A stretch of 64,000 bases of DNA from Granulicella sp. (GTDB lineage: Bacteria; Acidobacteriota; Terriglobia; Terriglobales; Acidobacteriaceae): positions 1-64,000 of the forward strand of contig DAHWOF010000033.1 of assembly GCA_027335345.1 (NCBI GenBank), given 5' to 3'. A program made the position numbers and the translations under genes. Numbering within the stretch: the stretch's first letter is position 1; each line of letters opens with the position of its first letter. Positions 1 through 64,000 of the stretch are shown in pieces. The notes under the pieces were generated by a model. That model worked only from the letters and a program-made list of their open reading frames with translations, searched no databases and was not told the origin of the DNA.

Positions 1-1434
1 GGTCTCCGTAAAGTTCGAGTTGTCATAGCTGTACCGCACAAAGGCCTGGTCCTTCGACGAGGCATTCCAGTCGAAACGCACATCGAAGGTGTTGTAGTGC
101 GTAAACTCGCGCTTGTGCGTCAGGAAGTTATTCACCACTCCCGAACGAGTGGGCGCCGGATACGCGTTGAAGTAGTTCGTACCCGCGGAGTTGGCCGTGA
201 TCCCCGCGTTCGCCAGCACGTTGCCGGGAATCGGCTGGCAGTTTACCGGGTTGTACAGCTCGCCATTTTTGACGAACGTGCCGCCTTGATGAATCAGGCA
301 GTAGGGCTCGGAGTACTCGCTGTCCACCGCTGGCCCATTGACGGTGTCAAAGTTCGGAGATGTTGGCAACAGTTCACTGAAGTCTCCATTCCGCATCCGG
401 ACGGTTGGAACGGTCACAAAGTACGAGTTCTGGGGTTCATTCTGGCGAAACGCCTGGTAGTCGCCAAAGCCGAAGAGCTTGTTCTTGAGAAAGGGTCCCC
501 CGATCGAGAAGCCGGGTTGGGTCTGGTTGAACGGCGGATTGGGCGTAGGAGCTGCTCCCAGAAGCTGATAATCAGGGTTCGCATCGAAGTTGCCGCTACG
601 GTAAAACTCGAACGCCGACCCGTGAAACTGATTGGTGCCACTGCGAATCGAGCTGGCCACGATTGCGCCACCTGCGCGCCCATACTCCGCCGAGGCTACG
701 CTGGTATCGATCTTGAACTCCTGAGTCGCATCGACGTTCGGGAAGATCAGAATCGTATTCACCAGCGAGTCGTTGTCATCCAAGCCGTCCAGCAGGTAGT
801 TGTCCGCCTGCGGGCGAAGTCCGTTCACCGAAATCGCCGCTCCGCCGCTCTCATTGTTGCGGAACGTCTCCGAGTTGCCGTTGACGCCGCTAGCTGCGTC
901 GCCATACGGGCCACGATTCACGCCCGGAGCCAGGAGGGCCAGTTCGGTGAAGTTGCGGCCATTCAACGGAAGAGCCTCCACCTGCGCTCCGTCAACCACC
1001 TCGCCAATCGTCGCATTGGAGGTATCGACCAGCGGGGCCGCCGAAGTTACCTGGACGGTCTGACTTACCGAGCCGGGGGCGAGCGAAAACTGTAACGTCT
1101 GCGTGGTCGACACCAGGATCGCAAAGGTTGAGCTTTGGCTCTGGAACCCTTGCGCCGTGGCCACTGCCTTATAGTTGCCGCGGGGTATGGCAAAGATCCG
1201 GAAGTCGCCCGAACTGTTGCTCTTGCCCTCCAGCTTCAGTCCGGTGTCCAGATTAGTCACCGTCACCGTCGCGTTCGGAACCACCGCGCCAGTCGTGTCC
1301 GTAATCGTTCCCACAATGCTTCCGTCGTCCGACTGCGCATACCCACTTTCCACGCCGACCGCCGCGAACAAGACCAGCAGCACCGCAATGAACCAACTCG
1401 TACGGTTCCGAGTCATCCTTCTAAACCTGCTCAT
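1..1434 (-). CDS. TonB-dependent receptor with N-terminal carboxypeptidase-regulatory-like domain (Oar-like), 3' end truncated by window edge
   Basis: Reverse-strand translation from ATG at 1434 is open to position 1: MSRFRRMTRNRTSWFIAVLLVLFAAVGVESGYAQSDDGSIVGTITDTTGAVVPNATVTVTNLDTG...VEALPLNGRNFTELALLAPGVNRG...SVNGLRPQADNYLLDGLDDND. Signal peptide plus CarboxypepD_reg plus plug-like motifs. Not in the ORF track because it has no stop inside the window. Confidence 0.9.
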   Translation of the reverse strand, partial: MSRFRRMTRNRTSWFIAVLLVLFAAVGVESGYAQSDDGSIVGTITDTTGAVVPNATVTVTNLDTGLKLEGKSNSSGDFRIFAIPRGNYKAVATAQGFQSQSSTFAILVSTTQTLQFSLAPGSVSQTVQVTSAAPLVDTSNATIGEVVDGAQVEALPLNGRNFTELALLAPGVNRGPYGDAASGVNGNSETFRNNESGGAAISVNGLRPQADNYLLDGLDDNDSLVNTILIFPNVDATQEFKIDTSVASAEYGRAGGAIVASSIRSGTNQFHGSAFEFYRSGNFDANPDYQLLGAAPTPNPPFNQTQPGFSIGGPFLKNKLFGFGDYQAFRQNEPQNSYFVTVPTVRMRNGDFSELLPTSPNFDTVNGPAVDSEYSEPYCLIHQGGTFVKNGELYNPVNCQPIPGNVLANAGITANSAGTNYFNAYPAPTRSGVVNNFLTHKREFTHYNTFDVRFDWNASSKDQAFVRYSYDNSNFTET

Positions 1435-1668
1435 AAAATTGCCTCCCTAACGCCTTTCGCAGACCGCCTGCCGTAGAGCAAGCTACGGACCTGCTTCAGG
1501 TTCGCCGCCTACGTTGCGCAAACCCCTCCCCTAAATGCAATCGTCTTCGATCCCTTTGTCGCTCAATTTTTCATCATCCGCTAAATGCCTAAGGATCAAT
1601 GACTTTAATTCAACACATCATCCGGCTTTGAGGTGATACATTCTAGGACGTGAGGTTTTTGAACCAAA

Positions 1669-3948
1669 ATGACGGGCCAGGTAACAAACGCGCGTCTGAG
1701 CTTTGGTCTCTACGAGATTGACCTTCAAAGCGGAGAACTCTGGAAGGCTGGCTTTCGCATCAAGCTTCAGGGACAGCCCTTCAAGGTACTGGCCGCCCTT
1801 CTGGAGAAGCCGGGTCAGGTTGTGTCCCGAGAGGAGTTGCAAACTCGGCTGTGGGGCAAGGACACCGTTGTCGACTTTGACCACTCCCTGGGCACGGCGA
1901 TCAACAAGATTCGCGAGGCCTTAGGCGACTCTGCCGATAATCCTCGCTTCATCGAGACGCTGGCCCGCCGGGGCTATCGTTTTATCGCCCCGGTTGGCGT
2001 CATCGAACCGGTCTGTGAGCCCTTAGCCGAGGACGCTCACACTGCGGTAGCCGGCGTCGGCACAGGCCTTTCATCCCTGCCCTTGGCCCCAGGCAACCCG
2101 GAACCGCCCGGAAGCGCCCATCCTGTGGACCCGGGACGACCCGGTCCGGACGCAGGAGCGGAGTTCGCCTCCGTGGCGGCGGCCTTTGCAGCGACCGGGG
2201 TTGAAGGAGCGGCTGCGCGCACCAGGTTCTCTGGCCAGATCTTCTGGACCTCGATCGGTCTTTGTGCCCTAGCGGCGCTGGCCGTGGGCTACTACGCCGG
2301 CTCCTCGCACGCCATCAAGGTCCCGCCGCATATCTCGCAGATCACGCATAACGGACACCTGTCACCCAGCGTCGATAGCATGGAGGATCTGGCTGCATCG
2401 GCGACTGACGGCGTCCATCTCTATGCGGCGACCATCGATGGCGGCCACTCGATTCTCTCCTCCATCTCCATCTCTGGAGGCCTGGTCGAGCCAGTCAACA
2501 TCCCCGCCGAAGTCGCCAGCCCCGCCCTGGGCGACATCTCTCCCGACGGCTCTCGCCTGCTTCTCCGCGACCATCTCTCGCCGGAGTCCGAGCAGCCTCT
2601 ATGGGTGGTGCCAACCTCCGGCGGCTCCGCGCTTCGCGTCGGCGACGTTCTGGCCCACGACGCCACCTTCATGCCTGACGGCGACGGCATCCTTTATGCC
2701 AACGGCAATGACCTCTACCTGACGCACCTCTCCGGCCAGCAGCCCATTCACTACGCATCGCTGCCAGGCCGGGCCTTCTGGCTGCGCTGGATGCCCAACG
2801 GAAGTCTACTTCGATTCACCATTCTCGATCCCATCACCCACACACTCTCCCTGTGGCAGATCACGCCAGAGAACCACACGCCACAACGCATTCTGGCGGA
2901 TTTCAACCAACTGGCGGGCGAGTGCTGCGGAGTGTGGACGGCCAACGGTCGCCACTTCGTCTTTCAGTCCTCCAAAGGGGGCAGCAACAACCTCTGGGAG
3001 CTCTCCGGCAGATCCACGTCCCATCCCATCCGCCTCACCGACGGCCCACTGGACTTCGAGAGCCCCATCGCGGCGCGCGTCGGCAACCGCATCTTCTTTA
3101 TGGGCGCGGACTCCCGCTCCGAGTTGGAGTCGGTCTCTCCCAGCGGTGATCTTATCCCAATGAAGAACTTTCTCTCCGATGCAGTCCGTGTCGAGTACAG
3201 CCGCGACGGACACTGGGTTGTCTGGACAGACACCCAGGGTCAGCTATGGCGTGCCCGCTCCGATGGCACGGAAAAGATTCAGATCACCCCCGAGACTCTC
3301 TCGGTCTTTTTGGCGAGGTGGTCGCCGGACGGCTCGCGCATTGCCGTGATGGCTCGCGAGGCCGGGAAGCCTTGGCAGATTTACATCACCAGCGCCAACG
3401 GCGGCAATCTGGTTCCGCTCCTGCACCAGCAGCGCAACGCGGCCGACCCTTCGTGGACGCCCGACAGCAAGTTCATCATCTTTGGCAGCACCAACGATAC
3501 GATGGGCAAAGACAACTCCAATCGCTCCTTGCATATCGTGAACGTGGCCAGCGGCGCGATTGAGGAGATTCCCGGTTCCAGTGGGCTGTTCAGCCCGCGT
3601 TGCTCGCCGGATGGCCGATTTATCGCCGCCCTCTCGCTGGATCAGCGCCGGGTCCGCCTCTACACCGTAGCCACCCAAACCTGGACCACCCTGAATGTGT
3701 CCTCCGGCGCAGACCCGATCTGGTCCCCGGACAGCCGCTACCTCTATCTGCACGCCTCGCTGGATCCCGCCCAGCCGATCGATCGAATCTCCATTCCCAA
3801 CGGCCACGTGGACGAGATCGTCCGCCTGGCCGACTCGCGTGAGCATGACGCCGTGGACTACGTCTTCGGTGGTCTCACGCTGGACAACCGCCCCCTGATC
3901 CGGGCCAGGGTGTTTACCGGCAACTTCTACTCTCTGGATCTCTCCTAG
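1669..3948 (+). CDS. CadC-like winged-helix transcriptional regulator fused via a TM segment to a TolB/WD40-like beta-propeller
   Basis: N-term QPFKVLAALLEKPGQVVSREELQTRLWGKDTVVDFDHSLGTAINKIREALGDSADNPRFIETLARRGYRFIAPV (Trans_reg_C); TM near 200 aa; repeated SPDGSRI/WSPDSRYLY propeller motifs. Confidence 0.88.
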   Translation: MTGQVTNARLSFGLYEIDLQSGELWKAGFRIKLQGQPFKVLAALLEKPGQVVSREELQTRLWGKDTVVDFDHSLGTAINKIREALGDSADNPRFIETLARRGYRFIAPVGVIEPVCEPLAEDAHTAVAGVGTGLSSLPLAPGNPEPPGSAHPVDPGRPGPDAGAEFASVAAAFAATGVEGAAARTRFSGQIFWTSIGLCALAALAVGYYAGSSHAIKVPPHISQITHNGHLSPSVDSMEDLAASATDGVHLYAATIDGGHSILSSISISGGLVEPVNIPAEVASPALGDISPDGSRLLLRDHLSPESEQPLWVVPTSGGSALRVGDVLAHDATFMPDGDGILYANGNDLYLTHLSGQQPIHYASLPGRAFWLRWMPNGSLLRFTILDPITHTLSLWQITPENHTPQRILADFNQLAGECCGVWTANGRHFVFQSSKGGSNNLWELSGRSTSHPIRLTDGPLDFESPIAARVGNRIFFMGADSRSELESVSPSGDLIPMKNFLSDAVRVEYSRDGHWVVWTDTQGQLWRARSDGTEKIQITPETLSVFLARWSPDGSRIAVMAREAGKPWQIYITSANGGNLVPLLHQQRNAADPSWTPDSKFIIFGSTNDTMGKDNSNRSLHIVNVASGAIEEIPGSSGLFSPRCSPDGRFIAALSLDQRRVRLYTVATQTWTTLNVSSGADPIWSPDSRYLYLHASLDPAQPIDRISIPNGHVDEIVRLADSREHDAVDYVFGGLTLDNRPLIRARVFTGNFYSLDLS

Positions 3949-4152
3949 GAGTTTATGCGAGCGTCGAAAGATCTTCACTCAGGTTTGCGATCGGGAGGCC
4001 GCTCAACAGACTCCCAGGAAGTCTCCTAATTGAGTTGATCTGTACATGCAAAAAATTCATTCCAATACGCTTAGCAGTTGAGATAGAAATGAGTCCCAGT
4101 GGACGGCCGCTGCATTGCGAAGATGGCGGTGAGTCTGGACATTTAAGAACCC

Positions 4153-6699
4153 ATGAGCCTCTCCGTTCTTCTCTGGCCTTCCCGATCGACTCTTCAGCGC
4201 TTGGGTCTATCACTCGCATCCCTGGCAGGCGCCCTTTCCGTGCCCACTCTCTTGCCGACCCAGGCCCCACTCACCCCGACGCACACGCGATCCGGCGTTC
4301 ACATATCGAGTCGATCCCTGACCCTCCGGATCGATGCCCTGCGCGCCGATACGCTCCGGGTTCGCATGTACCCCATCAGCCATCCGGCCGAAGATGCATC
4401 CTGGGCAGTCCTGCCCGCCTCCCGCACGGCGCGCATCCCCGTGACCGCAAGACCGGATGGCTTTTGCACGGACGAGCTGTGTGTTGCAGTCACCCCGGAG
4501 TTGTGCCTGACGATCTCCGACCGCGCCGGTCACGTCCTGCAAACCGACGCACTGCCGGTGCAGTGGACGACGCACGGATTTACAGTGAGCAAGACCAGAA
4601 CCGATGACGACCACTTCTTTGGCCTGGGCGACAAGCCGGGACCACTGGATCGCAGCGGAGAGGCCTTCTCCCTTTGGAACACGGACAGCTTCGGCTGGCA
4701 GGAGTCCACCGACCCCATCTACAAGTCCATCCCCTTCTTTCTGGAGATGCACAATGGCCGCACGATCGGCGTTCTTCTGGACAATACCTATCGCACCTTC
4801 TTTGACTTCGGACGCAAGGACCCCGCGCAGTACAGCTTCTCGGCTCCGGCGGGTCCGCTGGACTACTACGTCCTCTATGGCCCCGAGCCCAAGCAGGTGG
4901 TGGAGGCCTATGCCTGGCTGACTGGACCGACGCCGCTACCGCCGCTGTGGGCGCTGGGCTATCAGCAGTCGCGCTACAGCTATACGCCCCGCTCCCAGGT
5001 GGAGGCGATCGCCGACCATCTGCGCCGGGACAAGATCCCGGCCGACGGCATCTGGCTGGACATCGACTACCAGGACAGATATCGCCCCTTCACAATCAAT
5101 CCGATCACATTTCCTGACTTTCCCGGTCTGGTCCGGGAGTTGGCCGGCGAGCAGTTCCACACCGTGGTGATCGCTGACCTGCACATCGCCGATGCTCCGC
5201 ATCAGGCCTACTTTCCCTACGACAGTGGCATCGCGGGCGACGAGTTCGTCAAGGATGGCGGCAAGAACTACGTGGGCAAGGTCTGGCCCGGCCCCTCGCT
5301 CTTCCCTGACTTTACCCAGCGGAGCACTCGCAGGTGGTTTGGCTCGTTGTACAAGCAGTTTGTGGACGATGGCGTGGCCGGCTTTTGGGATGACATGAAC
5401 GAGCCGGCGGTCTTCACCTATCCGAGCAAGACCATGCCCAACGACGTCATTCATCGCATCGACGATCCTGACGAAGGCTTCTCCACGCGCACCGCAACCC
5501 ATCTGGAGATCCACAACGTCTACGGCATGGAGAACTCCCGGGCCACCGAGGAGGGCCTTTTGGCGCTGCGCCCCAACCTGCGTCCCTTTGTGCTCACCCG
5601 CGCCACCTACGCGGGGGGCCAGCGCTATGCCGCCACCTGGACCGGGGACAATTTGTCCACCTGGAACCACCTGCGCATGACGACTCCGCAGTTGCTCAAC
5701 CTGGGCTTGAGCGGCTTCTCGCTCTCCGGCGCGGACGTAGGCGGCTTCGGCGGCTCCCCTTCACCAGATCTGCTGACCAAGTGGCTGATGCTGGCGGCCT
5801 TTCAACCGATCGACCGTGACCACGCGGCAAAAGGCACCCGTGGCCACGAACCGTGGGTGGATGGCCCAGCGCAGGAGGCCATTCGGCGTCGCTATATCGA
5901 CCAGCGGTACCGGCTGATGCCCTACCTCTATACCGCTGCGGAAGAGACCTCGCGCACGGGCATTCCGATCATCCGACCGCTGTTCCTCGAATACCCCCAC
6001 GCAACGGCCGACAACCACCCCCTGGATGACGATGCGCCGGGCGAGTTCTTCTTCGGTCCCTCGATTCTGGTTGCGGCGTCCCCCCTGCCGGACGATATCG
6101 CTCCCTACGAGGTTCACCTTCCGCCCGGTGTCTGGTACGACTACTGGACCGGCGCCCGCGTGGACCGGAGCGAGCCCCTGGGCAGCAAGGATCTGGAGCT
6201 TCGCAACCCGACCGCCAAGGACAGCCCCAGCCTGGCTCCTCTGATGGTTGATCCCGCTCTGAGAGACCTACCCATCTACGTCCGCGCTGGAGCGATCCTT
6301 CCCATGCAACCGCTGGTCCAGTCCACGGAAGAGAAGCCGGATGGGCCGCTGACCCTGCGCGTATACGTTCCCAAAGCTGTGGGCGCGACTGCGGCCGCTT
6401 GCGAGGGGGATCTCTACAGCGACGATGGAACCACCTTCAACTTCCGACACGGCGCCTATCTTCGCCTGCACATCACCTGCAGCGTTGCTCCAAATGGCGC
6501 CCTGACGGTTCACATTCCAGCGCGGGAAGGCCACTATCGACCCTGGTGGACGCACTTCCGCGTTGAGGCCATCGGCTTTCACCCCATCCAGTCGCGGGCC
6601 AGCCTTGGCGGCCACACCACCGCACTGGAGCGCACCCGGCTGGGCTATGCCGTGACGGTAGCGGATACGGGAGCGGTCCAGAACATCGTCCTGGAGTAG
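4153..6699 (+). CDS. Glycoside hydrolase family 31 (alpha-glucosidase/alpha-xylosidase type)
   Basis: DGIWLDIDYQDRYRPFTINPITFPDF and GFWDDMNEPAVF (GH31 catalytic region); LSGADVGGFGG. Confidence 0.92.
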   Translation: MSLSVLLWPSRSTLQRLGLSLASLAGALSVPTLLPTQAPLTPTHTRSGVHISSRSLTLRIDALRADTLRVRMYPISHPAEDASWAVLPASRTARIPVTARPDGFCTDELCVAVTPELCLTISDRAGHVLQTDALPVQWTTHGFTVSKTRTDDDHFFGLGDKPGPLDRSGEAFSLWNTDSFGWQESTDPIYKSIPFFLEMHNGRTIGVLLDNTYRTFFDFGRKDPAQYSFSAPAGPLDYYVLYGPEPKQVVEAYAWLTGPTPLPPLWALGYQQSRYSYTPRSQVEAIADHLRRDKIPADGIWLDIDYQDRYRPFTINPITFPDFPGLVRELAGEQFHTVVIADLHIADAPHQAYFPYDSGIAGDEFVKDGGKNYVGKVWPGPSLFPDFTQRSTRRWFGSLYKQFVDDGVAGFWDDMNEPAVFTYPSKTMPNDVIHRIDDPDEGFSTRTATHLEIHNVYGMENSRATEEGLLALRPNLRPFVLTRATYAGGQRYAATWTGDNLSTWNHLRMTTPQLLNLGLSGFSLSGADVGGFGGSPSPDLLTKWLMLAAFQPIDRDHAAKGTRGHEPWVDGPAQEAIRRRYIDQRYRLMPYLYTAAEETSRTGIPIIRPLFLEYPHATADNHPLDDDAPGEFFFGPSILVAASPLPDDIAPYEVHLPPGVWYDYWTGARVDRSEPLGSKDLELRNPTAKDSPSLAPLMVDPALRDLPIYVRAGAILPMQPLVQSTEEKPDGPLTLRVYVPKAVGATAAACEGDLYSDDGTTFNFRHGAYLRLHITCSVAPNGALTVHIPAREGHYRPWWTHFRVEAIGFHPIQSRASLGGHTTALERTRLGYAVTVADTGAVQNIVLE

Positions 6700-6943
6700 C
6701 AGCAGGCGGAACAATGATTCATGGGGGCGGTTTCCCCGCAGAGAAGATTGCGCAGCGTTCAGCCTGTGCACCCCAGCCGACAAGCCTGCGGGGGCTTTGG
6801 AGTCTGGATTCCGGAGTCCAGGGCTGGGAAGGAGCGATGCGGCCTCCGCAAGCTGCGCAAACCAAAGCAGCCCCAAAGCATTTACTCTGGAGGAAGCAGA
6901 CCTTCTCCCGTGACCTTTGCGTCCCGCATAAAGGAGTCCTTTC

Positions 6944-8299
6944 TTGGCCGTTCCCCTCCCCAATATCAGTTCTCCCGGCTACATGGATGACCTGGAGGTC
7001 AAAACCGACACCCGCGCGATGGCCATCACCACAGCGCTGTTCTTCATGGTGGGCTTTCTGACCTGCCTCAAAGACATTGTCACTCCGCATCTGAAGAGCA
7101 TCTTTGATCTCAGCTATGCGGAGGCCATGCAGGTGCAGTTTGCCTTCTTCACCTCCTACTTCGTCTTCAGCTATCCCAGCGGCGCCATGGTAGAGAAGTT
7201 CGGCTACAAGAAGACCATGGTGATTGGCCTGCTGATCATGGCCGTTGGATCCGCCGGATTCATCCCGGCTGCGAAACTTGCGGTCTACGGTATCTTTCTG
7301 GCCGCCATGATCCTGCTGGCTGCAGGAATCACCGTCGTTCAGGTTGCGGCCAATCCCTATGTGGCCGTGATTGGTCCTGCCGCCACGGCCTCCAGCCGCC
7401 TGAATCTGGCGCAGGGATTCAACTCGTTCGGCACCTTCGTCGCGCCCTTCGTCGGTAGCGTCCTGATCCTGCGCGGCGCCCCGGCCCTCTCCCCGGCAGC
7501 CATGGCATCTCTCAGCCAAGCCAAGCTGCAGGCCTACCGCGAGCTCCAGGCCCACACCGTCATCCTTCCCTACTTTGGCATGGCTGTAGTCCTGGCGCTG
7601 CTGGCGATCATACTGGCCAGCGTCCATCTCCATCCGCGCAACTCGTCGGCTGAGCGAACCCAGGACTTCCGCCCGGGAGCCTTCGCCGAAGCCCTGAGCA
7701 AGCCGGACTCCATCTGGCGGCATCCATGGCTGCTGTTTGGGGCCTTGGGCATCTTCACCTACGTCGGAGCCGAGGTGACCATCGGCGGTCTCCTGGTCAA
7801 CTTCATGGGCTTACACAACATTGCCGGCATGAGCCAGTCCAGTGCAGCCGACTACCTGATGCTCTACTGGGGCGGAGCCATGGTAGGGAGGTTTATCGGC
7901 TCCGGCATCCTGCAACGGCTCAAAACCGGCAAGCTGCTTGGCTTCAATTCTATCGTGGCCTTTTTTCTGGTCATCCTCGCTCTGCTCAGCCATGGCCACC
8001 TGGCCATGTTCGCTCTGCTCCTGGTCGGCCTCTTCAACTCCGTCATGTTTCCGTCGATCTTTGCCCTGGGCATTCAGGACCTAGGCTCGCTGACCAGCAA
8101 GGGCTCCAGCCTGATGATGGCAGCCGTGGTGGGCGGAGCTTTGGTCCCGGAGGCCACAGGCAAGCTGGCCGATATCATCGGCCTGCACCATGCCTTTATC
8201 GTTCCGGCTCTCTGCTACGTCTACATCGCCGGCTACGGCATCGCCAACATCCGCCGCCCGGATGGCTCCGATGTTCTTCTTCCCGCAGAGCCTGTCTAG
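6944..8299 (+). CDS. Sugar MFS transporter (FucP/GluP-like)
   Basis: MAITTALFFMVGFLTCLKDIVTPHLKSIFDLSYAEAMQVQFAFFTSYFVFSYPSGAMVEKFGYKKTMVIGL; 12-TM pattern; TTG start. Confidence 0.88.
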   Translation: MAVPLPNISSPGYMDDLEVKTDTRAMAITTALFFMVGFLTCLKDIVTPHLKSIFDLSYAEAMQVQFAFFTSYFVFSYPSGAMVEKFGYKKTMVIGLLIMAVGSAGFIPAAKLAVYGIFLAAMILLAAGITVVQVAANPYVAVIGPAATASSRLNLAQGFNSFGTFVAPFVGSVLILRGAPALSPAAMASLSQAKLQAYRELQAHTVILPYFGMAVVLALLAIILASVHLHPRNSSAERTQDFRPGAFAEALSKPDSIWRHPWLLFGALGIFTYVGAEVTIGGLLVNFMGLHNIAGMSQSSAADYLMLYWGGAMVGRFIGSGILQRLKTGKLLGFNSIVAFFLVILALLSHGHLAMFALLLVGLFNSVMFPSIFALGIQDLGSLTSKGSSLMMAAVVGGALVPEATGKLADIIGLHHAFIVPALCYVYIAGYGIANIRRPDGSDVLLPAEPV

Positions 8300-8510
8300 A
8301 GCCGCATTCCCGCGGATCACAGCTCCAGAGCGGCCTGGGAAGCTTGCGGTGATCCTGCGCCCAGGCAAGGGACGACAGACTGGGTGAGACCTTTGCCGGG
8401 GACGCTCTGCCGGAACGGTCTCCGACCTGCCGCCATTTGCGGTCTGCCGACCCGGCTCTCCGATCGGTTTGAATCTGGAACCGATTGCGAAGCTTTAGAA
8501 TCGAATCTGC

Positions 8511-9467
8511 ATGTCCACTCCGAACGAACTCCGCGATACCGTCATTCTGGGTTCAGGCTGCTCCGGCCTCACGGCAGCCATCTACGCCGCAAGATCCAAC
8601 CTGAAGCCCCTGGTCCTGGAGGGTCATGAGCCAGGCGGGCAGCTCGCCATCACCACGCTGGTGGAAAACTTCCCCGGCTGGCCGGAGGGAGTCCAGGGTC
8701 CTGAACTCATCGAGAACATGAAAAAGCAGGCGATTCGCTTCGGCTCCGAGCTGCGCATGGCCCATGTCACCCGGGTGGATCTCGCCACCCGTCCCTTCAG
8801 TTTGGGCATCGGCAAAGAGACCATTCACACGCGCTCTCTGATCATCGCCTCGGGAGCCTCTGCGCGCTGGCTGGGACTTCCTTCCGAGCAGGCGCTGATT
8901 GGCTTCGGGGTCAGTTCCTGCGCCACCTGTGATGGGTTCTTCGCCAGCGGCAAGGAGGTCGCCGTCATTGGCGGTGGAGACAGCGCCATGGAAGAAGCGC
9001 TCTTCCTCACCCGCTTTGCCACCAAGGTGACGCTGATCAATCGCAGCGATCACTTCCGCGCCTCCCGCATCATGCTGGAAAGAGCTACGGCTCACCCCCG
9101 AATCGAACTTCTTCGCAATACCGTTGTCGAAGAGTGTCTGGGAGTTGAGGAAAAGGAGCTGAAGGGCATCCATCTCTTGAACAAGAAGACCGGTGAGCGC
9201 TGGATGCTGCCGGTGAGCTTCATGTTTTTGGGCATCGGCCATACGCCCAACGCCCGCGCCTTCCAGGGCCAACTGGATCTGGATGCGGACGGTTACATCC
9301 AGACCCAGGACAACGTCTTCGTCACGTTCCAGGGCGAGCGCATCGCCGGCGTCTATGCCTGCGGGGATGTTCAGGACCGCCGCTACCGCCAGGCGATCAC
9401 CGCCGCCGGAACCGGCTGCATGGCCGCCCTCGAAGTGGAACGATACCTGGAAGAGATGGGAAGGTAG
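8511..9467 (+). CDS. trxB: Thioredoxin reductase (TrxB)
   Basis: ILGSGCSGLTAAIYAARSNLKPLVLEGHEPGGQL, ENFPGWPEG, CATCDGFF redox motif, GGGDSAMEEALFLTRFA, GVYACGDVQD. Confidence 0.93.
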   Translation: MSTPNELRDTVILGSGCSGLTAAIYAARSNLKPLVLEGHEPGGQLAITTLVENFPGWPEGVQGPELIENMKKQAIRFGSELRMAHVTRVDLATRPFSLGIGKETIHTRSLIIASGASARWLGLPSEQALIGFGVSSCATCDGFFASGKEVAVIGGGDSAMEEALFLTRFATKVTLINRSDHFRASRIMLERATAHPRIELLRNTVVEECLGVEEKELKGIHLLNKKTGERWMLPVSFMFLGIGHTPNARAFQGQLDLDADGYIQTQDNVFVTFQGERIAGVYACGDVQDRRYRQAITAAGTGCMAALEVERYLEEMGR

Positions 9468-9497
9468 GCGACGCGGGATCCAAACAGGTTTAAAGAA

Positions 9498-9546
9498 AAG
9501 CAGGAAGCAAGAGCGGCGACCGAGGGTCGCCACTCTTGTTTCCTGC
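9498..9546. terminator. Long hairpin between convergent trxB and rne/rng (likely bidirectional terminator)
   Basis: AAAGCAGGAAGCAAGAGCGGCGACC-gag-GGTCGCCACTCTTGTTTCCTGCCTT: ~25-nt arms with about 3 mismatches/wobbles and a 3-nt loop. Confidence 0.7.
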
Positions 9547-9614
9547 CTTGGCTCATTGCCGCTCCGTGGTCCACACCTTCAAGGCGGACCCCCGATCGAG
9601 TCCCTGCTCAGCCC

Positions 9615-12600
9615 TCAGTGAATATCGAACTGCTCGGGATGCAGGCTCGGATCGCTCTTGACCAGAATGGTCTTTCCCGACATCTCTTCCATCTCCTGGA
9701 GCCACTTTCCTCCGCCGCTCTTGAGCTGCTTGACCGTCTCGGGATGGACGCGCAGGATGATGTCTCCCTTGTCGATCTGTTTGTGCATCTTCCGCATCTC
9801 GATGTAGATGTCATTGCACACGGTCACGGGGGACTTGACCATGCCCGTGCCCGCACAGACGCTGCAGGTGGTGGAGAGGGTCCGTTCGAGGGACTGCTTG
9901 ACCCGCTTGCGCGTAATCGCCACCAGTCCAAAGTCATTGAACTGTAGCACCTTGGAGGGTGCGCGATCCTTTTTGAGCTCCTCCTCCAGCGCGGCCATCA
10001 CACGGTTGCGGTTCTTGCGCTCATCCATATCGATGAAGTCGATAATGATGATCCCGCCCAGGTCTCGCAGGCGGATCTGACGCACAATCTCCGGAATGGC
10101 GTCCAGATTCGTCTTGACGATCGTGTCTTCCAGCCGAGCCGTCTTGCCGACGTATTTGCCCGTGTTGATGTCGATTGCCACCAGAGCCTCCGTCTGGTTG
10201 ATGACAATCGAGCCGCCCGACTTGAGCCACACCTTGGAGCGCAGCGCCGCATTGATCTCCTCGGTGATTCCGAACTGCTCAAACAGCGGTGTCTCCTTGC
10301 TGTAGAGCTTGACGCGGCGAATCAGGCTCGGCTGGAACCGTTGCAGGAAGCGCAGAACGCGCTCATACTCGGTCTCCGTATCCACCCAGATGGCGGAGAA
10401 GTTGTCCGTCACCTGATCGCGCAGGATCCGCTCAATCAGATTCAGATCGTGATAGATCAGCGCCGGACTCTTGGATGACTCCGAGCGCGCCTTGATATCG
10501 GCCCACAAATTGAGAAGGAAGCGAAGATCGCTGCGCAGCTCTTCTTCGCTGGCCCCAGCGGCAGCGGTGCGCACAATAAAACCTCCGCTCGCATCTCCTC
10601 TCTCGCTGAGCAGAATCTCCTTCAGCCGCCTCCGCTCACTGTCGCTCTCAATCTTGCGCGACACGCCGGTATGGTTCACCGTCGGCATGAACACCAGGAA
10701 CCTGCCCGGCAAGGCAATGTGACTGGTGATGCGTGCGCCTTTCTTGGCGATCGGTTCCTTGGCAATCTGGACCAGAACCTCTTGCCCAGGCTTCAACAAG
10801 TCGCTGATCGCCGGCAGGTTGGTCGCCTGCATGGAAGCCCTTCCACCGCGCTCACGGCCACCCAGACGAGGCGCTCCGCGACGATCCCGGCCAACGCGAT
10901 CCCGGCCGCCACGGCGGCCGTCCCTGCGACCGCGTCTTCCCGCTTCGCGGTCGCCCCCTTTCAGGTCTTCACCTGCACCGTCAGCGCCACCCGCAGCGGA
11001 CGGATTCTCCTCTTCGGAGACGGGCATCTCCGCCGTACCGTTTTCGTCATAGCTCGATATCTCGGCAAACTCCTCCTCTTCGACTTCGCTGATCTCGCTA
11101 CCGGAGACACCTCCTTCTTCACCGTCATCGTCTGGCGTGGACTCCATCTCGTCTTCCTCGAAGTCTTCCCCGTAGGAGAAGGCTTCGTCCTCGTCCAACT
11201 CTCTTGACTCCTGTCCGGTGATGTCATCGATGGTCATATCGCGAAGTATGCTGCCCAGATCGGCCGCATTCTCCAACACTTCTTCTTCGCTCTCATCCTC
11301 AAGCGCGCCGGCGCTCAGGGAACCGAACTCGATGTCCTCCTCATCGAGCAACTCTTCCTCGAGATCGCCATCACCGGGAGCAAAATCACCTTCCAGCGTG
11401 ACCGAGGAGGAGTGCCCTGCCAAGGTCGAAGCGAGCGGCTTTGAATCTGCCTCCGGCGCAGAGGGAACCGGCCGATCGTCGGAGGTCAGCCCGACCGGCT
11501 GCAGCGCTGCGATTCTCTCTGCGGGTAGCTGCGCTGCGGCTGCATGCGGCTGCGCGGAGTCGGCTGGCGCCTGCACTGCGGCTGCTTCGACAAACGCGGC
11601 AGCATCTGGCTCCTGCGCCGGAGAAACAGACTCCTGCGGCTCGGCGACGCTCCCGCCGTGCCGGAACTCGCGCGCTCCGGAAGGATCCAGGCGAAAGGAG
11701 ACCGCAGCATTCTCTTCCGGCTCATATTCCATGGTGGTCTCATGAAACTCGGGGTCGGGTAGGTCCTCGGCCTCCTGCAGTTCGGCATCGTGAAGCTCCG
11801 AGATCGCATCCTCGAACTCCGCCTCGTGCGCCGCGGCTGCATCCAGTCCCTCCACCGGCGCCAGATCCGTCTGACCCGCGGAGATCGGCTCATACTCGCT
11901 TTCGGCAACATCATGACCGGAACTGACCGGGGGCAGTACCGCTTTGGCCGGATCCATCTGTCTGGGCTCCGCCCGATACTCCCTGCTCCCTTCGTCTCGA
12001 CCGCTACGGGCACGTCTCTCGTCGCGGGCACGCCGGCGATCGAGTCCGCGGCCACCACGAACCTCCGGCCTGGTATCGCCGCCCGCGTAGCCCCCGTCGC
12101 GCTCATGCTCTTCCCTGTGCGCCTCGCGCCCGTCACGCAGCCGGGACAGGCTTTCACCGGGCAACACCTGCCCGCCATCCCACCCTGGCAACAACTCTAC
12201 CTGAGTGGAAGGTCTGGTCTGCGTCCAGTTGCCGGTAGGCTTTGCAGGGGAGCTCGGCTCATGGGCGGGCTCCGCGGCAGACTCCTCCGGCTCTGTCCGG
12301 CGATACTTGGAAAGCGACTCGCCGGGCAGAATGAACGGCTCTACCTGCGCACCGCCGCGGGTGGAAGCCGGTAGATCCCACCTCTCATCCTGAGCAGAGG
12401 CATGGCGCACTCCACGGGGTGCAAACCGCTCGCGCACCGCATCCAGCCTGTCGCGACGTCCACCCCTGTCTCGGTCGCCGGAATCACGTCCGGCGCGGTC
12501 TCGTCCGCTTTCATCCCGCAGAGCACTCCGACGCGCCTCATACGGGCGGTGCTCAAGGCTCTCCTGCTGCACAGCAGGAACTCCGTCAAGCCCCTCGACG

Positions 12601-13223
12601 GCATCCTCAGGCTCCGCACCTCCAGTCTGCGCCTCGCCGGCAACACCCCGTCCCCTTCTCCGTCCCCGGCGTCCACGCCAGCGCCGGGCAACTTCGCCCT
12701 CTGGGGCTCCGGGCGTTTGGAGGGAGTCTTCCCCGGTCGGCTCCCCATCCAGCCCTTGTGACGCGTCCTCCCTTGGCCACCCCGCCGGAGACGCCATGCT
12801 TCTGTACTCTTCCGGATACGAGTCAGAACCCGCGGCCTTGCTCTCGGCGCGGCTCTCGGATGTCAGTTCGCGGCCGCCGCGATCACGCCGAGCCCGGCCA
12901 CGGCCCTCGCCGCGGCTCTCCGCAGAGGAACCTTCGCCTCTAGAGCGCCGTCCTTCGCCTCCCGAGGCAGCATCAAAGTCCGCAGCCTCGTCGGTCTCTT
13001 CCATGAAGTCAGTGATATAGAGGAACGCATCGCGTTCCAATCCGATATCCACAAAGCTCGACTGCATGCCGGGCAAAACCCGGGTCACCCGCCCTTTGTA
13101 GATGGAACCGGCCAGCGTGTACTCATTCTCACGCTCGTAGTAAATTTCTGTAAGTTCTTCTTTTTCAACAATTGCCAGCCGCGTCTCATGGGGCGTGCTG
13201 GATATGTAAATCTCTTTCGACAT
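9615..13223 (-). CDS. Ribonuclease E/G family protein with a very large low-complexity charged insertion in the S1 region
   Basis: N-term EIYISSTPHETRLAIVEKEELTEIYYERENEYTLAGSIYKGRVTRVLPGMQSSFVDIGLERDAFLYI; C-term ALVAIDINTGKYVGK, LRDLGGIIIIDFIDMDERKNRNRV, CSVCAGTGMVKSP (Zn-link-like). Confidence 0.92.
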   Translation of the reverse strand: MSKEIYISSTPHETRLAIVEKEELTEIYYERENEYTLAGSIYKGRVTRVLPGMQSSFVDIGLERDAFLYITDFMEETDEAADFDAASGGEGRRSRGEGSSAESRGEGRGRARRDRGGRELTSESRAESKAAGSDSYPEEYRSMASPAGWPREDASQGLDGEPTGEDSLQTPGAPEGEVARRWRGRRGRRRGRGVAGEAQTGGAEPEDAVEGLDGVPAVQQESLEHRPYEARRSALRDESGRDRAGRDSGDRDRGGRRDRLDAVRERFAPRGVRHASAQDERWDLPASTRGGAQVEPFILPGESLSKYRRTEPEESAAEPAHEPSSPAKPTGNWTQTRPSTQVELLPGWDGGQVLPGESLSRLRDGREAHREEHERDGGYAGGDTRPEVRGGRGLDRRRARDERRARSGRDEGSREYRAEPRQMDPAKAVLPPVSSGHDVAESEYEPISAGQTDLAPVEGLDAAAAHEAEFEDAISELHDAELQEAEDLPDPEFHETTMEYEPEENAAVSFRLDPSGAREFRHGGSVAEPQESVSPAQEPDAAAFVEAAAVQAPADSAQPHAAAAQLPAERIAALQPVGLTSDDRPVPSAPEADSKPLASTLAGHSSSVTLEGDFAPGDGDLEEELLDEEDIEFGSLSAGALEDESEEEVLENAADLGSILRDMTIDDITGQESRELDEDEAFSYGEDFEEDEMESTPDDDGEEGGVSGSEISEVEEEEFAEISSYDENGTAEMPVSEEENPSAAGGADGAGEDLKGGDREAGRRGRRDGRRGGRDRVGRDRRGAPRLGGRERGGRASMQATNLPAISDLLKPGQEVLVQIAKEPIAKKGARITSHIALPGRFLVFMPTVNHTGVSRKIESDSERRRLKEILLSERGDASGGFIVRTAAAGASEEELRSDLRFLLNLWADIKARSESSKSPALIYHDLNLIERILRDQVTDNFSAIWVDTETEYERVLRFLQRFQPSLIRRVKLYSKETPLFEQFGITEEINAALRSKVWLKSGGSIVINQTEALVAIDINTGKYVGKTARLEDTIVKTNLDAIPEIVRQIRLRDLGGIIIIDFIDMDERKNRNRVMAALEEELKKDRAPSKVLQFNDFGLVAITRKRVKQSLERTLSTTCSVCAGTGMVKSPVTVCNDIYIEMRKMHKQIDKGDIILRVHPETVKQLKSGGGKWLQEMEEMSGKTILVKSDPSLHPEQFDIH

Positions 13224-13893
13224 CGTTCTGCTCTCCTCTTGCCTTCGGCCTCTGCGGCCGGCGGGCTATGGGCAGAACAGACAAAGATCGCGCTGCTTTG
13301 GCTCCGACATCCTGCATCGGAGCCGAAGGGGGAATCCCGACGCATCGCGTCAGAATCCGGCAGCAGCCTCTTCTGGTTCGGACAGAGCTTGAGTTTTGGA
13401 TACGCCGGCAGCGGAGGCATGGGTGGTGAAGGCATCTTTTGCGCAGGCTGGATCGACCTTCTCTGGCCCATGGATGCGTCCAGCACCTGGACCTTCCGCC
13501 CACGAACAGTAACGCGCTTCGCGTGTCCGTGTCTTGGGAGAAAAACTTGCCAGCGTTGAGATGCCTGTCGCGGGACGACTCCTTCTGCCCTCGGACATCA
13601 TGCCGTAAACGGAGTTTGTGACCAACACAACCTTGAATTCAGGCGGGGCCGTTAACCGTCCGTTTCCGCTCATTCTCAAAACCTGTCCGGCCTTCGGAGG
13701 TTGATCCGCGCCTGGCCGGCCTTCTAAAACCTGTTGTACCGCTGCAACGGGAAGATAGTCGCATCCGCACGGCGGTCGTTGTGGTGATCTCTCCATAGCC
13801 GATCACCTGACTCTAGTATGCACGAAAACCCTGACGAGCAGGAGATAACCCATCGAGATTCTTTCACTCCGCATGCGCCAGGCTCGCCGGCCG

Positions 13894-14997
13894 TCAGTTG
13901 ACGAACCGCCGCATCCGGATGTTCATCACCATCCCCAGTGCAACGAACATGTAAATCACCGACGACCCACCGTAGCTCATCAACGGCAGTGGAATTCCAG
14001 TAACAGGCATCAGACCAACGCACATTCCGATATTGACCGCAATCTGGAAGAGCAGCACTCCAGCAACGCCCATCACGATCAGACTCCCGGGTGGGTCGGC
14101 CGCGGTCTGCGCATTCTGGATCAGGCGCATCAGGATCAAGAAGTACAGGAGCAAAACGCCGATCGCACCGATAAACCCATGCTCTTCACAGAAGGCCGCA
14201 AAGATGAAATCCGTGTACGGGATGGGCAGGAAGTCCCCCTGTGTCTGCGTTCCGTGATTGGCTCCCTTGCCCCACAATCCCCCGGAACCCACCGCGATCA
14301 GGGACTGGCGAATCTGATATCCCGAAGCCTGCGGATCACTGTCCGGATTAAGAAACGCCGTCAGCCGCGCCCTCTGATACGGCTTGAGCAGCTTCCCAGA
14401 GGCCAGTCCAGCTCCTCCGACCAACGCCAGTCCGGCTACCAGAATCGCCGCCTGCTTCCAGCGGATTCCGCCCAGAAAGAGTCCCACCACAAGCACGGGC
14501 AGATAGGTCAGCGAGGTCCCCAGGTCCGGCTGCTTGAGCACCAGCACCAGAGGAATGCCAATCAGCATGGATGCTTTTCCGATGTCCTTCCAACTCAGAT
14601 CGCGTCCGTTCTCGATGATCTCCCAGAAGAAACGGGCCGAAACCAGGATGAGCACCAGACGCACCCACTCTGACGGCTGGAAGTGGACTCCTCCGCCCAG
14701 GTTGATCCAGCGCCTGGCCCCCAGCACCTTGGTTCCCACCAAGCGCACCGCCAGCAAGGACGCCAGGCTGGCGCCATAGGCCCAGTAGGCGATCCCCAGC
14801 AGGCGATGATAGTCCACCAGGGCGAAGGCAAACATGCCCACCAATCCCAGGACCAGAAATCCGATCTGTTTCTGCTGAAAGCCGTGGAACTTGGTCATCC
14901 CGGTCGCCGACCGGATCTCCAGAACACTGATGATCGACAGGACGATCACAAGGCCCAGCAGCATCCAGTCGAAATCACGAAACCGTGAGCGAATCAT
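13894..14997 (-). CDS. rodA: Rod shape-determining protein RodA (SEDS family)
   Basis: QIGFLVLGLVGMFAFALVDYHRL, ARRWINLGGGVHFQPSEWVRLVLIL, KQPDLGTSLTYLPVL, TGIPLPLMSYGGSSVIYMFVALGMVMNI. Confidence 0.94.
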   Translation of the reverse strand: MIRSRFRDFDWMLLGLVIVLSIISVLEIRSATGMTKFHGFQQKQIGFLVLGLVGMFAFALVDYHRLLGIAYWAYGASLASLLAVRLVGTKVLGARRWINLGGGVHFQPSEWVRLVLILVSARFFWEIIENGRDLSWKDIGKASMLIGIPLVLVLKQPDLGTSLTYLPVLVVGLFLGGIRWKQAAILVAGLALVGGAGLASGKLLKPYQRARLTAFLNPDSDPQASGYQIRQSLIAVGSGGLWGKGANHGTQTQGDFLPIPYTDFIFAAFCEEHGFIGAIGVLLLYFLILMRLIQNAQTAADPPGSLIVMGVAGVLLFQIAVNIGMCVGLMPVTGIPLPLMSYGGSSVIYMFVALGMVMNIRMRRFVN

Positions 14998-15037
14998 TGT
15001 CTATCCAGTCTACGGTCTCGCCCATGGGCTCCCCGTT

Positions 15038-16939
15038 CTACTCGGACGGCGCGGTTCCAGCCACCCCAACCGACTGCCCCGCCAGCTTGGGCACGGCCAC
15101 CTGCATGGCCAGATTCCTGGCCCGTTCGCGCTGTTCGGTGACGTACGCATCGATCACCTGCGCGGCGAGCCGAGCGGCATGCTCTCCCCACACCCCATGC
15201 TCCCATAGCACCACGACCACAATGTCCGGATTGCGCCGAGGCGCCATGCCCACAAACCAGGCATTGGGCTCCGTATCGTGGCCGTGATTGGTGCGGTCCA
15301 GCGCCTGGTGACTCATCACCTGCGCGGTTCCAGTCTTGCCTGCAAAATCAATCCCCGGCAGTTGATCCATGCCCGCGGTATCAAACTCTCCCGGCGTGGT
15401 GGTCTGCGCCATGGCGTCGGTGATCAACTCCCAGTTCTGCGGGGACAGCGGAATCGTCTTGTTCCCGGACCCCGGATACTCCGCCTTGATCTCCTCCTGC
15501 TCATCCGGGCTCAACTCGCTGGGGAATACCAGATGGGGACGCTTCAGGACGCCGCCTGAGGCGATTCCCCCCAGCGCTCGCGCCAGTTGCAGCGGCGTCA
15601 CCTCAACGGCTCCCTGCCCAATTCCCACCGAGATCACCTCGCCGGGATACCAGGGCTGGTGCATCACCTTTTCCTTCCAAAGCACGGTAGGCATAAGCCC
15701 GGGAGCCTCGTTGGGAAGATCGATCCCGGTCTTCTCTCCGATTCCCACGCTCTGCGCATATTTTGCGATAGTATCGATCCCCAGCTTCTCCGCCAGGGTA
15801 TAGAAGAAGGTATCGCAGCTCCATGGAATCGCATGCTCAATGTCCACCAGGCCATGATGCTTGTCGCAGGCATGAAACTGCCCATAGAAGACGCCCCCGC
15901 CGTTACACATCACCTTCATGTTCTGGGCTACGTTCTCCTGCAGGCCCGCCAGACTCATGATGATCTTGAAGGTGGACCCGGGCGCCAATTGCGCCTGAAT
16001 CGCCTGGTTCATCATGGGATGATTGGGATCCTGCATCAGCGATCGCCAGTAGGACGAGGTCAGCTTCACCGCAAACTGATTGGGATCAAACGCGGATCGC
16101 GAGACCATGGCCAGGATCTCGCCGTTATGCGGATCCATGGCCACAATCGCTCCGGTCTTGCCTTCCATGGCGCGTTCGGCGGCCATCTGTACGTCCAGGT
16201 CGATCGTCAGGCGGAGGTCGTGGCCTGGCGTCGCCAGCTCCTCACCCATCTGCCCTACCTCTTTGCCGTGCGAGTTCACAACGATGTCGCGCGAGCCGTC
16301 GGTTCCCCGCAGCCAATCGTCGTAAGCCTCTTCAATACCTGATTTGCCAACCACATCGCCCGGCTCATAGGCGGCGTAGCGTTCGTCATTCAGATCGGAC
16401 TCGCTTACCTCGCCCACATAGCCAAGCACGTGCGCCAGAACCCCATCCCGGGGATACACTCGCCGCTGCTCATCCAGCGTCTCCAACTCCGGAAGATCGT
16501 CCCGGTGCGCCGCAATGAACGCCTGCTCATCGGGGGTTATGTCCTGCTTCAAGGGGATTGGCTGATACTTGGGAGCATACTGATAGTGCCGCAACGTAGC
16601 TTGAATCTGGTCCAAGGGAAGATGCAGTCCAGAGGCAATCAACGGCAGGTCAGCTTCCGTATCCTTGACTTGGTCTCGCACCAGAAAACAGGTGACCGAC
16701 GGATAGTTGTCCACCAACAATCGCCCATAGCGATCAAAGATCCGCCCTCGCGGCGCCAGTACCGGCACCCTGCGGATACGGTTCTGCTCCGCCAGCACGC
16801 GGTAGTTGTTGGCATCCAGAATCTGCAGTCGCCACAGCCAGCAGCCCAACACTACCAGCACCGCCGCCACCACGTACTGCGAGACGTGCAGCTTCGCCGC
16901 CGACAACTTTTCCTTGCGATCGATGCTCTCCAGATCCAT
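15038..16939 (-). CDS. mrdA: Penicillin-binding protein 2 (MrdA)
   Basis: RGRIFDRYGRLLVDNYPSVTCFLVRDQVKD; LAPGSTFKIIMSLAGL (SxxK); SCDTFFYTL (SxN); GKTGTAQV (KTG). Confidence 0.94.
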   Translation of the reverse strand: MDLESIDRKEKLSAAKLHVSQYVVAAVLVVLGCWLWRLQILDANNYRVLAEQNRIRRVPVLAPRGRIFDRYGRLLVDNYPSVTCFLVRDQVKDTEADLPLIASGLHLPLDQIQATLRHYQYAPKYQPIPLKQDITPDEQAFIAAHRDDLPELETLDEQRRVYPRDGVLAHVLGYVGEVSESDLNDERYAAYEPGDVVGKSGIEEAYDDWLRGTDGSRDIVVNSHGKEVGQMGEELATPGHDLRLTIDLDVQMAAERAMEGKTGAIVAMDPHNGEILAMVSRSAFDPNQFAVKLTSSYWRSLMQDPNHPMMNQAIQAQLAPGSTFKIIMSLAGLQENVAQNMKVMCNGGGVFYGQFHACDKHHGLVDIEHAIPWSCDTFFYTLAEKLGIDTIAKYAQSVGIGEKTGIDLPNEAPGLMPTVLWKEKVMHQPWYPGEVISVGIGQGAVEVTPLQLARALGGIASGGVLKRPHLVFPSELSPDEQEEIKAEYPGSGNKTIPLSPQNWELITDAMAQTTTPGEFDTAGMDQLPGIDFAGKTGTAQVMSHQALDRTNHGHDTEPNAWFVGMAPRRNPDIVVVVLWEHGVWGEHAARLAAQVIDAYVTEQRERARNLAMQVAVPKLAGQSVGVAGTAPSE

Positions 16940-17024
16940 CCCGCAGCCTCTGCTCCTGTTCCCTCGTCTCGCTTCTGCCTACTCCGTTGGCTCTTTCGTC
17001 TTCAACCTCTTGGCCACTTTCTCT

Positions 17025-17549
17025 TCAATCCCGAATCCTGAACCTGTCCAGAACATAGAAGACAGGAATCGCAACCACGCTGTTGGCCACCGCGCTGACC
17101 AACTCATCAACCGGCAGTAGTTGATAGGACGTCTGACCCAGCAGCCAGTGAGCGATGAGGTAGAGCAGCCCGCTCTGGCAGAGGCTGAGCGTAAAGACGA
17201 GAGCCACGCGGTTGATCACGTTCTCGATGTCCACGGCAAAACCCAGGCTGGCGGCCACGTAGCCCACCACTCCCTTGGCGATACCCTCCACCCCAAAAGG
17301 ATGATTGGTCAAACCATCCTGAAACAATCCAATCAGCGTTCCGGTCACGGTCCCGGCGATCGGGCTCCGGCGCGATACGGCAAAAAAGATCGTCGCAATC
17401 AGGGGCAGATCCAGATGCAGCAGCCACGGAAAGGTCTTGGGCAGCATCGCCTGCAGCAAGATGCAGACCACAGGCGCCATGATCGTCACGCCAGGGTGAA
17501 AACCATACTGGTCCAGCTCTTCGCGTGATGTATAACTCCGCTCCGCCAT
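17025..17549 (-). CDS. mreD: Rod shape-determining protein MreD
   Basis: Small multi-TM protein LLHLDLPLIATIFFAVSRRSPIAGTVTGTLIGLFQDGLTNHPFGVEGIAKGVVGYVAASLG, positioned between mreC and mrdA. Confidence 0.88.
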   Translation of the reverse strand: MAERSYTSREELDQYGFHPGVTIMAPVVCILLQAMLPKTFPWLLHLDLPLIATIFFAVSRRSPIAGTVTGTLIGLFQDGLTNHPFGVEGIAKGVVGYVAASLGFAVDIENVINRVALVFTLSLCQSGLLYLIAHWLLGQTSYQLLPVDELVSAVANSVVAIPVFYVLDRFRIRD

Positions 17550-17598
17550 CGTCCTTGCTCACTTGTTCCATGGCTCCTCTTCGGGGAGCCGCTCTCGT

Positions 17599-18906
17599 CT
17601 ACCGTTGCTGATCCGGCTGCTGACCGGGACTCGTCTGGCGTTGTGCGCTGCCTGGACTCCGGGGCGGCCCTCCAGGCGTCATTTCGACCGCCGGAGGCGT
17701 TGCTCCGGGTGAAAACCTGTCCAGATGCAATGCGGGCTTGGGCCTTGGCAACCCTGAGTTGGTAATACCCGGCAGCCCACCGATCTGGCTCTCCGGGTCA
17801 TCCGGGGCGGGCTGGGTCGTTCCGGCTCCGCTGCCTGAGGCTCCGTTGCCTGCCGCCGCCGTCCCGGCGGCGCTGTTGACGGTTCCACTTGCGGCCGAGG
17901 CAGAGGCAGAGGGCTGCAAGCTGGGCAGCTTTCCCGCGACCAGATCCGCGGCCCTCTGGTTGGTTTCGGCGGTCGCCTCAGCCGTCGCCGCGTCCTGAGC
18001 CGCGGTTGGAGGCAGCGTCGCTGAGGTTGCGGTGATCACCAGCACCTCTTCCAACCGATTCAGGTCGGCGGCCGGCTTGATGGTGATGGCCGTGTAGGGC
18101 TGGTGCAGCGGATCCGGAGCGATCGACTGGATGGTTCCAACCGGCAGCCCGCGCGGAAAGACCAGATCTCCACCCGAGGTGATCACCGGCTCGCCCACCT
18201 TGATCCGGGAGTCTGCGGTGAGGTCATCGATCTGCACCTCGCCGGTCGCCGTTCCGCGCACAATGGCTCGAATCCTGGTGGCCGCCAGAATCACCCCTGC
18301 GCCCGAGGAGGGATCATTGATCAGCAGCAGTTGCGAGGTATGCGGAAACACATCCCGGATCTTGCCCACCACGCCGTCCGGAGTGATCACGGGTTGATCC
18401 GGCTTCAGGCCGTCCGCGGAGCCCTTGTCCAGATACAGGACGTGCGACCGTTCCGAGCCGCTGGTCCCGATTACCTGTGCGGCCACATTGGCCAACGCAT
18501 ACTGCTCTCGGAAGGCCAAAAGCCTCTGCAGTCTTCGCCCCTGGGCTGCATCTTCCGCAAACGACGCCTCCTCTTCGCGCAGCCGCGCCACCTCATCCTT
18601 GAGCGCCGCGTTTTGCTGCCGCGTCTGACGCAGATTCACATAGTCATCCCATACGCCGCGAACTCTCGAACTGGAGATCTGAACCGCAGCCTCCAGCGGC
18701 GTGACCGCCGTGACCGTCCAGCGCCGAAGCAGAGAGACCTCGCGCCCATCGGGAGCTGCCCCTTCACTCTCCATCGCCGCCGCGCCGGTTGGCGCGTCGG
18801 GATCCTTCGCTGGGCGCTGAACCTGCATGGCCAGTGCGATGACCTGCAGCAGCACAATGGCGATGAGCACCAACGGGTTCTTGAATCGCGTGAAGAATGA
18901 TTCCAT
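17599..18906 (-). CDS. mreC: Rod shape-determining protein MreC
   Basis: MESFFTRFKNPLVLIAIVLLQVIALAMQVQRP...AAQVIGTSGSERSHVLYLDKGSADGLKPDQPVITPDGVVGKI. Start moved from the track value (19011) to the Met before the TM segment. Confidence 0.9.
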   Translation of the reverse strand: MESFFTRFKNPLVLIAIVLLQVIALAMQVQRPAKDPDAPTGAAAMESEGAAPDGREVSLLRRWTVTAVTPLEAAVQISSSRVRGVWDDYVNLRQTRQQNAALKDEVARLREEEASFAEDAAQGRRLQRLLAFREQYALANVAAQVIGTSGSERSHVLYLDKGSADGLKPDQPVITPDGVVGKIRDVFPHTSQLLLINDPSSGAGVILAATRIRAIVRGTATGEVQIDDLTADSRIKVGEPVITSGGDLVFPRGLPVGTIQSIAPDPLHQPYTAITIKPAADLNRLEEVLVITATSATLPPTAAQDAATAEATAETNQRAADLVAGKLPSLQPSASASAASGTVNSAAGTAAAGNGASGSGAGTTQPAPDDPESQIGGLPGITNSGLPRPKPALHLDRFSPGATPPAVEMTPGGPPRSPGSAQRQTSPGQQPDQQR

Positions 18907-19121
18907 CGTAAGAAGACCGAGCCCCGGCAGACATTCTTTGCCGGTGTGGGTTCCGTGGAGCAACGGCGCAATGAATTCCGCTGCCGGAGAGGCCGGGGAC
19001 CCACCCCGCATGCTTCCATGCTCTCCTCCATTATTTCATCGGAACTGCCCGGCCGTATCCGCCCCAGCCCTCCGGATGCGAAGAACATCTTGCGCGGATC
19101 CTCCGCTGCTACCATCATCCC

Positions 19122-21752
19122 GTGGCGGTTCAGCTCTCCACTCCCGTAAAATTCGTCCGGCGCATCGGCGAGCGCGTTGCCGTGGGTCTCTCTGAACGAG
19201 GCATCACCACCGTCGAAGATCTTCTCTATCACCTTCCCTTCCGCTACGAAGACCGTCTCCATCCCAAACCACTTTCGCTCTACCGCCCCGGGGAGATGGC
19301 CTCTCTGACCGGCGAGGTGCGGGGAACCGTTCTGCTCCGCACTCGCTCCGGTCCCATCTTCGAGATGACGGTGGGCATCACGCCTCCCACCCGTCAATCT
19401 CATGATCAAGGTCTGGATAAAGGCCCCTTTGGGAGTCCAGCCCAAGGCCCGCAGGGCGCGGATCCAGGGCTGGCCGGACTGGTGCAACCTCCGCCCGTCC
19501 AGACGAGCCTTTCGCCCGGCGTCCCTTTGGCCCCAGTGGAGACGGTGAAGTGCCTGTGGTTCCACGGCGCCTATCTCAAGGACAAGTTTCGTCCCGGCCA
19601 GAGGATCGCACTCTACGGAAAGCTGGAGGCCAGCCGCAGCGGCAGCGCGTCGAATGCTTTTGGCTCCCCACGCTTCAAGCTGATCCAACCGGTCTTCGAG
19701 ATTCTGCCCGGAGGCGCACAGAGCGGAGATGGCAGCGGTGAGGACGCGGAGTTCACCTTGCTCGAGATGGGGCGCATCGTGCCCATCTACGAGTCCCTGG
19801 GAGGAACCACCCCCTGGGGCGCCAAGCTTACCTCACGCTGGCTGCGCCGCGTGATGTGGACCATCTTCAAAGACCTCATCGAGTCGCAGGAGGCTGACCT
19901 GGCCGCCGGCGCCGGCTCGGGGAAGCCAGGTTCGGAGGCACGGCCCTCCGCAGATACTCTGCCTGCATCGTTATGTCAGCGGCTCAACCTGCCCACCCGC
20001 ATGGACGCTCTGCGCAACCTGCACTTCCCTCCCGCCGACACCTCGATCACCGAACTCATGTCAGCGCGGACCCCGGCGCATCGCCGCCTGATCTTTGAAG
20101 AGTTCTTCTATCTCGAGCTGGGCCTGGAGCTCAAGCGGCGCCGGCTTCGACAACGCAGCGGCACTGCCTTTGCAACCAACGAGCAGGTTCGCGCAGCCCT
20201 GAAGCAGATCCTTCCCTTCAAACCCACCAGCGCACAGAAACGCGCGCTGGGCGAGATCGTCCAGGATATGCGCAGCGCCCAGCCCATGCGCCGTCTGCTG
20301 CAGGGGGACGTGGGGTCCGGCAAGACCATCGTCGCTTTGCAGGCCGCACTGGTCGCCATCGAGAACGGGTATCAAGTGGCGTTGATGGCTCCGACATCCA
20401 TCCTAGCCACCCAGCACTACCTCTATGCCCGGAAGCTTCTGGGCGACAAGATCTCTCCCCACCACGGGCGACGTTACCGCGTCGCCCTGCTCACCGGCTC
20501 GCTGGACGAACGCAGCAAGCGCGAAGCTAGCGGTGGCATCCTGCGGGGCGAGGTCGATCTGGCCATCGGCACCCACGCGCTGGTGCAGGATAGCGTCGAC
20601 TTTGCGCGCCTCGGCCTGGTGATCGTCGATGAACAACACCGTTTCGGCGTCCAGCAACGATTTCAACTGATCCGCAAGCCCGGCGCCGCAGCCTTGAACC
20701 CTCCCTCAAACCACCAACCGCCGCAACCGGGTTCCCTGCTGGACGCTGCGCCCCCGCAGGGGCCTCCGCTCGGTGAGCCCGACGTGCTGGTGATGACCGC
20801 GACCCCCATCCCCCGCACCCTGGCGCTTACCCTCTACGGCGACCTGGAGGCCAGCGTGATCGACGAGCTCCCTCCCGGACGCACGCCCATCGTCACCCGC
20901 CGCATCGCTGAAGAGCGATCCGAGCAGCTCTGGAGATTTGTTCGAAAGCAGGTCACCGCCGGCCGTCAGGCGTACATCGTCTATCCCATCATCGAAGGCG
21001 ACCGCGACGATGAGCCGCAACTGGACTTCGCCCTGGAAGTGGAAGAGGACACGCAGGGCAAGGCGAGCAGGCGCTCGGCCTCGGCCGGCAAACGATCCGG
21101 CTCTGAACGCTCCGCCAAACTCCGCTCGCAGCTCTCAACCAGGCTCCGATCCGCCGTCGAGATGCATCAGGAGCTGCAGCAGGGCCCTTTGGCTGGCCTG
21201 CGCCTCGGACTCCTCCACGGACGCATGTCTCCAGACGACAAAGAGGTGACCATGAATCGCTTCAAGCGCGGCGAATTGGAGGTTCTGGTCACTACGACGG
21301 TGATCGAGGTCGGCGTGGATGTTCCCAACGCTACCGTGATGGTGATCGAACACGCCGAGCGCTTTGGCCTGGCCCAACTGCATCAGCTCCGAGGACGGGT
21401 CGGCCGCGGCGATGCCCGCAGCTACTGCATCCTGGTTACCGGCGCCAACATCACGCCCGAGGCGGACGTCCGACTGAACGCCATGGTCCAAATTCAGGAC
21501 GGGTTCATCCTTGCAGAACAGGACCTCCAACAGCGTGGCCCTGGTGAGTTTTTTGGCACCCGTCAGGCCGGCCTGCCCGACCTTCGCGTCGCCAACCTGG
21601 CCCGCGACCAGGATCTGCTTGAACTCGCCCGCAAGGAGGCTAACCGCTTCGTGCAAAGCCCCGACCCCACCATCCCCCGCGAGCAGATCGAGGACGTTTG
21701 GTTTCGTCTCCAGCACCAGTGGCAGCGCCGCTACGGTTTGCTGGAAGCATGA
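19122..21752 (+). CDS. recG: ATP-dependent DNA helicase RecG
   Basis: GDVGSGKTIVALQAAL, VDEQHRFGVQQR, VLVMTATPIPRTLALTLYGDLEASVIDELPPGRTPI, FGLAQLHQLRGRVGRG, QRGPGEFFGTRQAG; GTG start. Confidence 0.95.
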   Translation: MAVQLSTPVKFVRRIGERVAVGLSERGITTVEDLLYHLPFRYEDRLHPKPLSLYRPGEMASLTGEVRGTVLLRTRSGPIFEMTVGITPPTRQSHDQGLDKGPFGSPAQGPQGADPGLAGLVQPPPVQTSLSPGVPLAPVETVKCLWFHGAYLKDKFRPGQRIALYGKLEASRSGSASNAFGSPRFKLIQPVFEILPGGAQSGDGSGEDAEFTLLEMGRIVPIYESLGGTTPWGAKLTSRWLRRVMWTIFKDLIESQEADLAAGAGSGKPGSEARPSADTLPASLCQRLNLPTRMDALRNLHFPPADTSITELMSARTPAHRRLIFEEFFYLELGLELKRRRLRQRSGTAFATNEQVRAALKQILPFKPTSAQKRALGEIVQDMRSAQPMRRLLQGDVGSGKTIVALQAALVAIENGYQVALMAPTSILATQHYLYARKLLGDKISPHHGRRYRVALLTGSLDERSKREASGGILRGEVDLAIGTHALVQDSVDFARLGLVIVDEQHRFGVQQRFQLIRKPGAAALNPPSNHQPPQPGSLLDAAPPQGPPLGEPDVLVMTATPIPRTLALTLYGDLEASVIDELPPGRTPIVTRRIAEERSEQLWRFVRKQVTAGRQAYIVYPIIEGDRDDEPQLDFALEVEEDTQGKASRRSASAGKRSGSERSAKLRSQLSTRLRSAVEMHQELQQGPLAGLRLGLLHGRMSPDDKEVTMNRFKRGELEVLVTTTVIEVGVDVPNATVMVIEHAERFGLAQLHQLRGRVGRGDARSYCILVTGANITPEADVRLNAMVQIQDGFILAEQDLQQRGPGEFFGTRQAGLPDLRVANLARDQDLLELARKEANRFVQSPDPTIPREQIEDVWFRLQHQWQRRYGLLEA

Positions 21753-21876
21753 GATCGCCGAGCGAGGCAAGGGAGACCGAAGATCCGGTACATTCCGTAA
21801 CTTTCCCGGATCGCAATGCAAAGCCCGCCCACCCCCGGAAACCTTGCAGGTTATCCTCCGCTGGGTGCGCTGCGCT

Positions 21877-22311
21877 TCAGCTCGCCATCGCGACCGGCTC
21901 TTCCAGCGGGGTCACTGGCTGTACCTGCTTCTTCGGCCCCCTCTTCCGGGCCACCAGAATCTTGATTCTATCCAGCAGCTCGGCCGGAGAACTTGCCCCC
22001 TTGGGGAGAAACGCGTCCGCCGCAGCGGCGCGGTCAAAGTTCGTAACCGTTCCCGAAACCAGCAGCCCGGGCAACCCTGGATGCACCTGCTTCGCCCGTC
22101 GAATCAAGTCATTTCCGTCCATCTGCGGCAGGAGCAGATCGGCGAGCAGAAGATCCACTGATCCCTGTGCGACCGTCTGAAGATACTCAAGAGCCTCCGC
22201 AGCCGTGCTGACCGCCACCACCCGGTAGCCGCGTGTCTCCAACAGGAACTTGCGTACCGAAAGCACCTGTTCGTTATCTTCCACACACAAGATCGTCTTC
22301 CGTGGTCTCAT
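21877..22311 (-). CDS. Response regulator receiver-domain protein (stand-alone)
   Basis: MRPRKTILCVEDNEQVLSVRKFLLETRGYRVVAVSTAAEALEYLQ...VDLLLADLLLPQMDGNDLIRRAKQ...FLPKG. Start moved to in-frame Met 52 of the track ORF. Confidence 0.88.
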   Translation of the reverse strand: MRPRKTILCVEDNEQVLSVRKFLLETRGYRVVAVSTAAEALEYLQTVAQGSVDLLLADLLLPQMDGNDLIRRAKQVHPGLPGLLVSGTVTNFDRAAAADAFLPKGASSPAELLDRIKILVARKRGPKKQVQPVTPLEEPVAMAS

Positions 22312-23073
22312 CGATTCTCCTCGCCGGTGGTCTTCGCGGCTTGCTGGTTCCAAGTTCAAGACAGACGGCGCTCTCCGTACGGAATCACGCCGAGCCCAAC
22401 AACCTCTCTGAAAAATCCGTTCAGCCATAAAGGATCCTTTGCGCCCTGAAGCGGCACATCGCATCCCCTCTCATCACCCTTCGTCCACTCCCAGCCTGAC
22501 GGAGCCGCTCCAAGCCCTGCGACCTCTCTCCAAACCTTGCGGGCCGGGCTCCGGTCGCGAGCTGCAACCTGCTGAACGCGCCGGCAGGGTTTTGGCAAAC
22601 GGACTTCCTCGGCCGCGTCCTGGACGCGAACCTTCCGTCGGCTGTGGAAGCTGTGGATCGCAGTGAAAAAGGCGCAAAACCCCTCTTTGCTGCTTCCCTG
22701 CCATCTTCCAGGCAGCGTCCATTTGCAGCTCGAATGGGCCAAGCTCCCAGGGAACTGAATGGTGGCGCGTGACAGCTCGGCGGACCCTGGAGCCCCTGCG
22801 GAGCGTGGCTCTGTTGAGCTTGTATCGCGCCGCAGAGGACAGCATGTGAGCCTTTGCCATCCCTCAAATTGTCCGAAAATCAGGCGAAAAATCTAACGTA
22901 CATCGAGCCTTCACTCGATGACGACTTGCTGAGCATACGAAGGTCCAACTGCCATGGCAACAGTGAATTTTTGGCGAAAATACAATGAGTTTGAACTGGC
23001 GCTTCCACCGCAATCGCACATTGCCCATGCTTGTTGGCCTTTGTGATTCCCCCACTGTGGAAAACCTCCGGCT

Positions 23074-24036
23074 TCAGGGCAGGAAAAGCCGTCCCTCTGC
23101 AACAGGAATAGTGCGCCCGGAGACTTCGACGGCGTGGACCCGGTCCCCTTGTTTGGCAGCGCGAACGACGATGCGGCTGGGACGCCGGATCTCTGCTCCC
23201 TGCTCAATCTCCACCGTCTGCTCCGACCGGGCCAGTCCGTGCTTCACTAGCCATGCGATGCAGCAACCCGCCGCCGATCCGGTCGCCGGATCCTCGCCCG
23301 AGTAGAACTGCATGCGCGCACGCCAGCGCGGATGCCCATCGGCCGGCTCATTTGGAGTTGAACCCAGCCGAACTCCGGGCGCCGCTTCCACCGGCGCGAT
23401 GCAGTAAAAGAAATGCGTCTCTCTGCCCGCCAGCCACGCCGCAGCCTGGCGGTGCGCCAGTTGCATTCTCTGCAAAGCTCCAAGAGAGCGCAGGAGAACA
23501 ATGCAGAAGGGCATTCCGGTAGAGACGGTCTGCGGCGCAAAACCGGAAGAGAGATCCTCCGCGCTGAGACCAATCAGGTTCGCTACCTCAGCCCGATCAT
23601 GAGTTGCCCCAAAGACCGGATCGTTTTGCAGCATGGTGGCCCGAAGACCGAGGACCCCATCTTCTTCCGGCGCAAAGCGCACGGGAACAGGCCCCACACG
23701 CAGCCGCAAGGTGACGGTCTCGGTCCCAACCTGGCGCAGCCGCGGATGATGGAGGCGCAGCCAGGCGGCCGTCCCCAGGGTCGGGTGACCGGCAAATGGC
23801 AGTTCCTCCTCGGTGGTGAAGATGCGCACTCGCACGCCATCTCGCGCCTCCATCTCCGGATCGCCCGGAATGATAAAGGTTGTTTCAGAGAGGCGCATCT
23901 CGCGCGCGATGGCCTGCATCTGCTGATCCGAGAGGGAACTGCCATCGTGAAAGACCGCCAGGGCGTTGCCCTCCAGAGGGCGTTCTGCAAAGACATCCAG
24001 CATCGAATAGTCCAGCACTCGCGACATGCCCTTCAT
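23074..24036 (-). CDS. PhzF family isomerase
   Basis: LDYSMLDVFAERPLEGNALAVFHDGSSLSDQQMQAIAREMRLSETTFI; LPFAGHPTLGTAAWL; GEDPATGSAAGC. Confidence 0.92.
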   Translation of the reverse strand: MKGMSRVLDYSMLDVFAERPLEGNALAVFHDGSSLSDQQMQAIAREMRLSETTFIIPGDPEMEARDGVRVRIFTTEEELPFAGHPTLGTAAWLRLHHPRLRQVGTETVTLRLRVGPVPVRFAPEEDGVLGLRATMLQNDPVFGATHDRAEVANLIGLSAEDLSSGFAPQTVSTGMPFCIVLLRSLGALQRMQLAHRQAAAWLAGRETHFFYCIAPVEAAPGVRLGSTPNEPADGHPRWRARMQFYSGEDPATGSAAGCCIAWLVKHGLARSEQTVEIEQGAEIRRPSRIVVRAAKQGDRVHAVEVSGRTIPVAEGRLFLP

Positions 24037-24256
24037 GCTACCTCGGATGGTGCTTCATCAGGTTGCGCCGTGAGGGCTGATTCTGCCCTCCGGAGTTGGC
24101 TGGCCAGGCTCTCTATCCCTGGCAGTTCTTCCCGACTGCAACAGTTCTGACATTTTCCCTGGCGCTCTGCCTGACTCTATGAAAACAGCGCAGAGTCTCC
24201 TAAACTAAAGAGAGAGCGGCGAATCGAAGAGCAGATGTCACCGGCGCAGGAGTCTG

Positions 24257-25543
24257 ATGACCTTGAAGTCCTCCCTTCCAATCGAAAACCTACAGGACGA
24301 AGCCGTACCAGCAGCCACGGCCGCGGCTCCCACCCCAGTCGAGGATGAGGAGATCTCTCTGCTCGACCTGCTGATTGTGCTTGCCGAGCGCAAGCGCACC
24401 ATCCTGTGGATCACGGGAACCTTTGCCGTTCTTTCGATCGTGATCTCCCTGCTCCTGCCGGTGAAGTACACAGCCAGCACCACCCTGCTCCCCCCAGAAA
24501 CCGGATCCTCGATGTCCTCCCTGCTGTCCTCCCAGTTGGGCAGTCTGGGCGGAATGGCGGCCATGGCGGGCGGAAGTCTGGGCCTGAAGAATCCCAATGA
24601 CCAATACGTTGCGATGCTGCGCAGCCAAACCGTGGAAGACGCCATGGTGAAGCGATTCGGCCTGATGCAGGAGTACCACGCCCACTATCTCTCCGTCGCT
24701 CGGAAAGATTTTGAAGGGAATGTCACTGTCGACGGCGACGGCAAAGACGGACTGATCCACATCTCCGTGGAGGATCACAACCCGGTCAAAGCAGCCGCCA
24801 TGGCCAACGGCTATGTCAATGCTTACCGCGACCTCTCAAAGAATCTGGCCATCTCCGAAGCCTCGCGACGCCGGCTTTTCTTCCAGCAGGAGGTGGACAA
24901 GGCCAGGACCAACCTGGCCGATGCCGAGATCGCCCTGGAACAGACGGAGCAGAAGACTGGAATTATCGCTCCGGATAGCCAGGAACGAGCGTTGATCGAT
25001 TCAGCAGCAACCCTGCGCGCCCAGATCACCGCTCTCGATGTACAGATTCAGGGGATGCAAACCTATGCCACCGGGGAGAACGCGCAGTTGATCCAGGCCC
25101 AGCAGGAGCTCGCCGGTCTGCGAGATCAGCTCGAAAAACTGAGCGGCTCCGGAAATGTCACATCCAAAACATCTACAGACGAGTTTCTCCTGCCCAGGGG
25201 AACAATTCCCAAGGCAGGCATGGAGTACATCCGCAGGCTTCGGGACGTAACCTACTACGAGACGATTCTGGACATCCTGGCCAGGCAGTTTGAGATGGCC
25301 AAGTTGGATGAGGCCAAAGAGGGTGCGCTGATCCAGGTTGTAGACCCGGCCATCGTCCCAGACCGGAAGTCGTTTCCAAAACGAGCCCTGATCGTCATCG
25401 GGTCGACTGTGCTGGGCTTCTTCCTCGGGACCTTCCTGGCGTTGCTCCAGGCGGCACTCCAAAGGCTCCGGAGTGACCCGGAGACAAGCATCAAACTGGT
25501 TTTGCTCAGGCGTGCGTTAGCCGTAAAGCCGGCAAAGGCATAA
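24257..25543 (+). CDS. Wzz/GNVR-type polysaccharide chain-length determinant protein
   Basis: EEISLLDLLIVLAERKRTILWITGTFAVLSIVISLLLPVKYTASTTLLPP; coiled-coil middle; C-terminal TM with VDPAIVPDRKSFPKRALIVIGSTVLGFFLG. Confidence 0.88.
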   Translation: MTLKSSLPIENLQDEAVPAATAAAPTPVEDEEISLLDLLIVLAERKRTILWITGTFAVLSIVISLLLPVKYTASTTLLPPETGSSMSSLLSSQLGSLGGMAAMAGGSLGLKNPNDQYVAMLRSQTVEDAMVKRFGLMQEYHAHYLSVARKDFEGNVTVDGDGKDGLIHISVEDHNPVKAAAMANGYVNAYRDLSKNLAISEASRRRLFFQQEVDKARTNLADAEIALEQTEQKTGIIAPDSQERALIDSAATLRAQITALDVQIQGMQTYATGENAQLIQAQQELAGLRDQLEKLSGSGNVTSKTSTDEFLLPRGTIPKAGMEYIRRLRDVTYYETILDILARQFEMAKLDEAKEGALIQVVDPAIVPDRKSFPKRALIVIGSTVLGFFLGTFLALLQAALQRLRSDPETSIKLVLLRRALAVKPAKA

Positions 25544-25626
25544 AGCCGACGCTGAGACGCCCTTGGGTGATTCGTCGCTGGGAGTCCTCGCAGTCCGCGT
25601 GGAGTGCGGCGCGTACGGTATCGGAG

Positions 25627-25647
25627 GCGGGCATAACCGATGCCCGC
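25627..25647. terminator. GC-rich hairpin between convergent wzz-like gene and lgt
   Basis: GCGGGCAT-aaccg-ATGCCCGC perfect 8-bp stem; no U-tract. Confidence 0.4.
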
Positions 25648-25650
25648 GCC

Positions 25651-26553
25651 CTACGAGGCAGTCTGAACGTCCTTGGTCATCTTCCGCAGGGGTTCAGTGA
25701 CAACTCCCTCATTCCGGCGAGTCAGTAACATCATGACCACGCCACAGAGCATGCTTCCCAGAGCGGCCATCTGGGCGTTGGTGAGCGTGTGATGAAAGTA
25801 GAGTTTGGGATTGATGCGGACGAACTCTACCAGGAAGCGGCCGATGCCGCTCAAGAGCAAGTACTCACCGGTGAGAAATCCCAAAGGCAGGGACTTGCTC
25901 TTCGATCCGCGTCTCCAGAGCCACCACGCCAGCGCCAGCGAGAAAAGCAGCTCGTAGATGGGAGTGGGCTGCACCGCGGCGGTGGGAGGGTTGGGCAGAA
26001 CCAGCGCCCGAGTGTACCGGGTGAGGCCGTTGGCCATATGAACGCCCCAAGGCAGCGTGGTGTTGATTCCGTAGTCTCCATCGCCGGAAAGCAGACAGCC
26101 GAGACGACCCACGCCGTATCCGACCGCTGCGGCAGGTGCGGCAAGGTCCAGCATGCGCAGGGCGGCGCGGCCACCCGTAAGGCCGTTGGGCTTGCTATGA
26201 ATACCCTGATACATCAGCATGGTGATAGCCGCAAGCAGTCCGCCGTACCACGCGAAGCCGGCTTGAAACCAGTGCAGAAAACTGAAGAGGACCTCGCTGG
26301 GATGACGCAGGCCGGGAGCGAGGATCTCGCGCCAGGCGCCGATCAGATCAGGGATGTCCTGCAACTCATGCCAGAGCTTGGCGCCGATGATTCCGAACAG
26401 CACAACCATGGTCACGATGTTGATGGCGTCAGCGTCGGCCTGATTCCGTACGAAGTTGTTGTGGAGCACCAGAACGCTGCAAACGGCCGCCAGCCAAAGC
26501 ATCAGGCCGAAGGTTCCGATATGAGCAAAACCGAGATTTATATAGGGATACAT
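25651..26553 (-). CDS. lgt: Prolipoprotein diacylglyceryl transferase
   Basis: WYGGLLAAITMLMYQ, GYGVGRLGCLLSGDGDYGINTTLPWGVHM, HPTPIYE-like QPTPIYELLFSLAL, GIGRFLVEFVRINP. Confidence 0.9.
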   Translation of the reverse strand: MYPYINLGFAHIGTFGLMLWLAAVCSVLVLHNNFVRNQADADAINIVTMVVLFGIIGAKLWHELQDIPDLIGAWREILAPGLRHPSEVLFSFLHWFQAGFAWYGGLLAAITMLMYQGIHSKPNGLTGGRAALRMLDLAAPAAAVGYGVGRLGCLLSGDGDYGINTTLPWGVHMANGLTRYTRALVLPNPPTAAVQPTPIYELLFSLALAWWLWRRGSKSKSLPLGFLTGEYLLLSGIGRFLVEFVRINPKLYFHHTLTNAQMAALGSMLCGVVMMLLTRRNEGVVTEPLRKMTKDVQTAS

Positions 26554-26781
26554 GCAGATTCCAGTATAGCGGCGGCCGCGCGCCCCCTGAGCATCTCAGC
26601 GGAAAGTTCCCGCAGCTCCTCGACCCGTTCGGCGAATCCGCTCCGCCAAGCGCCCATGCATCCCCAATGGAAGACGGGGCGCCAGTGGAAGGGCCCTGCG
26701 GAGAGCGTCCGGGCCGGTAGAGAACCTCCCCATATGGCGCGAGGACGACGCGCTTGCTCTCACGCCCCCCGCGAAACGCAA

Positions 26782-26893
26782 TAGCATTTTCAGTGTAGGG
26801 GTAGACAGATGCCCCGGCCTCGATGGGCGTCTTCCCCAATGAAAACGTTACTGAAAGCCCTCTTCTGGGCGCCCACCAGCACTGAAAATGCTA
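26782..26893. repeat. Dispersed TIR-bearing repeat, copy R1 (MITE-like, 112 bp)
   Basis: Perfect 14-bp inverted termini TAGCATTTTCAGTG ... CACTGAAAATGCTA; internal CGATGGGCGTCTTCCCCAATGAAAACG shared with R2-R4. Confidence 0.7.
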
Positions 26894-27058
26894 AAGCGCC
26901 GCTGTGTCAAGGGAAAGCGCGCCCAGGATGAAGAGTATCGAGAGAAATTCCTTGAACGATCTGCGAGGATGAGAAACAGGTCTGGTACGGGTTTTCCTCA
27001 TCCAGAGGCAGTCGATCTTTCTTTATTCAATCTGCCGCTATCGCGTAACCTTGAGGTT

Positions 27059-27625
27059 ATGGTCATAACAGTTCCTGCTTTTGTTCCTCCCGAGGATATG
27101 GATGTTCTGCTCACCGCGGAGCAGATCGCCGAACGCGTCAAGGCCGTTGGCAATCAAATCTCAGAGGACTACACGGGGCAGTCGATCGTGCTGATCGGCG
27201 TGCTGAAGGGAGCGGCGATCTTTCTGGCCGATCTGGCGCGTTCGATCAAGGTGGACAATACATTTGACTTCGTGGCGGTGTCCAGCTACGGCAGGGCGCG
27301 GGTAACTTCCGGCGCTGTGAAGATGATCAAGGACATTGACAACCCCATCGAAGGGCGGCACGTAATCCTGGTCGAGGATATCCTTGACACCGGTCTGACG
27401 CTGAGCTATCTGCGTGGGCTGATGCTGCAGCATCGTCCGGCGTCGCTCAAGATCGCCACCTGTCTGGATAAGCCCGAGCGGCGCCTGGTGCCCATCGAAG
27501 CCGATTACGCCTGCTTCAAGATCCCCAACGAGTTTGTGATCGGTTATGGAATGGACTATGCCGAGCGCTACCGCGGCGTGCCGGATATTCGGATCTACCC
27601 GGACAACCCACCTCCAGGACATTGA
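27059..27625 (+). CDS. hpt: Hypoxanthine phosphoribosyltransferase
   Basis: VLIGVLKGAAIFLADLARSIK; VILVEDILDTGLTLSYL; FVIGYGMDYAERYRGVPDIRIY. Start moved downstream of the track ORF start, which lies in repeat R1. Confidence 0.92.
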   Translation: MVITVPAFVPPEDMDVLLTAEQIAERVKAVGNQISEDYTGQSIVLIGVLKGAAIFLADLARSIKVDNTFDFVAVSSYGRARVTSGAVKMIKDIDNPIEGRHVILVEDILDTGLTLSYLRGLMLQHRPASLKIATCLDKPERRLVPIEADYACFKIPNEFVIGYGMDYAERYRGVPDIRIYPDNPPPGH

Positions 27626-27681
27626 CCGGCATCTCCGGGGACAGAGCATGGAAGAGTTCGCCGATTGAGTAAACTAACAGC

Positions 27682-28992
27682 ATGAGTTCCCTGCTGCACT
27701 CCTCCAACAGTTCCACGGTGATCGTCTCTCCCGCGCGCGGTTTTCGCGGCTCGGTGACGCTTCCGGGCGATAAGTCCATCTCCCATCGCTATGCCATGTT
27801 GGCGGGCTTTGCCGCAGGAACGTCGCGGCTCACGAACTTTTCCACCGGTGCCGATCCGCACAGCTCGCTGGGCTGCATGCGCGCGATGGGAGCCAGGATC
27901 GAGACGGTTGGCAAAACGATCGAGGTGACCGGGACCGGTGGCCGTCTGCACCATCCGAACAGAGACCTGGACTGCGGCAACTCTGGCTCGACGATGCGTA
28001 TGCTCGCAGGGCTGGTGGCGGCGCAGAAGGGATCCTTCCGCTTCGTCGGAGATGAGTCGCTGACGGTTCGTCCCATGGAGCGCATCCGCAAACCCCTGGA
28101 GCAGATGGGAGCAAAGATCGAGTTGACCGATGGTCACGCGCCGATGGTAGTGCATGGCGGCGAACTGACTGGGATCGACTTTGAGACGCCGATTGCCAGC
28201 GCGCAGGTGAAGACCGCCGTGCTTTTTGCGGGATTGCAGGCGCGAGGCGTCACTTCCATTGCCGAGCGGGTGCGGACGCGAGACCACAGCGAGCACGCCC
28301 TGCGTGCCTTTGGAGCGACGCTGGAGCGCCAGAATGGCCGGCTTTCCATCGCCGGCGGACAAAAGCTGACAGCCATCGACGCTACGGTGCCAGGCGACAT
28401 GTCCTCGGCCGCATTCTTTCTCTGTGCGGCGCTGCTCTTTGAGGACTCCAATCTGGTTCTGGATGCGCTGGGAATGAACCCTACCCGGGCGGCGATGCTG
28501 GATGTGATCTCGGCGATGGGCGGAACTATCAAGGTGCTGGACGTGCAAGAGACCCATGGGGAGATGGCCGGGACCATCCAGGTAAACCGAGGTCGCGCTC
28601 TGCTTGGCATTGACATCGCCGGAGAACAGGCGGCCCAGTTGATCGATGAACTCCCGGTGATTGCTGCGATTGCGCCGTATACCCAGGGAGGCGTGCGAAT
28701 CCGCGACGCCAGAGAACTCCGAGTGAAGGAGAGCGACCGCATTGCGCTGGTGGTGAAGAATCTGCGGGCCATGGGCGCTGAGGTGGCCGAACTCGAAGAC
28801 GGGATGGATATTCCCGGAGGACAGCGGCTGCGCGGCGGGGTCATCGACTCTGGATTGGACCACCGCATCGCCATGGCGTTCTCCATAGCCGCCCTACGGG
28901 CCGAAGGAGAGACGGAGATTCGTGGCGCGGAGGCAGCCAGCATCTCATTCCCGGAGTTCTTTGTCTGGCTGAATGAGCTGGCCCTACGCTAA
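27682..28992 (+). CDS. aroA: 3-phosphoshikimate 1-carboxyvinyltransferase (EPSP synthase)
   Basis: GSVTLPGDKSISHRYAMLA; DCGNSGSTMRMLAG; VPGDMSSAAFFLCAALL; RVKESDRIALVVKNLRAMG; DHRIAMAFSIAAL. Confidence 0.95.
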   Translation: MSSLLHSSNSSTVIVSPARGFRGSVTLPGDKSISHRYAMLAGFAAGTSRLTNFSTGADPHSSLGCMRAMGARIETVGKTIEVTGTGGRLHHPNRDLDCGNSGSTMRMLAGLVAAQKGSFRFVGDESLTVRPMERIRKPLEQMGAKIELTDGHAPMVVHGGELTGIDFETPIASAQVKTAVLFAGLQARGVTSIAERVRTRDHSEHALRAFGATLERQNGRLSIAGGQKLTAIDATVPGDMSSAAFFLCAALLFEDSNLVLDALGMNPTRAAMLDVISAMGGTIKVLDVQETHGEMAGTIQVNRGRALLGIDIAGEQAAQLIDELPVIAAIAPYTQGGVRIRDARELRVKESDRIALVVKNLRAMGAEVAELEDGMDIPGGQRLRGGVIDSGLDHRIAMAFSIAALRAEGETEIRGAEAASISFPEFFVWLNELALR

Positions 28993-29120
28993 AGATTTTT
29001 CTGCGCAGGTGTAGCCCGGCTTCTCGACCTTCATGGGCGTTTTCCCCAACCTTCGGGGTTCTCAGCAGGCTTGCCTGCCGTAGTGGAATGAAACGCCACC
29101 GCAAGCCCGCCTCAGGAAAG
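28990..29120. repeat. Dispersed repeat, copy R2 (one degenerate end)
   Basis: TAAAGATTTTTCTGCGCAGGTGTAGCCCGG...CATGGGCGTTTTCCCCAA...GAAACGCCACCGCAAGCCCGC; shares GGTGTAGC, ATGGGCGTTTTC and ACGCCACCGCA(A/C)GCCCGC with R4 (reverse complement). Confidence 0.55.
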
Positions 29121-29206
29121 CCATCCGCACGGATAAGCGCGTATAGAGCGCGCATCGTTCGGCCGACGGTCGTGATCTTTCCGGCCGATGGCATAACAGG
29201 CGAGCC

Positions 29207-31537
29207 CTACTGCACCGTAATGAGGCGGGTCTCATAGGGCTTGAGTTCGAGATGGAAGGTTCTGCCGCGTTGACCGGCATGGGAGGCGACGGGAGACACG
29301 GAGCCCGTTGCAGGATCCCACACGCGGACGGTGGCGCCTGCGGCGCGCAGAGTCACAGTGTGGGAACTGGGCTGGTCACCCTCGTTGAAAAAGAAGTAGA
29401 CATCGGCGTCCTTGAGGCGGCGGGTGATGACCATCAGCGCAGCATCGGGCGTGTCCAGACGCACACCGCGATCGCGTTTGGGAAGGACCCTCGCCAAGGC
29501 GGCCTCGATGGCCGGAGGAACGACCTGCGGCGCAGGCGGCACAGCAGGCGGCTGAGCGGGCGGTGTGGGGGTAGGTGGAAGCTGTGCAGATGTCTCGACG
29601 GTGGCGAAGTCGAAGTCGGCAGGAGTTGCGGCGCGAGCGTCAAGAATGGTTCTACCGGAGATGAGAGATGGCGTGGCGCCGAGGAAGAGCACCTTGCCGC
29701 CGCTCCGGGCCAGCGCCCTCAGGCGGTCGAGCTCAACCTGCGAAAGAACTTCAGCCGCAGGGATGATGACGATGCGATAGCGATTGCCGCTCATGGATTC
29801 GAGCGCACCAGGGACGGCTTTGAGGTCGGCGCCGAGGGCGTTCTGGTTGATGATGTCGAAGTCGATCTGGCGTTCCGATAGCATGCGCTCGGTGGAGACG
29901 AACGCGGTGTCTGCGTCCTGGTCATTGAGCCACATCGAGCTGGACGGAATGTAGAGTGCGACAGACGCAGCCGGGCGGCCCATGCTCATGACGTAGCTGA
30001 GCCGCCGGGTGTAGTTCATCAGCGCCGGCCAGCCAGGGTCGCGCATCAGGGCCGATGGACCGCCACGGCGTGTGGCGCCTCCTGGGGCCGTGTCAGCCTC
30101 AGGCTGCGACGCCGGGTAGTACATGGTTTCGACAAGATTGACTCCGCGCACCATCTGCTCGTTGATGATGTAGCGGGCCTGGGCGATGTCAGGCGCGGGC
30201 CGGTAGGCGGCAAAGCTTTCGGTGAATGCCTGTGGATGACCGTATACGTGGGCGGCGGAGGAAGCAAGGCGAGGATAATCGGAGACGGTGTCGGTCCAGA
30301 TCTGATGCCAGATGGCGTCGATGCCCGGAACTTCGACATACTTCATGTCGCGCTCGAAGTCGCCCTCGGAGCGGGTGAGTTCCATCTCCATCTCTTCGTG
30401 ATTGAGATGGACCTGGTAGGAGACACCGTGGCCGGCACACCAGAGGCCCTGCGGTTTGAAGAAACCCTCCCGGAACATCCTCGAGAAAACATCGTAGTAG
30501 TCCGCCTTGGCGCGGAGCGGAAGGCCGCTGAGCTCGACGGGCGCGAGCCGGCCGGGTTGGCCCCGCTGAACTCGGCCTGTCCGTTCGGAGGCGAGGATGA
30601 TCGCCAAATAGGGGCGAATGTCGTAGCCCTTGATCCGCTGAAATGTCGCGAAGAAGGTCTCCGTCCAGGGCAGGCCGGAGATGGAGTAGTCCGGCTCGTC
30701 GCCGCGGAAACCCAGGATGGTCGAACCGAAGAGTCCGGGCATGGCCTTGTAGTAGCCGTCGTGCGTGGCTTCAAGATACGCGGCGGTCGCGGCAGGATTC
30801 ATGTAGTCTTCGAGCGGTTGAGAGAAGTCCTTGGTATGTTTTGGGTTGGTGTCGCTTCGGGTGGGCGAGGTGCGGAAGACATGCTCGACGATCTCGACGT
30901 TCCAATCGCTGCCCGCAGGCGCTGTCCAGTCAATGCTGCCGTTTGCGATAGGCACGGCTACCTGGCGGCCGCTGGAGTTCACGGCGTCCGCGGCGACGGC
31001 ATCCGGTCCGACGGCCTGGTTGATCGTTGCTCCTCCATGCACCGGGATGGGCCGGTCAAGCGTCAGCGCCTGCATGCTCAGGTTGTGCTTCGCCTTCGCA
31101 AACAGGCCGCCGGCAAAGCCGCTGGGGTAGCCGATATCGTCGACGATCCAGACTCTCATGTCACGCTTCTTGGCCTCTTCGACGAACTGCTTGAAGAAGG
31201 CAAAGTATGCGGGAGTAAGGTAGGTGACGGGCATGCCGCCTCCAGCCTGGGCGGTGACGGCGTGGAAACCCAGCGACTTCATGATGTCGAGGTCATGGGC
31301 AAGCGACTGGAGGGTGACGGCGCCGTTCATGCCGAAGTAGGGCTCGGGGCCATACTGGGAGGGCGGGTTCCTCCATCCGGCCTGCACCTGGGCAGCGGTG
31401 AGCATCTGCACCTTTTGCCAAGGATGCATCTCCTCAGTGGACTGAGCCGTTGCGCACAGCGCGCCAAGCAGGCAGGCAACCGCGCCAATGGCTGATGCGG
31501 CAGCGAAACGAGGCAAGTGGGCCAAGCGGACTCCCAT
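29207..31537 (-). CDS. Secreted glycosyl hydrolase, GH106-like (alpha-L-rhamnosidase family)
   Basis: Signal peptide MGVRLAHLPRFAAASAIGAVACLLGALCATAQS; WRNPPSQYGPEPYFGMNGAVTLQSLAHDLDIMKSLGFHAVTAQAGGGMP; VWIVDDIGYPSGFAGG; LGFRGDEPDYS. Start trimmed from track value 31840. Confidence 0.72.
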   Translation of the reverse strand: MGVRLAHLPRFAAASAIGAVACLLGALCATAQSTEEMHPWQKVQMLTAAQVQAGWRNPPSQYGPEPYFGMNGAVTLQSLAHDLDIMKSLGFHAVTAQAGGGMPVTYLTPAYFAFFKQFVEEAKKRDMRVWIVDDIGYPSGFAGGLFAKAKHNLSMQALTLDRPIPVHGGATINQAVGPDAVAADAVNSSGRQVAVPIANGSIDWTAPAGSDWNVEIVEHVFRTSPTRSDTNPKHTKDFSQPLEDYMNPAATAAYLEATHDGYYKAMPGLFGSTILGFRGDEPDYSISGLPWTETFFATFQRIKGYDIRPYLAIILASERTGRVQRGQPGRLAPVELSGLPLRAKADYYDVFSRMFREGFFKPQGLWCAGHGVSYQVHLNHEEMEMELTRSEGDFERDMKYVEVPGIDAIWHQIWTDTVSDYPRLASSAAHVYGHPQAFTESFAAYRPAPDIAQARYIINEQMVRGVNLVETMYYPASQPEADTAPGGATRRGGPSALMRDPGWPALMNYTRRLSYVMSMGRPAASVALYIPSSSMWLNDQDADTAFVSTERMLSERQIDFDIINQNALGADLKAVPGALESMSGNRYRIVIIPAAEVLSQVELDRLRALARSGGKVLFLGATPSLISGRTILDARAATPADFDFATVETSAQLPPTPTPPAQPPAVPPAPQVVPPAIEAALARVLPKRDRGVRLDTPDAALMVITRRLKDADVYFFFNEGDQPSSHTVTLRAAGATVRVWDPATGSVSPVASHAGQRGRTFHLELKPYETRLITVQ

Positions 31538-31592
31538 CGCAGAAGGAATCCGGAGGTTACGATCGGATGCGGCTCCAGAAGCAGTCTTCAAC

Positions 31593-33362
31593 TCAGTAGC
31601 TCCCCATGGTGACGCGCAGCAAGGACCCTTGGCTGCCGAAGTTAAGTCCATAGTCGGTTTCATCTCCGTTCCACAGGCGAATGGGCACCCAGGTGGTCCC
31701 GTCGTAGCGACCCTCTTCAACCTTGAGCATCTGGGGCAGTTTGGCGGAATGGACCGGCAACGCGAACTGGACGCGGCAATCGATGCCTGCGACGAGAAAC
31801 TGGTTTGGCCCGAGCCATGCGACCACGGCCCGTCCCTCATGCAAGCTCCTGGTGCTGGAGGCGGCAGAGACAGGCGCAGGCCGATCGTACGCCGGTGGAA
31901 ACGAGACGATCACACGCCAAGCTGTGCCGACAGGTTCAGAGGGCGCAGCGGAGGTGGTGTCCAGTGCCAAAGGAGTGCCGTCCGCGGCAAAGGCGAGCTC
32001 CTCCTGAGCAACGCCATCTTCTTCGACGGCAGTTTGCAGCTTGCCTGAAAATTTCAGCGCCGCCAACTCTGGCGTAAAGGAGCCTAGCAATGCGTAGCCG
32101 TTGGCCACCGCAAGCATCTCCGCGCTGAGCGGCCGGTTTACATCCAAGCGATCCAAGCCAAAGTTGGCGAACCCGATAGCACCGTCACCGAGTGCGAAGT
32201 AGAGTGGGCGCGCGTAGCCGGACACTCCTGGAAACGGCTCGAAGCCGAGACTTTCCGGGATGAGCAGCGGATTGCCGGGCTGGTGAAACTGACCTAGGAC
32301 CTTGCGATAGTTTTCGCTTTTGGGGACGTAGATATCGGGCGCCAGGATGTCGATGGAAGGGGCCATCGCCTTCCACACCGGGAACATATTCACCGTAGGA
32401 CCGCCAGAGGGGTAGTCCACGCCGGGAATGGTAAGAATGGGATAGCCGCGCGGGCTCTTCAGCCAGTCATTGACGTACATGGGCAGGGGAAGCTCCTGCT
32501 TGCCGGCTGCGGCCACGGCATTGATGTAACGCGAGACGCTCCAGGCGGCAAAGGTCTCGTCAGCGTCGGGACCGAACACCTGCGACCACGTCCCCGGAGA
32601 CCGATGGAGAGCGCGGAGAACGTCTTGGGGCACGGGCGCGTCGAAGATCTTCTGCGCCCTCGGCGAGAAGTCGCGGACCAGACCGAGTGATCCGGACTCA
32701 TTCTCGACCTGCATCATGATCACGGTATGCTGCGGATCGGCCTGCTTCAGGTGATGCATCAGCGCGGCGAAGGCGGTGCGGTCAGCATCCAGATTGGCGG
32801 ATGAGTTGGGGCTGAGCACGTCGATGGGCACACCGAATTTCGACAGCATGCGCGGGTACGTCGCGGTGTCCGCTTTGATCCAGTCGGGCACGTAGTGCAT
32901 CTTGCCGTTCTTCCAGGTTCCGAACCAGAGCAGCACGAGATGCACGTGATGAACCCGAGCCTGGGCAAGGATGGAGTCCACCACGGTGAAGTCGAAGACG
33001 CCGCGGGCAGGCTCCATCTGCTCCCAGTAGACGGGCACTTCGAGCGTGTTGAGGCGCAGTCGTTCTGCGGCCGGCCAGACGGCATCCAGGCGAGCAGGCC
33101 AGCCACTGGAGTTGTCGACCTGCGCGCCCAACAGAAAGTAGGGTGCGCCGTCGACCATCAGGGTGGCGCGGCCGTGCCGCTGGACCAACGCAGGCATGGA
33201 CTGAGCGGCTGCGCACACACCCGCCGCGCAACCGACGGCAAGCAGCGTTGCAGCTGCTCCAAGAGCGCGGACCTTGAAGGATTTGTTGGGCAGTGGACCC
33301 TCCTTCCTGCGGAAGCTGCAAGCCTCCGCCGCACAGCATTGTACGTCGCGGAGCGTATGCAT
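31593..33362 (-). CDS. Secreted GH35-like beta-galactosidase-type glycosidase (DUF5597-like C-terminus)
   Basis: FLLGAQVDNSSGWPARLDAVWPAAERLRLNTLEVPVYWEQMEPARGVFDFTVVDSILAQARVHHVHLVLLWFGTWKNG; MMQVENESGSLG; PILTIPGVDYPSGGPTVNMFPVWKAMAPSIDILAPDIYV. Confidence 0.78.
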   Translation of the reverse strand: MHTLRDVQCCAAEACSFRRKEGPLPNKSFKVRALGAAATLLAVGCAAGVCAAAQSMPALVQRHGRATLMVDGAPYFLLGAQVDNSSGWPARLDAVWPAAERLRLNTLEVPVYWEQMEPARGVFDFTVVDSILAQARVHHVHLVLLWFGTWKNGKMHYVPDWIKADTATYPRMLSKFGVPIDVLSPNSSANLDADRTAFAALMHHLKQADPQHTVIMMQVENESGSLGLVRDFSPRAQKIFDAPVPQDVLRALHRSPGTWSQVFGPDADETFAAWSVSRYINAVAAAGKQELPLPMYVNDWLKSPRGYPILTIPGVDYPSGGPTVNMFPVWKAMAPSIDILAPDIYVPKSENYRKVLGQFHQPGNPLLIPESLGFEPFPGVSGYARPLYFALGDGAIGFANFGLDRLDVNRPLSAEMLAVANGYALLGSFTPELAALKFSGKLQTAVEEDGVAQEELAFAADGTPLALDTTSAAPSEPVGTAWRVIVSFPPAYDRPAPVSAASSTRSLHEGRAVVAWLGPNQFLVAGIDCRVQFALPVHSAKLPQMLKVEEGRYDGTTWVPIRLWNGDETDYGLNFGSQGSLLRVTMGSY

Positions 33363-33584
33363 GGAAACTTTTTCTCAAAAGAAACTGGCTGCGGCGCTCC
33401 TGTCGTCCGCGCGACCAGACTCCCGTCACGGTTCAAGCCGGATACGGGGCTTCGGCAAAACCCTACAAAACCCTAAGAGATCCCGGTGAGCACGGTGCAA
33501 GGCATGGATGCGCGGTACGAAGAGGTTCTATGCCTGTGCCTGGCTGCCTTACGCCAAGCACGAGGGACGGTGGAGCCCTTTTGC

Positions 33585-33692
33585 GTGCAGGCGTATCCCG
33601 ATGCAGGGGCCTTTATGGCGTTTTCCCAGATGAAAACACCATAGGAAGCCTGCTTCGGAGGGTCCATCCACAGGGAAACAGCTACAGTCCTA
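33585..33692. repeat. Dispersed repeat, copy R3 (divergent)
   Basis: Core TATGGCGTTTTCCCAGATGAAAACACCATA (inverted) flanked by GCAGGC...GCCTGC; same organisation as the GATGGGCGTTTTC...GAAAACGCC core of R1/R4. Confidence 0.4.
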
Positions 33693-34781
33693 CACTCGTC
33701 CCTTGCTCGTGCGCGGAGGATAGATCCGCAGCAGCTCGTTGAGGTTTTGCTCCACCTCATCCACACTGACCTCATCAATGATGTAGTCCTGTGGAGCGCT
33801 GGGAAGATCGGCGTTCTTGAGAATCCTGGCGCGGGGGTTATTGAGCGGAAGCCACTCGACCTCCGGAGACCAGGCTGGGGCGATGATCACCATGGGAAGC
33901 CGCACAGCCCGAGCCAGGTGCATGGGGCCGGTATCCAGGGTCAGCGCTACATCGGCGAGCGAGAGGATCGCCGCCAGCTCCCGGGGCTGGGTTTGACCCG
34001 CCAGGTTAACCGTGGAAAAACTCAGGCCGGCACGCAGGGCGTCAATGGCCAGAACCTCCGCGCCCGTACCCGCAAAGACGATCTGCATCCTGTACTCACG
34101 GCGCAGGGTCTCCGCCACGGAGCGAAAGCGCTCCGCGCGCCAGGACTTTCGCTGCGTGGGGCTGGTCTGAGTGATAAAGACCGCCACGGGTTCCTGCTCA
34201 TCCACGTGATGCTCGCGCAGGAGGCGATGCGCGGCGCTGAGATCCTCAGAGGATGGGAAGACCTGCGGTTCAAGAAGGTTAGGATTCGCCCGCAGTTGCT
34301 CCAGCAACGCCGGTCCGTGGCCCAGCATATCCAGGATGCGCAGATTGTTGGCGATCTGGCTCAGACGAGGGTCGAAGCGGAGATGGGCGGCTGCGAGCTC
34401 CGGCAGCAGCGTGAAACCGGCGCGCACCGGACTGCCCGCCAACAAGGCGGAGAGAATCACCCGTGAGCGCTCGTTGCCAGTAGTGAGCAGAACGGCATGC
34501 GGCTCGCGGCCGAACGGCCTGGCGTGGCCCAGCGCTTTGGCTGCGGCCAGCATCTCGCGCAAGGGGCTGGGGGTGGAGACCAGGGTCTCCAGGCCCGGGT
34601 TGTGGCGCAGGATCTCCAGAGCGAAGCCACTGGCAGCGGCCGCCACTCTGGCCTCCGGCAGGACGGCGTGAATGGCCGCAATCAATGGTGTGGCATGGAT
34701 GGCCGTGCCCAAGGCAAGCGGGTGCTGCAGGAGCAGAAAGTTGCGGACCTCGGCCAACTCCGGTTGCGTGTCGTGGAACAT
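33690..34781 (-). CDS. Glycosyltransferase family 9 (heptosyltransferase-like)
   Basis: TPLIAAIHAVLPEARVAAAASGFALEILRHNPGLETLV; FITQTSPTQRKSWRAERFRSVAETL; ILSLADVALTLDTGPMHLARAVRLPMVII. Confidence 0.88.
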   Translation of the reverse strand: MFHDTQPELAEVRNFLLLQHPLALGTAIHATPLIAAIHAVLPEARVAAAASGFALEILRHNPGLETLVSTPSPLREMLAAAKALGHARPFGREPHAVLLTTGNERSRVILSALLAGSPVRAGFTLLPELAAAHLRFDPRLSQIANNLRILDMLGHGPALLEQLRANPNLLEPQVFPSSEDLSAAHRLLREHHVDEQEPVAVFITQTSPTQRKSWRAERFRSVAETLRREYRMQIVFAGTGAEVLAIDALRAGLSFSTVNLAGQTQPRELAAILSLADVALTLDTGPMHLARAVRLPMVIIAPAWSPEVEWLPLNNPRARILKNADLPSAPQDYIIDEVSVDEVEQNLNELLRIYPPRTSKGRV

Positions 34782-34928
34782 TCGCTCGAAGACGGCGAGG
34801 TTGACCAGGCCGGCGGATTTGAGAAGGGACCCGATAGCTTGAGAATAACAAGGTTCCGCGCGGGAGCGTCAGAGGCTGCCAGAGCAGGATGAGCATCTTC
34901 AACTCCGGCAGTCGCCGCCGTTCCCCCG

Positions 34929-35942
34929 CTACCTGCGCCGGGCCGGCCCGGTGGACTTGCGCAGAACCAATGCAGGCTGAATGATGTGCAACTCTCCCTT
35001 GAGGGGCCTTGCACCACGCGGAAACTCTTCGCGAAACAGGGCATGAAAAGCGGCCCCAGCAATCTGGGCGCGAGGCATAGCTACCGTGGTGAGTGGTGGC
35101 GAAACATAGGCACTCATCTGAATATCGTCAAACCCAATCACCGAGATGTCCTCAGGCACGCGCAGTCCAGCCTCCACGATCGCTCCCATGGCGCCGATCG
35201 CACTCAGGTCGTTGGACGCCAGCACGGCGGTGGGTCGCCTTCGGGAAGAGAGGACCCGCCGCATGGCTTCATGGCCGCCCTCCATCTGGTGGTTCCCTTC
35301 CTGAATCAGTTCGGGACTGGGATCCAGGTGGTCTCGCACTGTACTTTCCATGAAAGCCTTGTAGCGAGCCTGCGCCGAAGCCAACTTCAGGGGCCCGGTC
35401 AGGAAGGCAATGCGTCTGTGCCGCAGCTTGATCAGGTGCTGCATCGCCGCACCCACACCCGCCGAGTAGTCGAGCCGGATGCAACTGACGCCAGGCGCAG
35501 GCGTACCCGAGTCCAGGAACACCATGGGAATATGCATGCGGCGGAAGTCCTCGATCAGGTGCTCATCCATCTCTGAGGTCATGATGGCAACCCCCTCCAC
35601 CCGGCGTTGCAACATGCGCTGCACACAGATCTTCATCCGTTCGGGTTCGTAGTTGGTGTTGCTGACCAACACCTCCTGCCGGTGCTGCACTGCAATATCC
35701 TCAAACGACTTTACCAGTTCGGGAAAGAATGGGTTGGTGATGTCGGAAATGATCAAGCCGTAGAGGTTGCTGCGCCCCGAGCCCAGCGCTCTGGCATTGG
35801 TGTCCGGATGGAAGTTCAGCCTCTCGATGGCTTGCTGCACCCGCTCGGCTGTCTCCGGGTGTACCTTCGCGGAGCCATTCATGGTCCGCGATACGGTAGC
35901 GGTGGAAACCCGGGCGAGCTTTGCAACTTCTTTGATATTCAT
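34929..35942 (-). CDS. LacI family transcriptional regulator
   Basis: MNIKEVAKLARVSTATVSRTMNGSAKVHPETAERVQQAIERLNFHPDTNARALGSGRSNLYGLIISDITNPFF. Start trimmed from 36011. Confidence 0.94.
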   Translation of the reverse strand: MNIKEVAKLARVSTATVSRTMNGSAKVHPETAERVQQAIERLNFHPDTNARALGSGRSNLYGLIISDITNPFFPELVKSFEDIAVQHRQEVLVSNTNYEPERMKICVQRMLQRRVEGVAIMTSEMDEHLIEDFRRMHIPMVFLDSGTPAPGVSCIRLDYSAGVGAAMQHLIKLRHRRIAFLTGPLKLASAQARYKAFMESTVRDHLDPSPELIQEGNHQMEGGHEAMRRVLSSRRRPTAVLASNDLSAIGAMGAIVEAGLRVPEDISVIGFDDIQMSAYVSPPLTTVAMPRAQIAGAAFHALFREEFPRGARPLKGELHIIQPALVLRKSTGPARRR

Positions 35943-36218
35943 CGGATTAGAGTAGTACAGGGGATGGAGCCTGACCGGCGCGTAGCTCGGGCAGAGGTGG
36001 TTCACCGTCAATTATAGGGAGATACGCAAGGGAGAACAGGGTCGCGCCATCTTTTTTATGACGGAGGCCGTATCCCCGAACCCTGATCTGTGGCGCCCAA
36101 AGGATGGCCTTGGCAACATCAGCGATGGCGCGACGCGGGACAGAGATCGAGTCTGAACTCCGCACCGGGCTCCGTTTGGGCTGCCTGGGGCAAACTCTTT
36201 GGCATGGTAACGGTCGGC

Positions 36219-38653
<2,435 letters not shown>

Positions 38654-38697
38654 TTACTCCTTTGTCCAATCGGTGATTGATTCTCTGCATAGCCTGC

Positions 38698-38738
38698 AAC
38701 GAAAACGGCCCACCATCCTCAAGGATCGTGAGCCGTTC
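38698..38738 (-). terminator. Intrinsic terminator/attenuator hairpin in the metYX leader
   Basis: Minus strand AACGGCTCACGATCCTTGAGGATGGTGGGCCGTTTTCGTT: ~15-bp stem (one G-G mismatch, one G-T wobble), tight loop, followed by TTTT; lies between the short Met/Cys ORF and the metY start. Confidence 0.7.
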
Positions 38739-38766
38739 AGAACCTGATCGTATTTGCGCTAGCGCA

Positions 38767-38823
38767 TCAGACCGTTCCGGCACGCACCCACGAGCGGCAA
38801 CACATGGTCATATCCATGTGCAT
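38767..38823 (-). CDS. Putative Met/Cys-rich leader peptide MHMDMTMCCRSWVRAGTV (or the longer 38853 start, MVFCCTNPARMHMDMTMCCRSWVRAGTV)
   Basis: 18-codon ORF with 4 Met and 2 Cys in the first 10 codons, stop TGA at 38767-38769, followed by the palindrome TGCGCTAGCGCA and the terminator 5' of metY. Confidence 0.6.
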   Translation of the reverse strand: MHMDMTMCCRSWVRAGTV

Positions 38824-38860
38824 TCGAGCCGGGTTGGTGCAGCAGAAGACCATGCCCTCG

Positions 38861-38890
38861 AGTATGCTACAGGCCATCCAGCAAATGCAA
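38861..38890 (-). promoter_or_regulatory. Candidate sigma70-like promoter of the metYX leader
   Basis: Minus strand TTGCAT - 18 nt - CATACT; predicted start near 38854, just upstream of the leader ORF. Confidence 0.35.
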
Positions 38891-39008
38891 CACTCGCATT
38901 GGGTGGGTCGAAAGGGGTAGGGCGGAGTGCCAAGCTGGTCCGAGCCCAACTCCCGGACGGAGCTCGAACGCAGGGAGCCATCGCCCATCCCAGGGCCAGA
39001 CGGGTAGA

Positions 39009-39374
39009 TCAATGCCGGCTGGCCTGAGCACTGCGCAGCAAACAATAAGCCTCGTTGATCGCTGCCATCTGCTGGTTCGCTAGTCTCTGTTGAGCCACAG
39101 ACTCCGAGCCTCTCCGGTCGGGATGCCACTGATTCGCCATGCTATGATAGCCCGCTTTGATCTCGCGGTGCGTGCTCTCCAGGCGCACCTTCAGAATCCC
39201 GCAGGCTCGCTCTTCAGTAAGTGGGAACCGCATCTCTTGCGGGTCTGCAGCGGCTGCGACTGAAGCAGGACAGCCCTGGTCCTTGGTTGCGGATGCTCCA
39301 GACGCGAATTGAGGATTCGAGTCCGCCGGGCGCGTCGGCGTCAGCGTCCACATGGAGGGTCGGCAACCGAGCAA
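39009..39374 (-). CDS. J-domain (DnaJ-like) protein
   Basis: ACGILKVRLESTHREIKAGYHSMANQWHPDRRGSESVAQQRLANQQMAAINEAYCLLRS with HPD motif; start uncertain. Confidence 0.65.
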   Translation of the reverse strand: MLGCRPSMWTLTPTRPADSNPQFASGASATKDQGCPASVAAAADPQEMRFPLTEERACGILKVRLESTHREIKAGYHSMANQWHPDRRGSESVAQQRLANQQMAAINEAYCLLRSAQASRH

Positions 39375-39419
39375 GGCCCAAACGGGGAAGGTCTCTCCCC
39401 TGGGCTCTGTGTTGCAGCC

Positions 39420-39680
39420 CTAGTAGCGGACGCGGCCCTCATTGGCCCTTTGGACCTCCCAGTCTTCAAGAGCAGCCTGCAGGCCATCTGTCCAGATCGT
39501 CTCGAAGAAGTTTGCAACGATCTCGCAGTCCTTTCCAAGTAACCGCTCGATTTGGCTATGGAGCGAGCCCGGGCACGCCGGATCGGTAGGCTTCCAGCGA
39601 AGTTCCGAGCTCGCTGCGTCTTCCTCCTCCAAACCCGCATAGACGCTCCAGGCGTCCGCATCATAAGATCGCTGATCCAT
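39420..39680 (-). CDS. Hypothetical small acidic protein
   Basis: 86-aa ORF MDQRSYDADAWSVYAGLEEEDAASSELRWKPTDPACPGSLHSQIERLLGKDCEIVANFFETIWTDGLQAALEDWEVQRANEGRVRY, 45 bp upstream of the J-domain ORF, same strand. Confidence 0.45.
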   Translation of the reverse strand: MDQRSYDADAWSVYAGLEEEDAASSELRWKPTDPACPGSLHSQIERLLGKDCEIVANFFETIWTDGLQAALEDWEVQRANEGRVRY

Positions 39681-39716
39681 GGCTCATGCAGCTATCGGCA
39701 CAGGGAGTCAAAATTT

Positions 39717-39752
39717 CGAGGGCCTGGATTCCTACGAGGGCCTGGATTCCTA
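39717..39752. repeat. Perfect tandem duplication, 2 x 18 bp
   Basis: CGAGGGCCTGGATTCCTA repeated twice head-to-tail. Confidence 0.85.
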
Positions 39753-39881
39753 TTTGTCATGGGGTCGTTCGCAGGGCAAGACGTATACTATCTTCGGAGA
39801 TCGGTAGACGCTCAAGCTGATCGGCTTCGATCGCGCCGGAAAGACAAATCCCAAGACGACTGCTGACATGAGGACTCTCGA

Positions 39882-41735
39882 TTGGGCCCGATGACCAATC
39901 CCCTGCTTGAACTCCCGAACCTGGAGACTTTGCCAGCAATCCAGGTAGTTGCACTGAGAAACACTTTTCACCTGCATCGCCCGCGCAACGGGCAGATCCG
40001 GTGGGCTGCAGCCATTCTGGTTGCAGCGGCCCTGACTTCTACCTCGCTGCCGGGCCAGACGGGTCCGATGGCGCCGTCCCATACCGAGGTGGCGGAGACA
40101 TCTTCCAGTTCGATCGGTTCCTCCTATATTCCCGTAGATAGCTGGATCTACACGGCAGCCTTGCGCTTGTACTACCTGGGGTATCTTCCCACGGCATACC
40201 TTGGGATGCGGCCCTGGACGCGCGCTTCGCTGGCTTACATGCTCGAGCTCTCGCAAGATGCGCTGACATCGGTCTACGCCCCTCCAGAAGCCGTGGAGAT
40301 CAATGCGCGCCTGCGCCAGGAACTTGCTCCAGAGCTGAACAGCGACTCAAAGGTCTACCTGCGTACGGCCACCGTGTATACCCGCCTTCGCCAGATTGAT
40401 GGCAATATCCTCAATGACAGCTTTCACTTCGGCCAGACGATCGTGAATGACTACGGGCGGCCCGATGAGCCCGGCTTCAACAACTTGACCGGCTTTAGCG
40501 CCGAGGCCCGCGATGGACGCTTCAGCCTGTTTGTTCGCAGCGAGTTCCAGGAGGCTCCCTCGGTCATCGGGTACTCCGCATCCGTCGCTGCACAACTGGC
40601 GGCGATCGACGAGACGCCGGACGTTCCCCAGACAACCATTCCCGCAGGACTCATCCCTTCGCAAGCCATCTCGCGAGTGGTCGAAGCGAATGCGTCTGCT
40701 CATATCTGGGGGCATGAGGTCTCCTTTGGTAAAAGCGACCAGTGGCTCGGTCCCGCCAAAGGTGCGAGCATGGCGTGGTCCAATAACGCCGAGAACATCT
40801 ACAGCTTCCAGATCAATCGCGTGGAGCCCCTCTACATTCCGGGTCTCTCTCGGATCTTCGGCCTCTTCCGTTACGACTTCATGATTGGCAATCTCCAAGG
40901 GCACCAATTTCCCCTTGACCCATGGATTCACATGGAGAAGGTCAGCATGAAGGTAACGCCGGACATCGAGATTGGCTTCATGCGGGATGTGATCTGGGGC
41001 GGCAAAGGACAGAAGTGCGCCGTGCCGCCTACGCCGGACGCCATTGTGCCTACCTGCAACGTCCCCATCAACCTGCGGACCTTCCTGCGCAGCTTCTTCA
41101 GCGTCACCGCTCCTCCGCCCAGCATCAAGTTCTCGCCCCTCAATCCGGGAGCGCGCTTCAGCACCTTCGACTTCACCTGGCGAACGCCCTGGGACAACCA
41201 CCTGATCACCCTCTATCTGGACTCGTTCGCTCATGACAACGTCTTCCCGATCAGCAACCTGGGCCGCTCCGGACTGCGGCCCGGTTTCTATATCGCCCGC
41301 CTGCCGGGCTTGCCGCGAGTAGACATCCGCGCCGAGGGGGTCACCACCAACGTGCATGACCCGGAGAGCAACAACGGGCGGCTGCTGATGTGGGAGAGCG
41401 TTGACGTGCAAGGGTACACAAACAACGGGTACATCCTGGGAGACTGGATCGGCAGAGAGGCTACGGGCGGCGAAGCCTGGGTGACCTGGCATAACAGACC
41501 TGATCAGCTCATCCAACTGCACTACCGCCAGGCGAAGGTGGCCGATGATTTCCTGCCCAGGGGAACGACCCAGAACAATCTTGGCTTGGATTTCGTGCTT
41601 CGGCCGAAGCGGAACCTGGAGATCAAGGCGTCACTGCAGGGCGAGATGTGGAAGGCTCCCATGATCGCCACCGGACAACAGCACGACGTTGTCAGCACGA
41701 TCCAACTCACCTACTTTGTGAAACAGAGCCGGTAA
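39882..41735 (+). CDS. Capsule assembly Wzi family outer-membrane protein
   Basis: YIPVDSWIYTAALRLYYLGYLPTAYLGMRPWTRASLAYML; SFGKSDQWLGPAKGASMAWSNNAENIYSFQINRVEPLYIPGLSRIFGLFRYDFMIGNLQGH; beta-strand-rich C-term. Confidence 0.85.
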   Translation: MGPMTNPLLELPNLETLPAIQVVALRNTFHLHRPRNGQIRWAAAILVAAALTSTSLPGQTGPMAPSHTEVAETSSSSIGSSYIPVDSWIYTAALRLYYLGYLPTAYLGMRPWTRASLAYMLELSQDALTSVYAPPEAVEINARLRQELAPELNSDSKVYLRTATVYTRLRQIDGNILNDSFHFGQTIVNDYGRPDEPGFNNLTGFSAEARDGRFSLFVRSEFQEAPSVIGYSASVAAQLAAIDETPDVPQTTIPAGLIPSQAISRVVEANASAHIWGHEVSFGKSDQWLGPAKGASMAWSNNAENIYSFQINRVEPLYIPGLSRIFGLFRYDFMIGNLQGHQFPLDPWIHMEKVSMKVTPDIEIGFMRDVIWGGKGQKCAVPPTPDAIVPTCNVPINLRTFLRSFFSVTAPPPSIKFSPLNPGARFSTFDFTWRTPWDNHLITLYLDSFAHDNVFPISNLGRSGLRPGFYIARLPGLPRVDIRAEGVTTNVHDPESNNGRLLMWESVDVQGYTNNGYILGDWIGREATGGEAWVTWHNRPDQLIQLHYRQAKVADDFLPRGTTQNNLGLDFVLRPKRNLEIKASLQGEMWKAPMIATGQQHDVVSTIQLTYFVKQSR

Positions 41736-41743
41736 AAAATGGA

Positions 41744-41765
41744 GGCAGGCGGACAACCGCCTGCC
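41744..41765. terminator. Intrinsic terminator between convergent wzi-like gene and sugar transferase
   Basis: GGCAGGCGG-acaa-CCGCCTGCC perfect 9-bp stem; on the minus strand followed by TCCATTTTTT. Confidence 0.7.
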
Positions 41766-41881
41766 GTTGGAAGGGTCACATCCTCTTCCATGGGTGGGGT
41801 CAATTGAGCTGACCCTTCAGTCCTCCACGAGTGGAAAGTTCCTCAATCTCAATCCTTGGCTTTGCATCTGCAAGACGTCTC

Positions 41882-41997
41882 TAGAGCATTTCTCCTGTTC
41901 TTGGGTATCTCGCAGCGGGCGTGCGGTGGCGTTTTCTTTGGTGGAAAACGCCCATCGGTGTCGAGCCCCCAGCTACACCTACAGGAGAAATGCTCTA
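41882..41997. repeat. Dispersed TIR-bearing repeat, copy R4 (MITE-like, 116 bp)
   Basis: Perfect 17-bp inverted termini TAGAGCATTTCTCCTGT ... ACAGGAGAAATGCTCTA; internal GGCGTTTTCTTTGGTGGAAAACGCCCATCG. Confidence 0.8.
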
Positions 41998-42825
41998 CGC
42001 AGACTGTCGCGCATCGTCCGTCAAGGCCTCAGCGCGTTCCACCTCAAAGATCTTCGCCGCACTCTTTTCGCGGCCATGCCTGGGCTTCAAAAACCGGGCT
42101 GCATCGGAAGAGATGATGTTCCGAGACCGTTTGCCCAGCTTGAAAACGGTGCGCCAGATGATCTTCAAGTCAGAGACAAAGTTCGCTGTCTCCATGTACT
42201 CGATGTCCAGCCTGCACTTCTCCGGATTCAGGACATTCACTACAAAGTGCTCCACGGAGTCGTCCGGTACACCATGCAGCAGATGCTCTTCATTGGAGAA
42301 CTGGAGCGTTGCAGCTCCCGTAATCCCAGGCCGGCAAAGCATGCAAAGGTGTTCGTGTTGCGCGAGCTTCGGGCGTGGGCCGACAAAGCTCATCTCACCG
42401 CGCAAAACATTGATGAGTTGCGGCAGCTCGTCCAACTTCAATCGCCGCAGGATACCCCCTACTTTCGTCATGCGGGAGTCACCATGCCGGGTTACCGTCA
42501 ATGTATCCCCGGGCCGATGACGGCGCACCTTCATGGTTCGGAACTTGAGGATGACAAACCTCTTCTGATTCAATCCGACCCGCCTTTGGCGAAATAACGC
42601 AGGACCCTCTGAGGTAGCTTTGATCAAAAAGGAGATGAACAGCATCAACGGAGAGAAGAGAATGAGAAGGATAAAACTCAAGCCAACATCAAAACATCTC
42701 TTTGATCTCGACCTGCACCAAGGGCTGACGAAGCGCGGGCGGAACAAAAACTCCGAATCGCCTTCCCCAGCGGTCTTCTCCGGCCTCAGAGAAGTACTGC
42801 TTACGGTCCACGAACCTGTCATCAA
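41995..42825 (-). CDS. Bacterial sugar transferase (undecaprenyl-phosphate glycosyl-1-phosphate transferase family)
   Basis: KRCFDVGLSFILLILFSPLMLFISFLIKATSEGPALFRQRRVGLNQKRFVILKFRTM; RRLKLDELPQLINVLRGEMSFVGPRP. Confidence 0.92.
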   Translation of the reverse strand: MMTGSWTVSSTSLRPEKTAGEGDSEFLFRPRFVSPWCRSRSKRCFDVGLSFILLILFSPLMLFISFLIKATSEGPALFRQRRVGLNQKRFVILKFRTMKVRRHRPGDTLTVTRHGDSRMTKVGGILRRLKLDELPQLINVLRGEMSFVGPRPKLAQHEHLCMLCRPGITGAATLQFSNEEHLLHGVPDDSVEHFVVNVLNPEKCRLDIEYMETANFVSDLKIIWRTVFKLGKRSRNIISSDAARFLKPRHGREKSAAKIFEVERAEALTDDARQSA

Positions 42826-43678
42826 GCTACCCCTTTTCAGTTTTCGGCGGTCATGTCTCAGACGCAGCGTTGCGTTCGGGCAAACGTGTGAAAGATCTTT
42901 TTTTCGTGCTATTTGCGCTTACCTTCTATGATACCTGTCTCTATCGAACCCCATCGGATGACGAAAGTTGCTATACCGAAATATTGGGCGATGATCGGTT
43001 CGTTTTCTTGATATGCAGTCCCTTCATGCTCGCTCTCCCTGGTCTCGAATTCCTTCCATAATCCGGAGAAGTGCAAGATTGAATGCAAAACCAAGAGCCA
43101 TCCTTCCTTTCTCTAACGCAATGCCCCTTCCTATCTCTTGCGGCTCCGAGAACGACTTGCCTTGCCGGCAACAAAGCCCAATTGAATCAAGACATTCTTC
43201 AACATGACTGAGGCCTTGCCCCTGTCCTGTTTCGACTTAACATTAAAACTTCCTTATCGCGATCTATCGGCGAAATAAAAAAAAACTTCAGAGTCCTCAC
43301 CATGGTCGCGTCGAATGACCTTGTTCGTAATCGCCGGGTAAAGACCATCGCTTCACCGTTCGAGCGACGTTTCCTATTGCCCATTAAGATGCCCGCTTCT
43401 ATCCATGTGTTGCCGAGAACCATGCCAGAGATCGGCTCCAAGACAAACACGAGCCCGCATGCCACTCAGAATGCATGCCGTTCAGGACAAAGGTGCTTCC
43501 ACTACAAAGCCCACATAGCTACAGGACTGCTGTGCAATGGCCCGCAATGATTTAGAGGCTCTCACGACGCGTGGAATCAGGCCTCACCGTTCGATTGTTG
43601 AACCTAACGGTGCAACTCCGGCGAATACTGATAGTTCCTAGTATTGCTTGAATTATACTTGAGCCAAGGGAAACCAAG

Positions 43679-44170
43679 ATGAGTTCTGATCTTTGTATCA
43701 GCCGGCGCCTGTTTACCACCTTTGCCACCCTGCTTCTGTTGCTTCTTGCCGGATATCGTTCGAGCTTCGCCCAGATCCTTGGATACGGCTCCGGAAGCGC
43801 CCTATCCATTCCGGAATCGGCACTGGTGCAGCCGGCAACCTTGGCTCACATGCTGACATCCTCATCCAAGCCGCTCGTGCTGCAAGTCGGCTTTCGCACC
43901 CTTTTTGACGAGGCGCACATTCCCGGCTCCCAGTACGCAGGGCCCGGAGCGGAACCCGACGGACTGATCTCCCTGCGCCACGCGGTCGCCTCGTATCCCC
44001 GAAAGAAGTTGATCGTGCTCTACTGTGGATGCTGCCCGTGGACTCATTGCCCGAATGTCAGCCCCGCGTATCATCAACTGATCACAATGGGTTTCACCAA
44101 TGTGAAGGTTCTTTATCTGCCCAACAACTTCGGGACGGACTGGGTGAGCCGGGGATATCCGGTTGAATAA
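43679..44170 (+). CDS. Exported rhodanese-like domain protein with Cys-rich active-site loop
   Basis: N-terminal hydrophobic signal; FDEAHIPGSQYAGPGAEPDGLISLRHAVASYPRKKLIVLYCGCCPWTHCPN. Confidence 0.78.
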   Translation: MSSDLCISRRLFTTFATLLLLLLAGYRSSFAQILGYGSGSALSIPESALVQPATLAHMLTSSSKPLVLQVGFRTLFDEAHIPGSQYAGPGAEPDGLISLRHAVASYPRKKLIVLYCGCCPWTHCPNVSPAYHQLITMGFTNVKVLYLPNNFGTDWVSRGYPVE

Positions 44171-44780
44171 TCGTTTTCAATCCAGCCAATTGCGCCAACC
44201 GGTCTATCCAGTCACGGTGCGTTCGGCGGGTAGGAAGCCTGACGCACGCCATCCACAGTCGCTGGGACGCAGGCCACTGAGGATGCTCCTGGCCCAAGCT
44301 ATCTTTCTGCTTGCCGGCTGCACTCCCTGCGCTTTTGCCTCCGCAGTCTCGGGGCCTGCGCTGAACCGTCCGGCTCCCGAGTTCTCCTTAACGGATCTGA
44401 ATCACAAACGGCTCGATCTGTGCGCCCTCCGCGGCAAGGTTGTTCTCCTTGACTTCTGGGCTACCTGGTGTGCCCCCTGTCAGGTGGAGATGCCACACTT
44501 CGTCAACTGGCAAAAGGAGTACGGCGAACGCGGCCTGCAGGTGATTGGAATCTCCATGGACGATGATGCGGGCCCGGTGCGCAATCTTTATCGCAGGTTG
44601 CGCGTGAACTATCCCGTGGCTATGGGAGATGCCAGGCTAGGTGAGACCTATGGTGGAATCTACGGCTTGCCAGTCACGTTTCTGATCGACCGCAATGGCA
44701 TGATACGCGCTGAATATCAGGGCTTAACAGACCTTGGCAAGATCCAGGCGAAGGTATTGTCGCTGCTCAACACGCGATAG
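44163..44780 (+). CDS. TlpA-like thiol-disulfide oxidoreductase (redoxin), probable lipoprotein
   Basis: LLAGCTPC lipobox-like; FSLTDLNHKRLDLCALRGKVVLLDFWATWCAPCQVEMPHFVNWQKEYGERGLQVIGISMDDD; overlaps the upstream gene by 8 bp (TTG start); alternative start 44283. Confidence 0.85.
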   Translation: MNNRFQSSQLRQPVYPVTVRSAGRKPDARHPQSLGRRPLRMLLAQAIFLLAGCTPCAFASAVSGPALNRPAPEFSLTDLNHKRLDLCALRGKVVLLDFWATWCAPCQVEMPHFVNWQKEYGERGLQVIGISMDDDAGPVRNLYRRLRVNYPVAMGDARLGETYGGIYGLPVTFLIDRNGMIRAEYQGLTDLGKIQAKVLSLLNTR

Positions 44781-44912
44781 CTGCAGCATTTCCCGGGTTG
44801 CCTGGGCGATTTGGAGCTTCGTGCAAGCTCGCACCTCCGCCGTTGGCGCCGCATGACCGGCTGCCGTTCCAGCGCACCACTCCCTCCGCGCTAGCATTCG
44901 AGCGCTCTGCCG

Positions 44913-46040
44913 CTAGGCTTGAGCGGCTTCCTCTGCGCGCTGCTGGTCGGCCAGGCGAGCTTCACGCAGCGCCTGGCGGGTCGCCGTGACGTAGGCTCCG
45001 GCCAGCAACAGCAGGCCGCTGACAAAGGCCCAAAGAATCAGACCTACCGAGACGGAAAACGGACCGTAGGCTGAGGGCAGATCCAGGCGCGGCAACGCCA
45101 GGATGTAGAGATACTTGGCTATCTCCCAAAGCACGCCCATGACCACGGCCGTCGGCAGCACCGCACGCGCCGGGATCTTGCGATTGGGCAGCAACCAATA
45201 GATGAGAAAGAAGAGCCCGATGCTGGACAACAGAGCACAGCCGCGCAGAAAGCTGTCCGCCAGAAAGGTAAAGACGATGTTGTGGATATGCCCGAAGAAG
45301 AGAAACTCCAAGACTGCCTGCTGGGCCGTACTGAGCGCAATCGAAGCCATGGCCAGCGCGCCAACGCCGCAGGCCAGCATCAGGGAGATGATCTGGTTAT
45401 GCAGATAGTTGCGATTGGCGCGCACCCCCCACACGCTGTTGAGCGCAACCTCCAAAGGTAGAAAGACCCCGGTGGAGGTAACCAGCAGCATCACCACAGA
45501 GAGGATCCGAGTCTGTGTGTGCGCCAGGGCCAGCAGGCGCATGTTCCGCATCACGAAGTACTGATTGCTGGGCAGGAAGTTGCTCATCATCTGCACCACC
45601 ACATCAACCATCCTGGTGGAGTGAAAGACTCGCTGCGCCAATGTGAGTTGCAACACAATGAAGGGGAACAAGGAGAGGATGACCTGCGCGGCGACGCTGA
45701 AGGCATAGGTGTGAACCTCCGTTCTGGTCATGTAATGGGCCAGGGCCGCCATCTGCTGCAACGTCCCGCCCCGGGCCACCGGAACGGAAGGCCGAGCCGC
45801 CAGCGTCTGCTCCAGCTTCTCCTCGCCGGCCTGGACGCCATCATCCTCGGCATCCGGCAGTACCGGATGGTCAGACGAAGTTCCCCGGTCCGCATGCGTC
45901 TCCCGCTCCCCTGCCGGAACCTTGTTCCGATCTTTGCGGGAGGAGTTTTCCGGGTTCTCACTGGGATTTTTTGCGCTGCTGGTCTGCTTCGTCTCTGCCG
46001 TGCGTCTGTCTGGAACGATGCTGATCCGGTCAAAGGACAT
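44913..46040 (-). CDS. YihY/BrkB family inner-membrane protein
   Basis: AYSVAAQVILSLFPFIVLQL-type start of the domain; VTSTGVFLPLEVALNSVWGVRANRNYLHNQIISLMLACGVGALAMASIALS; IYWLLPNRKIPARAVLPTAVVMGVLWEIAKYLYILALPRLDLPSAYGPFSVSVGLILWAFVSGLLLLAGAYVTA. Confidence 0.85.
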   Translation of the reverse strand: MSFDRISIVPDRRTAETKQTSSAKNPSENPENSSRKDRNKVPAGERETHADRGTSSDHPVLPDAEDDGVQAGEEKLEQTLAARPSVPVARGGTLQQMAALAHYMTRTEVHTYAFSVAAQVILSLFPFIVLQLTLAQRVFHSTRMVDVVVQMMSNFLPSNQYFVMRNMRLLALAHTQTRILSVVMLLVTSTGVFLPLEVALNSVWGVRANRNYLHNQIISLMLACGVGALAMASIALSTAQQAVLEFLFFGHIHNIVFTFLADSFLRGCALLSSIGLFFLIYWLLPNRKIPARAVLPTAVVMGVLWEIAKYLYILALPRLDLPSAYGPFSVSVGLILWAFVSGLLLLAGAYVTATRQALREARLADQQRAEEAAQA

Positions 46041-46049
46041 ATCCCTAGT

Positions 46050-47255
46050 TTAGCGGGGCTGGGCGGTTGCCGAGCCAGTCTTCAGCAACGATTCATTGCC
46101 CCGCAACCTCTTCCGCAGGCGTGCAGCGGCCCATGCCGCAGCCTCAGCGAGCACCGCGTCCTCCCCGGCAGCCCAGCGATCGAGCTGAGGCAGAAAACCG
46201 GCCTGACCACTATTGCCCATCGCCAGGGCCACGTTGCGCAGCAACCTGCGGCGACGGGTGCGCTCCAGCGGCGAGCCTCGAAAGGTCCGGTTGAACTCCC
46301 GGCCGTCCATGCCGGCCAGCCACTCCAAGGGAGGATTGATGAGTTCGCGGCGCGCCGGCAGCAGATCCGACGCGGCCACAGGAGCCTTGCGGTTCCAGGG
46401 GCAGACCTCCTGGCAGATGTCGCAGCCGAAGACCTGGCGGCCAAGCAACGGCCGCAACTCCTCGTCGATGCTTCCCTTCTTCTCGATGGTGAGCTAGGCG
46501 ATGCAGCGCGCGGCATCGATGGAGCGCGTAGCATCGGGCCCAGGCTCCGGCGTGAGGATCGCGCCGGTGGGGCAGGCATCGATACAACGCGTGCAGCTCC
46601 CACAGCGATCCACAGCGGAAAGGCTCCAGGAGGCGAACTCCAGAGAGGTGACAATCACACCAAGCAACAGCCATGAACCCTGTTGCTGGTTGATGGTGCA
46701 GGTGTTCTTTCCGATCCAGCCGATGCCGGCGCGGACAGCATAAGCTCTCTCCGGCAGCGGCCCGGTATCAACGTAGCAGCGGGTCTGAAGCTCGCTTGCG
46801 GACCCCTGTCCTGTATAGCGTTGCTTCAACTCCGTCTCCAATTCGCGCAACCGCGCCAGCAGCACATCGTGGTAGTCGCTTCCTGCGCCTGAGCGGCCCG
46901 TCCAGGCATAGCGAGCGATCCATCCCGAGCGAAACCCCTGCGCCTCGTCCTGCCTATCGATCGACCTCGGCGCATTCACGTTGTAGTTGGCGGCGCAGAC
47001 GATCACAGATCGCGCCCACGGTATGGAGCGGCGCAGATCGCCGCGCAGGTACTCCGCGGAGTCATTGACGCGCTTGAGATACTCCATCTCTCCGGCGTAG
47101 CCCGCATCGATCCAGGCAGCGTAACGGCGATCTTCCTGTTCCGCCGAGGAGCTGGCGGGCTCAGGAACGCTGGCCACTCCGGCCAGATCAAAGCCCGCTG
47201 CCCGAGCGCGATCCTCTATCCACTCGCGATCCGCGCGCTGCAGTACGATTCCCAT
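46050..47255 (-). pseudogene. queG: Epoxyqueuosine reductase QueG interrupted by in-frame TAG at 46494-46496
   Basis: N-part ...FASWSLSAVDRCGSCTRCIDACPTGAILTPEPGPDATRSIDAARCIA*; continues in the same frame [94 protein letters not shown]. No frameshift, only the stop. Confidence 0.85.
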
Positions 47256-47517
47256 ATCACTATTGTCGTATCTCGTGACCCTTCGCGTGTTTCCGTTCGG
47301 CACTTCGCCTGCCGTTGCTCCCTACAGCCTGATTTTGAGGCTTGACTCAAGAGACGCCGATCCAGGAAGGGCGGCGCCGCGGTATACCGTGGATATGAGG
47401 AGCAACTGCATGGATTTGCAGGGGGAAGAAATCTTGTTGACTTGGTGTTTGCCGGATCTGTAGAAGAAGCTTACTTCGCACGGCCAGGATTGAAGCCTGC
47501 CGGATCGAGCAAATCCA

Positions 47518-49059
47518 TTGACCAAGACCATGAATCGAAGAGATCTGATTAAGTTAGGCACGGGAGCGTTGGCCGCTGGAGTCTCCCTGGGAGCAGGGGC
47601 GACCCGGGCAGAGCCCCATGCCGGCACGGTAGAGCAATGGAACGTCCTCGAAGCTTCATTCCCCGGACCGTCAGACGGCAATCCCTTCCTTGATGTCCAG
47701 TTCGGAGCGAAGTTTACATATCAGCACCGCACCGTAGATGTGAATGGATTCTATGACGGAAATGGCATCTACCGTGTGCGCTTCTCACCAGATACAGTCG
47801 GCGACTGGAGCTTTGTCACCACCAGCAACGTAGCCACGCTGGCTGGGCATGTGGGAAGGTTTTCCTGCGTGAAACCCGAGCCGGGCACTCGCGGGCCGGT
47901 AACAACGGCGCATCAGTTCCACTTTCAACATGCTGATGGAACACCCTACTTCCCCTTTGGAACCACCTGCTACGCCTACTTGTTTGTACCTGATCCCTGG
48001 TACTCCCTGACACTGAAAAATCTGAAGGCCGCAGGGTTCAACAAGGTTCGCACATGCCTGCTGCCCAAGCCGTTAGGCGATCTGCAGCCGATCGGCATGC
48101 CCTTTGAGCGCAAGCAGGCAGCGAACAGCAACAACAGCGCCGGGGAGTTCGATCTGACTCGTCCCAACCCCGCCTACTTTCAGGAGGTCGAGCGGCGGAT
48201 TCAGGCTCTGCTGGCCGCAGAGGTCCAGGCCGATGTCATCCTGTTTCACCCCTATGACAAGTGGGGGTTCAAGTCCATGGGACCGGAGGCCGATGATCGC
48301 TATCTGCGCTATGCGGTGGCCAGACTTTCCGCATACCGGAATGTCTGGTGGTCGATTGCGAACGAGTACGACCTGATCAAGTCAAAGTCCACCACGGATT
48401 GGGACAGGTTCTTCCGCATCGTGCAGGAGAACGATCCATACTCGCATCTGCGTTCCATCCACCAGAGCCGGGTGGAGTATGACAACTCGAAGCCATGGTG
48501 CACGCACGCCAGCCTGCAGCAGTATGACTTTGAGCGCACGGCGGAACGCATGGCGGCGTGGAACAAACCGATCATCTACGACGAGATCCAGTACGAGGGC
48601 AACATCGCGCGGCGGTGGGGAAATCTGTCTCCGGAGGAGATGACGCACCGGTTCTGGCGGGCGGTGATCAACGGAGCGTACGCCACGCATGGCGAGACCT
48701 ACATCACCACCGATGGCAGCCCGGTGTGGTCCGATGCGGGCGAGTTGCATGGAACCAGCCCGGAGCGAATCAGATTTCTGCACAAGCTTCTGGAGAGCAC
48801 AGGAACAACGGGGCTGATGGCGCCTCCGGCCCCTTACTACCCCAACGCCGGCAACCCCGGGAAGCTGGTGCTCTACAGCTTTGATTACCACTGCGTGGGC
48901 GAGTATGAGTTCCCGCTGCCAGACGATGTAAGCTTCAAGGCCACGTTAATTGATCCGTGGGCGATGACCCAGCAGCCGATTCCCGGCTCCTTCCGTGGAA
49001 AGAGCAAGATCAAGCTTCCCGGGAAGCCCTATTTGGCCGTGCTGTTTGAGAAGGAATAG
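47518..49059 (+). CDS. Tat-exported DUF5060/DUF4038-type putative glycoside hydrolase
   Basis: MNRRDLIKLGTGALAAGVSLGAGA; VEQWNVLEASFPGPSDGNPFLDVQFGAKFTYQHRTVDVNGFYDGNGIYRVRFSPDTVGDWSFVTTSNVATLAGHVGRFSC; DGTPYFPFGTTCYAYLF; PIIYDEIQYEGNIARRWGNLSPEEMTHRFW. Confidence 0.78.
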   Translation: MTKTMNRRDLIKLGTGALAAGVSLGAGATRAEPHAGTVEQWNVLEASFPGPSDGNPFLDVQFGAKFTYQHRTVDVNGFYDGNGIYRVRFSPDTVGDWSFVTTSNVATLAGHVGRFSCVKPEPGTRGPVTTAHQFHFQHADGTPYFPFGTTCYAYLFVPDPWYSLTLKNLKAAGFNKVRTCLLPKPLGDLQPIGMPFERKQAANSNNSAGEFDLTRPNPAYFQEVERRIQALLAAEVQADVILFHPYDKWGFKSMGPEADDRYLRYAVARLSAYRNVWWSIANEYDLIKSKSTTDWDRFFRIVQENDPYSHLRSIHQSRVEYDNSKPWCTHASLQQYDFERTAERMAAWNKPIIYDEIQYEGNIARRWGNLSPEEMTHRFWRAVINGAYATHGETYITTDGSPVWSDAGELHGTSPERIRFLHKLLESTGTTGLMAPPAPYYPNAGNPGKLVLYSFDYHCVGEYEFPLPDDVSFKATLIDPWAMTQQPIPGSFRGKSKIKLPGKPYLAVLFEKE

Positions 49060-49068
49060 GAATCCACG

Positions 49069-51732
49069 ATGAAGGCTTTTTTGCACAAGACCTGTGGGCC
49101 GATGCTCGCTGGAATGCTCCTGGCGCCGTTTGCCGGCGGAGCAGCCCTGAGCGCGCAGGTGAAGGTGATCACCGTAAAGCAGGCTACGCCACGCGAGCTC
49201 TATGGCGCGCAGAAGCTGCGCGCCGCCTTGTCCGGGGTGCAGGACGCCCCTGCGAAGGCGCGGGTGATTGCGGCCGTGCGTTCAGCAGGCGAACTAAGAC
49301 GATTTCACCTGCCGGCGTTCTGGCCGCAGGCGGAGGAGGCCTGTCTCATACGCCAGGTGAGCCACACCTGGGTGGTGACGGGCAGCGACCCGTCCGGCGT
49401 GATGTACGGCGAGTTGGAGCTTGCCGACATGGTTCGCGAGACACATCATCTGCCGGTTGGCATCGACGAGATGCAGCACCCGGCGCTGAAGCTGCGCGGA
49501 GTCGGCATCGGCATGCAGAAGCCGGAGATCACCTACGAGGGAGCCGAGTACGACTACCCGTACACCCCAAAGGACTTTCCTTTCTTCTATGACAAGGCGG
49601 AGTGGATCAAGTATCTCGACATGCTGGCCGAAGAGCGCTACAACACGCTCTACCTCTGGAACGGGCATCCGTTCACCAGCCTACTGAAGCTGCCCAGGTA
49701 CCCCGAAGCCCAGGAGTTGCCCACCGCCCAGTTGGAGCGGAACATCGCCATGTTCCGGTGGCTGACCAAGGAGGCGGACCGGCGCGGAATTTGGGTGCTG
49801 CAGGGCTTTTACAACATTCATCTCTCGCACCCCTTTGCGCGCGCGCATCATCTTCCCTACCACCTCTCTACGCCCACACCGCTGGCCGCGGCGTACACGC
49901 GCTACGTCATCTCAGAGTTTGTCCGTCAATATCCACATGCTGGTCTGATGATGACCCTGGGAGAGGCGTTGAACCCGCACGATGGAGCACAGTGGCTGAC
50001 CGAGGCGATCATTCCCGGCGTGCTGGATGGATTGAAGGAGAACGGAGAACGGACCAAGCCGCCTATTGTGGTGCGAGCACATGCCACCGATATTGCCGCG
50101 GTGATGAAGGCTGCGCTGCCGCTCTACCCGAATATCGACACGATGTTCAAATGGAACGGCGAGTCGCTGACCTGGACCAACGTGCGCGGGCCGGTGCGGG
50201 ATCGCTTCAAGATGCTGGCCGAAGAGTCCAATGTCACCATCGCCAATGTGCATCTGCTGTCTGACCTGGAGCCGTTCCGCTGGGGAGACCCGGATTTCAT
50301 TCGCGAGACGCTGATGAACTTTCCCCGCATCGGCATCGGCGGCCTGCACCTTTATCCGCTGCGCTACTGGGACTGGCCCTACTCCGGCGATGCTACGCAG
50401 CCTCCGCTCTTGCAAACTGATCGCGACTGGATCTGGTTTGCGGCGTGGGGGCGTTATGCCTGGAACCCGTTCCGCGATCCGCAGAAGGAGCACGCCTACT
50501 GGGCCGCTCAGTTTGCCCAGCGCTTTGGCTCTGCAGAGGCCGGAAAGAAGCTGTTGGAGGCGTATACGCTGGCCGGTCCTTGCCAGCCGAGCCTTCTGCC
50601 ACGCATCGGCATCACCGAGGGCAACCGCGAGGCGCTGGCGCTGGGCATGACGATGCCGCAGATGATTGATCCGGCCCGTTACAACCCGGCGCAGACGCTG
50701 TGGACCGGGGATGGACCGCCGGGTGAGCGGCTGGATGAGTACGTTGCCGAAGAGGTGAAGCAGCAGCCGCACCATGGCGAGACCCCGATCGGAGTAAGTG
50801 ATACGACGGTGAAAGCCGCAGCGCAGGCCTACACAGCCGCGCAGGCGGCAGCGCCGTACGTAACTCGGAATCGAGCCGAGTACGAGCGGATCGTCAACGA
50901 CATGCACTGCATCTCCCTGCTGATGCAGTTCTACAACAACCGCATCCGCGCTGCGCAGGAGGTGATGCTGTATGGCTACGACCGGAAGATCGAGCACCTG
51001 CAGCGCGCCGAGCCGCTGTTGGCCGAAAGCGTGCAACTCTACCGCGAGCTGACCAGCCTGGCTGGCCCCGCTTACCGGACGGCGACGAGCATGGAGACCA
51101 CGCAACGTCAGATTCCCTTCCCTGGCGGGATGAAGCACTTCCCCAGTTGGCAGCAGTGTTTGCCCATGTATGAAAAGGAGCTGGCCGCCTTCCAGAGCCG
51201 CGTGACGGCGCTGAGCACGGGCACTCCGATCAGGGAGAGGGGCTCCACCAAGACGCTGCCGCAGGTAGCCTTCCAACTGCTGCCCGGCGCAGGTGAAGAG
51301 TTTACCGTGGCCAAAGGCGCTGGGCTCTTTGCCGGTTCTCCAGCGGCGATCTCCGAGCTTGCTCCGGAGCTGAGCGGGATGAAGGGCATTCGCATAGCGC
51401 CGGAACAGGGAGGAACACTGCGCTTCACCTTGGCGCACCCCGCCCAGGTTCTGGTGGGATTTACCCGAGCAGCCTCCCGCAAGAACTCCGTGCTCGATCC
51501 GGACACGGAGCAGTGGAACCTGGTGATGCTGCACGCCGTAGCGGCGCCCGGGGTAAAGGCCATGGCGGCGTGGGCAAAGCCATTGCCGGCTGGGGAGAAC
51601 GAGCTCGATTTGGGCAAAGGACAGTATGTAATCCTGGGCTTCATTCCCGCCGATTATCAAGTGGCCGCCCAGGTGAACTTTGCCCGCAGCGGTTCGAGCG
51701 GAACGCCGAATCTGGACTGGCTGTTCGAGTAG
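49069..51732 (+). CDS. Large secreted glycoside-hydrolase-like protein (GH67/GH20-type alpha-glucuronidase-like N-terminal architecture)
   Basis: Signal peptide; TWVVTGSDPSGVMYGELELADMVRE; LRGVGIGMQKPEITYEGAEYDYPYTPKDFPFFYDKAEWIKYLDMLAEERYNTLYLWNGHPFTSLLKLPRYPEAQ; 9 bp after the preceding CDS. Confidence 0.55.
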   Translation: MKAFLHKTCGPMLAGMLLAPFAGGAALSAQVKVITVKQATPRELYGAQKLRAALSGVQDAPAKARVIAAVRSAGELRRFHLPAFWPQAEEACLIRQVSHTWVVTGSDPSGVMYGELELADMVRETHHLPVGIDEMQHPALKLRGVGIGMQKPEITYEGAEYDYPYTPKDFPFFYDKAEWIKYLDMLAEERYNTLYLWNGHPFTSLLKLPRYPEAQELPTAQLERNIAMFRWLTKEADRRGIWVLQGFYNIHLSHPFARAHHLPYHLSTPTPLAAAYTRYVISEFVRQYPHAGLMMTLGEALNPHDGAQWLTEAIIPGVLDGLKENGERTKPPIVVRAHATDIAAVMKAALPLYPNIDTMFKWNGESLTWTNVRGPVRDRFKMLAEESNVTIANVHLLSDLEPFRWGDPDFIRETLMNFPRIGIGGLHLYPLRYWDWPYSGDATQPPLLQTDRDWIWFAAWGRYAWNPFRDPQKEHAYWAAQFAQRFGSAEAGKKLLEAYTLAGPCQPSLLPRIGITEGNREALALGMTMPQMIDPARYNPAQTLWTGDGPPGERLDEYVAEEVKQQPHHGETPIGVSDTTVKAAAQAYTAAQAAAPYVTRNRAEYERIVNDMHCISLLMQFYNNRIRAAQEVMLYGYDRKIEHLQRAEPLLAESVQLYRELTSLAGPAYRTATSMETTQRQIPFPGGMKHFPSWQQCLPMYEKELAAFQSRVTALSTGTPIRERGSTKTLPQVAFQLLPGAGEEFTVAKGAGLFAGSPAAISELAPELSGMKGIRIAPEQGGTLRFTLAHPAQVLVGFTRAASRKNSVLDPDTEQWNLVMLHAVAAPGVKAMAAWAKPLPAGENELDLGKGQYVILGFIPADYQVAAQVNFARSGSSGTPNLDWLFE

Positions 51733-51784
51733 CAGTGAGGCTGCGGGCATTGGCGATGGACCGCGTCGCTGAACCGCCGACCCG

Positions 51785-52759
51785 CTACTTCCGCAGGCCG
51801 GAGTCCGGCGATCCGTCGTGGCGGGCCAGCAGGCGGGCGGCCTCAGCATCGGTGATCCGGAGAAAGCTGCCATGCTTGCAGTGCTCGGGCAGGCTGGTAG
51901 ACGCAGTGATCTCCTGCCAGTGCTTCCAGTCCATGGTGGCTACTGCCTCATAACTGGCGCGGGGCGGACGGTAGTGATCGTAAAAAACGATGGAACGGTC
52001 CCCGATCTGAATCGCCTCCGGACCCTCCGACCAGCTCTCATTGATAGGTCCGGAGATATGGCTCCAGGGGCCCTCCAGCGTAGGTCCGGTGGCTACGCGT
52101 TCCTGAAAAGTCAATGGATCGTAGGTCTGTTGTTTGAAGATGAGTCGATAGGGTCCGGTCTTGCCGTGAAAGATGGAGGCGTCGATCGTCACGTAGCCAG
52201 GGTCAAAGAAGATTGCCGGCGTGGAGAAGGTCTTGAAGTCCGGAGTGAATGCGGACCAGATGCGGTTTCCCTGAGTGGATCCATCCATGGAACTCGACCA
52301 CAGGACCATCCACTGGTGACGGCGCGCGTCCCAGTAAGTGACCGGCGCCCATACATTGTGCGTGGCGGCAAAGCCAGCCATGACGGGGATCTGCTCCTGA
52401 ATGGACCAGTGAAGAAGGTCGGGAGAGGACGCGTGGCCAAAGGAGTTGCCGCGCCAGCTCCAGGTCCACACCAACTGAAAGCCTCCGCTGGGATTGCGGG
52501 TAAGAAACGGGTCGCGCATGATCTCCCCAGATTGCGCGGGCGCGAGCCATGGCCGGCCGTCGTTGAGCGGAGTGTAGTGGAGGCCGTCGCGGCTGAGCGC
52601 AAAGTAGATTCCCTGGTTCCCCGGCTCCTGGAAGTAGATGAAGAGCCATGCTCCATGCTGGTGCGATCGTCCCGGTGTCCGGGCGCCGGCTTTGGCCGGA
52701 GCCAAAATAGCGATGAGCAGAGAAACAAAAGTGATGAACCTGCCGAGTTGGGATCTCAT
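51785..52759 (-). CDS. Secreted five-bladed beta-propeller glycosidase (GH43-like)
   Basis: GAWLFIYFQEPGNQGIYFALSRDGLHYTPLNDGRPWLAPAQSGEIMRDPFLTRNPSGGFQLVWTWSWRGNSFGHASSPDLLHWS; HNVWAPVTYWDARRHQWMVLWSS. Confidence 0.72.
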   Translation of the reverse strand: MRSQLGRFITFVSLLIAILAPAKAGARTPGRSHQHGAWLFIYFQEPGNQGIYFALSRDGLHYTPLNDGRPWLAPAQSGEIMRDPFLTRNPSGGFQLVWTWSWRGNSFGHASSPDLLHWSIQEQIPVMAGFAATHNVWAPVTYWDARRHQWMVLWSSSMDGSTQGNRIWSAFTPDFKTFSTPAIFFDPGYVTIDASIFHGKTGPYRLIFKQQTYDPLTFQERVATGPTLEGPWSHISGPINESWSEGPEAIQIGDRSIVFYDHYRPPRASYEAVATMDWKHWQEITASTSLPEHCKHGSFLRITDAEAARLLARHDGSPDSGLRK

Positions 52760-55068
52760 TCTTCACCTGGCCTGCTTGCAAATGCGCTCAGCGAGTCGCT
52801 CAGCAGAGTCTTGCCTCGCCAGCGCGAAGTGGAGATCAATCGGCCTGCTGCGTCGTAGTTGCGCCATGTCCAGGTTCCATCCGAGGAATAGATCTTCTTC
52901 CACTGCAGGGTGCCGTTGGAGTGGTAGAAGCGTTCGTCACCGATCTCTTCCCCAAGATGGAAGTGCGCGACCCACTGCGGTCGGCCGTTATGGAAGTAAA
53001 AGCTCTGGGTTCCTTCCAGCAGGATCTCGCCGTCATCCGCTCGAGCCGTGGACCAAACGGCTCGGAGCTTGCCGTCGGGCCATTTCTCGCGGTGCATCAC
53101 AGAGGGACCGGCGGAAGACGGGGCAGGCGTGACCGCTTCGCTGCTCGAGAGAATCCAGGCTTCATTCAATTCGATCTCGTAGTTCACGGTGTTCTTGGAG
53201 GTGACGATGTGAATGACACCGTTGGCGCCCTGATTGGCCGTCGTGTAACCGACAGTCAGGATCTCTGCGGGCAGGCGCTTGGTGCGCCAGCTCTTCCCAT
53301 CGTCGTCCGAGAGCGCAACGTAAGCGCCATCCTTGTGAACGTGCTTGAGATGATGCGGGTTGAAGTCGGCGACGAAGAACAGCCGTCCATCGGCGAGCCG
53401 GATGACGCTGGGCCGCTCGCCGCTGGCCAGAGAGTCGAAGGGCGTCGTCGCCTCGATCCAGGTCTTACCGCCGCTGGAGCTGATGCACAGCGGCATGTGA
53501 CCTTGATAGGAAGAGTTCTTTCCGCCGAAGGCCAGCAAGTCTCCGTTGTGGGCGATGACCAGAGTGGTATGGCGGCCAAAGGTGCGCTGGCCGGTGTCAT
53601 ACCAGGTCTCTCCGTTGTTGTGCGTGGCCCACACCGCCGAGTGTGAACCCGGAGCGTCGGTGGGAAGATAGATGGTTCCATCCTTGGCGCGCACCACGGA
53701 GTTGATGGGTTGAGGAATGTAGCTGCCGATGGGTGCGGTGAAGTGCGGGAAATGAATCTGCGACCAGCTCGCGCCGTTGTCTGTAGAGGTAGTGAAGGCG
53801 AACGGCGGAGCGCCGATGAGACGCGGAAAGCCGAAGAAGATCCAGAGGCGTCCGTGGTCGCTCCAGAAGACCGGAGCTGCACAGGCGGCATCGGCGAAGT
53901 AGGGCCACGGCTCAGGCATATCCCAGGTCTCAGAGCCGGCGCGGCGGCGCATGACCATCACCGTCTGGTCGGGATCGTCCTCCTTGTTGGGAGTGTTATA
54001 GTAGGCAGCCACCATGTCGCCATTGGGCAGCTCCTGAATGGCCGAGTTGTGATACGCAATTCCCAGGCCCTGAGCCAGACCGATCGCCCAGCCCACATTG
54101 GGCATTGACTGGCCGTTCAGGTTGGGAAAGAGCGGATGCATACGGTAGAACGGCTTGGATGGATCAGGGCCCGCTGTAAGATCCACCGCCGTCTGTTTCA
54201 CATCCGTGCTAAAGAATCGATGCCACGCGGGGGAGGGATTTGGCTTGGGCAGGGGCGCCTGAACTACGCGAAAGCCGATGTTGCCCTTGGACGAGGAGAA
54301 GCTGGGCGCCATGCTGGCGCGATTGGCGGAGCGAGCGAAGTAAGGCGCCATCGCCGGATAAGATGCCCCTGCCGGAGAGCTCTTCGTTCGCCGCAGGTCC
54401 AGCCCGCCGCCACGCACAACGCGTGTGTCGCCGGTGAGCGGGCCGGTGGGATCCACCTGCCGCGTGGCAGGGTACGGCCCATACCAGTCCGCGACCCACT
54501 CCGGAGTGCCTTCGCCGATGACCACGCCCCAGCGATTGGCCGTCCCTGGGGAAGGCGGAGTATCGCCGGTGAAGAAGGGAGTCTGTGTGCCGGCGCGCGC
54601 CGTGTACTCCCACTCTGCCTCTGTGGGCAGCCGCCAGGGTTTGCCGGTCTTTTGGGTGAGCCAGGCGCAGAAGGCTTGTGCCTGCGCGTAGCTGACGCCT
54701 GCCGCGTAGCCGGGGTACGCCGGAACCCCTCTGTAGGAGGGGTCGAACTGCTGAAACTCCTTGACCGTGACCAGATGCGTGGCCATGGCAAAGCTGTGGG
54801 TGAGCGTCACCCGGTGCGCCGGAAGTTCATCGAAGTCGCCATGGGCGGGACGGCGAGAGTTGACCCCAAAGCCGCTCACGACCGCAACGCTGAGTCGCTC
54901 GGCATCAGCGCCCATACGGAAGGAACCGGCTGGAATCTGCACAGTAGAAATGGCAGGAACAGTTTGCGCGGCGAGAGGTGGGCCAACCCCGGACAGACCC
55001 ACAAGAGGGACCGCCAGAAGCCCCACCAGCGCCGACAATGCAATGGATTTCAGTTTCAGCACGAGCAA
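52756..55068 (-). CDS. Secreted fusion: formylglycine-generating-enzyme-like (SUMF1) domain + sialidase/BNR-like domain + C-terminal MORN/YwqK-like repeats
   Basis: IPAGSFRMGADAERL...PAHRVTLTHSFAMATHLVTVKEFQQF...GKPWRLPTEAEWEYTARAGTQTPFFTGD...GGGLDLRRTKSS; TTSTDNGASWSQIHFPHF, ATHNNGETWYDTGQ, SDDDGKSWRTKRL (Asp-box motifs); REKWPDGKLRAVWS / YFHNGRPQWVAHFHLGEEIGDERFYHSNGTLQWKKIYSSDGTWTWRNYDAAGRLI. Confidence 0.8.
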   Translation of the reverse strand: MLVLKLKSIALSALVGLLAVPLVGLSGVGPPLAAQTVPAISTVQIPAGSFRMGADAERLSVAVVSGFGVNSRRPAHGDFDELPAHRVTLTHSFAMATHLVTVKEFQQFDPSYRGVPAYPGYAAGVSYAQAQAFCAWLTQKTGKPWRLPTEAEWEYTARAGTQTPFFTGDTPPSPGTANRWGVVIGEGTPEWVADWYGPYPATRQVDPTGPLTGDTRVVRGGGLDLRRTKSSPAGASYPAMAPYFARSANRASMAPSFSSSKGNIGFRVVQAPLPKPNPSPAWHRFFSTDVKQTAVDLTAGPDPSKPFYRMHPLFPNLNGQSMPNVGWAIGLAQGLGIAYHNSAIQELPNGDMVAAYYNTPNKEDDPDQTVMVMRRRAGSETWDMPEPWPYFADAACAAPVFWSDHGRLWIFFGFPRLIGAPPFAFTTSTDNGASWSQIHFPHFTAPIGSYIPQPINSVVRAKDGTIYLPTDAPGSHSAVWATHNNGETWYDTGQRTFGRHTTLVIAHNGDLLAFGGKNSSYQGHMPLCISSSGGKTWIEATTPFDSLASGERPSVIRLADGRLFFVADFNPHHLKHVHKDGAYVALSDDDGKSWRTKRLPAEILTVGYTTANQGANGVIHIVTSKNTVNYEIELNEAWILSSSEAVTPAPSSAGPSVMHREKWPDGKLRAVWSTARADDGEILLEGTQSFYFHNGRPQWVAHFHLGEEIGDERFYHSNGTLQWKKIYSSDGTWTWRNYDAAGRLISTSRWRGKTLLSDSLSAFASRPGEE

Positions 55069-55255
55069 TTCACCTCCGCGGGAGATCGATCTTTTCTATC
55101 CTTGATCCTGGCTCCAGCATGTTGATGGTTGATCGGGACCCGGCGCCCGGCCGCGTCTTGCCTTCAGAAGGCTTCCGTTCAGCTCTACGCTCTGCATCCT
55201 CTTCATCCAATGACGCCTCTTCGTTTCGCGGCTCGCCTTCCGCCAGAAGCAGAGA

Positions 55256-56956
55256 TTAATCCTTGGCTCCGGGGGAAGAGGGCGCAGGCAGCGTAGCCTC
55301 CAGCCGGCCGAGATCGCCCCTGCCGGCAAGGCGCTTGCCATCCAGAAAGATCATGAGGCCGCGGCCGCGATGATACTCTTCGCCGCTCTGGTCATAGAGA
55401 ATCGTCAGCAGATGACCGTGATAAGGCAGACCATCGATGGCGAAGTAGCTCCACTGGCCAGGCGGCAGCAGAGGAGATACGACGATCCGGTTGTCGGCGC
55501 GGGGACGCAGACCGATCAGCCCCGTGATCAGCGGATCAGCAAAGCCCGAGTGGTTGTAGTAGTTGCCGCGGCCAACCTGCCAGGAGTGCTTCTGAATCAG
55601 AATGTCCTTGGCCAGCCACTCGTCTGTATCAGCATCCAGATCTTCGTCGATCCAGTCGATGCTGCGTCCGCTGGGCAGCTTGATGTGCTGCGAGAGAACA
55701 TAGCTGGCGAAAAGGCGATAGTAGTTCTGCTTGCCAATAGCGGGATGACTGGGCTGCGGCTGGTTGAGCAGATTGGCCAGGGCAAGCAGCGTCTGGGTGG
55801 TGGCATAAGGCCAGGAGGGGCCATTCCACGTGCATTGATCGCTGGAGGCAAAGCGGAAGCGGGGACTGCGCCGTTCGGCTGTGGTAGGCCCATATCGCCC
55901 GGCAAATCCATGTGGATCAAAGAGCTGCTTCCAGGCGACATCATGGCTTGGCGTAGGAGCATAGAACTCCCACGGAATATATCCAATCAGCTCGCGCACA
56001 CCCGCAAACTTGAGCACGGTCCCAGGATCCTTGAACTTCTTCTCGCTCCGGATTCCGGAGCTTGACGCAGGCGAGAGGTCCTCATAGAACCGATCCCTGG
56101 GGTTCCAAAGCCTGGTTTCGATGAGATGGCGAAGCGTGACGGATTTGCCGGCGTATTCCTTCGCAACCTCGTCTTCTCCCAGGTCACGGGCAAAGGCGGC
56201 AATCGCCTCTCCGTCAGCCACCATGTAGCTGTTCAGCGGAGTGCGATAGCCATCGCCTCCGATCGACTTCTCCATGGCATCACGGGTAGCGGTCTGCCAG
56301 TAGAGCCCGACCGATGGGTCAAAGTGGTCTCCCCATGCGGTGTAGTTGGCGATCAGGGCGGGGAGCAGATCCGTTCCAAGCTTGACGTCGCCCGTTGCCA
56401 GGGTGACATCTCGCACGCTGTCGGCCCAGGGAAAGCTGTACTTCCGTGCGCCGGCATCCGGCTGGGCCCACAGACGCGCGTCATCGGCGGCAATACTGGG
56501 ATTGCGTAGCCAGCGAGCCTCGCGCAGGTGAAATGGGGCGGCATCGGGCAGCGCGCCGTAATAGGGGCTGGCCGGCTTGGGCAACCATTCCGTGATGATG
56601 TAGTCCTTGGGAGTATCCACCAGATGCTTTTCCCAGGCGTACCAGCGAAAGTAATACATCTCCTCGAACTGCTTGTCGGAACTGGAGAAGAGCGGGATAT
56701 TTGCGACCATCCATGGCCATTCATCCTCTGGCGTCTTGCCGGTAGCCTCGCGTTCATCCCGGGCGAATTGAGCCTCATAATGGCGATAGTCGCCGGGCTG
56801 CAACACGGTAAAGACACCGGCGCGGGCCTGCGTTTGCGCTGCAAGGGAGCTTGCCTGAACCACAGCCGTGCAGACCAGGCAGGCGGCCGCCAAACAGCGC
56901 AGAGGACGACGGAGGCAAGAGGGAATTCGGGTGATTCTTCGCAAGATCGGAGTCAC
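55256..56956 (-). CDS. Secreted (alpha/alpha)6-barrel glycoside hydrolase (MGH1/GH63-like)
   Basis: CTWNGPSWPYATTQTLLALANLLNQPQPSH; GNYYNHSGFADPLITGLIGLRPRADNRIVVSPLLPPGQWSYFAIDGLPYHGHLLTILYDQ. Confidence 0.7.
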   Translation of the reverse strand: MTPILRRITRIPSCLRRPLRCLAAACLVCTAVVQASSLAAQTQARAGVFTVLQPGDYRHYEAQFARDEREATGKTPEDEWPWMVANIPLFSSSDKQFEEMYYFRWYAWEKHLVDTPKDYIITEWLPKPASPYYGALPDAAPFHLREARWLRNPSIAADDARLWAQPDAGARKYSFPWADSVRDVTLATGDVKLGTDLLPALIANYTAWGDHFDPSVGLYWQTATRDAMEKSIGGDGYRTPLNSYMVADGEAIAAFARDLGEDEVAKEYAGKSVTLRHLIETRLWNPRDRFYEDLSPASSSGIRSEKKFKDPGTVLKFAGVRELIGYIPWEFYAPTPSHDVAWKQLFDPHGFAGRYGPTTAERRSPRFRFASSDQCTWNGPSWPYATTQTLLALANLLNQPQPSHPAIGKQNYYRLFASYVLSQHIKLPSGRSIDWIDEDLDADTDEWLAKDILIQKHSWQVGRGNYYNHSGFADPLITGLIGLRPRADNRIVVSPLLPPGQWSYFAIDGLPYHGHLLTILYDQSGEEYHRGRGLMIFLDGKRLAGRGDLGRLEATLPAPSSPGAKD

Positions 56957-58116
56957 TCCCCTTCTCTGCCATGGAAGGCAGCGCGATAGATGAATTCAGC
57001 GTCCCGCTGGGTCATGGAGCGGGGGTTGTTTCGCATCAGCCGCGTGATGGCCAGACCTTCCGCGGCCAGCGATGGAATCTCTGATTCCGCGACGCCAAGC
57101 GCGGAGAGGCGCATCTCCAAGCCAGTCTCTTCGATCATGCGGTAGAGATGGGCGACTCCGGCGCGGGCGCTGTCCATGGCGGAGGCGTACTCTGGAGCGC
57201 CCAGCGCCCTGGCGATGGCGGCGTAGCGCTGCGGCGCTGCGGAGGCATTGAAGCGCAGGACATGGGGCAACAGAACAGCATTGGCGTGGCCGTGCGCGAT
57301 GTGGTGGCGGCTACCCAACGGATAGCTGAGCGCATGCACCGCCGCAGTGTTGACGGGGCCCAGGCATAGGCCGCCATAGAGACTGCCGAGCGCCAGATGC
57401 GTGCGGGCTTCAATATCGTCCGGCGCCTGCACCGCGGCCACCAGATGACCGGCGATGTGGCGTATGCCGTCCAGAGCCCAGGTGTCCACCAGCGGATGCG
57501 CAAAGTTGTTGGCATAGGCCTCCACGCAGTGGGTGAGCGCATCAAGGCCTGTGGCGGCGGTAACATGCGGAGGAACGCTAAGGGTCAGCTCCGGATCGAT
57601 GAAGGCGGCGTCGGGAACAAGATGGGGACTGATCACCGCCCGTTTGGCTGTCGCCGCCTCGTCCAGCAGGATGGAGTTGGGCGAGACTTCGCTGCCGGTT
57701 CCGCTGGTGGTAGGAATGCAAACCAGTGGCAGCCTGCGCGCGGCAAGATTTCCGATGCCCCATACTTCGGCGAGGGATTGGCTGCCGTCGGCCAGTGCGG
57801 CCAGGAGTTTGGCAACATCCAGGGCGCTGCCCCCGCCAATGCCGACGATCGCGTCCGGCGCAACCGTCTGCGCGTACTGCAAGAGGCGATGGAAGTCCTC
57901 CAGCGTCGGTTCGCGGTGGATGCCGGCATCAATGATGGCATTGGGATGGAGCCGCTCGGCATGGCTGCGGCTGCTGCGCGTAGCCACCACCAAAGGGCGT
58001 GCGATGCCAAGAGCCCGCAGATGCTCTTCAGCACTGGAGATTGCACCCGCTCCAAAGACCAGAAGCGGAACCTGCTGCAGGGCTATCGGAGAACGCTGCG
58101 GGAACTGCGAGTTCAC
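56953..58116 (-). CDS. Iron-containing alcohol dehydrogenase
   Basis: DAIVGIGGGSALDVAKLLAAL; VCIPTTSGTGSEVSPNSIL; ATGLDALTHCVEAYANNFAHPLVD; AVHALSYPLGSRHHIAHGHANAVLLPHVLRFN. Confidence 0.92.
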   Translation of the reverse strand: MNSQFPQRSPIALQQVPLLVFGAGAISSAEEHLRALGIARPLVVATRSSRSHAERLHPNAIIDAGIHREPTLEDFHRLLQYAQTVAPDAIVGIGGGSALDVAKLLAALADGSQSLAEVWGIGNLAARRLPLVCIPTTSGTGSEVSPNSILLDEAATAKRAVISPHLVPDAAFIDPELTLSVPPHVTAATGLDALTHCVEAYANNFAHPLVDTWALDGIRHIAGHLVAAVQAPDDIEARTHLALGSLYGGLCLGPVNTAAVHALSYPLGSRHHIAHGHANAVLLPHVLRFNASAAPQRYAAIARALGAPEYASAMDSARAGVAHLYRMIEETGLEMRLSALGVAESEIPSLAAEGLAITRLMRNNPRSMTQRDAEFIYRAAFHGREGE

Positions 58117-58925
58117 GGCTTGACCTCCTGGCTGCGCTGAGCCCGCGCGCCGCTGCGGGCAAGCAACTCACGGGCCTTGTTCAGGTTGTCGCCGGCTGCC
58201 TGCCTGAGGCAGGCGATGTCATTGGAACAGAAGAGCAGGTCGATGCCCAACTCGATCCAGAAGGGATAGTCGGCGGGTGCGCAGGCGGTGGCGATGCTCT
58301 TGTTGTTGGCTCTGCCGGCGCGCACGATCCTCTCCGCGGCCGCCTTCACCTCCGGATGGCTGGTGTGGAAAGGGCGCCCAAGGCTGGCAGCCAGATCAGC
58401 CGGGCCGATGAACAGATCGGATCCAGGGATGGCAGCTAGTTCCTCGACGCGCTCCAGGCCGCTACCGGTTTCGATCTGAGCCATGAGACATAGGTCTTCA
58501 TTGATCTTCTTCTGCGTGGCGACCATATCGTTGGGCACGCCGTAACGGTAGGCCCGAGAGACGGAGAAGATGCCTCGTGCGCCCTCAGGGGCAAAGCGGG
58601 CAAATTTTTGCAGTTCGTGGATCTGCTCCGGTCGCTCGATCATGGGCACATCCAGGATGTCCGGTCCGCACTCGGCTGCCTTGAGCACGTTGGCCCGCTG
58701 CGTATCGGGGATCCGGATCATCGTCAATATACCGGCGCCGGCTGCCATGCGGCAGAGGTCGGCCGCCTCCGCAAAGGAGATGTGACCGTGCTCCATCTCG
58801 ATCCAGACGGCCTGGTAGCCAAGTTCGGCGGCGATTTCGAGAAAGACGGGATCGTAAAAATAAAGCGCCGCGCCAAAGAGCGTTCTACCACCGTTGTTGT
58901 GGACAGCCTGCTGCAAACGATTCAT
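58113..58925 (-). CDS. HpcH/HpaI aldolase/citrate lyase family protein
   Basis: MNRLQQAVHNNGGRTLFGAALYFYDPVFLEIAAELGYQAVWIEMEHGHISFAEAADLCRMAAGAG; ARFAPEGARGIFSVSRAYRYG; AQIETGSGLERVEELAAIPGSDLFIGPADLAASLG. Start trimmed from 59351. Confidence 0.92.
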   Translation of the reverse strand: MNRLQQAVHNNGGRTLFGAALYFYDPVFLEIAAELGYQAVWIEMEHGHISFAEAADLCRMAAGAGILTMIRIPDTQRANVLKAAECGPDILDVPMIERPEQIHELQKFARFAPEGARGIFSVSRAYRYGVPNDMVATQKKINEDLCLMAQIETGSGLERVEELAAIPGSDLFIGPADLAASLGRPFHTSHPEVKAAAERIVRAGRANNKSIATACAPADYPFWIELGIDLLFCSNDIACLRQAAGDNLNKARELLARSGARAQRSQEVKP

Positions 58926-60481
58926 GATGGATCTCCTGATGGAAGAGGTGAGAGCGGTCTCTGCTTGCTCTGGGCGAGCCAATCCCAGAGCGTGTAGCCG
59001 AGGGCGAGGTCGGACCGAGACGGAAAGAGAACCGTTCCGAAAAGGCCCGCGGCCAGAAACAGGACGTTGCCGCAGGCGCCGATGGTGTACTCGCTCCAGG
59101 GGTAGTTGAAGCCGTGTAGGTTGACGATCTTTCCACCGTCGAGGGTGAGAACAGCGTAGGTGGTGAAGATCAGGTTGGAGAGGATGGCGATGAGAGCTGC
59201 CGTACGGCTGGCGCGCCGAAAGAGAAACGCCAGCAGAAAGAGCCCGGCGAGCCCGCCGGCGAGGATCGCCGTGGCTGCGTAATAGAGCGCCAGAGCCGAG
59301 CCGTGAGAATAGGTAAGACCGAGCGCGACCGCAATAGCCAGCAAACCGCACAGCGCGATCGCCAGCTTGCCAAAGCGGAGCCGTTGCGCGTCCGTGCAGC
59401 GCGGATAGAACTGGGAGTGAAGATCCTGCACCAGAATGAGACCGACGCAGTTGAGATCCGACGCCACCATGGACATGGCAGCGCCAAACAGCGCGGCCAG
59501 AAAGGTGCCGCTCACCCAGGAGGGCATATGCGAAACCATGTAAAGCGGAAAGACCTGATCAACGTGCGTCACTCCTGCCGGCAGGGTCTGCCCGGTCAGG
59601 CGATAGAGCGCCCACAAAAGCGAACCGATAAACATGAATCCGGTCCAGACCGGCAGACAGAGCGACGCTCCCAGGGCCATCCCGCGCAGCGCGCCGCGAT
59701 CGGATCTGGCTGCAAGATAGCGCTGCACCACGCTCTGGTCGGCGGTGTAGCGCTGCAGGTAGAAGAAGACGCCATAGATGGCCAGCGTCCAGAACGTCGG
59801 CTGAGACAGGTCAAAGCGCATCGAGCCAAGACTCATCTTGTGACTGGACGCGATGAGATGCACCATGGCCGCCGGTCTGGCGCCGGAGAAAAACAGCAGG
59901 ATCACCAGCGTCACGGCCATGCCGGCCCACAACAGAAATCCCTGAACCACATCGGTCCAGATCACCGCGGAGAAGCCGCCCATCAGGGTGTAAAAGACGG
60001 TAATCGCCCCCAGAACGGCAATCAGCCAGCCCATGGACCAGCCAGTGCAACTGGCCGCCGAGAGCGCCAGCAGATAGAAGACGAACCCCATCTTGACGAA
60101 GCTGCCCAAGGCGACGGTCAAAGCGGCGTACATGCGCACCAGGCGGCCGAAACGCCGGCCGAAGTACTCGTAAACCGACATGACAACCGAGTGACGCAGG
60201 AATGGAACGACGATCGGCCCGACGACAAGAATAACCAGCAGAAAGAAGATGCCCGGGGAGAGCAACGACCAGTCACCGGCGTAGGCCGCGCCAGGATAGG
60301 CGATGAAGGTGACGCTGGTGATGGTGGTGGCCAGCAGCGAAAGCCCCGCCGCCCATCCCGGCACGGAGCGGCCCGCGACAAAGTAGGCATCCGTGGTCCT
60401 CTGCCGACCGTAGAAGCGCAGGCTGATGCCGACCAGCGTAACCAGGTAGGCGGCGATAAGGAAGACATCCACCGGATGCAT
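58922..60481 (-). CDS. Sodium:solute symporter (SSS) family transporter
   Basis: GRSVPGWAAGLSLLATTITSVTFIAYPGAAYAGDWSLL; VLGAITVFYTLMGGFSAVIWTDVVQGFLLWAGM; SDLNCVGLILVQDLHSQFYP. Confidence 0.92.
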   Translation of the reverse strand: MHPVDVFLIAAYLVTLVGISLRFYGRQRTTDAYFVAGRSVPGWAAGLSLLATTITSVTFIAYPGAAYAGDWSLLSPGIFFLLVILVVGPIVVPFLRHSVVMSVYEYFGRRFGRLVRMYAALTVALGSFVKMGFVFYLLALSAASCTGWSMGWLIAVLGAITVFYTLMGGFSAVIWTDVVQGFLLWAGMAVTLVILLFFSGARPAAMVHLIASSHKMSLGSMRFDLSQPTFWTLAIYGVFFYLQRYTADQSVVQRYLAARSDRGALRGMALGASLCLPVWTGFMFIGSLLWALYRLTGQTLPAGVTHVDQVFPLYMVSHMPSWVSGTFLAALFGAAMSMVASDLNCVGLILVQDLHSQFYPRCTDAQRLRFGKLAIALCGLLAIAVALGLTYSHGSALALYYAATAILAGGLAGLFLLAFLFRRASRTAALIAILSNLIFTTYAVLTLDGGKIVNLHGFNYPWSEYTIGACGNVLFLAAGLFGTVLFPSRSDLALGYTLWDWLAQSKQRPLSPLPSGDPS

Positions 60482-61486
60482 TTAGCGAACGCCTCCGGCG
60501 GCGGCCGAGGTCGTGGTCGACCCGGAAGCCTTGGCCAGCTTGCCGCCGGCCATGCGCGCTGCCAGACGCATGGCGGCCTTCATATTGGTGGCGTCCGCCA
60601 GGTTGCGTCCTGCGATGTCAAAGGCAGTGCCGTGATCCACGGAGGTGCGCAGGATAGGCGTTCCCAGCGAGACATTCACCGTGCCGGCAAAGTCGATCAG
60701 CTTCATGGGAATGTGTCCCTGGTCGTGGTACATGGCCACGATGAGATCAAACTCTCCGCGCAGGCCGCGCACAAAGATGGTATCTGGAGGCCAGGGGCCG
60801 AAGCATTCCATCCCCAGGGAACGCGCCTGCGCGATGGCGGGAGCGATGATCTCCTGGTCTTGCGCGCCGAATAGGCCGTGCTCTCCCGCATGAGGATTCA
60901 GCCCGCAAACGCCGATGCGCGGCGGTCTCTGCAACATCAGGGTGAGCGCCTCATGGCCAAGCTCCAGCGTGCGGAGAATGCGCGAGGTCTCCAGCCGGCA
61001 GGCCTGCTCCAGCGGGATATGCGTGCTGACGTGCACGGTGGAAAGCTTCTCGGAGACCAGCAGCATCCGGGACTCGGTGGCCCCGGTCAGCTCTGCGATG
61101 TACTCCGTGTGGCCGCTGAAGGCCCGTCCGGAGAGCGTAACCGCTTCCTTGTTGAGAGGCGCTGTCACCATCGCATCCGCTTCACCGCTCATGCACATCG
61201 TGACGGCGCGGCGGACGTAGCCTATGGCCGCCAACCCATACTCCGCCCGCAATTGGCCAAAGGCAATGGGATGATCCTCAGCCAGATCGCCAGTGGCGAC
61301 AATCGTACAAGGCAAGCCGGCAGGATCAATCTCCGCGATGCGGCCGGCGGCGTTGAGAGCCGCATGGTCGGCGATGAGAGACCAGCGAGCCAGTTGGGCC
61401 AGCGCCGGGTCAGCCAGAGCCTTGAGTGCCACCTCGGCGCCAACGCCGGCCGGGTCTCCGATACTGATGGCAATGTGAGGAATCAT
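60482..61486 (-). CDS. PdxA2-type 4-phospho-sugar-acid (threonate/erythronate 4-phosphate) dehydrogenase / PdxA family
   Basis: IAISIGDPAGVGAEVALKALA; VTAPLNKEAVTLSGRAFSGHTEYIAEL; IGVCGLNPHAGEHGLFG; VAMYHDQGHIPMKLI; SVDHGTAFDIAGRNLADATNM. Confidence 0.92.
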   Translation of the reverse strand: MIPHIAISIGDPAGVGAEVALKALADPALAQLARWSLIADHAALNAAGRIAEIDPAGLPCTIVATGDLAEDHPIAFGQLRAEYGLAAIGYVRRAVTMCMSGEADAMVTAPLNKEAVTLSGRAFSGHTEYIAELTGATESRMLLVSEKLSTVHVSTHIPLEQACRLETSRILRTLELGHEALTLMLQRPPRIGVCGLNPHAGEHGLFGAQDQEIIAPAIAQARSLGMECFGPWPPDTIFVRGLRGEFDLIVAMYHDQGHIPMKLIDFAGTVNVSLGTPILRTSVDHGTAFDIAGRNLADATNMKAAMRLAARMAGGKLAKASGSTTTSAAAGGVR

Positions 61487-62622
61487 GATCCTGCCCGTCC
61501 CGATAGGCGCTGGAGTAGCTGATTCAGAGCCGAAGCAGCCCCGAGACCGCCCGATTTGGTGACGACAATCTTGCCGTCCGCCAATCCGCCCTGCGCCACC
61601 GCCCAGGGAATGCCGGGCGCAAACTCGCCGCGCAGCAGCAACGACTCGACTCCCAGAGCGCGCAACGCCAGCAGTGCAGTCTCACCGCCGGTTAGCACCC
61701 AGGCGTGCGGATCGGCGCTGGAAGATGCAGCGCGGATTCTCTCCTCGTCTCCGGGCCCGCAGCGGATGCGCAGCAGCGTGGCATCGGGCAGACGTCCATA
61801 CTCGATTTGCCGGAGCTGCAGCTCGGTGACCGGATGCACGGTTCCGCAGATGACCAGCGTGCGCCCGGCAGAGGGTAGCTCTTCCTGAGAGGCCGGCGCA
61901 CCGGACACGGAGGCCAAAGCCCGAGCCAGCCCGCTGGACCCCGCAAACAGCATCCCTTCTGCCGCCAGACCAGCGCTCGCGAGCGCCTCCATGTCTTGCT
62001 GCGTGGCGCTGTCGCAGACCAGAATCGTCTTGCCGGAGCCGAGCGCCAGCGCTATCTCTGCGGGACGCGCAATCAGCGCCAGCTGCCGACGCAGATCCTC
62101 CGGAAAGCATTCGCCGATGGAGATCTGTTGAACGCTTCCGCTGGCGTCTTGAACCTGAAGGACGCCGCCTTGGACGGTCCGTCCCTCTGAGGGAAAGGCC
62201 GGGGCCAACAGAACGGCTCGGCTGCGCATGCTCTGCTGAGCGGCCAGCAGCTCCGCCGCCACTGGTCCGCGCAGTGTAGAGTCGATCTTTTTGAAGAAGA
62301 GTGCCCCACTGTCCTTGCGCAGCGCAGCAGCCGCACGCCGAACCGCGTCGGCAGCTTGCTCCGGTTCCAGGTGACGTGATCCAGTAACCATGGCCTGTAC
62401 TGCCTCGCGAGCAGCGAAGAGCGCTCGCCCTTGCAGCCACACCCGAACGCCTCTTCCAGTGCGCAGAAAGGCCACTCCAGCGTCGCATGCCCCGGTAAGA
62501 TCGTCCGCTAGCAAGCGGATCTGCGGCGGCAGCCGCGGACCTTCCGAAACAGGGCATCGATTTTGCGTGACGGATTCCGAAGTCATGCGAGGATGCGTTC
62601 CTTTATTTTCGAGAGTATACAT
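61483..62622 (-). CDS. Four-carbon acid sugar kinase family protein (DUF1537/OtnK-like)
   Basis: QIRLLADDLTGACDAGVAFLRTGRGVRVW; FFKKIDSTLRGPVAAELLA; VLLAPAFPSEGRTVQGGVL; VVTKSGGLGAASALNQLL. Confidence 0.88.
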   Translation of the reverse strand: MYTLENKGTHPRMTSESVTQNRCPVSEGPRLPPQIRLLADDLTGACDAGVAFLRTGRGVRVWLQGRALFAAREAVQAMVTGSRHLEPEQAADAVRRAAAALRKDSGALFFKKIDSTLRGPVAAELLAAQQSMRSRAVLLAPAFPSEGRTVQGGVLQVQDASGSVQQISIGECFPEDLRRQLALIARPAEIALALGSGKTILVCDSATQQDMEALASAGLAAEGMLFAGSSGLARALASVSGAPASQEELPSAGRTLVICGTVHPVTELQLRQIEYGRLPDATLLRIRCGPGDEERIRAASSSADPHAWVLTGGETALLALRALGVESLLLRGEFAPGIPWAVAQGGLADGKIVVTKSGGLGAASALNQLLQRLSGRAGS

Positions 62623-62659
62623 TTACTTCCTATTTTGCCTCCATAAGACATGAACCATA

Positions 62660-62775
62660 GTCCGATTGGCGGAATCTGAACTCCGCTGGCGGCGCTTCAG
62701 CCTAGGACGTTAGTCATCATGGAGTGACCGGCCCTTGCGCTGGCCGTGGGTTAGGCTGTGAGCCGAAGAGGAACA
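62660..62775 (+). ncRNA. Candidate structured non-coding RNA of the IS110 element (possible bridge RNA)
   Basis: TCCG-attgg-CGGA; CCGCtgGCGG; AGCCTA(62699-62704)...TAGGCT(62752-62757) enclosing an asymmetric internal loop and a CGGCC-cttgcgct-GGCCG hairpin, immediately 5' of an IS110 recombinase. Confidence 0.35.
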
Positions 62776-62808
62776 CAGTTCAGAGCCACAAGCGGAGAGG
62801 AACCGGTC

Positions 62809-63936
62809 ATGAAGGAGAAGGTACGATTTTTGGGTTTGGATGTCCATGCCGAAACCATAGCGGTCGCCATTGCCGAGCCGGAGGGCGAGGTGCGCAGCCT
62901 AGGAACCATTGCCAACCGCGAGGAATCGATCCGCAAGCTGGTGAAGAAGCTCGGACCGGTGGAGCAGTTGCGGGCTTGCTACGAGGCCGGTCCGACGGGC
63001 TACGTTCTTTACTGGCAGTTGACCAAGCTGGGGGTCGATTGTGCGGTGATTGCGCCGACACTGGCTCCGATGAAAGCCAGCGATCGCGTCAAGACCGATC
63101 GTCGCGATGCCGAGCGGCTGGCGCGCAGTCACCGGGCCGGCGATCTGACGGCAGTTTGGGTTCCCGACGCGGGTTCCGAGGCCTTGCGCGATCTGGTTCG
63201 GGGGCGCGAGGCCGCCAAGCAGGATCAGTTGCGTGCGCGTCATCGGCTGGGCAAGTTTCTGTTGCGCTCCGGCCAGCGGCCGCCGATGGGGATCAAGGCC
63301 TGGACGCAGGCTCATTTGACCTGGGTGCGCCAGTTGCACTATGCGCAGCCGGCCCAGGAAGCCACGCGGCTGGATTATCTGCACGAGGTCGATCACATGG
63401 CCGAGCGCGTGCTGCGGCTGGAGCAGGCGATCAGCGACACGATCAAGACCGCCTCGCCCGCGATGCAGGAAGTGATCCGCGGCTTGCAGGCCTTGCGCGG
63501 CATCGCGCAGGTTTCAGCCGTAACCATCGTGGCCGAGTTGGGCAACATCACACGCTTCGAGAGTGCGCCCCAGTTGATGGGCTACAGCGGCGCCGTGCCC
63601 AGCGAGGATTCCAGCGGCAAGCGCAAGCAGCGCGGCGCGATCACCAAGACGGGCAACGCGCACTTGCGCCGCATCGCCGTTGAGGCGGCTTGGAGCTATC
63701 GGCTCAGGCCGTGCGTTGGGCCGGCGTTGCGCAAGCGACAGGAGGGTGTGCCGGAAGAGATCAAGGAGATCGCCTGGAAGGCGCAACACCGGCTGCACAA
63801 GCGGTATGCGAGACTGGCGGCGGCAGGCAAGGATCAACGCAAAATCATCACCGCCGTGGGGCGCGAACTGTTGGGCTTTATCTGGGCCATCGGCATCCAG
63901 GCCGAAGCGAGCAGCCAACAAAAGAGGGCCGCGTGA
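62809..63936 (+). mobile_element. IS110-family element; CDS of DEDD transposase/recombinase. Element right end lies outside the window
   Basis: MKEKVRFLGLDVHAETIAVAIAEPEGEV; VKTDRRDAERLARSHRAGDL; IRGLQALRGIAQVSAVTIVAELGNITRFESAPQLMGYSGAVPSEDSSGKRKQRGAITKTGNAHLRRIAVEAAWSYR (Transposase_20 region). Confidence 0.93.
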
Positions 63937-64000
63937 AAAGCAAAAAACAAAAGCAAAAACGCAGCTAAGAGAAAAACAAAAACGAGAGATGAACAACTCC

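Follow-up and report, generated by a model that had tools for sequence, protein, structure and literature searches.

A predicted Met/Cys attenuator upstream of metY-metX

Our analysis provides strong, though not conclusive, support for a ribosome-mediated transcription attenuator of the trp/his type in the region upstream of metY-metX in the soil acidobacterium Granulicella sp., which is predicted to read Met and Cys codons and to control these two genes. Tryptophan and histidine provide the familiar examples of ribosome-mediated attenuation; the usual regulators of methionine synthesis are SAM riboswitches, T-boxes or MetJ/MetR. The region lies in a contig (DAHWOF010000033.1) of which we analyzed positions 1 to 64,000, hereafter the window. 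An attenuator with Met/Cys codons had been put forward in an initial annotation of this DNA, and the proposal is now supported by conservation in relatives, by a co-varying antiterminator, by the lack of an Rfam match and by leader codons that track the downstream pathway; no transcriptomic, Ribo-seq or reporter data are at hand. Sequence comparison and folding established a conserved leader with its regulatory codons, a conserved promoter spacing, a predicted terminator and co-varying 1:2 and 2:3 helices (Table 1).

Table 1. Features of the putative attenuator and of the genes downstream (positions in the window)
Feature	Position	Strand	Description
Promoter (predicted)	38861..38890	-	-35 TTGCAT 38890-38885, 18-nt spacer, -10 CATACT 38866-38861
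Leader ORF MVFCCTNPARMHMDMTMCCRSWVRAGTV	38767..38853	-	28 codons + TGA, predicted leaderless
Regulatory codons 11-19	38797..38823	-	ATG CAC ATG GAT ATG ACC ATG TGT TGC
Strand 1 (protector) GCTGCACCAACCCGGC	38828..38843	-	Leader codons 4-9; paired with strand 2 when the full leader is folded
Strand 2 (antiterminator strand), core TCGTGGGTGCG	38780..38798	-	Codons 19-25; pairs with terminator 5' arm GGCTCACGA
TGCGCTAGCGCA hairpin	38755..38766	-	Directly after the leader stop
Strand 3, intrinsic terminator 5' arm	38723..38738	-	Fold -24.7 kcal/mol
Strand 4, terminator 3' arm and short T tract TTTT	38702..38718	-	From sequence and fold
metY	37328..38650	-	O-acetylhomoserine sulfhydrylase, 440 aa; TIGR01326 above cutoff, 660 bits; PF01053
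metX	36219..37331	-	Homoserine O-acetyltransferase, 370 aa; PRK00175 model above cutoff

The metX gene overlaps metY by 4 nt, and metY begins with an ATG at 38650, a Shine-Dalgarno sequence (AAAGGAG) being located between the terminator and this gene. The identities of MetY and MetX were confirmed with NCBIfam. The ORF directly upstream (39009-39374, minus strand) encodes a J-domain-like protein (AGYHSMANQWHPDR), as judged by eye only.

The TTGCAT-18-CATACT promoter-like pair of the initial annotation was recovered on the minus strand. The 18-codon ORF described there (MHMDMTMCCRSWVRAGTV, 38823-38767) is also present, but it is the in-frame tail of an ORF of 28 codons that starts at 38853 and ends with the TGA at 38769-38767. 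This upstream ATG had been offered as an alternative, leaderless start, and it is the start we prefer, because the spacing between the -10 box and the ATG is conserved in relatives and no Shine-Dalgarno sequence was found before 38823. In the window, the ATG at 38853 is located 7 nt past the -10 box; relatives carry TTGACA-17/18-GATACT equally far from the leader ATG, and 55 of 87 leaders have a gap of 6-7 nt between the end of the best promoter -10 and the leader ATG. A transcription start at the A of the ATG, or at a neighbouring nucleotide, would give such a gap, in agreement with a leaderless reading. Translation of the leader is hence most likely leaderless, with a transcription start predicted at or within ~1 nt of the AUG, although this start is inferred from spacing and remains unmapped. 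In the Acidobacteria, ~13% of genes are predicted to be leaderless (PMC3160421). A consensus promoter/terminator scanner run with strict rules found neither element at the leader region; a weak promoter, and a hairpin stem in which a mismatch follows the 4 bp closest to the loop, probably account for this.

Distribution of the leader in the Acidobacteriaceae

We located metY homologues in the family Acidobacteriaceae, which includes Terracidiphilus/Occallatibacter gabretensis as well as Granulicella-labelled genomes, and retrieved 103 metY upstream regions. A Met/Cys leader, typically of the form MAMCMCM, was present in 87 of them (for example, MPNLSNYAIVVMAMCMCMCMGCGPLRVALERQMR at L058 and MLTATTNATMAMCMYMLHSRGCLRPVAR at L107), and the criterion that the leader ORF be enriched in codons for the pathway end products was met in these 87 of 103 loci. 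The MxMxMC leader and the terminator are conserved across >20 genera of the family; the proposal of the initial annotation would have been refuted had the ORF not been kept in related Acidobacteriota, and it withstood this comparison.

Sixteen of the 103 regions had no leader. Seven of these belong to distant homologues of metY, at 54-61% identity, and the flank is cut in one of the seven; two more have truncated flanks, of which L017 shows a cut-off leader. In another two, the leader sits before an upstream hom gene (L024/L285 and L095/L282), while the remaining five lack any leader despite being close metY loci (L057, L077, L089, L098 and L100). In one genome (G030), the second of two metY homologues is more distant and has no leader (L032).

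Of the 20 close acidobacterial metY loci among named records, 19 carry the leader; the 60 metY loci examined from Paenibacillus, Chloroflexi, cyanobacteria and other or distant groups gave five matches, all of them weak. On this sequence evidence the leader is specific to the family. Pattern matches that came from other families within the class proved to be ordinary coding sequence or unrelated, and were rejected as leaders.

Codon content of the leaders

The regulatory codons 11-19 of the window comprise four Met and two Cys codons, and the score of this cluster (six Met or Cys in nine residues) was not reached by any of 1000 dinucleotide shuffles. A cluster score of at least 4 was attained by about 1.5% of shuffles, compared with 87 of 100 real metY upstream regions. 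Met and Cys together account for 25% of leader codons, with Cys codons being mixed (TGC 152, TGT 104). Leaders of metY contain on average 4.2 internal Met and 2.9 Cys, whereas those found upstream of cysD contain 1.3 Met and 6.1 Cys. Judged from these counts, the codon content of the leader tracks the downstream pathway, that is, Met plus Cys for metY and Cys for cysD.

The constraint at codon level that the initial annotation regarded as decisive was also observed: in relatives, the Met codons and one Cys codon are largely kept while the intervening residues drift, with Met codons 13 and 15 being Val in some relatives. The five leaders closest to that of the window differ pairwise by 74 non-synonymous and 15 synonymous codon changes, and codons 22-28 are nucleotide-identical among them. 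Given this excess of non-synonymous changes, conservation does not extend to the whole peptide, and constraint is apparent only on the regulatory codons and on the RNA strands. This bears on the possibility that the leader encodes an arrest peptide, in which the nascent MxMxMC would stall the ribosome on a ligand (Met, SAM, a metal or a redox state), much as TnaC is an arrest peptide responding to tryptophan. The alternating MAMCMCM motif is indeed strikingly repeated; however, many different residues (A, H, D, E, P, R, T, S) are found between the Met codons, the number and order of Met and Cys differ between genera, and the cysD leaders encode different Cys-rich peptides (for example, MKGVYCCCQCFSCCCC). 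The variable residues and the different cysD peptides fit better with sensing of codons, through tRNA charging, and we regard an arrest peptide as unlikely.

RNA strands and the proposed switch

The hairpin of ~15 bp followed by TTTT that had been noted downstream of the leader is present (38738-38703), with 11 + 4 bp, one internal mismatch and a predicted folding energy of -24.7 kcal/mol. The T tract of the window is short (TTTTC), and those of relatives are comparable or longer. Terminators of -15 kcal/mol or lower were found downstream of the leader stop in 75 leader loci, which, with -24.7 kcal/mol in the window, meets the criterion of an intrinsic terminator between the leader and the first gene. 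The palindrome TGCGCTAGCGCA was confirmed to abut the stop, and 53 of the 87 leaders have a GCG-loop-CGC element around the stop. The leader of other genera ends in ...RMR, with its stop, TAG, located inside the hairpin ATGCGCTAG, such that the stop occupies nearly the same RNA position as in the clade of the window despite a different reading frame.

The Met codons do lie within the inverted repeat CACATGG-ATATGA-CCATGTG reported previously (38820-38801). A reading of this palindrome and of TGCGCTAGCGCA as protein operators, with no role for the ORF, can point to the perfect symmetry of TGCGCTAGCGCA and to the frequent GCG-loop-CGC near the stop. Yet the sequence of the Met-repeat palindrome changes between genera while the Met codons stay, the loop length of the hairpin varies as in an RNA hairpin, and both palindromes are located downstream of the predicted transcription start, leaving the operator reading with next to no credibility. 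MetJ was absent in 51 genomes, and no NCBIfam model for the leader was found.

Across leader loci, the 5' arm of the terminator pairs with leader codons about 19-26, and in 66 of 73 cases it pairs better with the stretch from codon 18 to the stop than with codons 1-17. We exchanged strand partners between species in a swap test (n=75), in which shared ancestry was not corrected for. Strands 1 and 2 paired better with their own partners (-27.1 vs a mean of -22.1 kcal/mol, z -11.2), as did strands 2 and 3 (z -7.8), whereas the control pair, strands 1 and 3, showed no co-variation (z -0.9). The 1:2 and 2:3 results, set against the 1:3 control, satisfy the criterion of mutually exclusive antiterminator and protector helices, and the layout deduced from the sequences is the classical 1:2/2:3/3:4 design; the co-varying antiterminator had not been recognized in the initial annotation. 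Against dinucleotide shuffles alone, the antiterminator energy gave a weak signal (mean z -1.5) because strand 2 is constrained both by coding and by strand 1, and the partner swap is the better control for this helix.

The strong U-tailed hairpin and the co-varying antiterminator in 75 leader loci also argue against a mechanism in which translation of the leader acts otherwise, by Rho-dependent termination or translational coupling, the hairpin being secondary. Such a route has a counterpart in the polycysteine leaders of mycobacteria, which have no obvious terminators (PMC1262725) and are described as translation attenuation (PMC13236596), but we consider it very unlikely at metY.

The attenuator that we propose would operate as follows. 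When Met-tRNA or Cys-tRNA is short, the ribosome would stall in codons 11-19 and mask strand 1, so that strand 2 could pair with strand 3; the 3:4 terminator would then not form in time, and RNA polymerase would read into metY-metX. When Met and Cys are plentiful, the ribosome would continue across strand 2 and reach the stop, shortly ahead of the terminator; with strand 2 covered, strand 3 would pair with strand 4 and transcription would stop. Translation of the leader, the kinetics, termination and the response to Met and Cys are all inferred.

In modelled nascent RNA, 2:3 pairing averaged 0.73 over the 75 loci with a stalled ribosome, placed on the first Met/Cys codon, and 0.36 with no ribosome; the value of 0 with a ribosome at the stop codon is trivial, as strand 2 is masked there. 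In the window, ribosome-free nascent RNA was modelled to favour 2:3 (0.88) over 1:2 (0.07), and default termination in the absence of translation is thus not predicted for this locus. At equilibrium, the full RNA always preferred the terminator, and the switch must therefore be kinetic. A Met attenuator also poses a puzzle, in that the signal amino acid is needed to start translation of the leader itself; severe Met starvation could switch the sensor off, a problem that the pairing of Met with Cys codons may ease.

Comparison with known regulatory systems

An Rfam scan of the window at gathering and relaxed thresholds returned only CRISPR-repeat matches, below cutoff. The region is covered by none of the Rfam families, among them SAM riboswitches and the T-box, so that a check proposed in the initial annotation did not refute the attenuator, and no Rfam match was found at the leader of 18 relatives. 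Most genomes of the genus do have a single SAM riboswitch (RF00162), but in the five genomes inspected it is located elsewhere, before a threonine-synthase-like PALP gene encoding a PLP enzyme (L295-L298 and L300); none was found in the genome of the window, which is incomplete. We regard it as highly improbable that a SAM or other riboswitch, or a T-box, spans the leader, with the ORF there only by coincidence. At L295, the threonine-synthase-like gene is followed by one for a ThiS-like sulfur carrier, an arrangement that possibly represents a thiocarboxylate route to methionine. SAM riboswitches and T-boxes likewise control Met genes at the RNA level by termination, but no aptamer or tRNA-binding domain was found at the leader.

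The attenuators of trp and his in Proteobacteria, Actinobacteria and some Firmicutes share with the metY leader a short ORF with pathway codons and the 1:2, 2:3 and 3:4 helices; the metY leader differs in its Met and Cys codons, its predicted leaderless translation, its occurrence in the Acidobacteriaceae and its link to methionine synthesis. Leaderless polycysteine leaders precede the cys operons of mycobacteria (Canestrari et al. 2020, cited in PMC13236596; PMC1262725). The metY leader, which is only predicted to be leaderless, resembles them as a short ORF with Cys codons before sulfur genes, those of sulfur assimilation in mycobacteria. At metY, however, Met codons dominate and there is an intrinsic terminator with a co-varying antiterminator, of which none is obvious in mycobacteria (PMC1262725); a polycysteine leader, defined as a Cys run with no obvious intrinsic terminator, is thus not what is found here. 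The cysS attenuator uORFC-8-2 of the Rhodobacterales, with conserved tandem Cys codons (PMC8632094), resembles the metY leader in being a uORF with Cys codons and an intrinsic terminator, but it has Cys codons only and no Met codons, regulates a tRNA synthetase gene and belongs to a different phylum.

We found no Met-codon attenuator in the open-access literature; subscription papers were not covered, and this absence is no proof. No conserved RNA element was seen at the methionine operons of Actinobacteria (PMC1262725), and as of 2010 almost no predicted attenuator in the Acidobacteriota had an assigned function (PMC2965389).

Leaders at other sulfur loci

Related leaders were found before hom-metY (L212/L285 and L282), before a tetrapyrrole methylase (siroheme-type) gene upstream of cysD (L232/L261) and before cysD (L235). 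A Cys-rich leader is present in 21 of 30 cysD upstream regions of the family (for example, MVVFVNRACCCCRMLPCPCPRCCR), which suggests a cysteine attenuator for sulfate assimilation, although the terminators at these loci remain unanalysed. We consider it probable, with less assurance than for the metY attenuator itself, that the Acidobacteriaceae have a family-wide, leaderless regulon of sulfur amino-acid attenuation in which codons are tuned to each operon, with Met plus Cys at metYX and hom-metY and Cys or Met plus Cys at sulfate assimilation. The metYX leader would then respond to charging of both Met-tRNA and Cys-tRNA and be the first Met-codon attenuator, with two inputs. The Acidobacteriota would thereby gain a codon-legible sulfur regulon, testable in cultured relatives such as Terracidiphilus (Occallatibacter) gabretensis.

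In genus g74 (L200, L201 and L202), a MAMCM-type leader precedes the gene for an uncharacterised protein that resembles ATP-grasp enzymes, the first 150 residues of which had no Pfam match. The cysD leaders are located ~150-280 nt upstream of cysD (L255, L257, L254, L263-L269 and others). In the genome of the window, the cysD region (L259, G000:C162) has only a candidate leader with two Cys codons. A short ORF with two Cys codons (MKDTSFRVARCSKLTEKC / MKDTSFRVARCSRHIEVC) is conserved upstream of cysD in the genus of the window (L259 and L256) and may be a diverged cysteine leader.
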